A stretch of DNA of 32,755 nucleotides. Origin: a virus. A model generated the notes under the pieces. That model saw only the letters and a list, made by a program, of their open reading frames with translations, was not told the origin of the DNA and ran no database searches. The stretch spans positions 1 to 32,755 of IMG/VR virus record IMGVR_UViG_3300025870_000042; one strand, 5' to 3'. Both the position numbers and the translations under genes were made by a program. This document shows positions 1 through 32,755 of this stretch, piece by piece (position 1 is the stretch's first letter; every line of letters starts with the position of its first letter).

Positions 1-1
1 T

Positions 2-1195
2 AGAGGACCAGATGTAGATAATGTTCAGTTATCTATTACAACTGCTGGTGTTCAATCAACAACATTTACATCTTGCCAAGAATTAGGAACTTGTACAGAC
101 GCAGGTAATGATATTGCAGACGCAGTTAATTTAACAACAGATGATGGTGTGGATTTATTCCAAGATTTAGATACAAAAGTTGATGACGCAATTAAAAATT
201 TTGAACAGATTGAAGTTGTATCTATTGATACTACAATGCTTATAGAAGATGACCTTGGTAAAATAGAAGAAGTCAAATTTGAAGAGTTTGTAGAAATGCA
301 ATTTACAGATTTCATAGAAACTAATAATCTAGTAGAAGATTTTAAACAAGAATTAAGAGTTGAGAATATTACTGAACAGCAATTTTTTGAAGAGTTGGGT
401 GATAGTATGATGAAAGAATTGGGTGGTGATATGATGAATGAAATTGCTAGTTTAAATGAACCAGAAATTATGATGGAAGAACCAGATATGGAAGAATTTA
501 AAGAAGAAGAAACAATGAAAAATAACTTTGAGGAGGTGGAAAATAAAAGAGAAGACATAATAGAAGCAAAACCAACGGAAGAATCTAATATAAGAGAGGA
601 ATCGAATGCTACTAATGAAGAGCTTACAAATGAAACCATTAAGACAGAGGAAACTTTATCAACAGATGAAAAGACAACAGAGCCGGAAGGACAAGAGAGT
701 GATGTTGTATCAAATGAATCAGAATTGGTTGAAGATAAGGAAACAGAAAGACAAGAGGAGAAGGAGAATAATAGCGAGGTTGTGGAAGATGAAACAGACG
801 TATCTGTCGAGGACAGGAAGATTACCACTACCGACGCTGACAACATAAGTAAAAAGGTTGCAAAAATAATTGCTAAAATAAACTCTAAATTAAAAAGAGT
901 TGACCAAAAACTACAAGCAACTTCTCTAGTGTTATCAGCAGGACTATCTTCAAACGCACCAGATTTAACAGTATATAAAAGTAAAAGATTAAATGGTGGA
1001 AACATTCCAGATGGTAACCTAGAGTTATTTGAAAAACTAAATATATTAGAACAGCAACAAATATACAAAGAGGCTAGTTTAAATGCCTACACCAGTAATG
1101 ACCCAATTGCTGTACAACAAAATGCTCTAGCTAGGGTGTCAACTCGAATAAATACTTTACAAGCAGAAATAGCTGCTTTGAAATCAATACAATAA
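2..1195 (+). CDS. Large acidic protein, 3' part only (probable virion/appendage protein)
   Basis: The reading frame is open from base 2, so the gene starts upstream of the window; the GTG at 149 is only an internal codon. The first residues (GPDVDNVQL pattern) resemble the closing strand of a beta-sandwich carbohydrate-binding or adhesion domain, which is a weak inference. The middle (about residues 50-270 of the visible part) is extremely rich in Glu/Asp and likely disordered or coiled. The last 110 residues are less charged and end in a heptad-like helix. The gene is followed 10 nt later by a small membrane protein and then a coiled-coil membrane protein, and the block ends at a terminator, so it is probably the last part of a late structural operon. 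Specific function unknown. Confidence 0.75.
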   Translation, partial: RGPDVDNVQLSITTAGVQSTTFTSCQELGTCTDAGNDIADAVNLTTDDGVDLFQDLDTKVDDAIKNFEQIEVVSIDTTMLIEDDLGKIEEVKFEEFVEMQFTDFIETNNLVEDFKQELRVENITEQQFFEELGDSMMKELGGDMMNEIASLNEPEIMMEEPDMEEFKEEETMKNNFEEVENKREDIIEAKPTEESNIREESNATNEELTNETIKTEETLSTDEKTTEPEGQESDVVSNESELVEDKETERQEEKENNSEVVEDETDVSVEDRKITTTDADNISKKVAKIIAKINSKLKRVDQKLQATSLVLSAGLSSNAPDLTVYKSKRLNGGNIPDGNLELFEKLNILEQQQIYKEASLNAYTSNDPIAVQQNALARVSTRINTLQAEIAALKSIQ

Positions 1196-1205
1196 AGGAA
1201 TAAAA

Positions 1206-1547
1206 ATGAAGAATGGAATAGTAGATAAACTCTCTACATATGCAGCCTTAATAGGTGTTATTGCTACCATAGGTGGTGGTTTTTATGCGTGGGGAGAATT
1301 CAATACTAGATTATCAGCAATTGAGGGTTCAAACGTTGATGTATCAGGTATTACAGTAAATACAGCTGAAATTGCTAAATCAAATGAGAGAATATCTTTG
1401 TTAGAAAAGTCTGATTCGGAGGCGCCAGACGTGTCTGGAATTAAGAAGAACGAGACTAGCGTAGCAGTATTAGAAAAAGAAGTAGAAGTATTAAAATTAC
1501 AAATACAAGAACTTAAATTAAAAGCACAGAATCCGTTAGCGAACTAA
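1206..1547 (+). CDS. Small membrane protein with N-terminal TM helix and coiled coil
   Basis: A 113-residue protein preceded by an AAAGGA ribosome binding site 6 nt before the ATG. Residues about 10-30 form one hydrophobic, glycine-rich membrane segment (YAALIGVIATIGGGFYAW). The remainder is hydrophilic with two short repeats around a V-D-V-S-G-I motif, followed by a Leu/Val heptad region, so it should sit on one side of the inner membrane as a coiled coil. It lies between the acidic partial gene and another coiled-coil membrane protein. A holin or lysis-accessory role is possible from its architecture but not shown; I do not recognise a family. Confidence 0.75.
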   Translation: MKNGIVDKLSTYAALIGVIATIGGGFYAWGEFNTRLSAIEGSNVDVSGITVNTAEIAKSNERISLLEKSDSEAPDVSGIKKNETSVAVLEKEVEVLKLQIQELKLKAQNPLAN

Positions 1548-1548
1548 T

Positions 1549-1974
1549 ATGTCAGAGTCAACAAAAGAAATGCTAATAGATATCGCTGGATTGAAAAAAG
1601 ATGTCGAGAATATGAGCTCAATCCACGGTAGAATAGATACAGCTATAGATAAACTTACAGACGTATCAACATCTATTAAGCAAATGTTGGCTGTACACGA
1701 AGAAAAAATCTCCAGACAAGAACAAATGGATGAAGTCATCTTTGATAAACTCAAAGAAAGAGCTGGTGAGATAGACGCTGTTCATAAAGACCTCTCAAAA
1801 GAAATACAACAAGTGGAAAAGCGATTATTAATTGAAATAAAGCAATTGAAGCTTGACATTGGTGGGAGAGTTGGTATACTAGAGAAGTACAGATGGTTAA
1901 TAATGGGCGGTGCCGTTGTTATAGGGTGGTTTATAGCCTTAAACGGTCACGAAATCCTGGAGATGATGAAGTAG
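1549..1974 (+). CDS. Coiled-coil protein with C-terminal TM anchor
   Basis: A 141-residue protein starting 2 nt after the preceding stop codon, suggesting translational coupling. Residues 1-105 are a charged, heptad-rich helical region, and residues about 112-132 (WLIMGGAVVIGWFIALNG) form a single membrane helix near the C terminus. This tail-anchored layout mirrors the N-anchored neighbour upstream, so the two may form a membrane pair. It is the last gene before the terminator at 2004-2032. No catalytic motif is visible and the function is unknown. Confidence 0.75.
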   Translation: MSESTKEMLIDIAGLKKDVENMSSIHGRIDTAIDKLTDVSTSIKQMLAVHEEKISRQEQMDEVIFDKLKERAGEIDAVHKDLSKEIQQVEKRLLIEIKQLKLDIGGRVGILEKYRWLIMGGAVVIGWFIALNGHEILEMMK

Positions 1975-2003
1975 ACCAACTGAAATAGATTGGTCAAAAA
2001 AAC

Positions 2004-2032
2004 AGCGCTGGAAACCTCGGTGCTATTTTTTT
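2004..2032 (+). terminator. Rho-independent terminator
   Basis: An 8-bp stem (AGCGCTGG with TCGGTGCT, including G-U pairs) around an AAACC loop is followed by A and seven T residues. It separates the upstream structural-type genes from the primase/nrd operon, whose promoter starts 22 nt downstream. Confidence 0.85.
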
Positions 2033-2054
2033 CACTGGAAAGTTTTTTCCACCA

Positions 2055-2083
2055 TTGACAAACACTTATTATTGTGTTATTCT
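2055..2083 (+). promoter_or_regulatory. Sigma70-like promoter of the primase-nrdAB operon
   Basis: TTGACA at 2055-2060 and TATTCT at 2078-2083 are separated by exactly 17 nt. It lies just after a terminator and 36 nt before the primase ATG, so it most likely initiates transcription of the replication/nucleotide operon by unmodified host RNA polymerase. Confidence 0.75.
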
Positions 2084-2119
2084 CTATGACTAATCTAATT
2101 GAAAGTAAAAACGTATATA

Positions 2120-3121
2120 ATGTCTAGTTATATTGATTTAAAGTATATTAACGAATTATCATCAAGATTAGGTCAATTTAAGAAGAAAGGTGATTACCTT
2201 TTCAACTTTCGTTGTCCTCATTGTGGTGATTCTAAAAAGAGTAAAACCAAAGCAAGAGCATATTTTTATCAAGTAAAAAATGATATGTTCTTTAAATGCC
2301 ATAATTGTGGTGAAGGCCAAAATTTGGCTAATTTCCTGAAAGAAATTGACCCGAAAAAATATGAAGAATATTTACTAGATAGATATAAAGGCTCGGCACC
2401 CTCCACGCCAAAACCTAAAAAGTTTGATTTCAAACCTACGCAGTTTGCAGACATAGATTACTTTAGTAAATTAATTAAAATAAGCGAGTTGAAAGAATCA
2501 CATCCTGCTTATAGATATGTTATTAACAGAAAAATACCAACTGAATATTTAAGTAAGTTGTATCTTTCTAATAAGTTTATGTCTTTTGTTAATGAGGTAA
2601 AACCAAATACTTTTCCTCATACGAAAGGCGAACATCCTAGGTTGATTATTCCGTTTTACGGTGTTGATGGCAAACCATTTGCTTTTCAAGGTCGTGCATT
2701 TGGCAATGAACAACCAAAATATCTCACAATAAAAATTGATGAGAACAAACAAAAAGTATTTGGTCTTGACAATGTAAATCTACAAGAAGATATTTACATA
2801 GTAGAAGGACCTATTGATAGTATGTTTGTTGACAATTGTTTGGCAGCTGGCGGCGCCGATTTAACGCTACGTGTACCTACTGAACAAGTCACATATATAT
2901 TTGACAACGAACCAAGAAACAGAGAAATTATTAAGAGAATGTATGATGTTGTTGACAAAGGTTATAACATAGTAATATGGCCAAATGATATGCAACTGAA
3001 AGATGTAAATGACTTAATTATGTCAGGCTTGACAAAAAGTGAAGTTGCTGGTATTATAAGTAATAACACGTATTCCAAATTAAGTGCTTTGACAAAATTA
3101 ACCGATTACAAGAAATGTTAG
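2120..3121 (+). CDS. DNA primase (T4 gp61-like)
   Basis: A 333-residue primase that would synthesise RNA primers for lagging-strand replication together with the phage helicase. The N-terminal part has a four-cysteine zinc-binding domain (CPHC near residue 32, then CHNC about 30 residues later). The TOPRIM core is visible as IYIVEGPIDSMF followed by an AAGGAD stretch, and a later DNEPRN motif supplies the acidic metal-binding residues. I chose ATG 2120; an in-frame TTG at 2099 would add seven residues but lacks support. No clear Shine-Dalgarno sequence precedes either start. It is the first gene after the 2055 promoter, and nrdA follows 9 nt later. Family assignment is strong; the gp61 orthology is from T4-like context. 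Confidence 0.88.
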   Translation: MSSYIDLKYINELSSRLGQFKKKGDYLFNFRCPHCGDSKKSKTKARAYFYQVKNDMFFKCHNCGEGQNLANFLKEIDPKKYEEYLLDRYKGSAPSTPKPKKFDFKPTQFADIDYFSKLIKISELKESHPAYRYVINRKIPTEYLSKLYLSNKFMSFVNEVKPNTFPHTKGEHPRLIIPFYGVDGKPFAFQGRAFGNEQPKYLTIKIDENKQKVFGLDNVNLQEDIYIVEGPIDSMFVDNCLAAGGADLTLRVPTEQVTYIFDNEPRNREIIKRMYDVVDKGYNIVIWPNDMQLKDVNDLIMSGLTKSEVAGIISNNTYSKLSALTKLTDYKKC

Positions 3122-3130
3122 GAGAGAAAT

Positions 3131-5446
3131 ATGGTAGATAATAAGATGTTGCAGGTGAAGAAAAGAAATGGTAGAGGTTTAGAAGCTCTTAACATTGATA
3201 AGATACACGAAATGGTAGAATATGCTTGTGAAGATATTTCAGGTGTATCATCATCACAAGTAGAAATGAATAGTGGTCTACAATTCTATGACGGTATTAC
3301 AACAGATGAAATTCAACAAATTCTTATTAAGTCTGCTTCAGATTTAATTTCACTAGACAATCCTAATTATCAATTTGTTGCCTCTAGGTTATTATTATAT
3401 AGTTTGAGAAAACAAATCTTTCGTAAACTATGGGACCATCCACATATTTTTACACACACTAAAAAGGGTGTAGAGATTGGCGTTTATGATTCAGAAATAT
3501 TAAATTGGTATAGCAAATCAGATTTTGATAGAATGGAAAATTGGATTAATCACGAAAGAGATTATGATTTTACATATGCTGGTTTAAGACAAGTAATAGA
3601 CAAATATTTGGTGCAAGATAGAAGTACAGGTGAAGTGTTTGAAACACCTCAATTTATGTATATGCTTATTGCAGCCACATTATTTGCAAAATATCCAAAA
3701 AACACAAGATTAAGTTATGTAAGGAAGTATTATGAAGCTATTTCAAAATTTAAAATCAACATTCCTACGCCTGTTATGGCCGGCGTTAGAACACCTATTC
3801 GCCAGTACGCTAGTTGTGTTTTGGTTGATGTTGATGACACTCTACCTAGTATTTTCTCTAGTGATATGGCTATTGGCAACTACGTTGCACAAAGGGCTGG
3901 AATTGGTATTAACGCTGGGAGAATCAGAGGCATTAACGCCAGAATTAGAGGCGGTGAAGTACAACACACAGGAGTTATACCATTCCTCAAAAAGTTTGAG
4001 TCAACGGTTAAGTGTTGCACTCAAAATGGTGTTAGAGGCGGTAGCGCAACGGTTCACTTCCCTATTTGGCACCAAGAAATAAAAGATATTATTGTTCTAA
4101 AGAACAACAAAGGTACCGAAGATAACAGAGTTAGAAAATTAGATTACTCTATTCAGATTTCAAAGTTATTTTATGAAAGGTTTATTAATGACGAAGAAAT
4201 TACACTCTTCTCGCCACACGAAGTACCTGAGCTCTATCAGGCTTGGGGGTCAGAGACGTTTGATGACTTATACACCAAAGCCGAAAGAAAAACCAGTATT
4301 AAAAAAACAAAAGTAGGTGCTCAAGAATTATTTGGCGATATATTAAAAGAGAGAGCAGAGACAGGTCGTATTTACATTATGAATATTGACCATTGTAATA
4401 CTCACTCTAGTTTCAAAGACAGAATTTATATGTCAAACTTATGTCAAGAGATTACATTACCAACAGACCCTATTAGTCATATTGATGGTGAGGGCGAGAT
4501 TGCTTTATGTATTCTATCTGCTATCAATGTTGGTAAAATACAGTATGTTGAAGATTTAGAAAACTTATGTGATTTGGCTGTTAGAGCATTAGAAGAAATT
4601 ATTGACCATCAACAATATCCTGTTAAGGCTGCCGAAGTATCTACAAAGGCAAGAAGAAGTTTAGGTATTGGTTATATTGGTCTTGCACACTATTTGGCAA
4701 AGAACAAAGTTTCATATGAAAGTAAAGAAGCTTGGAAAGAAGTAGATATACTTACTGAAGCATTCCAATATTATCTATTGAAAGCAAGTAATGACATTGC
4801 AAAAGAAAAAGGTGCTTGTGAATACTTTAATAGAACAAAATACTCTGATGGTATATTACCAATAGACACCTACAAAAAAGAAGTAGATGAAATTGTAAAT
4901 CGTAAACTATCTATGAAATGGGATAAATTAAGAAAAGATATTAAAGAATTTGGATTGAGACATAGTACATTATCAGCACAAATGCCAAGTGAGTCATCTA
5001 GTGTTGTTTCAAATGCGACAAATGGTATCGAACCACCTAGAGACTATTTAAGTATTAAAAAGTCTAAAAAAGGTACATTAAAACAAATTGTACCTGATTA
5101 TCCTAGATTAAAGAACTTTTATACTCTATTATGGGATATGAAAGGGAATGAAGGATATATAAATATCGTTGCAGTAATGCAAAAGTATTTTGACCAGGCA
5201 ATTAGTGGAAACTGGTCATATAATCCCGAACATTATGACGAGGGTCAAGTGCCAATATCAATAATGGCTCAAGACCTGTTAACAACCTATAAATTAGGTT
5301 GGAAAACCTCTTATTATCAAAACACTTATGATAGTAAAAAAGATGAAGACGAACCTACACATCCAGTAGGTTGGAAAGACGAAGTAAAGGAAACAGAACC
5401 AACTACACTAGCAGTCGAAGAAGATTGCGATAGTTGTACAATTTAG
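3131..5446 (+). CDS. nrdA: Class Ia ribonucleoside-diphosphate reductase, large subunit
   Basis: A 771-residue catalytic subunit reducing ribonucleoside diphosphates to deoxyribonucleotides for phage DNA synthesis. Key motifs are the first redox cysteine (YASCVLVDVDD), the NLCQEI segment carrying the active-site Cys and Glu, LCILSAINVG carrying the partner cysteine, and the SNATNGIEP phosphate-binding loop. The last residues are CDSCTI, the mobile C-terminal dithiol that is re-reduced by glutaredoxin or thioredoxin. The N-terminal ATP-cone is short, as in T4, so allosteric control may be reduced. An AGGAGAG ribosome binding site precedes the ATG, and nrdB follows 10 nt after the stop. A phage glutaredoxin at 19114 is a likely reductant. 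Confidence 0.97.
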   Translation: MVDNKMLQVKKRNGRGLEALNIDKIHEMVEYACEDISGVSSSQVEMNSGLQFYDGITTDEIQQILIKSASDLISLDNPNYQFVASRLLLYSLRKQIFRKLWDHPHIFTHTKKGVEIGVYDSEILNWYSKSDFDRMENWINHERDYDFTYAGLRQVIDKYLVQDRSTGEVFETPQFMYMLIAATLFAKYPKNTRLSYVRKYYEAISKFKINIPTPVMAGVRTPIRQYASCVLVDVDDTLPSIFSSDMAIGNYVAQRAGIGINAGRIRGINARIRGGEVQHTGVIPFLKKFESTVKCCTQNGVRGGSATVHFPIWHQEIKDIIVLKNNKGTEDNRVRKLDYSIQISKLFYERFINDEEITLFSPHEVPELYQAWGSETFDDLYTKAERKTSIKKTKVGAQELFGDILKERAETGRIYIMNIDHCNTHSSFKDRIYMSNLCQEITLPTDPISHIDGEGEIALCILSAINVGKIQYVEDLENLCDLAVRALEEIIDHQQYPVKAAEVSTKARRSLGIGYIGLAHYLAKNKVSYESKEAWKEVDILTEAFQYYLLKASNDIAKEKGACEYFNRTKYSDGILPIDTYKKEVDEIVNRKLSMKWDKLRKDIKEFGLRHSTLSAQMPSESSSVVSNATNGIEPPRDYLSIKKSKKGTLKQIVPDYPRLKNFYTLLWDMKGNEGYINIVAVMQKYFDQAISGNWSYNPEHYDEGQVPISIMAQDLLTTYKLGWKTSYYQNTYDSKKDEDEPTHPVGWKDEVKETEPTTLAVEEDCDSCTI

Positions 5447-5456
5447 GGACTTAAAA

Positions 5457-6560
5457 ATGGCGAGAAGTGTATTTAACACAAATAAAAATATTGATTTCAC
5501 AAAACAACCTATGTTTTTTGGTGAAGATTTGCAGGTACAACAATATAGTGATATGAAATATCCTATTTTTGATAAACTGAATCAACAACAAATGGGTTAT
5601 TTTTGGAGACCAGAAGAAGTATCTTTACAAAAAGATAGAAATGATTATGCAGAATTAAATGAACAACAAAAGTTTATTTTTACATCTAATCTAAAATACC
5701 AAACTATGTTAGATAGTGTACAAGGTAGAGGTCCGTGCCTTGCATTTTTACCGTTTGTTTCTTTACCAGAAATTGAAGGTTGTATTGTGACTTGGGATTT
5801 CATTGAGACAATTCATAGTAGAAGTTATACATACATTATTAAAAATCTATACTCAAATCCAAATGAAGTATTTGATACAATTATTGGTGATGAAAAGATT
5901 GAACGAAGAGCAAAAACTATTACAGAGACTTATGATGACCTAATTGATACAGGTTATAAATGGCATTTAGATAAGAAGAGTGTTGACGAATACGAAATCA
6001 AAAAGAAATTATGGAAAGCATTGGTAACAGTTAACATACTAGAGGGTTTAAGATTCTATGTATCATTTGCTTGTTCATTTGCATTTGGTGAATTAAAACT
6101 ACTTGAAGGTAGTGCTAAGATTATTTCTTTTATTGCAAGAGACGAATCACAACACTTAGCAATGTCACAAAGAATTATCAATAATTACAGAGACCACGAA
6201 AATGACAAAGTGATGAATAAAGTAATTAGAGATAGTGAAAAAGAAGTTTATACTATGTATGATGAGGCTGTTCAGGAGGAAAAACGTTGGGCAACATATC
6301 TATTTTCCAAAGGAAGTATGATTGGTTTATCAGAAAAACTATTACACCAGTTTGTAGAGTATATGGCGAACCGAAGAATGAAAGCAATCGGCCTAGAACC
6401 GAGATACGAACAAAAAACAAATCCTTTACCTTGGGTAGAACATTGGTTAAACAGCCGTTCTACACAAAACGCACCACAAGAGACAGAGATTGAATCTTAT
6501 GTTATTGGTGGTATTAAACAAGACGTTAAAAAGGACCAATTTAAAAAGTTTAAACTATAA
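5457..6560 (+). CDS. nrdB: Class Ia ribonucleoside-diphosphate reductase, small subunit
   Basis: A 367-residue radical-generating subunit pairing with NrdA. The diiron site and tyrosyl radical are recognisable: the Asp in QTMLDSVQGR, the Glu/His/Tyr of ETIHSRSY, the Glu in ILEGLRFYVSFACSFAF, and the Glu/His of ARDESQH. The radical Tyr is present in SRSY, so this looks like a canonical Fe-Tyr (class Ia) enzyme rather than a Tyr-less variant. Length matches the family. An AGGGAC sequence lies upstream of the ATG. The stop overlaps the start of the next small gene by one base, continuing the operon. Confidence 0.97.
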   Translation: MARSVFNTNKNIDFTKQPMFFGEDLQVQQYSDMKYPIFDKLNQQQMGYFWRPEEVSLQKDRNDYAELNEQQKFIFTSNLKYQTMLDSVQGRGPCLAFLPFVSLPEIEGCIVTWDFIETIHSRSYTYIIKNLYSNPNEVFDTIIGDEKIERRAKTITETYDDLIDTGYKWHLDKKSVDEYEIKKKLWKALVTVNILEGLRFYVSFACSFAFGELKLLEGSAKIISFIARDESQHLAMSQRIINNYRDHENDKVMNKVIRDSEKEVYTMYDEAVQEEKRWATYLFSKGSMIGLSEKLLHQFVEYMANRRMKAIGLEPRYEQKTNPLPWVEHWLNSRSTQNAPQETEIESYVIGGIKQDVKKDQFKKFKL

Positions 6561-6733
6561 TGGCATTAGAAAAAGCACAAAAAGTCTGCTCAAATTGTGA
6601 GACTAAATATACCGTAGAATGGGACATAGAGGTTCAAGATTTAGAACCATTAACTTGTCCTTTTTGTGGATGGGAAGTTGAGGAATTTGATGAAGAAAAT
6701 TATAGCAAAGCAGAGGACGATAGTTGGGATTGA
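6560..6733 (+). CDS. Small zinc-ribbon protein, 57 aa
   Basis: This 57-residue gene starts on the last base of nrdB (TAATG) and overlaps the resolvase gene by 44 nt. It encodes two CxxC pairs, C-S-N-C at residues 10-13 and C-P-F-C at 33-36, separated by 19 residues, followed by a strongly acidic tail. This is a typical zinc-ribbon arrangement of small nucleic-acid or protein adaptor proteins. Its position between nrdB and a RuvC-like nuclease suggests a replication/recombination accessory role, which is only inference. Confidence 0.72.
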   Translation: MALEKAQKVCSNCETKYTVEWDIEVQDLEPLTCPFCGWEVEEFDEENYSKAEDDSWD

Positions 6734-7241
6734 TTATAGTCTAACTAGTCCTGCTGTCTGTGTGAATAATGATGGTGCTTTAAACTTTTATTATTTGACA
6801 AACAAGAAAAAGTGGATTGGTAAACAAAGTGATAATATTATTGGTTATGAACATAAAGAATGGAAAGACCCTATTGAAAGATTTGGTTACATATCAGATT
6901 TCGTATTCAATATTCTTGCTACACTCGGAACTCCAAAAATATTTATTGAAGGCTACTCTTACGGTTCAAAAGGTCAAGGACTTTTTCAAATCGCTGAGAA
7001 CTGTGGTATACTCAAATATAGAATACTTGAAAAAGGACTTACTTATGAAGCAGTTGTACCAAGTGTTGTTAAAAAAGGTGCTACAGGAAAAGGTAATGCT
7101 GATAAAGATATGATGTTAAATGAATTTATAAAACAAACTAAAATTGACTTAAAGAAGATATTTGATACAGATAAGGCAACCAATCCATTATCAGATATTG
7201 CAGATAGTTATTTTATACAAAAAGTAGGAAGCGAAAAGTGA
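6690..7241 (+). CDS. RuvC/RNase H-fold Holliday-junction resolvase-like endonuclease
   Basis: A 183-residue protein with the first strand and catalytic Asp of the RNase H fold (TIVGIDYSLTSPAVCV), an acidic FIEGYSYGSKGQG segment carrying the expected second acidic residue, and a C-terminal DIADSYFIQ segment supplying the last Asp. T4-like marine phages commonly carry such RuvC-like proteins, which resolve branched DNA before packaging. I chose ATG 6690; an upstream in-frame GTG at 6666 exists. The gene overlaps the zinc-ribbon gene at its start and the FkbM-like gene at its end (GTGA). Confidence 0.78.
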   Translation: MKKIIAKQRTIVGIDYSLTSPAVCVNNDGALNFYYLTNKKKWIGKQSDNIIGYEHKEWKDPIERFGYISDFVFNILATLGTPKIFIEGYSYGSKGQGLFQIAENCGILKYRILEKGLTYEAVVPSVVKKGATGKGNADKDMMLNEFIKQTKIDLKKIFDTDKATNPLSDIADSYFIQKVGSEK

Positions 7242-7930
7242 AATTAATTAAAACTTGGTGGTTACCTGATTGGGACACACATTACGATAATCACATAGTA
7301 GACCACTATGGTAATTTTGAATATCAAAAAGAACAAAGAGACTATTCTTTATCATTTGTTAAGAAATTAGGTTTAGCATTAGACATTGGTGGCAATATTG
7401 GTTTTTGGTCTAAAGACTTATCAAAAAAGTTTGAAAAGGTAGTTGCATTTGAACCACATCCAGAAAACATAGAATGTTATAAAAGAAATATGGAAAGTTT
7501 TAATAACTGGACATTAGAAGAGATAGCATTATCAAACAAACACCAGAAAGACGCCGTACTATTTCAAAGTCCTGATGAAAGTGGTAACGTAAGTCTTCTA
7601 GCTCACGGTGTACAGTATGGAAACTCTCAAAGAACATTAAAAGAATCAGCATTAAAAAAGTTAACAACAGATGTTAGAGTATTAGATGATTACGTAGATA
7701 AGTTTGACCGAAATGTTGATTTTATCAAAGTAGATTGTCAAGAACACGAAAAAGAAATTGTACTAGGTGGTTTAGAATTGATGTCAAAGAATAACGCAGT
7801 TATAGTGTTAGAATTACCATTGAGAAACGATAAAGAAAAAGAATATGCAAAAGATGTTGAAAATATTATGGCTTCAATTAAATACTTTCGTAGAGGCAAT
7901 TATAGGAAAGAAACAGTATTTACAAAATGA
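7238..7930 (+). CDS. FkbM-family SAM-dependent methyltransferase
   Basis: A 230-residue protein with the SAM-binding motif I LALDIGGNIGFWS, the acidic ribose-binding strand VVAFEPHPEN, and the FkbM-typical FIKVDCQEHEKEIVLGG followed by an E-L-P strand. Such enzymes usually O-methylate sugars or small molecules. The start is GTG 7238, which overlaps the upstream TGA (GTGA). It begins the glycosyl-modification island, so its likely substrate is a glycan or lipid-linked sugar made by the following enzymes; this is inference. Confidence 0.82.
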   Translation: MKLIKTWWLPDWDTHYDNHIVDHYGNFEYQKEQRDYSLSFVKKLGLALDIGGNIGFWSKDLSKKFEKVVAFEPHPENIECYKRNMESFNNWTLEEIALSNKHQKDAVLFQSPDESGNVSLLAHGVQYGNSQRTLKESALKKLTTDVRVLDDYVDKFDRNVDFIKVDCQEHEKEIVLGGLELMSKNNAVIVLELPLRNDKEKEYAKDVENIMASIKYFRRGNYRKETVFTK

Positions 7931-8643
7931 TTGGTGTAGTCACAACTTTAAACAAAAAGCTATATAAACAATATGGTCATAAGTTTTTTGAAACTTATAA
8001 CTGGCCATTTAACTTGATTGTATATAGTGAAGATATGTTAGATATACCACATACGAACTTTATACCTAAAAGTACGTTTGATGAGGTACCACAATGCGAA
8101 GAGTTTGTAAATAGAAACAAAGAAAGACCTGTTGCAGATACACCTGCTGGATATATTAATGATGGTGTTAGATTTTCTTATAAAGTATATGCTTATACAA
8201 ATGAGATTATTACTAACGAAGACTATGATGGTTTAATTTGTATAGACGCTGATAGTGTATTTTATAAAACTATTGATGAAGAATGGGTAAAGAAACACAT
8301 ACACAATAATGATATGATGATGAGTTATCTAGGTAGAGGAAACCATTATAGTGAATGTGGTTTTTTATACTTCAATATGAAACATCCAGATGTAATAAAA
8401 TATGCAGTTGAAATGCAGAATATGTACAATGAAGATTTAATATACAAAGAGAAAGAACAACACGATAGTTATATATGGGATTTAGTGAGAAAAAAATATG
8501 AAAAGAATGGTGTAAAGAATAAAGATATCGGTGATGGTAAAACAGGACACGTACAAGCAAGGTCTATATTAGGACCGGTGTATGACCACATAAAAGGTCC
8601 TAAAAGAAAAAAGTTAATGAAAAGTCCGGAGGCTAGAGTATGA
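7927..8643 (+). CDS. Glycosyltransferase-like protein (GT-A type)
   Basis: A 238-residue protein beginning with a strand (MIGVVTTLNKKLY) typical of nucleotide-sugar transferases. A D-A-D motif in GLICIDADSVF would bind the metal and nucleotide sugar, and a SECGFLYFN segment resembles the acceptor-side motif of GT8-like enzymes. It overlaps the methyltransferase stop by 4 nt (ATGA), as does its own end with the next gene. Sugar donor and acceptor are unknown. Confidence 0.65.
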   Translation: MIGVVTTLNKKLYKQYGHKFFETYNWPFNLIVYSEDMLDIPHTNFIPKSTFDEVPQCEEFVNRNKERPVADTPAGYINDGVRFSYKVYAYTNEIITNEDYDGLICIDADSVFYKTIDEEWVKKHIHNNDMMMSYLGRGNHYSECGFLYFNMKHPDVIKYAVEMQNMYNEDLIYKEKEQHDSYIWDLVRKKYEKNGVKNKDIGDGKTGHVQARSILGPVYDHIKGPKRKKLMKSPEARV

Positions 8644-9128
8644 TTTATAATACATATGTACAAGAAGAAAAGAATATCAAAGAAGTACCTAAAGAGTTAA
8701 TTGAAACTGCTGAAGTAATTGCAGAAAAACCTATTGATGGCAATTATGAAAAATATAGAGAAAAGTTTAGTTTTCATAAAGTATCAAATGAATTATCAGA
8801 ATGGTTACAACACGAATTTAGAACTACATTATTACCAGAAAAAGGTAAGTATTATTATTGGTGTATGAAAGATATGCCTTTATTTACAGACGCTGTAAAA
8901 GAAGAAGTTTTTTTCTATGCAGTTGATTTTGATAACCAGTTTAGATTTTGGTCACAATGGTTTGAAAATGAAAGAGTTGAACAAACACGTATAGTAGAAG
9001 ATAAAGAGGCTGAATTATGTAAGTTTAAATTTAAACCTGAACCTGGTAAATGGTACAGACTAAAGTTAGATGAAATACACGATTTAGAAACTAAAACTCC
9101 TGTATGTGGCATTATTTGTTATGATTAA
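8640..9128 (+). CDS. Hypothetical protein inside the glycosyltransferase island
   Basis: A 162-residue soluble protein of unrecognised family. It is rich in aromatic residues (KYYYWCMKDMP, FRFWSQWFENER), with alternating hydrophobic and charged residues suggestive of a mixed alpha/beta fold; no signal peptide or membrane segment is seen. It is translationally coupled at both ends (ATGA at the start, 8-nt overlap with the GT8-like gene at the end), so it is likely co-expressed with the modification enzymes. It could be a nucleotide-sugar or acceptor-modifying protein, but no motif supports this. Confidence 0.7.
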   Translation: MIYNTYVQEEKNIKEVPKELIETAEVIAEKPIDGNYEKYREKFSFHKVSNELSEWLQHEFRTTLLPEKGKYYYWCMKDMPLFTDAVKEEVFFYAVDFDNQFRFWSQWFENERVEQTRIVEDKEAELCKFKFKPEPGKWYRLKLDEIHDLETKTPVCGIICYD

Positions 9129-9786
9129 TGTTTTTATTGGTTATGATAGTAAAGAAAAGGTTGCTTTTAATGTACTTGCGTATAGTATATTAAAGAACAG
9201 CACTAGACCGGTATCAATCACACCGATTTATTTACCTAATATCAAAGACAACTTCACAAGAGAACGTAGTAATTTAGAATCAACTGAATTTAGTTTTAGT
9301 AGATTTATTGTACCACATCTAGCAAATTATAAAGGTTGGGCAGTTTTTATGGACTGTGACCAATTGATGACAGGTGATATTGCTGAACTATGGAGATTGC
9401 GTGATGAGAAGTATGCCTTACAGGTTTGTAAACACGACTATACACCAAGTACAGATAAAAAGTTTTTAGGTCAAATACAAACAAAGTATGAAAAAAAGAA
9501 TTGGTCTAGTTTTATGTTAATGAATTGTGATAAGTGTACAGCTTTGTCGCCAGATTATGTTAACACAGCAACAGGTTTACAATTGCACCAGTTTAAGTGG
9601 TTAGAAAATGAAAAATTGATTGGCGATTTACCATTAGAATGGAACTGGTTAGCAGGTGAATATCAATATAAGAAAGATGTAAAAAATATACACTATACAG
9701 AGGGTGGACCTTGGTTTGAAGATTACAAAGATTGTGATTACTCAAAAGAATGGTTTGAATATTATAATGAAAGTTGTAAGTTGTAG
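9121..9786 (+). CDS. GT8-like glycosyltransferase
   Basis: A 221-residue protein. The N-terminal strand INVFIGYDSKEKVAF followed by SILKNS matches the nucleotide-binding start of GT8/LPS-type glycosyltransferases, and AVFMDCDQLMTGDI contains the D-x-D metal motif. A conserved HQFKWL and LEWNWLAGEY region lies toward the C terminus. I chose ATG 9121, overlapping the upstream stop by 8 nt, over the upstream GTG 9106. The donor sugar cannot be told from sequence. Confidence 0.78.
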   Translation: MINVFIGYDSKEKVAFNVLAYSILKNSTRPVSITPIYLPNIKDNFTRERSNLESTEFSFSRFIVPHLANYKGWAVFMDCDQLMTGDIAELWRLRDEKYALQVCKHDYTPSTDKKFLGQIQTKYEKKNWSSFMLMNCDKCTALSPDYVNTATGLQLHQFKWLENEKLIGDLPLEWNWLAGEYQYKKDVKNIHYTEGGPWFEDYKDCDYSKEWFEYYNESCKL

Positions 9787-10607
9787 TGATTGAAGGATTT
9801 TGTACAGGCTCTGGTGCTAAAGATAGATTTGTTGTTGCTTTCTCACAAATAGTACATAGAAACGGTAGAGAAAGAATACCACCATTTGAGGAGGGTTTTT
9901 GGCCTACGTTTAATTGGGAAAATTTTACAACTAATCCTATTGCAGTAGTTGGTACATTAAGAGGTTCAGAAAGAGTTATATGGCAATGTCAGAAAAGAAC
10001 TCACGAATTTTATTATATGGACCACGCTTACTTTTACGCTACAAGAGATTATAGGCCAGGTCCTTATGGTCAATTATACAGAGTTGTAAAGAATCAATTA
10101 CAACTCAATAAGTTAGTTGAGTTAACCAATCAGGACAAAAAGAGAATAGAAAAATATAAACCAATAACATTTAATAGTTGGAATTTTGGTACTTATATTC
10201 TAGTTTGTCCACCAACTAAAGCAGTATGTAGAATGTATCATACAACCGAAGAAAAGTGGTTAAGTGATACACTTGAAACATTAAAAAAATATACAGACAG
10301 AGAAATTAGAATTAGAAATAAAGGTGATAAAACATCTTTACAAGAACAATTAAAAAATTGTTGGGCAATGGTTACTATGCAATCAACAGCTGCCATTGAG
10401 GCAGTATTATCTGGTGTACCAGTATTTTGTGATGAAGTATCACAATCAAATGTTGTTGGTGAAAATGATTTATCTAAAATAGAAAGACCATATTATCCTG
10501 ATAAAGAACTTATAGATAAATGGATAGATAGTTTATTGAGTTGTCAGTTTACACTAGAAGAAATAAAAAATGGTGTCGCATATGAGACAGTTAAGAGGTT
10601 ACAATGA
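9786..10607 (+). CDS. Tandem paralogue 1: GT-B/capsule-enzyme-like protein
   Basis: A 273-residue protein starting with GTG at 9786 on the last base of the preceding TAG. The C-terminal half has the pattern VTMQSTAAIEAVLSGVPVFC, reminiscent of the nucleotide-sugar-binding end of GT-B folds and of capsule (KpsC/KpsS-like) enzymes, where Ser/Thr and Glu contact the donor. It ends with a W-(x)n-QFTLEEIKNGVAYE segment that recurs in the next two genes. These shared features mark three divergent tandem copies. The N-terminal region contains a Y-x-D-HAYFYATRDYRPG stretch that might hold acceptor or catalytic residues. Function is inferred only from the fold-like pattern. Confidence 0.62.
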   Translation: MIEGFCTGSGAKDRFVVAFSQIVHRNGRERIPPFEEGFWPTFNWENFTTNPIAVVGTLRGSERVIWQCQKRTHEFYYMDHAYFYATRDYRPGPYGQLYRVVKNQLQLNKLVELTNQDKKRIEKYKPITFNSWNFGTYILVCPPTKAVCRMYHTTEEKWLSDTLETLKKYTDREIRIRNKGDKTSLQEQLKNCWAMVTMQSTAAIEAVLSGVPVFCDEVSQSNVVGENDLSKIERPYYPDKELIDKWIDSLLSCQFTLEEIKNGVAYETVKRLQ

Positions 10608-11599
10608 TAGTTGGTTTTTGGGGTGCATTTAGAGAAGGAGATTTCTTTAATTTTCCTACACACAATGATTTTAAATTGGCAAAGTTTGAAGACCGTAAAG
10701 TCCTTGAACACGCAAACGCATATGTTACCACAGGTGTTAGAGGTGTTTTTAAAGACTATAAAGACCAATATGATTATATTGCACAAACTAAAAAACCTGT
10801 TATAGTATTTGAGGGTGCCACATTTAGAAGAAATATAAAAGTTGGTGACGATAACTACTATTATAGAATTGGTTTAAATGACTACACATATAATAATGGT
10901 ATATTTAAGAATAAAAACTCGCCGTCTGATAGGTGGGATATGATACAGAAAGAACAAGATATAGAAATTAAACCTTGGAGAAGTGAGGGTAAGTATATAC
11001 TACTATGTTTACAAAATCCTACTGATACAAGTTTGAATGACTTATATACAGCCGATATGCAAGATAAATTAATAGTACACACTAAAGCTAGAGGCACACA
11101 ATGGAATTATATTAACTATCTATATATGGTAATGAAAAAGATTTCTTCTTTAACTAACGAACCTATTGTAGTAAGATTTCATCCTAGATTTTTAGAAAAA
11201 TATGGTAATATATCACCAGATGGTGGTCAAAAGGGTGGTTTCTTTGCTAGATTTAGAGAAGCAGGAATTAGAAACAAAATCATATATAGTAAAAACTATG
11301 ATAACTTTAATGAGACAAATGGTGGTAGTGGATTTCAGAAAGATTTAGATGGCGCTAGAGTTGTTGTATCATATTCAAGTAATGCATTAGTAGAAAGTGT
11401 ATGTGAGGGTATACCAACGGTTGCCTTATCAAATACATCACACGCTTGGCCAGTAAGTTACCACACGCTTGACATTATAGGTGAAAGTAATATACAATGT
11501 AAGTTTGATAGAAAACAATGGTTATACGATTGTGCTTACACACAATGGAAACAAGAAGAAATTAATAGTGGAATAGTACATAGGAGATTATTAGGATGA
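10604..11599 (+). CDS. Tandem paralogue 2: GT-B/capsule-enzyme-like protein
   Basis: A 331-residue protein overlapping both neighbours by 4 nt (ATGA). It has a clear IVVRFHPRFLEKYG segment, the R-x-H-P motif typical of CDP-glycerol/capsule-type transferases, and a C-terminal VVVSYSSNALVESVCEGIPT pattern equivalent to that in the flanking paralogues. The end (W-x-Q-E-EINSGIVHRRL) matches the shared tail. It is longer than its siblings and probably keeps the most complete N-terminal Rossmann-like domain. The substrate is unknown. Confidence 0.65.
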   Translation: MIVGFWGAFREGDFFNFPTHNDFKLAKFEDRKVLEHANAYVTTGVRGVFKDYKDQYDYIAQTKKPVIVFEGATFRRNIKVGDDNYYYRIGLNDYTYNNGIFKNKNSPSDRWDMIQKEQDIEIKPWRSEGKYILLCLQNPTDTSLNDLYTADMQDKLIVHTKARGTQWNYINYLYMVMKKISSLTNEPIVVRFHPRFLEKYGNISPDGGQKGGFFARFREAGIRNKIIYSKNYDNFNETNGGSGFQKDLDGARVVVSYSSNALVESVCEGIPTVALSNTSHAWPVSYHTLDIIGESNIQCKFDRKQWLYDCAYTQWKQEEINSGIVHRRLLG

Positions 11600-12462
11600 T
11601 TATAACACACAAGATGAGTTGGGATAAATGTTTATCTCATAAGATTTGGCCAGCAATTGAAAAAGGTTGGCAAGACGCAGACCACGAGATACACTTCTTT
11701 TGGGGATTAGGTGGTAAGAATACAGAATTAATTAGAGAGTGTGTACACCTTGGTAAAGAATGGTGGTACGTAGATGTGGGTTATTTAAATGTTCCTTTTA
11801 CAAGATATCCAGAACCAATCGTAGATTGGGATAGATTCTATATTAGAATTGCAAAGGGTAATTTACATACTATCAGAGGTCAAGTTGGCGATGGTAAAAG
11901 ACTATCACAATTAGAACACGAAGGTATTGACTGCCAATTCAAAGGTTGGGATACAGGTCAGATGACACATTTTTTATTAGCACCATCATCACCTACGGTA
12001 ACTTTTCATATTAATGGTTGTTCGGTAGAAAAGTGGCTTGAAATTGCAACAACACAAATTACCAATGCAGTAAGAGATACGGAATTTGAAAATCTACCAA
12101 TTAAGATTAGACAGAAACCAAGACCTGGTAATCAATGGTGGAATACTGATATTAGAACTGAACTACAAGGTTGTCAAGCATTAATAACTAATATGTCTCT
12201 ATCAGGTATTGACGCTATTTTAAATAGAACACCTGTATTTGCACACAAAAGAAACATTGTAAGTTTTATTGCAGGTCAGCATATTAGTAAAGTAGTTAAA
12301 CCTTTGAGACCAGGACATAAGACAGTAAATGAATGGTTGAAAATGGTAGTTGATAATCAGTTTAAATTAAAAGAGATTGCTGATGGTACAGCTTATGAAA
12401 TGTTAATGGCACAACCAAACAATAGTTTGGATCCAAGTAAATTACAGGAACAAATGAAATAA
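11596..12462 (+). CDS. Tandem paralogue 3: GT-B/capsule-enzyme-like protein
   Basis: A 288-residue protein coupled to both neighbours (ATGA upstream, TAATG downstream). Its C-terminal half contains ALITNMSLSGIDAILNRTPVF and then W-L-K-M-V-V-DNQFKLKEIADGTAYE, aligning by eye with paralogues 1 and 2. The N-terminal half begins with a short strand and HKMSWDK, and has many aromatic residues. The acidic residue of the S-x-x-E pattern is replaced by Asp (GIDA), so donor contacts may differ. Function unknown beyond likely sugar or polymer transfer. Confidence 0.6.
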   Translation: MIITHKMSWDKCLSHKIWPAIEKGWQDADHEIHFFWGLGGKNTELIRECVHLGKEWWYVDVGYLNVPFTRYPEPIVDWDRFYIRIAKGNLHTIRGQVGDGKRLSQLEHEGIDCQFKGWDTGQMTHFLLAPSSPTVTFHINGCSVEKWLEIATTQITNAVRDTEFENLPIKIRQKPRPGNQWWNTDIRTELQGCQALITNMSLSGIDAILNRTPVFAHKRNIVSFIAGQHISKVVKPLRPGHKTVNEWLKMVVDNQFKLKEIADGTAYEMLMAQPNNSLDPSKLQEQMK

Positions 12463-13082
12463 TGTCACAAGTAGGTGAATTTGATATGTTTACGACACCC
12501 ATAAAGGTGTCGAAATCTGATTTAGATAATGGTTTAATATCTAACTATGTTTTAGATTTTTGTAAAGATAATGAGGGTAGATTAAACTCACAAAATCCTA
12601 AAGGTCGTTTAGTATCTAATGAGGGTGGTTTTCAATCAAAAGATATTTCGTTTGAACACCATATGAGATTAAAACCTTTGTATGCATTTTTACAAGAAGA
12701 AGCTAATGAGTTTGCATCCAGTTTAGGTTTACCTAGAGTAAAATTAGATAATTTATGGTTTAACGTAAATGGGTATAAAGATTATAACCAAGACCATAGA
12801 CATCCAGGTTGTATATTTTCAGGCGTATATTATCTACAAACACCAGAAAAATGTGGTGACATAGTATTTACCAGTCCAGCTTCTCACGATTTAGAGGCAT
12901 ATTGGGACGAACACATAAAAAATAAAAACAACCACCCTAGAACTAATATACATTGTACTTGTAAGGCAGAGGCTGGTCTTATGTATCTATTTCCTAGTTT
13001 CTTAACTCACGGTGTATTACCAAACTTAAATGAAACAGAGAAAAGAATATCTGTAGCATTTAATTTCAAAAAGATGTCGTAA
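12462..13082 (+). CDS. 2-oxoglutarate/Fe(II)-dependent oxygenase
   Basis: A 206-residue protein with the double-stranded beta-helix signatures seen in T4-like marine phage oxygenases: a QDHRHPGCIFSGVYYL core supplying the first metal ligands, and a distal LFPSFLTHGVLPN with the second His, followed by KRISVAFNF carrying the Arg that binds 2-oxoglutarate. Such enzymes hydroxylate proteins, nucleobases or small molecules. Here it lies inside the glycosyltransferase island, so hydroxylation of an acceptor before sugar attachment is possible, but this is inference. One-base overlaps occur at both ends. Confidence 0.82.
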   Translation: MSQVGEFDMFTTPIKVSKSDLDNGLISNYVLDFCKDNEGRLNSQNPKGRLVSNEGGFQSKDISFEHHMRLKPLYAFLQEEANEFASSLGLPRVKLDNLWFNVNGYKDYNQDHRHPGCIFSGVYYLQTPEKCGDIVFTSPASHDLEAYWDEHIKNKNNHPRTNIHCTCKAEAGLMYLFPSFLTHGVLPNLNETEKRISVAFNFKKMS

Positions 13083-13753
13083 TGAATTTCGTATGCGTTT
13101 ATTATGGAAACAAATACAAACCACAATACGTACAGAATTTGTACAATATGGTCAACCGACATCTTACGGTAGACCACAAATTTATTTGCTTTACGGACAA
13201 CACTTCATTACATAGAGTAGTACAAGGTGATATAGAGTATAGAAAGTTTCCACTTGATGACGAACAAGGTTGGTGGAACAAACTACAACTATTTCATCCT
13301 GATAGTGGTCTAGTTGGTGAAAATTTATATATGGACCTGGATGTGGTCATCCTAAAAAATATTGACGAAATGGCAAAGTTTGGTAAAGTGGACACTTTTG
13401 GTGCAATCCACGATTTTACAGGCTTGGATGGCATAAACTCATCTATAATGAAATTCAATAATACTACAATGACACCAGCTGTATGGGACAGATACTATGA
13501 AGACAGACCAAGATGGCGTAAACATCAAGGTGACCAGAATGTGACATATGAGTTTATGAAAGAACATACAGAATTACAATATATGCCGAATCAATGGTCA
13601 TTTTCATACAAATGGTTTAATAGAAAAGAACCTAGATTCAGTAAGACTGATTGGACATTTGAAAAGTGTAGCGAATCGTTGGTGGCCGTGTTTCACGGAC
13701 AACCAAATCCACACGAATCAGACATTGAATGGGTAGTGGACAACTGGAAATAG
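13082..13753 (+). CDS. Glycosyltransferase-like protein (GT-A type)
   Basis: A 223-residue protein starting with NFVCVYYGNKYKP, a typical first strand of GT-A enzymes, then GWWNKLQLF and ENLYMDLDVVIL with the D-x-D motif. A late FHGQPNPHE segment resembles the His-Gly-x-x-K/P-W end motif of GT8-like families. It is the last gene of the modification island; after its stop there is a 112-nt intergenic stretch with early promoters. Donor and acceptor are unknown. Confidence 0.75.
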   Translation: MNFVCVYYGNKYKPQYVQNLYNMVNRHLTVDHKFICFTDNTSLHRVVQGDIEYRKFPLDDEQGWWNKLQLFHPDSGLVGENLYMDLDVVILKNIDEMAKFGKVDTFGAIHDFTGLDGINSSIMKFNNTTMTPAVWDRYYEDRPRWRKHQGDQNVTYEFMKEHTELQYMPNQWSFSYKWFNRKEPRFSKTDWTFEKCSESLVAVFHGQPNPHESDIEWVVDNWK

Positions 13754-13829
13754 AACAATACCAGAACATTGATTTCGGTAATCGTTACCAGGTCTCAAAA
13801 AAATAATTCAAAATAAATGAAAATAACGC

Positions 13830-13857
13830 TTGCTTTCTGTGCCAGGTCTGATAGGAT
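13830..13857 (+). promoter_or_regulatory. Weak sigma70-like promoter
   Basis: TTGCTT at 13830-13835 and TAGGAT at 13852-13857 are spaced 16 nt apart and preceded by GC, as at the other GCTTG promoters of this window. The 41-aa ORF at 13866 starts 8 nt after the -10 box. The hexamers are degenerate, so confidence is moderate. Confidence 0.45.
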
Positions 13858-13865
13858 ATGTGTAT

Positions 13866-13991
13866 ATGATAAAGAAGAAAACATTAAAAGAAAGAATTAA
13901 AGAAGCCAAGAAAAAAAACTGCTTGACTTTACTTGATTTGTATGATACTATATTATTAACACTAACAAAAGGACAAACACACTATGAGTAA
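13866..13991 (+). CDS. Possible 41-aa small basic protein
   Basis: The frame encodes a strongly basic N-terminal helix (MIKKKTLKERIKEAKKKN) followed by a hydrophobic LTLLDLYDTILLTL stretch. It starts 8 nt after a -10-like hexamer, similar to several better-supported genes here, and overlaps the next gene by 8 nt. However, its interior also carries a good promoter (13923-13951), so the frame may be fortuitous. No family is recognised. Confidence 0.4.
   Translation: MIKKKTLKERIKEAKKKNCLTLLDLYDTILLTLTKGQTHYE
13923..13951 (+). promoter_or_regulatory. Sigma70-like promoter of the small-gene operon
   Basis: TTGACT at 13923-13928 (preceded by GC) and TACTAT at 13946-13951 are separated by 17 nt. 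The gene at 13984 begins 32 nt downstream after an AAAGGA site, so this promoter probably drives the 13984-16350 operon. Confidence 0.72.
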
Positions 13992-14178
13992 ATATAAACA
14001 ATACATTGAGACATCTGTTGAAAACCAAGTTGATAAGATTATTACTAATCTAAAAAACAACTTGATTACAAAATCTTCAGCAATTAAAGATATACTAGAC
14101 ATTGACAATCTGAATATGGTTGGTATTGATAGTGACAACGTTGATGAAATAATTGAATTAGAACTGGAGAACGTTTAA
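13984..14178 (+). CDS. Hypothetical small protein, 64 aa
   Basis: A 64-residue acidic, helical protein with an AAAGGACAAACACACT leader before the ATG. It is the first gene of an operon of unknown small proteins and its stop overlaps the next ATG by one base. No motif, signal peptide or membrane segment is seen; an early host-takeover or regulatory role would fit the position but is not demonstrated. Confidence 0.68.
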   Translation: MSKYKQYIETSVENQVDKIITNLKNNLITKSSAIKDILDIDNLNMVGIDSDNVDEIIELELENV

Positions 14179-14726
14179 TGATAACACCTGCTCAATATAA
14201 CCAAACAAGACAAGACGAACTAGATTTAGTTGCTCATATCAAATCTATGAATGAAGCTTCTAAAAAAGAAATGTTAGAAACACCTAATTGTTTTATTGGT
14301 ATGTTAGTAGAGGATCCTGCTCATTGGAGAGAGTATGGTGTTTATACTGTTAAACAGTTAGAGAGATACCTTGATGAACAGACATTATATGAAACTGTTT
14401 CAATAGCAACATCAAAATCTTATGCAAGAACGGTGATTGCAGAATCAAAATACTGGACAGACGAGAAGTTTCAAAAAGAAATGAAATCTTATGGTGTTTG
14501 GGCTGATGAAGAAATTGAAAGAGAGAATAATGCTAAAGATGAGGCTTATAAAAAGTTTGAAAATCAAGTAAAGAAGAATATGGAACTTGGTGCTGAAACT
14601 AGAAAACAAGCAATCAATTGGATTCTAACTGCCGAAGATTTAGAGAATGAGAAAGACGTAGGTTATATTTGTTATAATCTAGGTTTGAGTTATGACAAAG
14701 AATATTTATTTAAGGAGATACACTAA
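14178..14726 (+). CDS. Hypothetical protein, 182 aa
   Basis: A soluble, largely helical 182-residue protein, rich in Glu and Lys, with aromatic patches (CFIGMLVEDPAHWREYGVYT) in the first third and a long charged helix around residues 105-150. It is joined by one-base overlaps to both neighbours (TAATG). No recognised family or catalytic motif. Confidence 0.75.
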   Translation: MITPAQYNQTRQDELDLVAHIKSMNEASKKEMLETPNCFIGMLVEDPAHWREYGVYTVKQLERYLDEQTLYETVSIATSKSYARTVIAESKYWTDEKFQKEMKSYGVWADEEIERENNAKDEAYKKFENQVKKNMELGAETRKQAINWILTAEDLENEKDVGYICYNLGLSYDKEYLFKEIH

Positions 14727-15043
14727 TGATAATAAATGTAGGCGATTATGTTGAATGTAATCACGGAAGAAGTGGTACAATCATCAATATCGGTATCGCA
14801 ACAGAAAAAACCGATATGGCAGCCGAGAGTGACAATTCACTTAACGCTAAAACTTATGACACAGATTTGAACTATGTTGGCGCTATAACTTATACAGGCG
14901 ACACAGGTACACATTGGTGTTATTTTAATCAAATAGAAAAAGTTGAAGCTTCAGCAGTAAATACAGATGATTCTTGGATGAAAGAAGAATCAGATGTTGA
15001 TGTTGCTTTACATTTAGAAGCAGAAAGGGTTTACGGAAAATAA
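14726..15043 (+). CDS. Hypothetical SH3-like small protein, 105 aa
   Basis: The start (IINVGDYVECNHGRSGTIINIG) has the V-G-D-x-V and G-x-I beta pattern of small SH3-like/KOW-type barrels, and a later GTHWCYFNQIEKVE strand would complete it. The C-terminal 25 residues are acidic and helical. An AAGGAGATACACTA ribosome binding site precedes the ATG. The fold suggestion is inference; function unknown. Confidence 0.7.
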   Translation: MIINVGDYVECNHGRSGTIINIGIATEKTDMAAESDNSLNAKTYDTDLNYVGAITYTGDTGTHWCYFNQIEKVEASAVNTDDSWMKEESDVDVALHLEAERVYGK

Positions 15044-15300
15044 TGCCTGCTAATCCTTGGGAACAAAATATAATTGATAATGCAGTAGAATATTCTATTG
15101 TAGAGTGGAGGTCATTGAATAAATCCACTAAAACAATTGTTAAGACCTATGATGAGGCAAAGAAACTATTTGCAGAAACAGTTGTAAAACATACTGCTAC
15201 ATTGGCCTATGCAGCTGATGAAAATGGTAGTCACGCCAATTTGAACCACTTACCAGAATTTAGTAATAGGAGTAAATATGTCAAATCAAAGAAAAGGTAA
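15043..15300 (+). CDS. Hypothetical protein, 85 aa
   Basis: An 85-residue soluble protein with one central helix (YDEAKKLFAETVVKHT) and a basic C-terminal end (KYVKSKKR). It begins on the last base of the upstream stop and overlaps the next gene by 23 nt, where its C-terminal codons hold the AATAGGAG ribosome binding site of that gene. No family is recognised. Confidence 0.68.
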   Translation: MPANPWEQNIIDNAVEYSIVEWRSLNKSTKTIVKTYDEAKKLFAETVVKHTATLAYAADENGSHANLNHLPEFSNRSKYVKSKKR

Positions 15301-15493
15301 TTATCAAAGTAAACCAGATGGTATGACCAATGAAATGGGTACCTTAAAGTTTTTTAAAATAGCACAACAGGTGTTAGAAAAAGAAGGTAAACCAGATGAA
15401 GCATTTAACTTTGAACAAATGGTAGATTGGTTACAATCAGGAAAAAGCTTGCCAAAGACAGAGGAAGATGTTATAAAGGCACTAGGTATTTAA
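15278..15493 (+). CDS. Hypothetical protein, 71 aa
   Basis: A 71-residue protein with an ATAGGAGTAAAT leader and ATG inside the end of the preceding gene. After a basic N-terminal 20 residues it has two predicted helices (LKFFKIAQQVLEKEG and FNFEQMVDWLQS). It is not membrane bound. No family is recognised; it is followed by the DUF3310-like gene after 14 nt. Confidence 0.7.
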   Translation: MSNQRKGNYQSKPDGMTNEMGTLKFFKIAQQVLEKEGKPDEAFNFEQMVDWLQSGKSLPKTEEDVIKALGI

Positions 15494-15507
15494 CGAAAAG
15501 GAATATT

Positions 15508-15789
15508 ATGAAATACAATGAAGATAAAATACTAAAAGAAATAGGTACATACATAGAATCTACGTATGGTGAACACTATGCTCAAGTCAAAGAAGGTGTA
15601 CAAGTACAAGACTTATTGAGGTCTTGTGGTATTGACAAAGATTTCTGTCAAGCCAATGCAATCAAATATCTTGCAAGGTTTGGTAAGAAAGCCGGTCGTA
15701 ATAGAGCAGACTTGTTAAAAGCTGTACACTATATTGTTTTATTAATGTCAAGTGAAGATGAATCAAATGCCAAAAGCAAAAGTAAGTAA
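15508..15789 (+). CDS. DUF3310-like protein
   Basis: A 93-residue protein in which the stretch CQANAIKYLARFGKKAG followed by DLLKAVHYIVLL matches the core of the DUF3310 (SaV-like) family common in phages and sometimes annotated as a nucleotide kinase-like protein. The family's biochemical function is not firmly established. An AAAAGGAATATT site precedes ATG 15508, which I prefer over the longer frame starting at 15427. Its 3' end overlaps the next gene. Confidence 0.72.
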   Translation: MKYNEDKILKEIGTYIESTYGEHYAQVKEGVQVQDLLRSCGIDKDFCQANAIKYLARFGKKAGRNRADLLKAVHYIVLLMSSEDESNAKSKSK

Positions 15790-16105
15790 AGAACAATCAT
15801 TACAAATGGTTATGACCAAACACATCAAGTGGATGAGGTCATTAGGTTTAAATGTGAATGATAGTGGTAACATTATCAAATCAAGAGAGATAAGTAATAA
15901 TAGGGGTTATTATCCTACAATAGATTTATCAGAATTACAAGACTTACCGAAAACATCAAATAAGATTTGTGGTAATGGTACAAAGGTAGATAACTCTTGG
16001 AAGATAGAAGCAAGTAAAAACTTTACAATCGTGCCGGCATATAATAAAGGACCATATATGGTGGTAAACAAATCAGACCTGAAGACAGCAGGAAGGAAAG
16101 TATGA
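15758..16105 (+). CDS. Hypothetical protein, 115 aa
   Basis: A basic 115-residue protein whose possible starts are GTG 15752 and ATG 15758 or 15767; no site clearly decides between them. A central NNRGYYPTIDLSELQDLP segment and a C-terminal basic tail are the only notable features. It overlaps the DUF3310-like gene by about 30 nt and the next gene by 4 nt (ATGA). Function unknown. Confidence 0.62.
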   Translation: MNQMPKAKVSKEQSLQMVMTKHIKWMRSLGLNVNDSGNIIKSREISNNRGYYPTIDLSELQDLPKTSNKICGNGTKVDNSWKIEASKNFTIVPAYNKGPYMVVNKSDLKTAGRKV

Positions 16106-16350
16106 TGAATGAAATTTTAGCAATGGTTGATGACCTTAAAAAAATTAAAACAAAATTGGTAGATGGTGATATGCCAGGTGCAATCAAATTGATTGACGAA
16201 TGTATCGCCTACAAAGAAAATGAAGTTAAGGTCTTTGAGACCTGGCTTGAAAATGAAAACAAATTAGAGGGTTCTAAAGGACAATCTGAAGTTGAGGAAC
16301 AGTACGATTTACCGTTTCCAGAGGCTACAGGTATGTACGAAAGACATTGA
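16102..16350 (+). CDS. Hypothetical helical protein, 82 aa
   Basis: An acidic 82-residue protein with two helices: MVDDLKKIKTKLVDGD and a longer AIKLIDECIAYKENEVKVFETWLENE. An AGGAAAGT sequence precedes the ATGATG start; the downstream ATG is 3 nt later. It is the last gene of the operon, followed by about 140 nt containing a weak GC hairpin and then a new promoter. Function unknown. Confidence 0.66.
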   Translation: MMNEILAMVDDLKKIKTKLVDGDMPGAIKLIDECIAYKENEVKVFETWLENENKLEGSKGQSEVEEQYDLPFPEATGMYERH

Positions 16351-16423
16351 TTCGTCTATCCTGGCGCATCCTAGGCGCTTTAATTTGTAGAAAAAGCGAG
16401 TAATTACGTGATTATTATTAGGC

Positions 16424-16452
16424 TTGCCATTTTAAGAGTTTTCTGGTATAGT
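16424..16452 (+). promoter_or_regulatory. Sigma70-like promoter (GCTTGCCA type)
   Basis: TTGCCA at 16424-16429 and TATAGT at 16447-16452 with a 17-nt spacer, preceded by GC. It lies 40 nt before the gene at 16492. The same GCTTG(A/C)C element and spacing recur at several places in the window. Confidence 0.75.
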
Positions 16453-16491
16453 AAGTGAATATTAATAAACAACCTTGGGAGGTTATATAGT

Positions 16492-16836
16492 ATGTCGTTC
16501 AAATATGATAAAGAGAACTTGTTTGCAGAGTTTAAAATTGCAAAAGAAAAAGATGTCAAGCTTAGTAAGAAAAAATCTATGCTTGATAAATTAAATGATT
16601 ATTATACAAACAGAGTACAGTTTTGTAGAGACCATATTGAGTTAAAAAAACAACACCCCGAATATTATGATGGTATAGATGTGAAATTTGATAACCTTTT
16701 AGTCGGTTACCAATCAGTTAGTCCACTAGACTATTTTTATAACAAAGTTTTTGGTATGTCATATGCTGAAAAAATGAGAATATCTGATATTGAACTTCAA
16801 GAGAAAAAAGCAAACGAAGGCGTAAGTGTCAGATAA
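16492..16836 (+). CDS. Hypothetical protein, 114 aa
   Basis: A 114-residue, highly charged and mostly helical protein, expressed from the promoter at 16424 with a strong GGGAGG site before the ATG. It contains an aromatic central part (PEYYDGIDVKF, PLDYFYNKVFGM). It overlaps the following GTG-started gene by 11 nt. No signal peptide and no recognised family; it starts the operon of envelope-targeted proteins. Confidence 0.7.
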   Translation: MSFKYDKENLFAEFKIAKEKDVKLSKKKSMLDKLNDYYTNRVQFCRDHIELKKQHPEYYDGIDVKFDNLLVGYQSVSPLDYFYNKVFGMSYAEKMRISDIELQEKKANEGVSVR

Positions 16837-17155
16837 TTTAAACAACGAACAGATAGAGGAAATAGTGGATAAAGTAATGAAAAAAGTTATGGATAGAGTT
16901 TTATCGTATGCAGTTGTAGGACTGTTTGCAATTTTTATTATATCTTTAGAACTTAACAAAGCGAAAGCTGATGAAACTACAATAACTCCACAAGAGTTTG
17001 TAGAAACAGTTGTTGCTGTACCTGGTAAAGCGAAAGACTTTGCTCAGAGTGAATGGCAGAAAACAAAAGAATACCAAGCAGAATCTTGGGCTGATATGAA
17101 AGCACAATTTATCAGTACAAAGGAAAAGATAACTAATCTTTTTATCAAAAACTAA
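16826..17155 (+). CDS. Small membrane-anchored protein with helical tail
   Basis: A 109-residue protein starting with GTG (GAAGG just upstream) inside the end of the previous gene. Residues about 27-44 (LSYAVVGLFAIFIISLEL) form one membrane helix, followed by NKAKADE, which could also be a signal-peptide-like cleavage region. The rest is a charged amphipathic helical region rich in Trp and Lys (SEWQKTKEYQAESWADMKAQ). Likely inner-membrane anchored or periplasmic; function unknown. Confidence 0.68.
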   Translation: MSDNLNNEQIEEIVDKVMKKVMDRVLSYAVVGLFAIFIISLELNKAKADETTITPQEFVETVVAVPGKAKDFAQSEWQKTKEYQAESWADMKAQFISTKEKITNLFIKN

Positions 17156-17382
17156 TGGCACAGAATATAAAATCTATTTGTAAAAAGATAGAGACAATAA
17201 AAAATATGGCGGAAAGTTTAAGAGACAATCCGCCATCTGATAAAATATTAGTTAAAAATGCAATTGATTTAATACAATCAGATTGTTTATTAGTTGCGAA
17301 AGCAGAAATTGATTATGAAAATGAAACTATTAAAAACGACCACCATTATGATTATAATGGGGTTGACATTGACGGCCTGTAG
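17155..17382 (+). CDS. Hypothetical protein, 75 aa
   Basis: A soluble 75-residue helical protein starting on the last base of the upstream stop (TAATG). It contains repeated Ile/Leu heptads (IKSICKKIETIKNMAESL) and an acidic Tyr-rich end. Its last 68 nt overlap the start of the lipoprotein gene, one of the larger overlaps in the window. No family is recognised. Confidence 0.62.
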   Translation: MAQNIKSICKKIETIKNMAESLRDNPPSDKILVKNAIDLIQSDCLLVAKAEIDYENETIKNDHHYDYNGVDIDGL

Positions 17383-17824
17383 CACTTCTAGGTCAACTTT
17401 AGGTGCAGGATTAGGTGCAGCTACCACAACTTCGGTATGTGTAGAAATGGGCTTAACGGTAGACCCATATGCTACGGCCGCTTGTGCTGTAGTCGGTGCA
17501 TTTGCAGGTGCTGAAATGTTATACAATTCAGACAAAGATGTTCACAATGCAGTATTTGTAGACCACTTAAATACAACGCCAAGTGGTTCATCTTATACAA
17601 ATTGGTACAATTCTAAAACTGGCAATTCTGGTATTATTCACACAACAAAATCATATAGAGCAGGTCCTATTAAGTGTATAGAATATGACCACACAGTTGA
17701 TATTACTAACAGTTGGCCTTTGATTGGTGTTGGTGGTGTTAATAGAGAAGTCAAATTTGGTACTGCTTGTCAAATGCCTGATGGCCAATGGGTTGAAAAA
17801 CCAAAACAGATAAAGGCACAATGA
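17315..17824 (+). CDS. Predicted lipoprotein with glycine-zipper region
   Basis: A 169-residue protein with a basic N terminus, a hydrophobic core and the lipobox L-T-A-C, so it should be lipid-modified and, in a Gram-negative host, probably sorted to the outer membrane. Residues about 30-65 form a Gly/Ala-rich GAGLGAATTT and AVVGAFAGAEM stretch, like glycine-zipper surface antigens. Three further cysteines occur. Possible starts are ATG 17315 and 17321. Phage lipoproteins often block superinfection or receptor access, but that function is only inferred here. Confidence 0.7.
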   Translation: MKMKLLKTTTIMIIMGLTLTACSTSRSTLGAGLGAATTTSVCVEMGLTVDPYATAACAVVGAFAGAEMLYNSDKDVHNAVFVDHLNTTPSGSSYTNWYNSKTGNSGIIHTTKSYRAGPIKCIEYDHTVDITNSWPLIGVGGVNREVKFGTACQMPDGQWVEKPKQIKAQ

Positions 17825-17970
17825 GTACAGTAGATAGATTGAAACAAGAAAAGATAGATTTAGAAAACGAAAAAGAAATAACAAATAGTCAAGAGAAGTT
17901 AGATTTTCTTGATGACCAAATTTATGAGATTGAAGATTCTCTTAAAAAGTTAGGAGTTGTAAATGTTTGA
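17821..17970 (+). CDS. Small coiled-coil protein, 49 aa
   Basis: A 49-residue, almost entirely charged helical protein with regular Leu/Ile heptads (VDRLKQEKIDLENEKE onwards). Its ATG overlaps the lipoprotein stop (ATGA) and its stop overlaps the next gene by 8 nt. It resembles a short coiled-coil adaptor. Its absence of other features leaves the role open, but the overlap on both sides supports it being a real gene. Confidence 0.65.
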   Translation: MSTVDRLKQEKIDLENEKEITNSQEKLDFLDDQIYEIEDSLKKLGVVNV

Positions 17971-18358
17971 ACCAAAACATACGATAATTAAAAGATACTT
18001 AACGTGGACATTTATTATGATAGTGTTCTTATTAATATCTGGTATCGCAGTAGCGAATGATAATTTTTACACAAAGATTTTGCCTATTGAACCTGATGAG
18101 GTCAATGGTCAATACTGTTTTATTAAAGTAACCATCAAACAAAACGGTGATGAAATAATAAAAGAGGAAGTTATGGAATGTGCTGATGGTAAGAGAAAAG
18201 CAGATGGCCTAGGTTATTGGGACTTATTTGCTCAGTTTTATTATCACAACACAACTAGTATGCCTCAATATTGTCGGCACTATAGCCGACCAGGACACGC
18301 TTTCAAATCAAATGGAACAATGTGTCTTCAACCTAACGGAAAATGGGAGGTCCAATAA
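17963..18358 (+). CDS. Secreted cysteine-containing protein, 131 aa
   Basis: Residues about 11-32 form a signal peptide (LTWTFIMIVFLLISGIAVAND), with likely cleavage after A-V-A. The mature part has four cysteines (near residues 52, 73, 104, 121) that could form two disulfides in the periplasm. A TAGGAGTT ribosome binding site lies before the ATG. It sits between a coiled-coil and a one-TM small gene in the envelope cluster. Unrecognised family. Confidence 0.72.
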   Translation: MFEPKHTIIKRYLTWTFIMIVFLLISGIAVANDNFYTKILPIEPDEVNGQYCFIKVTIKQNGDEIIKEEVMECADGKRKADGLGYWDLFAQFYYHNTTSMPQYCRHYSRPGHAFKSNGTMCLQPNGKWEVQ

Positions 18359-18501
18359 TGATTAAGAATATAATCATACTTTCCCTTGTATTATTAGTAA
18401 TATATGATGTATCAAGTGACCAGGCGCTAGGTTACGTTCAAACCACGCTTGACTTTATACAAGAATTGTTATATGATGTAAAGGAGAGTAAAAACTTATG
18501 A
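18358..18501 (+). CDS. Small membrane or exported protein, 47 aa
   Basis: A 47-residue gene starting on the last base of the previous stop, preceded by a strong GGGAGGT site. The N terminus (IKNIIILSLVLLVIYDV) is one hydrophobic helix; the rest is an amphipathic helix. It overlaps the following lipoprotein gene by 4 nt, and its last third also encodes a near-consensus promoter. Function unknown. Confidence 0.65.
   Translation: MIKNIIILSLVLLVIYDVSSDQALGYVQTTLDFIQELLYDVKESKNL
18449..18477 (+). promoter_or_regulatory. Sigma70-like promoter inside the 47-aa gene
   Basis: TTGACT at 18449-18454 and TATGAT at 18472-18477 with a 17-nt spacer, preceded by GC as in the other promoters. The downstream lipoprotein gene begins 20 nt after the -10 with an AAGGAG site in between. 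It would allow separate expression of the 18498-19852 genes. Confidence 0.7.
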
Positions 18502-19136
18502 TGAGAAAAATGAAAACAAACAAACTAAAGATATTAGGTGTACTTGCTTCGGCGTTGTTATTAAATGCTTGTGCTGGTGGTACCTATAAGATAAAGTCTG
18601 AAAACGGTAAGACAATGAATCAAGTGCCAAAATGGTATATGTCAGATTATTCTGAAAGAAAAGCCTGTGATACTGATTTAATTGGTAAAGAAAAAGACAG
18701 AGAATGTTTATTCGGTGTCGCAACTTCCGTATCACCAGACTTACAACTTGCTATTGAGAAAGCAAAGATGTATGCTAAATCAGAGATTGCTGATATTGTA
18801 GCAGGTGAAATGAACAAACAAAGTAAACAGTTTATTACTGAATTAGGTAAAACTAATACCAAGACAACTGTTTCAGAGGTCGAATCAACATTGGTGAATG
18901 TTATTAAAAATACACCTGTGAGAGGATATGAAATCTGGAAACAAGATGTAACCTTAACAAAACAAGGTTATTACAGAGCTTGGATTGGTATGAGATTACC
19001 ACTTGGTGAATACAATAAGATGTATAACTACACTATTGCAGAAGCTGTTGACGCTTACAACATCAAATCAAAAGCTAATATTGCTTATGACAAGGTGTTA
19101 GAAAATAGTAAAAATGACAATAACAGTATACAGTAA
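18498..19136 (+). CDS. Predicted LPP20-like outer-membrane lipoprotein
   Basis: A 212-residue protein with a basic start, a hydrophobic core and lipobox L-L-N-A-C at about residues 21-25. The mature part has a P-K-W-Y segment, then FGVATSVSPDLQLAIEKAKMYA, which resembles the LPP20-type domain where a conserved G-x-A/S precedes a long helix of Ala and Lys. A strong AAGGAG site precedes the ATGATG start. It is the second lipoprotein in this cluster. Possible roles are envelope modification or superinfection exclusion; the family assignment is moderate. Confidence 0.72.
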   Translation: MMRKMKTNKLKILGVLASALLLNACAGGTYKIKSENGKTMNQVPKWYMSDYSERKACDTDLIGKEKDRECLFGVATSVSPDLQLAIEKAKMYAKSEIADIVAGEMNKQSKQFITELGKTNTKTTVSEVESTLVNVIKNTPVRGYEIWKQDVTLTKQGYYRAWIGMRLPLGEYNKMYNYTIAEAVDAYNIKSKANIAYDKVLENSKNDNNSIQ

Positions 19137-19383
19137 AAATAATTGTACATTTTGTACAAAGGCAAAGGCCTTGTTAAAAGGCCTTGGTCTGGAATACGAA
19201 GAGAAGTCTCTTGAAAAAGACTTTGATTCGGATCCTGTTAAGATGATTGAAGACATTGGTAAACAAGTTAGAACAATGCCTCAAATCAAAATAGACGGTA
19301 AATTAATTGGTGGTTATAATCAGTTAGTAGAACACTTTGAAGATAAAAAACAAGTAAATTTCAAGGGAGAAATAATTGAGTAA
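19114..19383 (+). CDS. Glutaredoxin
   Basis: An 89-residue thioredoxin-fold protein with active site C-T-F-C near residues 11-14 (YSKNNCTFCTKAKALL), the cis-proline T-M-P-Q segment, and the GGYNQL glutathione-binding motif. It probably reduces the C-terminal dithiol of the phage NrdA using host glutathione. It overlaps the lipoprotein gene by 23 nt and the next gene by 8 nt, so it is transcribed with them. Family assignment is strong; the NrdA partner role is inferred. Confidence 0.92.
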   Translation: MTITVYSKNNCTFCTKAKALLKGLGLEYEEKSLEKDFDSDPVKMIEDIGKQVRTMPQIKIDGKLIGGYNQLVEHFEDKKQVNFKGEIIE

Positions 19384-19852
19384 TGACAATATTGTATTCT
19401 TTCCAGAGGCAAAGATTAAAAGAAAAGTCGAAGAAGATAAGCAAAACACCGAGTTTGCTAAAGAACTAAAAAAGAAACAAACTAGAGACTATGTTGAGGC
19501 TCTAGTAGATGAAATAGGATTTGATTTGTTAAAAAGATTTGTTGACGCTGGTGTAAAAACTAAAGAAGTCAACTTTACAAAAGACCTTGCAATACTTATT
19601 GATACTGCTAGAGGTCTATTGTATAGAGATTTTGAAATGGCACATCCAGCTCAATTGTTGAGCGAGAAGATGGTAGACCTAAAGATTAACAAAGATGGTA
19701 ATTTTAGAACTGCTAAGATTACTTACGATATGTTTTTAAGTAAACCTGGAAGACCAATTACAGGATTATCTAAAGACTTAAAAAAAGAGTTAGATTATTT
19801 GAGGCAAGGTGGTGATATGTTTGAATCAGACTTTGATTTAGATGATGATTAA
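19376..19852 (+). CDS. Hypothetical protein, 158 aa, TTG start
   Basis: A 158-residue protein. The best start is TTG at 19376, with an AAGGGAGA site about 6 nt upstream; the first in-frame ATG codons lie deep in the protein. The N terminus is basic and helical after an NIVFFPEAKIKRK stretch, the centre contains a hydrophobic helix pair, and the C terminus is very acidic (DMFESDFDLDDD). An acidic C-terminal tail is common in DNA-mimicking or polymerase/clamp-interacting proteins, but no family is recognised. Confidence 0.75.
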   Translation: MSNDNIVFFPEAKIKRKVEEDKQNTEFAKELKKKQTRDYVEALVDEIGFDLLKRFVDAGVKTKEVNFTKDLAILIDTARGLLYRDFEMAHPAQLLSEKMVDLKINKDGNFRTAKITYDMFLSKPGRPITGLSKDLKKELDYLRQGGDMFESDFDLDDD

Positions 19853-19977
19853 AGAATTCGGGAGGACACACAACATATGTTCGCTGTGTACTCTGAATGG
19901 TGTAGTGACCTTAACACAATGATAGGAGAACAATTATGTTTGACTTAATAACAAATATCTTTAAAGGAGATACAAAT

Positions 19978-20241
19978 ATGGCTAGAACAAAGCTAACTAA
20001 AACTGAAAAGATTAGAAATCTTTTTTCAAAAGGTTCAGACGTTTCTTGGAAACAATTAAGAAACACTTATGACCTTAAATCACCAGCTGCAATGGTTGGT
20101 AAATTAAGAAACGAAGGAATGATGATTTATGAAAATAGGTCTTCAAAAGGCGTTTCATACAGAGTAGGAACACCATCAAAAGCTGTTATCGCAGCTGGTA
20201 TTACTGCTGTATTCGGTAAGCAAGTAGCTTACTCAGCATAA
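19978..20241 (+). CDS. Small winged-helix/HTH-like DNA-binding protein
   Basis: An 87-residue basic protein: residues 6-50 look like a helix-turn-helix (IRNLFSKGSDVSWKQLRNTY, then SPAAMVGKLRNEG), followed by a beta wing-like YENRSSKGVSYRV segment, and an Ala/Gly-rich C-terminal tail. A strong AAAGGAGATAC site precedes ATG 19978. An in-frame ATG at 19936, with its own TAGGAG site, would add 14 residues, so two forms may be made. It stands alone before a strong GC hairpin, suggesting abundant, independently expressed protein. The exact function (transcription factor or nucleoid-like protein) is inferred. Confidence 0.75.
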   Translation: MARTKLTKTEKIRNLFSKGSDVSWKQLRNTYDLKSPAAMVGKLRNEGMMIYENRSSKGVSYRVGTPSKAVIAAGITAVFGKQVAYSA

Positions 20242-20247
20242 ATTTGA

Positions 20248-20275
20248 GGAAGGGCGGCTTTCGGGTCGCCCTTTC
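20248..20275 (+). terminator. Strong GC hairpin, probable terminator
   Basis: The arms GGAAGGGCGGC and GTCGCCCTTTC pair over 11 bp (with two G-U pairs) around a TTTCGG loop, 7 nt after the stop of the DNA-binding protein. No long T tract follows, so it may be a weak terminator or a processing/stability hairpin. Confidence 0.6.
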
Positions 20276-20299
20276 CAATTAATTAACAAAAAGGTTTTT

Positions 20300-20494
20300 A
20301 TGTCAAGTGTTGATGATAGAGATAATGATAAAAGTTTTGAGAATGAACAATCTACGGTTACAATACCATTAAGAGAATACGATAAATTAAAAGAACAAAC
20401 AAATTATATTACAGACCCTAGTCTTATATCAGTTATAGACAAATTAGAGGAACTTGTAAGAGCATTGAGAAAACACATTGTCAGAAAGTATTAA
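20300..20494 (+). CDS. Hypothetical protein, 64 aa
   Basis: A 64-residue charged protein with an AAAAAGG leader before the ATG. The first 20 residues are acidic and probably disordered; the rest contains STVTIPLREYDKLKEQ and a C-terminal amphipathic helix rich in Leu and Arg. It overlaps the next gene. No recognised family. Confidence 0.65.
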   Translation: MSSVDDRDNDKSFENEQSTVTIPLREYDKLKEQTNYITDPSLISVIDKLEELVRALRKHIVRKY

Positions 20495-20702
20495 ACTAGA
20501 GAAAATTGATAGAACGATTATGGCAATAGGTGTAAATAACAAAAATAGTAAGATGACTCGTAAGGTTGATACCTATGAGTATGAGACATTAGCTGAATGT
20601 ATTAGAAGTGACCAAGTACCAGCGAGTGAATTAGCAGAAATCTTTACAGATAAGACCTACTACAATTGGTACAAAAAGAAGTACCTAAATAAGTATAAAT
20701 AA
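20478..20702 (+). CDS. Hypothetical protein, 74 aa
   Basis: The frame can start at TTG 20478 (overlapping the previous gene) or ATG 20520; neither has a decisive ribosome binding site. It contains a helical DTYEYETLAECIRSDQ region and ends with a basic, Tyr-rich YYNWYKKKYLNKYK tail suited to nucleic-acid contact. Its final codons overlap a T4-type late promoter octamer. Function unknown. Confidence 0.6.
   Translation: MSESIKLEKIDRTIMAIGVNNKNSKMTRKVDTYEYETLAECIRSDQVPASELAEIFTDKTYYNWYKKKYLNKYK
20694..20701 (+). promoter_or_regulatory. T4-type late promoter octamer
   Basis: The sequence TATAAATA matches the late promoter consensus recognised by the phage sigma factor gp55. It lies 28 nt upstream of ATG 20729, with a GGAGATA site in between, so it could drive the conserved protein at 20729 as a late gene. 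Confidence 0.7.
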
Positions 20703-20728
20703 TAGAAGAAACCGAATTGGAGATAATT

Positions 20729-21271
20729 ATGGCACAAGACGATAGAAACATTATGGAACATCAACAGAGACTAGGTATTATGCCTAAACAAAGTATGCAG
20801 AGTGGTCAAGGTACCAATGCAAATCAAGAACCGTTGATTTCAGAAATTTTAACAAAAGTAAATAACGCTAAAGACAAAACAAAGAAGATTGCTGTTTTAA
20901 GAGAACACAATACTCCGGCTTTAAGAATGATTCTTAAAGGTGCATTTGACCCTAATATCAAATGGCAACTACCAACTGGTACACCACCTTACATTGCTAA
21001 CGAAGCACCATTAGGTACTGAACATACAATGTTGAATATAGAATCAAAAAAACTATGGCATTTTGTTGAAGGCGCTGACGCAGAAACTACAAAAACTCAA
21101 AAAGAAACTATGTTTATTCAAGTATTAGAAGGCTTGCATAAGAGTGACGCAGAGGTCTTATTAAATATGAAAGATAAGAAACTGAACAAGAAATATAAGG
21201 GTTTAACCGAATCAGTAGTCAAGGAAGCGTTTGGTTGGAACGACCAATTCTATAAACCAGAACAAAAATAG
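20729..21271 (+). CDS. Conserved T4-like phage protein (DUF6433-type)
   Basis: A 180-residue protein. The stretch AVLREHNTPALRMILKGAFDP followed by LPTGTPPYIANEAP is characteristic of a protein conserved in T4-like cyano- and pelagiphages, which I recall as DUF6433; the function is not established. The start ATG 20729 has a GGAGATAATT site; an in-frame TTG at 20717 would add four residues. A late promoter octamer lies just upstream, so it may be a virion or late assembly protein. Confidence 0.8.
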   Translation: MAQDDRNIMEHQQRLGIMPKQSMQSGQGTNANQEPLISEILTKVNNAKDKTKKIAVLREHNTPALRMILKGAFDPNIKWQLPTGTPPYIANEAPLGTEHTMLNIESKKLWHFVEGADAETTKTQKETMFIQVLEGLHKSDAEVLLNMKDKKLNKKYKGLTESVVKEAFGWNDQFYKPEQK

Positions 21272-21353
21272 AACATTTTTCTATAAAATCTGTAAAAATA
21301 GAACATTTTTCTCTAAAATGTATAAAAATAGTGCTTTTTTTCTATAAAAAGTG
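21264..21353 (+). repeat. Three tandem 30-bp AT-rich repeats
   Basis: Three copies begin with AAAAATAG at 21264, 21294 and 21324, with exact 30-nt periodicity. Copies 1 and 2 share AAAAATAGAACATTTTTCT; copy 3 diverges to AAAAATAGTGCTTTTTTTCT. Each contains an A5...T5 inverted element. They overlap the last codons of the preceding gene and end at a -35 box, so they may be operator or UP-like elements. Confidence 0.85.
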
Positions 21354-21354
21354 C

Positions 21355-21383
21355 TTGCCTTTAGTGTGCTGGTGGTGTATAGT
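21355..21383 (+). promoter_or_regulatory. Sigma70-like promoter (GCTTGCCT type)
   Basis: TTGCCT at 21355-21360 and TATAGT at 21378-21383 with a 17-nt spacer, immediately after the 30-bp repeats. A late octamer follows 5 nt downstream, so the 21416 gene appears to have stacked early and late promoters. Confidence 0.75.
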
Positions 21384-21388
21384 GTACC

Positions 21389-21396
21389 TATAAATA
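21389..21396 (+). promoter_or_regulatory. T4-type late promoter octamer, stacked on an early promoter
   Basis: TATAAATA at 21389-21396 lies 6 nt after the early -10 box and 20 nt before ATG 21416, with an ATAGGAG site between. It would allow the secreted-protein operon to be expressed late as well as early. Confidence 0.7.
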
Positions 21397-21415
21397 ACTA
21401 ATAGGAGTTTATATT

Positions 21416-21736
21416 ATGAAAACATTGATAGTATTTTTAACGATATTATGGTTTGGTTTAACCGCCTTAAATAATTCAGTTAAAGCAGATGAGTATGACA
21501 CAGCAGTAATAGGTCACGTTATACAAACTACGGTTCAAGGTGGCACAGTTGACACCTCTGTACTAGAGGCAGAAATACAAAAGTTGGCTTATAACTTTGC
21601 AACAGAAATGACCTTTGTTATACAAAAGAACTTACCAAATATCTTGGAAAGTTTAGCTGCAAATATGAGGCAAAATGCCGATAAGGCATATAAATGCAAA
21701 TTACTTGAAGGAGGCTCCTATGAATGTAAAGACTAA
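21416..21736 (+). CDS. Secreted protein, 106 aa
   Basis: Residues 1-24 form a signal peptide (TLIVFLTILWFGLTALNNSVKAD) with likely cleavage after V-K-A. The mature part is mostly helical, with one pair of cysteines near the C terminus (KCKLLEGGSYEC) that could form a disulfide in the periplasm. It has an ATAGGAG site and both early and late promoter elements upstream. Family and function unknown; a lysis or envelope role is possible given the SprT-like and glucosaminidase genes that follow. Confidence 0.72.
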   Translation: MKTLIVFLTILWFGLTALNNSVKADEYDTAVIGHVIQTTVQGGTVDTSVLEAEIQKLAYNFATEMTFVIQKNLPNILESLAANMRQNADKAYKCKLLEGGSYECKD

Positions 21737-21739
21737 TTT

Positions 21740-22156
21740 ATGCCAAGACTCACAAGTAAAAAACTTAAAGTTAAAAAATTTATCAAAAGAGGTTTAAATG
21801 CCTCTGGCGATAGACAATATAGAACTACATACAAAGCAATCAAACAGTATTTTAAGTATATCAACGAGGGAATGTTTGACGGTTTATTATCACCGTTTAA
21901 CGAAGTTGAAATCAAAAATTTGGCTAGACAAAAATGTGTCGGTCAAGTTATTACGTGGGAGTGGAAGAGAAAAGGTACTAGAAGATACCATCTTGAAATG
22001 TTACCAAAGTATCCAAGCTTTCAATACTTCCTTGATACGTTGTGCCACGAAATGGTGCACCTATATCAAATGCAGAATTTGGGAGACACAGGAAATCATA
22101 ATGCATTATTCTGGTCTTTTGAAAAACGAGCAAAGACCCTTGGTCTTGGCTTATAA
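21740..22156 (+). CDS. SprT-like zinc metallopeptidase domain protein
   Basis: A 138-residue protein containing the zinc-binding HExxH motif in LCHEMVHLYQMQN, followed by a G-N-H-N-A-L-F-W segment that provides the third His, as in SprT/Spartan-like domains. The N-terminal 20 residues are very basic. Spartan-type proteins act on DNA-protein crosslinks in cellular organisms; phage versions are uncharacterised. No signal peptide is visible, so it should act in the cytoplasm. It starts 3 nt after the previous stop. Confidence 0.82.
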   Translation: MPRLTSKKLKVKKFIKRGLNASGDRQYRTTYKAIKQYFKYINEGMFDGLLSPFNEVEIKNLARQKCVGQVITWEWKRKGTRRYHLEMLPKYPSFQYFLDTLCHEMVHLYQMQNLGDTGNHNALFWSFEKRAKTLGLGL

Positions 22157-22186
22157 TATAACCAACAAGTGAGAGAGAAATATATA

Positions 22187-22507
22187 ATGAGAAAAACTAA
22201 AGAACTAGACCATCACCTTAAGCACATCATCAATAACGTTGTCACAACACTAGAAAAGTTTGAAACTTCAAAAGAAAAGAAGATTACTTACTATACTGGT
22301 AATTGGTCAACAGATGTAGCCGCTAACTTCACAGAAAAACAATCTGAAAAAATCTTTAAGAAGATGAATAAGATTATGGAAAATAATCCTAATGTGATGT
22401 TTTTACAAAAACGTATGAAACCTATTTCAGTTGGTAGTTGGTCAGAATATGGCGAACAAGAGCCATATGATATTACTGGTTTTGAATACATAGCATTAAA
22501 GAGGTAG
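22187..22507 (+). CDS. Hypothetical protein, 106 aa
   Basis: A basic, soluble 106-residue protein. I chose ATG 22187 with a GAGAGAG leader; a GTG at 22169 would add six residues. It has an N-terminal helix rich in His and Lys, a W-S-T-D-V-A-A segment, then a helix pair, and ends with a strand-like FEYIALKR. No family is recognised. The next gene follows after 1 nt. Confidence 0.68.
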   Translation: MRKTKELDHHLKHIINNVVTTLEKFETSKEKKITYYTGNWSTDVAANFTEKQSEKIFKKMNKIMENNPNVMFLQKRMKPISVGSWSEYGEQEPYDITGFEYIALKR

Positions 22508-22508
22508 T

Positions 22509-23198
22509 ATGGTAAAAAAAATAAAAAACGAACTTAATAAGAAATTGCCAGGAGTTTGGTTATGGACAAAAAGACTTTTTTGGTCATTGATAGTTGTAGT
22601 GGCCGTCTTTGCTACAGGAACTTTCTATCCAAATCCCATATCAACAAAATGGGCAAACGAAGATTTAAGAAAACAACACACGGCTTGGGCACAAAACCTA
22701 GGTTTGGTTTCAAAAGAAATGAAATACAAAACAGATAATGAGTTTGTAAAAGAACTTGGCTATTGTGTTGATTATCTTAACTTTACTACACCAGTTGACA
22801 AGAGAGTACCTATTCAAATGTTAGTAGGTCAAGCAGTATTAGAATCTGGTTGGGGTAAATCTAGGTTTGCTAAAGAGGCAAACAATCTATTTGGTATCAG
22901 AGTATTTAAATCAACAGCAAGACATTTACTACCAGAGGGTATGACTAAATGGCCTGGTTGGGGTGTAAGAGTGTTTGATACTAAATGTGATTCAGTAAAA
23001 GAGTATATAAGATTACTCAATGAGCATCCTGCTTACGAAGACTTTAGAGTTTTAAGAACCAAAATGTGGGCAAAAAACCAAAAGTTAGATTCAGTTGAAC
23101 TCATCAAAACTTTAAAAGCATTTTCTACAACCGAAGACTATGCTAAAAGAGTTATCAATATGATGACAAAGATTGAAAAAGTACAATCAACAAAGTAA
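22509..23198 (+). CDS. Membrane-anchored glucosaminidase (peptidoglycan hydrolase)
   Basis: A 229-residue protein. Residues about 19-40 (WTKRLFWSLIVVVAVFATGTFY) form an N-terminal membrane anchor or signal-anchor-release segment. The rest is a FlgJ/Bax-type N-acetylglucosaminidase domain with VGQAVLESGWGKSRFA (containing the catalytic Glu) followed by NNLFGIRVF, and a later YAKRVINMM close. It would cleave peptidoglycan from the periplasmic side and may be the endolysin or a lysis partner. An AAGAGG site precedes the ATG. The gene is followed by a late-type promoter element. Confidence 0.85.
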   Translation: MVKKIKNELNKKLPGVWLWTKRLFWSLIVVVAVFATGTFYPNPISTKWANEDLRKQHTAWAQNLGLVSKEMKYKTDNEFVKELGYCVDYLNFTTPVDKRVPIQMLVGQAVLESGWGKSRFAKEANNLFGIRVFKSTARHLLPEGMTKWPGWGVRVFDTKCDSVKEYIRLLNEHPAYEDFRVLRTKMWAKNQKLDSVELIKTLKAFSTTEDYAKRVINMMTKIEKVQSTK

Positions 23199-23206
23199 GA
23201 TAAATA
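23199..23206 (+). promoter_or_regulatory. Variant late promoter octamer (GATAAATA)
   Basis: GATAAATA differs from the late consensus at one position. It starts on the last base of the stop codon region of the glucosaminidase gene, and the ATG of the next gene begins 5 nt after it, so the predicted +1 would be the A of that ATG. This matches exactly the geometry at 32163. Confidence 0.5.
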
Positions 23207-23211
23207 ATACT

Positions 23212-24270
23212 ATGTTCGCAATACTATTAACATTTTTTAGTGCTATATCTATTTCTATAATAGCTGCCGGTTATTCTATTATGGGTCTAGCAACTATATT
23301 TGCAGGTGCATATATTCCTATCATAGCAATGGGAAGTGCGTTAGAAGTAGGTAAACTTGTAGCCGCCAGTTGGTTATATAATAATTGGCATAACAGTTTA
23401 GTACCTAGAACTATAAAAGCATATCTAACGAGTGCTGTTATAGTTTTAATCTTCATTACTTCTATGGGTATTTTTGGTTTCTTATCAAAAGCACACCTTG
23501 ATAGTGTTCAACCTATGGGCAACTTCTCAATACAAATTAGTTTGATTGATAAACAGATTAAACAAGAAGAGAATAACATTGGTAGAGCAGAGAATACTTT
23601 ATTACAACTAGATAAATCAATTGAAGTATATCTTAAAAATGACTATGCAACAAGAGGTTTAAAAGAAAGACGTAAACAAGAAGAAGAAAGAAACTTACTC
23701 AAAGAAGAAATTAAGTCTAGTACAAAAAAGATTTCAGAATTGTATTTAGAGAAAAGTACAGTTGAATTAGACCAACAAAAGATAGAGGCAGAGGTTGGTC
23801 CGTTAAAGTATATTGCAGAATTAATATATGGTGAAAATGCAAAAGACCATTTTGATGAGGCAGTTAGATATGCCATTATGGTATTGATATTTGTATTTGA
23901 CCCATTAGCAGTATTATTATTGATAGCGGCTAACATATCATTAAGGACTTGGAAAAATGCCAGAGCAGAAAAACAAAAAATTAAAGACGAAGAAGAGAAA
24001 AGTACCAAGCGCCAAAAAGATTGGCAAAAGGAAGCTACTAATGCAAAAGCTAGAGCGAAAGACTACCGAGATAAGCAAAAAGTTTATAAAGACTTTTTTA
24101 ACAAATTAGGTAAGAGAGATTTAAAGAATAGAGATTACGAAGAATTTTTTAGACAAATGGGTACTAAAGAACTTCAGGAACTTGGTCTGGATCCTGACGC
24201 AATACGAATCAAATTAGACCAAATTATGGAGTGGAATGAAACGTCTATTAATCCTACTGATATTAAGTAG
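23212..24270 (+). CDS. Multi-TM phage membrane protein with cytoplasmic coiled coil
   Basis: A 352-residue protein with three N-terminal hydrophobic segments (FAILLTFFSAISISIIAAGY, IFAGAYIPIIAMGSALEVG, and a third near residues 75-95 ending IFGFLS), a long charged coiled coil (about residues 115-205), a fourth pair of hydrophobic stretches (AIMVLIFVFDPLAVLLLIAANISL), and a highly charged tail. I chose ATG 23212 over the longer frame because the octamer geometry and the hydrophobic start fit. Similar membrane proteins occur in T4-like marine phages; function is not established. Confidence 0.75.
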   Translation: MFAILLTFFSAISISIIAAGYSIMGLATIFAGAYIPIIAMGSALEVGKLVAASWLYNNWHNSLVPRTIKAYLTSAVIVLIFITSMGIFGFLSKAHLDSVQPMGNFSIQISLIDKQIKQEENNIGRAENTLLQLDKSIEVYLKNDYATRGLKERRKQEEERNLLKEEIKSSTKKISELYLEKSTVELDQQKIEAEVGPLKYIAELIYGENAKDHFDEAVRYAIMVLIFVFDPLAVLLLIAANISLRTWKNARAEKQKIKDEEEKSTKRQKDWQKEATNAKARAKDYRDKQKVYKDFFNKLGKRDLKNRDYEEFFRQMGTKELQELGLDPDAIRIKLDQIMEWNETSINPTDIK

Positions 24271-24400
24271 TACACTAGTTGGTTGTATGAAAACAACTTG
24301 TATATCACCTAATAAATGTGAGAAAACGGTAGACTGGAAAGACCCTAAATTTTCACTCTTTAGAACCATAATAACAAATGGCGTTAATTTAGGCAATTAA
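24236..24400 (+). CDS. Small predicted lipoprotein, 54 aa
   Basis: A 54-residue gene overlapping the previous gene by 35 nt, with a TGGAGTGGA leader before the ATG. The N terminus is K-R-L-L-I-L-L-I-L-S-S-T-L-V-G-C: a basic start, hydrophobic core and lipobox L-V-G-C, so it should be lipid-anchored. Three more cysteines may be oxidised. Small outer-membrane lipoproteins overlapping a membrane gene recall spanin pairs, but the upstream protein lacks an i-spanin layout, so that is unproven. Confidence 0.68.
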   Translation: MKRLLILLILSSTLVGCMKTTCISPNKCEKTVDWKDPKFSLFRTIITNGVNLGN

Positions 24401-24403
24401 AGC

Positions 24404-24432
24404 TTGACAAATGATAGAAAAAGGTGTATAGT
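24404..24432 (+). promoter_or_regulatory. Sigma70-like promoter (GCTTGACA type)
   Basis: TTGACA at 24404-24409 preceded by AGC, 17-nt spacer, then TATAGT at 24427-24432. The predicted +1 (7 nt after the -10) coincides with ATG 24439, suggesting a leaderless transcript. Confidence 0.8.
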
Positions 24433-24438
24433 ATGTAT

Positions 24439-24627
24439 ATGATGACAAATGATGATATAATTAGATTGGTTGGTGACCAAACCAAGATTGAAAAGTTGAT
24501 TGATAATGCAGCTACGGCTTGTAAAAACTCAACAACAGAATGGTCTAAAAACTTTTGGTACAATACATTTAAAACTTTGTGCAATAAGTATAGTAGAACA
24601 GACTTATATAATAAACTCTTACACTAA
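24439..24627 (+). CDS. Hypothetical protein, 62 aa, possibly leaderless
   Basis: A 62-residue helical protein (start MMTNDDIIRLVGDQ). The ATG lies exactly at the predicted transcription start of the 24404 promoter, and no Shine-Dalgarno sequence is suitably placed; an upstream in-frame ATG at 24433 would lie before +1. It contains two cysteines and a Trp-rich W-S-K-N-F-W-Y segment. Unrecognised family. Confidence 0.68.
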   Translation: MMTNDDIIRLVGDQTKIEKLIDNAATACKNSTTEWSKNFWYNTFKTLCNKYSRTDLYNKLLH

Positions 24628-24636
24628 AGGACTAAT

Positions 24637-25227
24637 ATGAATATTTTTTATGTAGATAAATCACCTGTGACAGCTGCTCAAATGATGTGTGATAAACACG
24701 TACCAAAGATGATTGTAGAATCAGCACAAATGTTATCTACTGCTCATAGAATGTTAGACGGCACCAAGTACACAGGCAAAACTAAAAAAGGTCGTAATAT
24801 TAAAAGATGGTTACACCCTAACTCAAACCTAGAAAAAACTTTATACTTAGCGTGTCACACAGGACACCCTAGTACATTATGGGTTATGGAAAGTGCATAC
24901 AATTATATGTGGTTGTATAGACATATGATGGCATTACATAAAGAATGGCAATTAAGATATGGTCATAGTAAAAACCATTTGACTATTGAACTTCTAGGCG
25001 ATATACTAAAACATACACCTATGAATATACAACTAAATAAGATTGCAACAGAACCAACTCCTGCTATGCCTGACCATTGCAAGGTTGATGGTGACTCTGT
25101 AGCTAGTTATAGAAACTACTATATACTAGAAAAGAAAAAATTTGCAAAATGGGAGTTTACTAAAACACCAGAATGGTATATAGAGGGTAAAATAATAGAT
25201 AATGAAGCTGAAGAACAATACATCTAA
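24637..25227 (+). CDS. Conserved phage protein resembling pyrimidine-dimer glycosylase family
   Basis: A 196-residue protein. The N-terminal DKHVPKMIVESAQMLSTAHR, the central GHPSTLWVMESAYNYMWLYRH, and the C-terminal SYRNYYILEKKKFAKW with TPEWY form a pattern conserved in T4-like marine phages; some relatives are annotated as pyrimidine-dimer DNA glycosylase/endonuclease V-like. A repair role against UV damage would fit a surface-ocean phage, but I cannot confirm the catalytic residues by eye. An AAAGGACTAAT site precedes the ATG. Confidence 0.72.
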   Translation: MNIFYVDKSPVTAAQMMCDKHVPKMIVESAQMLSTAHRMLDGTKYTGKTKKGRNIKRWLHPNSNLEKTLYLACHTGHPSTLWVMESAYNYMWLYRHMMALHKEWQLRYGHSKNHLTIELLGDILKHTPMNIQLNKIATEPTPAMPDHCKVDGDSVASYRNYYILEKKKFAKWEFTKTPEWYIEGKIIDNEAEEQYI

Positions 25228-25354
25228 ACCTAAAATCTACGAAAGAAATCCTATGACAGGAGTTATTCGTTGGAGATATGTTAACGAGTCACCAGATAAA
25301 TTTGGATGGCCTAATTATGGAAGAATATTAAAGGAGAAAAAAAATGCGAAATGA
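25202..25354 (+). CDS. Small basic protein, 50 aa
   Basis: A 50-residue basic protein overlapping the upstream gene by 26 nt and the next by 11 nt. It contains the segment ERNPMTGVIRWRYVNESP followed by F-G-W-P-N-Y-G-R, and its own 3' end carries the AAAGGAGAA site of the following gene. The compact overlap on both sides supports a real gene. Function unknown. Confidence 0.62.
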   Translation: MKLKNNTSKPKIYERNPMTGVIRWRYVNESPDKFGWPNYGRILKEKKNAK

Positions 25355-25571
25355 AATGTTAGAAGCTCTTAAAGCACACGCTGAAGGACATATTAAGAAA
25401 CATAAAGTAAATATTGAAGTGTTGTTGACCAAAGCAGTAGGTATTGGTGAACACGGTGATATATTAACTGAAATTGAAAAAGAATTAAAGATTGTTGCTG
25501 AATATAATGACCAATTAGAAATGCTTAATAAGTATTTTACTTTTAAAGACCCATTAAAGAGTCAAGGGTAA
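25344..25571 (+). CDS. Hypothetical helical protein, 75 aa
   Basis: A 75-residue charged helical protein with an AAAGGAGAAAAAAA leader. It contains A-H-A-E-G-H-I-K-K-H, a VGIGEHGDIL turn, and a second helix (EKELKIVAEYNDQLEML). It resembles short phage helical-hairpin proteins, but no family is recognised. The stop overlaps the following ATG by one base. Confidence 0.7.
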   Translation: MRNEMLEALKAHAEGHIKKHKVNIEVLLTKAVGIGEHGDILTEIEKELKIVAEYNDQLEMLNKYFTFKDPLKSQG

Positions 25572-25870
25572 TGCCAAGTTATACTTTTGAAGATACTAAA
25601 ACCGGTAAAGTGTTTGATGAATTCTATTCTATATCTGATAAAGAAGAATACTTAAAGAAAAACAAACACATTAAACAACTTATCACACAGATAAATATAG
25701 TAAGTGGTACAGGTAGTATTAAGAACGACTCTGGTTGGAAAGAGAACTTGTCCAGAATTGCAGAGGCACACCCAACTAGTCCTTTTGCAGATAGATTTGG
25801 CAAGAAGTCAATCAAAGAAATTAAAACAAAACAGGTGATTGAAAAACACCGTAAACGTAAAGGAAAGTAA
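25571..25870 (+). CDS. FmdB-like small protein lacking the zinc cysteines
   Basis: A 99-residue protein. The start (PSYTFEDTKTGKVFDEFYSISDKEEYL) resembles the FmdB-like zinc-ribbon beginning, but the CxxC pairs are absent, as in T4-like marine phage homologues I recall. A G-W-K-E-N-L-S-R-I-A-E-A-H-P motif and a basic C-terminal tail (EKHRKRKGK) follow; the tail could bind nucleic acid. Function not established. Coupled to both neighbours by one-base overlaps. Confidence 0.72.
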   Translation: MPSYTFEDTKTGKVFDEFYSISDKEEYLKKNKHIKQLITQINIVSGTGSIKNDSGWKENLSRIAEAHPTSPFADRFGKKSIKEIKTKQVIEKHRKRKGK

Positions 25871-26259
25871 TGACAAAAGATTTACCAGATTATATGCGTG
25901 GTTTTGATATTGATGATGATTGGGGTATGACACCAGTTTCTAATGCACCTGAAACTCAACCTGCTATTGATACAAAAGTAATTGAAAGCTCTAATATAGA
26001 GTTGGCAAAAGTAAAGACAGATGTTTCATCTATCAAATCAATGATGAATGAAATAATGCAGATAGTGGCAGAAAAAGATACTATCACTAAAGAAGTAAAT
26101 GACGAACAAACTCTAACTAGATTCAAAGATATAGAAAAGTTAATATTGCCTTTTTTATACAATCTAATGAAGAGTGATGAACCTTATATACATTGGCCAA
26201 ACAGAGCGCCAATCATTAAGGCTCAGATTGAAAAACTATTAAAAATTACAAGGGATTAA
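25870..26259 (+). CDS. Conserved T4-like phage protein, coiled coil, 129 aa
   Basis: A 129-residue acidic protein: a disordered, Asp-rich N terminus (MRGFDIDDDWGM), a coiled-coil middle (about residues 40-80), and a conserved-looking C-terminal PYIHWPNRAPIIKAQIEKLL segment. This last motif recurs in T4-like marine phages as I recall; function is unknown. The next gene follows after 1 nt. Confidence 0.72.
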   Translation: MTKDLPDYMRGFDIDDDWGMTPVSNAPETQPAIDTKVIESSNIELAKVKTDVSSIKSMMNEIMQIVAEKDTITKEVNDEQTLTRFKDIEKLILPFLYNLMKSDEPYIHWPNRAPIIKAQIEKLLKITRD

Positions 26260-26260
26260 A

Positions 26261-26731
26261 ATGAAACTATCAAACAATTTTTCTTTAAAAGAAATGACAG
26301 CTTCACAAACAGCTGTCCGTAAGGGTATTAGTAATAACCCTAGTGAAGACCATATGAATAACTTAAAAGAGTTATGTGAAAACGTATTACAAAAAGTAAG
26401 AGACCATTATGGTAAAGTGGTTACCATTTCAAGTGGGTATCGTAGTCCTGAATTATGCGAAGCAATCGGCTCAAGCAAAAATTCACAGCACGCTAAGGGC
26501 CAGGCGGCCGATTTTGAGGTGTTTGGATTGAGCAACGCTGAACTAGTAAAGTGGATTTCAGAGAATTGTGAATATGACCAGATGATTTTGGAATTCCACA
26601 ATTTAGATGAACCAAATTCTGGATGGGTACATTGTTCGTATCGTAATGATGGTGAAAACCGTAAAGAAATCTTACGTGCTTATAAGAGTGACACAAATAA
26701 GACTTGTTATGAGTCATACGTACCTAATTGA
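26261..26731 (+). CDS. M15-family D-Ala-D-Ala-type peptidase
   Basis: A 156-residue protein with a peptidase M15 (type 3) layout: an N-terminal NFSLKEMTASQTA segment, VTISSGYRSPELCEAIG, the zinc-ligand motif S-x-Q-H-x-x-G-x-A-A-D (SQHAKGQAADF), and the final ligand in SGWVHCSY. It would cleave peptide bonds in peptidoglycan. No signal peptide is present, so it needs a holin or acts from the virion. Together with the glucosaminidase at 22509 the window holds two wall hydrolases of different specificity. The next 112 nt hold a weak hairpin and a promoter. Confidence 0.85.
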   Translation: MKLSNNFSLKEMTASQTAVRKGISNNPSEDHMNNLKELCENVLQKVRDHYGKVVTISSGYRSPELCEAIGSSKNSQHAKGQAADFEVFGLSNAELVKWISENCEYDQMILEFHNLDEPNSGWVHCSYRNDGENRKEILRAYKSDTNKTCYESYVPN

Positions 26732-26808
26732 AAAGAGAAACGAGAAGAGTTAAGGAACTCTCCCGACTTAATTAATGAACATATGATGGATTATAGAGCA
26801 AATTAAGC

Positions 26809-26837
26809 TTGCCATTGTGATATAAACTGTATATAAT
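26809..26837 (+). promoter_or_regulatory. Sigma70-like promoter with consensus TATAAT
   Basis: TTGCCA at 26809-26814 (preceded by AAGC), 17-nt spacer, perfect TATAAT at 26832-26837. The predicted +1 is the A of ATG 26844, as for the promoter at 24404. Confidence 0.85.
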
Positions 26838-26843
26838 GTATAT

Positions 26844-26969
26844 ATGATGAAAAAGATAAAGACAGAAAAAACACTAGAAATAGCTAAATACGTACTTGGA
26901 CTTGTTTGTCTAGGTGTTGGTTTAGCAATATTAGCTTTAATATTAAACTACCTACAAGGAACGATATAA
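26844..26969 (+). CDS. Small one-TM protein, 41 aa, possibly leaderless
   Basis: A 41-residue protein with a basic N terminus (MMKKIKTEKT) and one membrane helix (YVLGLVCLGVGLAILALILNYL). The ATG coincides with the predicted transcription start of the 26809 promoter and lacks a Shine-Dalgarno sequence. It overlaps the nuclease gene by one base (TAATG), so ribosomes finishing here may restart on that gene. Function unknown; a holin-like or regulatory membrane peptide is possible. Confidence 0.66.
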   Translation: MMKKIKTEKTLEIAKYVLGLVCLGVGLAILALILNYLQGTI

Positions 26970-27661
26970 TGAAAAATTTTGTACAATTAGACGAGAGTAA
27001 ATTTCCACAAACAAAGGGAATGAATCAAGGTGGTTTTAGATTTTACCAAGTTGACGGTAAAAACTATCCATCTGTAACCACAATTTTAGGTGTTCAAAAG
27101 AAACCAGGTTTAGAACAATGGCGTAAAAATGTTGGTGAAGCAGCTGCAAAATGGGAAATGGCCAGAGCGGCACGCAGAGGTAAAGCTGTACACACACTTG
27201 TAGAACAATATCTAAAAGGTGAGACACCGGCAATTCGTGATGTATTACCACTTGGTATGTTTAAGTTGATGAAACCATATCTTGACCAGATTGATAATAT
27301 TCATTGTCTTGAAAAGATTATGTATTCACACAAACTGACCCTTGCTGGTCAAGTTGATTGTATTGCAGAATATAATGGTAAGTTATCTGTTATTGACTTC
27401 AAAACAGCTAATAAAGAACGTATTGATTCTTGGAATCATAGTTATTATTTGCAATGTACTGCCTATGCTATTATGTATGAAGAGCTATTCGGTACTCCCA
27501 TAGAACAAATCGTTATTCTTCAATCAGGAGAAGATGGTTCTATGAAACCATTTGTAAAAGATAAAGCGACATATACGTCAGACCTAGAGAAAGCAATTAA
27601 GGACTTTTATAAATATTATGAAGAACTTAATAAAGAAACCAAAACTACTGCCGATTTATAG
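26969..27661 (+). CDS. PD-(D/E)XK exonuclease (Cas4/RecB-like)
   Basis: A 230-residue nuclease. The N-terminal part contains YPSVTTILGVQKKPGLEQW, then RGKAVHTLVEQYLKG with the conserved His, and the PD-(D/E)XK core as LAGQVDCIAEYNGKLSVIDFKTA, followed by the YYLQCTAYAIMYEE (Q-x-x-x-Y) motif. Such phage enzymes process DNA ends in recombination or degrade host DNA. The cysteines of an iron-sulfur Cas4 cluster are not apparent. I chose ATG 26969, coupled to the small TM gene; the in-frame extension to 26906 runs antiparallel to no signal and is not needed. Confidence 0.85.
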   Translation: MKNFVQLDESKFPQTKGMNQGGFRFYQVDGKNYPSVTTILGVQKKPGLEQWRKNVGEAAAKWEMARAARRGKAVHTLVEQYLKGETPAIRDVLPLGMFKLMKPYLDQIDNIHCLEKIMYSHKLTLAGQVDCIAEYNGKLSVIDFKTANKERIDSWNHSYYLQCTAYAIMYEELFGTPIEQIVILQSGEDGSMKPFVKDKATYTSDLEKAIKDFYKYYEELNKETKTTADL

Positions 27662-27694
27662 TAAGACCTCTTTATAAGTCCTAGGGAGGCTTCA

Positions 27695-28018
27695 ATGCAA
27701 AAATTAATACTAGTTTTGTTATTTACCATAATAACATTTACAGCAAAGGCACAAATGGCACCAATGAGTTTACCTGCTCAATGTGGACCAAGTGAAGTTG
27801 TAAATGAATATGTAATAAAATTTGGTTTTATGGTTGAATCTATGTCTATGGCAAAAGAAGGTGCTCAAAAAGAAGCACCTGTAGCGTATTATGTTTATAC
27901 GTTTGTAAACGGAGATAGAACTGAACATTTGATTGTACTTACTAGTCCATCAGGACAAGAAAGTTGTATAGTATCACACTCCTTTGATTTGGTTTTAACA
28001 CCAAAAGAGGGTGCATAA
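27695..28018 (+). CDS. Secreted protein, 107 aa
   Basis: Residues 1-19 form a signal peptide (KLILVLLFTIITFTAKAQ) with A-K-A cleavage. The mature protein has two cysteines (A-Q-C-G-P and E-S-C-I-V) likely to form a disulfide, and a beta-rich C-terminal half (YYVYTFVNGDRTEHLIVL). A strong GGGAGG site precedes the ATG. It directly precedes the tmRNA gene and may be co-transcribed with it. Family unknown. Confidence 0.72.
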   Translation: MQKLILVLLFTIITFTAKAQMAPMSLPAQCGPSEVVNEYVIKFGFMVESMSMAKEGAQKEAPVAYYVYTFVNGDRTEHLIVLTSPSGQESCIVSHSFDLVLTPKEGA

Positions 28019-28019
28019 G

Positions 28020-28280
28020 AATTAGTCGTTGACGACAAATATGGTAGACAGACTGGACTCCGGGGCAGTTCCGGACAGCTCCACCATAAACACATTTATA
28101 GAGTGTGCTTATGATGGGGCTGATATAGGATTCGACAGATGTTGAGAAATTTGTAAGAGATTAATAGGTGGCAACCTTAAATGCTAATTAAACGCAAACG
28201 ATAATAACTTTGCATTAGCAGCTTAATCACTGCTTTGAGTTTTGTGGATTGTACTTCGAAACAGAAACAATCCACGCTTT
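28020..28280 (+). ncRNA. ssrA: Circularly permuted two-piece tmRNA (tag ANDNNFALAA)
   Basis: The gene order is acceptor piece, spacer, coding piece, as in alphaproteobacterial tmRNA. Acceptor piece: GGAC then a T-arm TCCGG (28059-28063), 7-nt loop, CCGGA (28071-28075), then CAGCTCC (28076-28082) and encoded ACCA (28083-28086). A 29-nt spacer (28087-28115) with a short hairpin follows. The coding piece starts GGGGCTG at 28116, which pairs with CAGCTCC over 7 bp. The tag ORF at 28194-28226 reads ANDNNFALAA and stops at TAA. The stop lies in the loop of AGCAG/CTGCT (28217-28221, 28230-28234), as in helix P5. ATTTGT (28149-28154) can pair with ACAAAT (28035-28040) as part of P2, and AGGT/ACCT with a GCA-TGC loop contact gives a PK1-like pseudoknot. 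A 9-bp hairpin (28244-28252 with 28267-28275) lies near the 3' end. The outer ends are approximate. Its product would rescue stalled ribosomes and tag proteins for degradation. Confidence 0.93.
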
Positions 28281-28306
28281 ACATTTAATAGAATAAGTGA
28301 TATATT
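28278..28306 (+). promoter_or_regulatory. Sigma70-like promoter of gp33, overlapping the tmRNA 3' end
   Basis: TTTACA at 28278-28283 (preceded by GC), 17-nt spacer, TATATT at 28301-28306. The gp33-like ATG 28314 begins 7 nt after the -10. The -35 adjoins the terminal hairpin of the tmRNA. Confidence 0.65.
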
Positions 28307-28313
28307 ATATAAT

Positions 28314-28532
28314 ATGAACTCAAAAGAATTTACTCAAATAATTAATAACATAGTCAAAGAGAAAAGACCTATTTCTTATCTGGATGCCGTAGTATGGTAT
28401 TGTGAAGAAAATAAGATTGAAATAGAAACTACTTCAAGACTAATATCAAAATCTCTCAAAGAACGAATCAAAGCAGAGGCTTTAAATGCCAATATGCTGA
28501 AGATTAAGAAAGGTGGTACTCTACCTGTATGA
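28314..28532 (+). CDS. Late-transcription co-activator (T4 gp33-like)
   Basis: A 72-residue protein whose ISYLDAVVWYCEENKIEIE segment followed by LISKSLKERIKAEALNANML matches the gp33 family as found in T4-like cyanophages. In T4, gp33 bridges RNA polymerase and the sliding clamp to activate late transcription with gp55. It is shorter than T4 gp33 (112 aa), as in marine relatives. The order gp33-gp59-gp32 downstream supports it. The ATG lies about 2 nt after the predicted +1, so the transcript may be nearly leaderless. Confidence 0.75.
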   Translation: MNSKEFTQIINNIVKEKRPISYLDAVVWYCEENKIEIETTSRLISKSLKERIKAEALNANMLKIKKGGTLPV

Positions 28533-28672
28533 ATGGCTTAGAAATGTTATATCATATGTTATTTGTAGAACCAGAAAAAGCTTTATGGGGATTGATTACG
28601 ATAGGTGTAATATTTGCTTTATTAAGCATTGTATTAGATTATGGTTATGATGAGACCAGGGATAAAAGTTAA
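28529..28672 (+). CDS. Small one-TM protein between gp33 and gp59, 47 aa
   Basis: A 47-residue protein overlapping the gp33 stop by 4 nt (ATGA) and the gp59 start by 1 nt. Residues about 19-36 (LWGLITIGVIFALLSIVL) form a membrane helix, with a charged C-terminal end (YDETRDKS). Its embedding between two core genes makes it likely real. Function unknown. Confidence 0.66.
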   Translation: MNGLEMLYHMLFVEPEKALWGLITIGVIFALLSIVLDYGYDETRDKS

Positions 28673-29283
28673 TGTATGGCGGATTTGATGTGTATAAAAT
28701 ATACTTGGGTGTCAAACTCCACTTTACAACAGATAGTTATGATTATATAAAATATGGAGGTAAAAGCAATGCTAAACTGGATACGTTCACTAAAAGAAAA
28801 GACAGATATCTTTTTCATAAGTTATCTAAGCGATATAATGAACGAGATATTTTGGATTATTGCGTTAGCAATTTTATTCATAATGGTGATAGTTGGATAG
28901 GTGATTTAATCTCAAATGAAAGTGTTGAAAATTTTACCAAATACAGAAAATATAATGAATCTTTTAAGTATCATTTTCGGGACGATTGTGTTCGGATTAA
29001 TGATGATTTTATCTCTAAGCGTATTCGGTTTGATGATGGTTTTGGCGTACCTAATGGACAACATCCTAGAATGCTACGATTACTTATACAAAGGAAAATT
29101 AACTTCCAGACCGCCATATATCTCAACAAACATTTGTCGTTTTTTAAAAATTGGGATAAAGAAATTAATGAAAAGGTTGTATGGCCTAAAATCTCTAGTA
29201 CAATGAAGAGATTAACACCGTTCTTGAATTTTAATATGACAGAGGCGAAAATAATAATGAAAGATGTTTTTTTAAATGAGTGA
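28672..29283 (+). CDS. Helicase loader (T4 gp59-like)
   Basis: A 203-residue all-helical protein. The start DVYKIYLGVKLHFTTDSYDYIKY, then KRKDRYLFHKLSKRY and FIHNGDSWIGDL, aligns well with remembered T4 gp59 (VYKLYLMIKQH, KRRDKYFFQKLSEKY, AWIGDI). Gp59 loads the replicative helicase gp41 onto gp32-coated forked DNA. The length is close to T4's 217. The position downstream of gp33 and upstream of gp32 supports the call. Confidence 0.88.
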   Translation: MYGGFDVYKIYLGVKLHFTTDSYDYIKYGGKSNAKLDTFTKRKDRYLFHKLSKRYNERDILDYCVSNFIHNGDSWIGDLISNESVENFTKYRKYNESFKYHFRDDCVRINDDFISKRIRFDDGFGVPNGQHPRMLRLLIQRKINFQTAIYLNKHLSFFKNWDKEINEKVVWPKISSTMKRLTPFLNFNMTEAKIIMKDVFLNE

Positions 29284-29590
29284 GATTAAACCGATTACAG
29301 AGAAACTAGACGAAAAGATTAAGAAGTTGAATAGTAGTAGAGTATTCAAAAAGATAACACCAAAAGGTGATTTATCGTGGTACATCAAATGGGCTGCAAG
29401 TGCATTTTTAATTATTGGTATGATGTTGGCGTCTGTTAATTTATTTCCATATAATATTATGGTTGCAAGTGTCGGTGTATTTGGTTGGTTGATTGTAGGA
29501 ATGTTATGGCACGACAGAGCATTGATTGTTCTTAATTCAGTATCATTAGTAATATATCTAATGGGTATTATAGGTCATTACGTACAATGA
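29276..29590 (+). CDS. Small membrane protein with about three TM helices, 104 aa
   Basis: A 104-residue protein with a charged N-terminal 33 residues and then three hydrophobic helices (about residues 34-56, 58-78, 81-101: AASAFLIIGMMLASVNLF, IMVASVGVFGWLIVGML, IVLNSVSLVIYLMGIIG). It overlaps gp59 by 8 nt and the next gene by 4 nt. Similar small triple-helix proteins occur in marine T4-like phages (small transporter-like), but function is unknown. Confidence 0.72.
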   Translation: MSEIKPITEKLDEKIKKLNSSRVFKKITPKGDLSWYIKWAASAFLIIGMMLASVNLFPYNIMVASVGVFGWLIVGMLWHDRALIVLNSVSLVIYLMGIIGHYVQ

Positions 29591-30417
29591 GAGTATTCTG
29601 TATAGGCAATGGTGAATCAAGAGTTGGTTTTGATTTAGAAAGATTAAGAGTATTAGGAACTATTGTTGGTTGTAATGCTCTTCACAGAGATTTTACACCA
29701 GATGTAATATGTGCTGTTGACCACGGCGTAATGCACGAAATTTACCATAGTGGTATTTGTAATCATATTCAAGGTTATTTTAGAGATTGGACCAAGATAC
29801 CTGAAAAGATGTATAAAATGGTCGTTGAAGGTAATGTATCAAGTAAAGATATTGATTTAATCAGAAAAGAAGGCGTACTAACAGAAAACAATAAAGGTCT
29901 ATCTAAAGAGTTTGTATTTCACGGTTCAAAACTAGAGGGTGTGGCACACATTATTAAGAAGAATAAAGAAGTCATTGAAAAGAATATTAGCACAGGTCAA
30001 ATTAAAGTATCTTGGATACATCCAACTAAAGATAGAACCACAAGTTTAACAGATATAATGAATGGTAAAGATAAAGGGTGGGCAACAGGTCCATCTAGTG
30101 GTTATGTTGCTTGTCATTTAGGTGCAACAGAGGTATTTTTAGTAGGCCACGACCTACAATCAACTAAACCAACAGTTAATAATATCTACAAAGGCACAAA
30201 ACATTATGTCGCCAAAGAGAATGGTCCTACTCCACACGTAAATTGGGTAAATCAATGGTTGACACTATTCAAAGAGAATCCAGATGTCACATTTTACAAA
30301 GTAAATAGAGATTTGAACTTAAAAGATAATATTAATAAACACGTAGATGAATGGGCAGGTACACCAAATTTATTCTATGTTGACTATTCCAGCATTGACA
30401 ATTTAGAGAAAGTTTGA
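29587..30417 (+). CDS. MptE/DUF115-like glycosyltransferase-type protein
   Basis: A 276-residue protein starting MRVFCIGNGESRVGFDLERL, then GCNALHRDFTPDVICAVD, the pattern of DUF115/MptE-like proteins (related to motility-associated factor glycosyltransferases), seen in many marine T4-like phages. A later SSGYVACHLGATEVFLVGHD completes the Rossmann-like region. It may transfer or synthesise a sugar derivative. Its last codons contain the -35 and spacer of a downstream promoter. Confidence 0.72.
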   Translation: MRVFCIGNGESRVGFDLERLRVLGTIVGCNALHRDFTPDVICAVDHGVMHEIYHSGICNHIQGYFRDWTKIPEKMYKMVVEGNVSSKDIDLIRKEGVLTENNKGLSKEFVFHGSKLEGVAHIIKKNKEVIEKNISTGQIKVSWIHPTKDRTTSLTDIMNGKDKGWATGPSSGYVACHLGATEVFLVGHDLQSTKPTVNNIYKGTKHYVAKENGPTPHVNWVNQWLTLFKENPDVTFYKVNRDLNLKDNINKHVDEWAGTPNLFYVDYSSIDNLEKV

Positions 30418-30423
30418 TATATT
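30395..30423 (+). promoter_or_regulatory. Sigma70-like promoter inside the MptE-like gene end
   Basis: A consensus TTGACA at 30395-30400, 17-nt spacer and TATATT at 30418-30423. The small ORF at 30431 begins 7 nt after the -10, again close to the predicted +1. Confidence 0.75.
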
Positions 30424-30430
30424 GTTATAT

Positions 30431-30580
30431 ATGATGATAAGAATACTTACAAATATGATTGAACTAATGAATAGATACAGAGATTATCTTATTGAAAAGT
30501 CAATACCAAAAAAAGTATCAGCAAAACAATGGGCTGATGGTTATGAAAAATATATAAAAGAAAAGAAAATAAAGGAATAA
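30431..30580 (+). CDS. Small basic protein, 49 aa, possibly leaderless
   Basis: A 49-residue basic protein with a helical start (MMIRILTNMIELMNRYRDYL) and a Lys-rich tail (YEKYIKEKKIKE). The ATGATG start lies 7 nt after the -10 of the 30395 promoter. The end of the frame carries the AAAGGAATAAG site of the peroxiredoxin gene, which starts 1 nt after the stop. Function unknown. Confidence 0.62.
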   Translation: MMIRILTNMIELMNRYRDYLIEKSIPKKVSAKQWADGYEKYIKEKKIKE

Positions 30581-30581
30581 G

Positions 30582-31127
30582 ATGTACGAAGGATTTAAAA
30601 TACCAAAAGTCACGTTTAGAGTAAGAGAGGGTGATGAGGTTGAAACAGATGGTGGTTGTGCTATTGGTGGTCAATGGACAAATTTAACAACAGATAATAT
30701 CTTTAAAAAGAAGAGAGTTGTTTTGTTCAGTTTACCTGGTGCATTTACACCTACTTGTTCGTCTGAGCAACTACCAAGCTTTGAAGAACATTATGACAGA
30801 ATCACGAAGTTTGCCATTGACGAAGTTTATTGTATTTCAGTAAATGATTCGTTTGTGATGAACGCTTGGTCACAACATATGGGAATTGAAAAAGTCAAAA
30901 TGATACCAGATGGTTCAGGAAACTTTACTAGATTTATGGGTATGTTGATTGGTAAAAACCATTTAGGTTTTGGCAATAGAAGTTGGAGATATATGGCTGT
31001 TATTAATAATGGTGTTGTCGAGAAGTTTTGGCAAGAACCAGGAATTAATAACGAGGGTAAAGATGATGACCCCTATGTAGAGTCAACACCAGAGAATGTA
31101 ATGGAATATTTGCGAAAGAGTGAGTAA
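30582..31127 (+). CDS. Peroxiredoxin (Prx5-like)
   Basis: A 181-residue thioredoxin-fold peroxidase with the peroxidatic site PGAFTPTCSSEQLP, followed by YCISVNDSFVMNAW and a C-terminal domain ending LRKSE. This is the Prx5 family layout. It would detoxify hydrogen or alkyl peroxides, plausible for a phage of sunlit seawater, using glutathione/glutaredoxin as reductant in many Prx5 enzymes. It follows a small gene in the 30395 operon. Confidence 0.9.
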   Translation: MYEGFKIPKVTFRVREGDEVETDGGCAIGGQWTNLTTDNIFKKKRVVLFSLPGAFTPTCSSEQLPSFEEHYDRITKFAIDEVYCISVNDSFVMNAWSQHMGIEKVKMIPDGSGNFTRFMGMLIGKNHLGFGNRSWRYMAVINNGVVEKFWQEPGINNEGKDDDPYVESTPENVMEYLRKSE

Positions 31128-31133
31128 AACTAT

Positions 31134-31141
31134 TATAAATA
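31134..31141 (+). promoter_or_regulatory. T4-type late promoter octamer upstream of gp32
   Basis: TATAAATA lies 66 nt before the gp32 ATG. The resulting leader is A-rich with little pairing and contains AAAGGAGATATA before the ATG. Confidence 0.75.
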
Positions 31142-31207
31142 CTAATGAGGCCGATAAAACAGGTCACACAAATACAACGAACATATTAAATACAAAGGAG
31201 ATATAAT

Positions 31208-32104
31208 ATGGATTTTGAAAGCTTAAAATCAAGTGCTAGCAACTTTGATAAAATTACAAAGGCGCTAGAACAATCAAGCGAAAAACCAGAGACCTCTGGT
31301 AATTCTAAAAACAAATACCAAGATGACAGAATTTGGAAACCTGAACTAGATAAAACTGGTAATGGTTATGCTGTTCTACGTTTCTTACCTGCTACAAGTG
31401 GTGAAGAAATGCCTTGGCAAAGAGTATGGTCACACGCATTCCAAGATAAAGGCGGTTGGTTTATTGAAAACTCTTTAACTACATTGAATCAAAAGGATCC
31501 AGTTAGTGAAGAGAACACTAGACTATGGAATACTGGTGTAGATAGTGACAAAGAAATTGCTCGTAAGAGAAAAAGAAAATTGTCATACTATGCTAACGTT
31601 CTTATCGTTAGTGACCCGAAACATCCAGAGAACGAAGGCCAAGTTAAGTTGTTCAAGTTTGGTAAGAAAATCTTTGATAAGATTACCGAAGCAATGCAAC
31701 CGGCGTTTGAAGATGAAACACCAATCAACCCATTTGACTTTTGGAAAGGTGCAAACTTTAAACTGAAAATCAGAAAAGTTGATGGCTATTGGAATTACGA
31801 TAAGTCTGAATTTGAAGGTGTTAGCCAAATCAAAGAGAATGATGAAGACATCAAATCTATTTGGTCTAAGCAATACCCTCTAAACCCTTTTGTTGACCCT
31901 AGTAATTTTAAGACCTATGATGAACTCAAAGAGAAACTGAATAGGGTAATTATGGGACAACGAAACACAGAGACAGTAGAAAATGTTGACCTCCCACCAC
32001 ATACTACAACCTCTGTGCCTAGTGGAAGTGATGTTAAATCTACGCCAGCTAGTGATGAGGACGATACAATGTCCTACTTTAGTAAATTGGCAGACGAAGA
32101 TTAA
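31208..32104 (+). CDS. Single-stranded DNA-binding protein (T4 gp32-like)
   Basis: A 298-residue protein. The N-terminal basic/coil segment is followed by the OB-fold region with YAVLRFLPATSGEEMPWQRV, WFIENSLTTL, a basic RKRKRKLSYYANVLIVSDP stretch, then GQVKLFKFGKKIFDKI and NPFDFWKGANFKLKI, matching the gp32 family. The C-terminal 60 residues are acidic (DEDDTMSYFSKLADED), the usual protein-interaction tail. It coats replication and recombination intermediates and recruits gp59. A strong AAAGGAG site precedes the ATG, and a strong terminator follows. Confidence 0.93.
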   Translation: MDFESLKSSASNFDKITKALEQSSEKPETSGNSKNKYQDDRIWKPELDKTGNGYAVLRFLPATSGEEMPWQRVWSHAFQDKGGWFIENSLTTLNQKDPVSEENTRLWNTGVDSDKEIARKRKRKLSYYANVLIVSDPKHPENEGQVKLFKFGKKIFDKITEAMQPAFEDETPINPFDFWKGANFKLKIRKVDGYWNYDKSEFEGVSQIKENDEDIKSIWSKQYPLNPFVDPSNFKTYDELKEKLNRVIMGQRNTETVENVDLPPHTTTSVPSGSDVKSTPASDEDDTMSYFSKLADED

Positions 32105-32132
32105 ACAAATCTCTCTCAAATCACAACTACAA

Positions 32133-32163
32133 CCTCTAGCGAGAAATCGCTAGGGGTTTTCTT
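32133..32163 (+). terminator. Rho-independent terminator after gp32
   Basis: A 10-bp stem (CCTCTAGCGA with TCGCTAGGGG) closes a GAAA tetraloop, followed by TTTTCTT. It ends the gp32 transcript, and the next late promoter begins at the last T. Confidence 0.9.
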
Positions 32164-32170
32164 ATAAATA
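32163..32170 (+). promoter_or_regulatory. T4-type late promoter octamer for virion genes
   Basis: TATAAATA directly follows the gp32 terminator. Counting from T4 late promoters, the predicted +1 is 32176, the A of the next ATG. Confidence 0.75.
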
Positions 32171-32175
32171 GTGGT

Positions 32176-32730
32176 ATGGTAAATATATTTAATCCACTTG
32201 TTGACTTACAAGGAAATCAGTTTAAATCTGCTTCTTGGTACCGTAATGCAGCTTCATTAATATCAGACAGAGCAACGTCTAGTAAATTAATGAAAGATGG
32301 CAAATTACTAGGTAGACCAAGTGCCGGCAGAATGGCCTTGTTTGCATATGACCCAAAAACAAAAGCAAAACTACCATTCTATGACGTATTTCCGTTAGTA
32401 TTACCTATTGACACATTTAGAGGTGGTTTTATAGGTTTAAACTTTCACTATTTGCCATATGGTATTAGATATAAATTATTAGACCAACTACAACAGTTTG
32501 CCACCAATACTAAATATGACCAGTCAACTAGACTACAAGTCACGTATGACGCAGTAAAAAATATTGGTATGATTAAACCAGCAATTAAAAAATACCTTTG
32601 GCGTTATGTACGAAGTAATTTTTTAAGAGTTGATGTAGATGAAATGGCTATTGCAATTTATTTACCAGTAGCACAATTTAAAAAGGCAAGTCTTGGTCAA
32701 GTATTTGCTGATAGTAGGAGAAAAATCTAA
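32176..32730 (+). CDS. Conserved T4-like virion/assembly-type protein, 184 aa
   Basis: A 184-residue protein with SASWYRNAASLISDR, GRPSAGRMALFAYDP, and PLVLPIDTFRGGFIGLNFHYLPYGIRYKLL, a pattern I recall from a conserved T4-like cyanophage structural or late gene without a settled name. It is driven by a late promoter and follows the gp32 terminator, so it likely starts a late structural operon. The ATG sits at the predicted +1, so the transcript may be leaderless. Confidence 0.78.
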   Translation: MVNIFNPLVDLQGNQFKSASWYRNAASLISDRATSSKLMKDGKLLGRPSAGRMALFAYDPKTKAKLPFYDVFPLVLPIDTFRGGFIGLNFHYLPYGIRYKLLDQLQQFATNTKYDQSTRLQVTYDAVKNIGMIKPAIKKYLWRYVRSNFLRVDVDEMAIAIYLPVAQFKKASLGQVFADSRRKI

Positions 32731-32755
32731 TGGCAATTTTACGTGGGGGCAGACG
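32730..32755 (+). CDS. Start of a further late gene (3' partial)
   Basis: The ATG overlaps the last base of the previous stop (TAATG), and the window ends after eight codons (MAILRGGR). The short basic start with G-G-R matches the beginning of a conserved virion-type protein in T4-like marine phages, but nothing more can be seen. Confidence 0.5.

Follow-up and report, generated by a model that had tools for sequence, protein, structure and literature searches.

A circularly permuted two-piece tmRNA gene upstream of gp33 in a fragment of a T4-like phage related to SAR11 phages

Does the short segment ahead of the gp33 gene in this viral DNA encode a tmRNA and, if so, where did a phage obtain it and what would it use it for? 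The window (the whole stretch analysed) is a linear virus record of 32,755 bases with T4-like genes, among them homologues of gp33, gp59 and gp32. Its ribonucleotide reductase has its closest matches in two Pelagibacter phages, with 82% DNA identity to that of Mosig and 76% to that of HTVC008M. Gene content and closest matches mark the window as part of the genome of a T4-like ocean phage near these two SAR11 phages, in agreement with a sequence-only reading of the locus, which had assigned it to a phage of the SAR11-phage kind. Elsewhere in the window, predicted sugar- or methyl-transferase-like and oxygenase-like open reading frames (ORFs), recognized by eye, occupy positions 7238–13753, with the ribonucleotide reductase block on one side and small genes of unknown function on the other. 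A peroxiredoxin-like gene (30582–31127; phrog_2281, E = 3e-67) adjoins gp32; the peroxiredoxin gene of HTVC008M adjoins its gp33.

Anatomy and structure of the gene

Positions 28021–28280 on the + strand are a circularly permuted two-piece tmRNA gene (Table 1). The Rfam model tmRNA_permuted (RF04321) matches it over model positions 1–213 of 213 with 112.2 bits (E = 2e-21; cut-off 47). The alpha_tmRNA model (RF01849), which the sequence-only reading had named as a check, gives 80.2 bits (E = 5e-24), above its own cut-off, and beta_tmRNA (RF01850) gives 80.1 bits, slightly below its own cut-off of 84. All of the parts claimed in that reading are present in the sequence: the two acceptor halves, the encoded CCA, the T-arm, the tag frame for ANDNNFALAA and the hairpin with the stop codon, in permuted order. 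The folding z-score of the gene is −5.7, and none of 200 shuffles was as stable. The second program named there, ARAGORN, fared worse, reporting no tmRNA gene in the whole window; on short snippets it detected 36 of 47 distinct gp33-adjacent tmRNA genes. Because three covariance models and the covariation described below agree, we regard its blank result as a miss by the program.

Table 1 Features of the tmRNA locus and its neighbours, in window coordinates
Feature	Position	Strand	Basis
Upstream neighbour, 107-aa ORF	27695..28018	+	Homologues at equivalent place in relatives
Acceptor piece (P2 3′ strands, T-arm, acceptor 3′ strand, CCA)	28021..28086	+	RF04321 and RF01850 alignments
P2 pairs	28021-28026/28160-28165, 28035-28040/28149-28154, 28047-28050/28140-28143, 28053-28055/28136-28138	+	Compensatory changes
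T-arm, stem UCCGG/CCGGA, loop GGCAGUU	28059..28075	+	3 of 5 stem pairs double-changed among relatives
Acceptor 3′ strand CAGCTCC	28076-28082	+	Pairs with 28116-28122
Discriminator A	28083	+	Sequence
Encoded CCA	28084-28086	+	Sequence
Spacer (ITS), 29 nt, complementary arms TAAACACA..TGTGCTTA	28087..28115	+	Sequence, fold
Coding piece, 3′ end approximate	28116..28280	+	RF01850 match to 28281; conservation to CGCTTTAC in relatives
Acceptor 5′ strand GGGGCUG	28116..28122	+	7 pairs with 28076-28082
Pseudoknot PK1	28166..28185	+	Two stems, compensatory changes
PK1 stem 1, AGGU/ACCU	28166-28169/28174-28177	+	2 double-changed pairs, 100% of cells paired
PK1 stem 2, GGCA/UGCU	28170-28173/28182-28185	+	2 double-changed pairs, 91% paired
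Tag frame ANDNNFALAA*, resume codon GCA 28194	28194..28226	+	Sequence; tags conserved in relatives
Stop-codon hairpin AGCAG 28217-28221/CTGCT 28230-28234, TAA in loop	28217..28234	+	Sequence
3′ hairpin GUGGAUUGU/ACAAUCCAC enclosing AACAGAA	28244..28275	+	Fold
Promoter-like site TTTACA-17-TATATT, TG ahead, upstream of gp33	28278..28306	+	10 of 12 consensus positions
gp33-like late-transcription coactivator, downstream neighbour	28314..28532	+	phrog_254, E 4e-23
gp59-like helicase loader, flank for phage tree	28672..29283	+	phrog_269, E 1e-58

The 5′ limit, at about 28021, abuts the stop codon of the upstream 107-aa ORF, which has no PHROG match. The third acceptor pair, G28118·U28080, is of the G3·U70 type, the acceptor pair recognized by alanyl-tRNA synthetase (AlaRS), and all 25 relatives examined keep its U–G combination. 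The resume codon lies 8 nt past PK1 and opens the tag codons GCA AAC GAT AAT AAC TTT GCA TTA GCA GCT TAA. Downstream, AACAGAA, an alpha-type motif also found in the alpha_tmRNA consensus, is invariant in the alignment of relatives.

For covariation analysis, 25 related genes were aligned and the two-piece structure was assigned to them by hand. Across these, 95% of cells are paired and 20 of the 44 helix pairs are double-changed; 0 of 500 shuffles match the observed pairing or covariation score. When partners were slid by 1–3 columns, pairing dropped to 34–48% and double-changed pairs to 0–5, against which the observed 20 are hard to explain in any other way. As the structure was derived partly from the same sequences, the cells-paired figure is biased in its favour. 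The P2 helices linking both pieces are 97–100% paired, with double changes, and the T-stem is 100% paired. The stop-codon hairpin is paired in 76% of cells overall and is different in one of two alleles, the G-type allele described below. The phage tmRNA gene is apparently structurally intact.

Distribution, alleles and ancestry

A tmRNA lies at most 450 nt upstream of gp33 in 65 gp33-bearing loci (the window, Mosig and viral contigs), some of which overlap on the same contig. The tmRNA pattern had itself been used to retrieve many of these loci, which biases this share; among loci fetched by gp59 alone, 28 of 80 carry one. The annotated SsrA genes of Mosig and Melnitz occupy the equivalent place upstream of gp33. 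HTVC008M has a permuted tmRNA with the tag ANFNEYALAA two short genes upstream of gp33 (L218:5162-5371; NC_020484, about 145161-145370), which is missing from the annotation of its record. The view that tmRNA genes are rare in phages is outdated for the sea: our pattern scans of viral contigs gave many matches, and a 2022 study of unique tmRNA structures from phages counted 53 of the two-piece form, with marine or aquatic samples as the source of 50 (PMC9004378). More distant relatives (L151-L201) have no tmRNA at the gp33 site, so it is dispensable in some phages. A strong hairpin, GAAGGGCGGCTTTCGGGTCGCCCTTTC, for which no Rfam family exceeds threshold, lies at window positions 20240–20290, upstream of an ORF at 20300–20494; a homologue of this ORF and a similar GC-rich hairpin lie directly upstream of gp33 in L159 and L193, which have no tmRNA there.

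The window copy (as the identical L073), Mosig and HTVC008M belong to a pelagimyophage clade (support 100/99) with tmRNAs near gp33. Two alleles are separated with 100/100 support. The window type has the acceptor GGGGCTG, a spacer ending in ATGAT and tags resembling A[ND][ND]N[NT]FALAA; the Mosig type, or G allele, has GGGGGTG, a spacer ending in ATG and tags mostly starting with G (GNSNFALAA and kin). PK1 and the tag, ending in ALAA or AIAA, are retained in both. Trees built from the proteins to either side of the gene group the window with Mosig-type phages (support 98–99 and 97) and Mosig with window-type phages. The window tmRNA is 85–92% identical to genes of phages with only 43–74% identity in gp33, and 68–75% identical to genes of phages with gp33 mostly 75–89% identical. 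The two alleles cut across phage relationships, which is a new observation. The conflict is firm for Mosig (approximately unbiased (AU) test, p < 1e-4). The trees and identities are suggestive of a swap in the phage of the window as well, but the test allows its tmRNA to group with the G allele (AU p 0.218, and 0.518 in a second sample), and the window may instead hold an unswapped ancestral allele (p 0.218).

Where does this phage lineage come from? The sequence-only reading had the phage taking its gene from a SAR11-type host. As the host set we used the order of genome G361, with genomes of 1.0–1.5 Mb; we infer the SAR11 label from the 16S region of G361, which has 1–2 mismatches to three sequences that we take to be SAR11 probes. 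An alpha-type tmRNA is encoded in 72 of 78 of these genomes (189–244 bits with RF01849), with spacers of 4–17 nt; ANDELALAA and ANNKFALAA are examples of their tags, and all sampled tags end in A[LI]AA. In a tmRNA tree rooted on beta-proteobacterial genes, with cyanobacterial genes outside the sample, alphaproteobacterial host tmRNAs form a single clade (100/99.8) that contains no phage copy. Grouping of the window's phage group with the SAR11 clade is rejected (AU p = 5e-5; 0.0175 with another sample), so that the window gene does not group with the ssrA of SAR11 hosts. The tests allow all viral copies to form a single clade (p 0.446), and also allow a grouping of all viral copies with SAR11 against other alphas (p 0.30). 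The near-equal alpha- and beta-model scores sit beside an alpha-like 3′ motif and viral copies placed outside the alphaproteobacterial hosts in this tree. A BLAST search of 398 Pseudomonadota genomes with the gene gave short, weak matches only, and the tag-region pattern had 15 matches in genome contigs, none identified as SAR11. One of these matches (L214:1990-2350) reads as a one-piece tmRNA in a Burkholderiales metagenome-assembled genome; the start of its tag, ANDKNFALAA, is similar, apparently by convergence.

On these trees, a recent capture from SAR11 is unlikely, which corrects the idea of recent uptake from the host, and the window tmRNA is best placed as part of an old phage lineage of its own. 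All viral copies may share an ancient, stem-SAR11 origin (p 0.30), and the whole viral lineage may have a very old alphaproteobacterial origin.

Protein genes in the spacers of relatives

The spacer of the window, with no ORF inside it, is the short, empty form of a site that is filled in other phages. In seven near relatives (L130, L136, L141, L144, L145, L147 and L149) it measures 131–132 nt and contains a 32-aa ORF. This ORF (for example, MFKWFFNLFTYKHQGDLSKHRLHTLNYEDLCK), with a Shine-Dalgarno sequence, also lies between the tmRNA pieces in L219-L224, L226 and L227, and has a pN/pS of 0.15–0.39 among spacer variants. A search with its protein motif found nine contigs, eight of them with the motif in a tmRNA spacer and one with a free-standing homologue (L225:3406-3522) that follows a regA-like gene.

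Two scans for long spacers yielded at least 107 distinct viral tmRNA genes with spacers of about 100–200 nt (L320, L323-L497). Among the matches listed, 93 of 107 contain an ORF of 20 codons or more whose start lies within the first 45 nt; in 35 cases this start is at offset 19. At least five spacer families (VTYLLLRF, MIEKF, DLCK, Melnitz and MNWDW) have in-frame pN/pS values of 0.02–0.31, with higher values in other frames where computable, and a sixth, MDRELW, behaves as coding at 0.41; each value is limited by small sample size and by common descent of the sequences, but the agreement between families is clear. The long LDNIF.. frame of some spacers was rejected as coding (pN/pS 1.57); MDRELW.. 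is a different frame of those spacers. Marine phages, Melnitz among them (spacer-gene peptide MFKWLSKTRLVVITRDYF...), carry several unrelated small-protein families at this one site in the spacer. Ten spacer proteins compared with Pfam and PHROGs gave no match over a curated cut-off; one resembles a PHROG of unknown function (phrog_16066, E = 3e-8). The selection pattern makes it well supported that these nested frames code for protein. In tmRNA spacers, a 2025 study notes the presence of a tRNA gene and of a repeat, and no protein genes (PMC11915505), and a search of the open-access literature gave no report of protein genes at this site.

The layout invites the guess that nested gene and tmRNA are coupled. 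We tentatively propose, as a doubtful model, that the tmRNA gene of marine phages is a module with a spacer slot for small protein genes, the expression of which is coupled to tmRNA processing. Cutting of the precursor into tmRNA would destroy the nested mRNA; where the frame runs on to the UAG of the D-arm, cutting would yield a non-stop mRNA that could be tagged by the tmRNA itself, an arrangement that we liken to ArfA. Among the matches listed, 34 frames end 13 nt into the coding piece, mostly at this UAG; the overlap alone proves nothing, because the UAG is fixed by the tmRNA and ends any frame in register.

Function and relation to known systems

Given the observed gene structure, covariation, position by gp33, conserved tags and presence of SmpB in the host, we consider the locus to be, with a probability of about 0.85, a working permuted tmRNA gene of a T4-like phage near the SAR11 phages that rescues ribosomes in infection. 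Transcription, processing, charging, rescue and phage benefit are inferred from anatomy and conservation. A single transcript would be processed into the acceptor piece and the coding piece, by RNase P cleaving before G28116 and a 3′ processing enzyme cutting after A28086, and the acceptor stem, P2 and tertiary contacts would keep the pieces joined. Host AlaRS would charge the molecule via G3·U70. SmpB, encoded in 39 of 40 SAR11 genomes and in none of 6 phage records, several of them fragments, would be provided by the host and would deliver the tmRNA to ribosomes stalled on broken mRNA. The ribosome would append alanine plus ANDNNFALAA and terminate at TAA, and host proteases would degrade the product. 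The tag end matches that of the sampled SAR11 tags and therefore the same proteases should take tagged products, as anticipated in the sequence-only reading. Its suggestion that the phage gene replaces a host tmRNA lost during takeover finds no support, SAR11 genomes encoding their own. Because host tmRNA is already present, a need for the phage copy is unproven; it may supplement or replace the host's at a stage when host genes are no longer transcribed and mRNA is being cleaved, and keeping ribosomes free during infection is its most likely use.

Two other functions are improbable by comparison. The phage RNA could act as a decoy that draws SmpB, AlaRS or ribosomes away from host tmRNA and so blocks host rescue or tagging, much as the tmRNA of mycobacteriophage DS6A, which lacks a coding sequence, inhibits host tmRNA when expressed in E. 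coli (PMC11915505). However, the tag frame, resume region, PK1 and ALAA end, which a decoy would not need, are intact here and conserved in both alleles; given that the tag has been retained, we give this small weight. Nor do we expect the role in selective tagging put forward in PMC9004378, which cites an early promoter. The tag end is of the same kind as the host's, giving no sign of selectivity, and no early promoter for the window gene stands out beyond chance: the region has 7 promoter-like sites against a shuffle mean of 6.3. Sequence resembling the site upstream of gp33 can be seen by eye in relatives. Finally, imprecise excision can carry ssrA pieces into phages (PMC9004378), but a host fragment carried along passively, or a transduced gene in decay, is a very improbable reading of a gene that is full-length, covarying, conserved with its tag in many phages and apart from the host clades.

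The 2022 description places ssrA under glutamine-riboswitch control in Melnitz and Mosig (PMC9004378); the window has no such riboswitch. In Melnitz, the riboswitch (RF01739, L320:5597-5645) lies just downstream of the tmRNA model match and ahead of gp33, and in Mosig (MT647606, 92197-92250) it is about 19 kb from ssrA. These coordinates disagree with the published wording, and because of them the riboswitch looks like a leader of downstream genes rather than a control of ssrA. Mosig also has a manA RNA (RF01745, 64 bits; L002:11408-11615) upstream of a rubrerythrin gene.

The locus is a clear added case of relatives of SAR11 phages, which infect a clade dominant in the ocean, bringing their own ribosome-rescue RNA. 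The conflict between alleles and phages, the unannotated tmRNA of HTVC008M and the spacer protein genes are new and lie mostly outside the window; as the nested genes include that of cultured Melnitz, a link between tmRNA processing and phage gene expression is directly testable.

The window gene is a further member of a kind already described, in 2022, from Mosig and Melnitz (PMC9004378). It matches tmRNA_permuted over its full length and every tested feature falls inside that family, published in 2025 with a merged model and 79 bacteriophage tmRNA sequences (PMC11915505). Pelagibacter phage Mosig EXVC030M (MT647606) shares the permuted order, the place upstream of gp33 and the ALAA end, with 69% DNA identity over the gene, and differs in its acceptor and in its tag, GEDNFALAA. 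Methylophilales phage Melnitz likewise has a permuted gene upstream of gp33 with a tag ending in ALAA, but its spacer is 142 nt long and carries an ORF. Mycobacteriophage tmRNAs, also phage-borne, belong to other phages and hosts and are set apart by their description. The ssrA of SAR11 hosts has the same permuted order, P1, P2, PK1, 3′ AACAGAA and A[LI]AA tag end, whereas its far higher alpha-model scores, shorter spacers and separate clade distinguish it from the phage gene.
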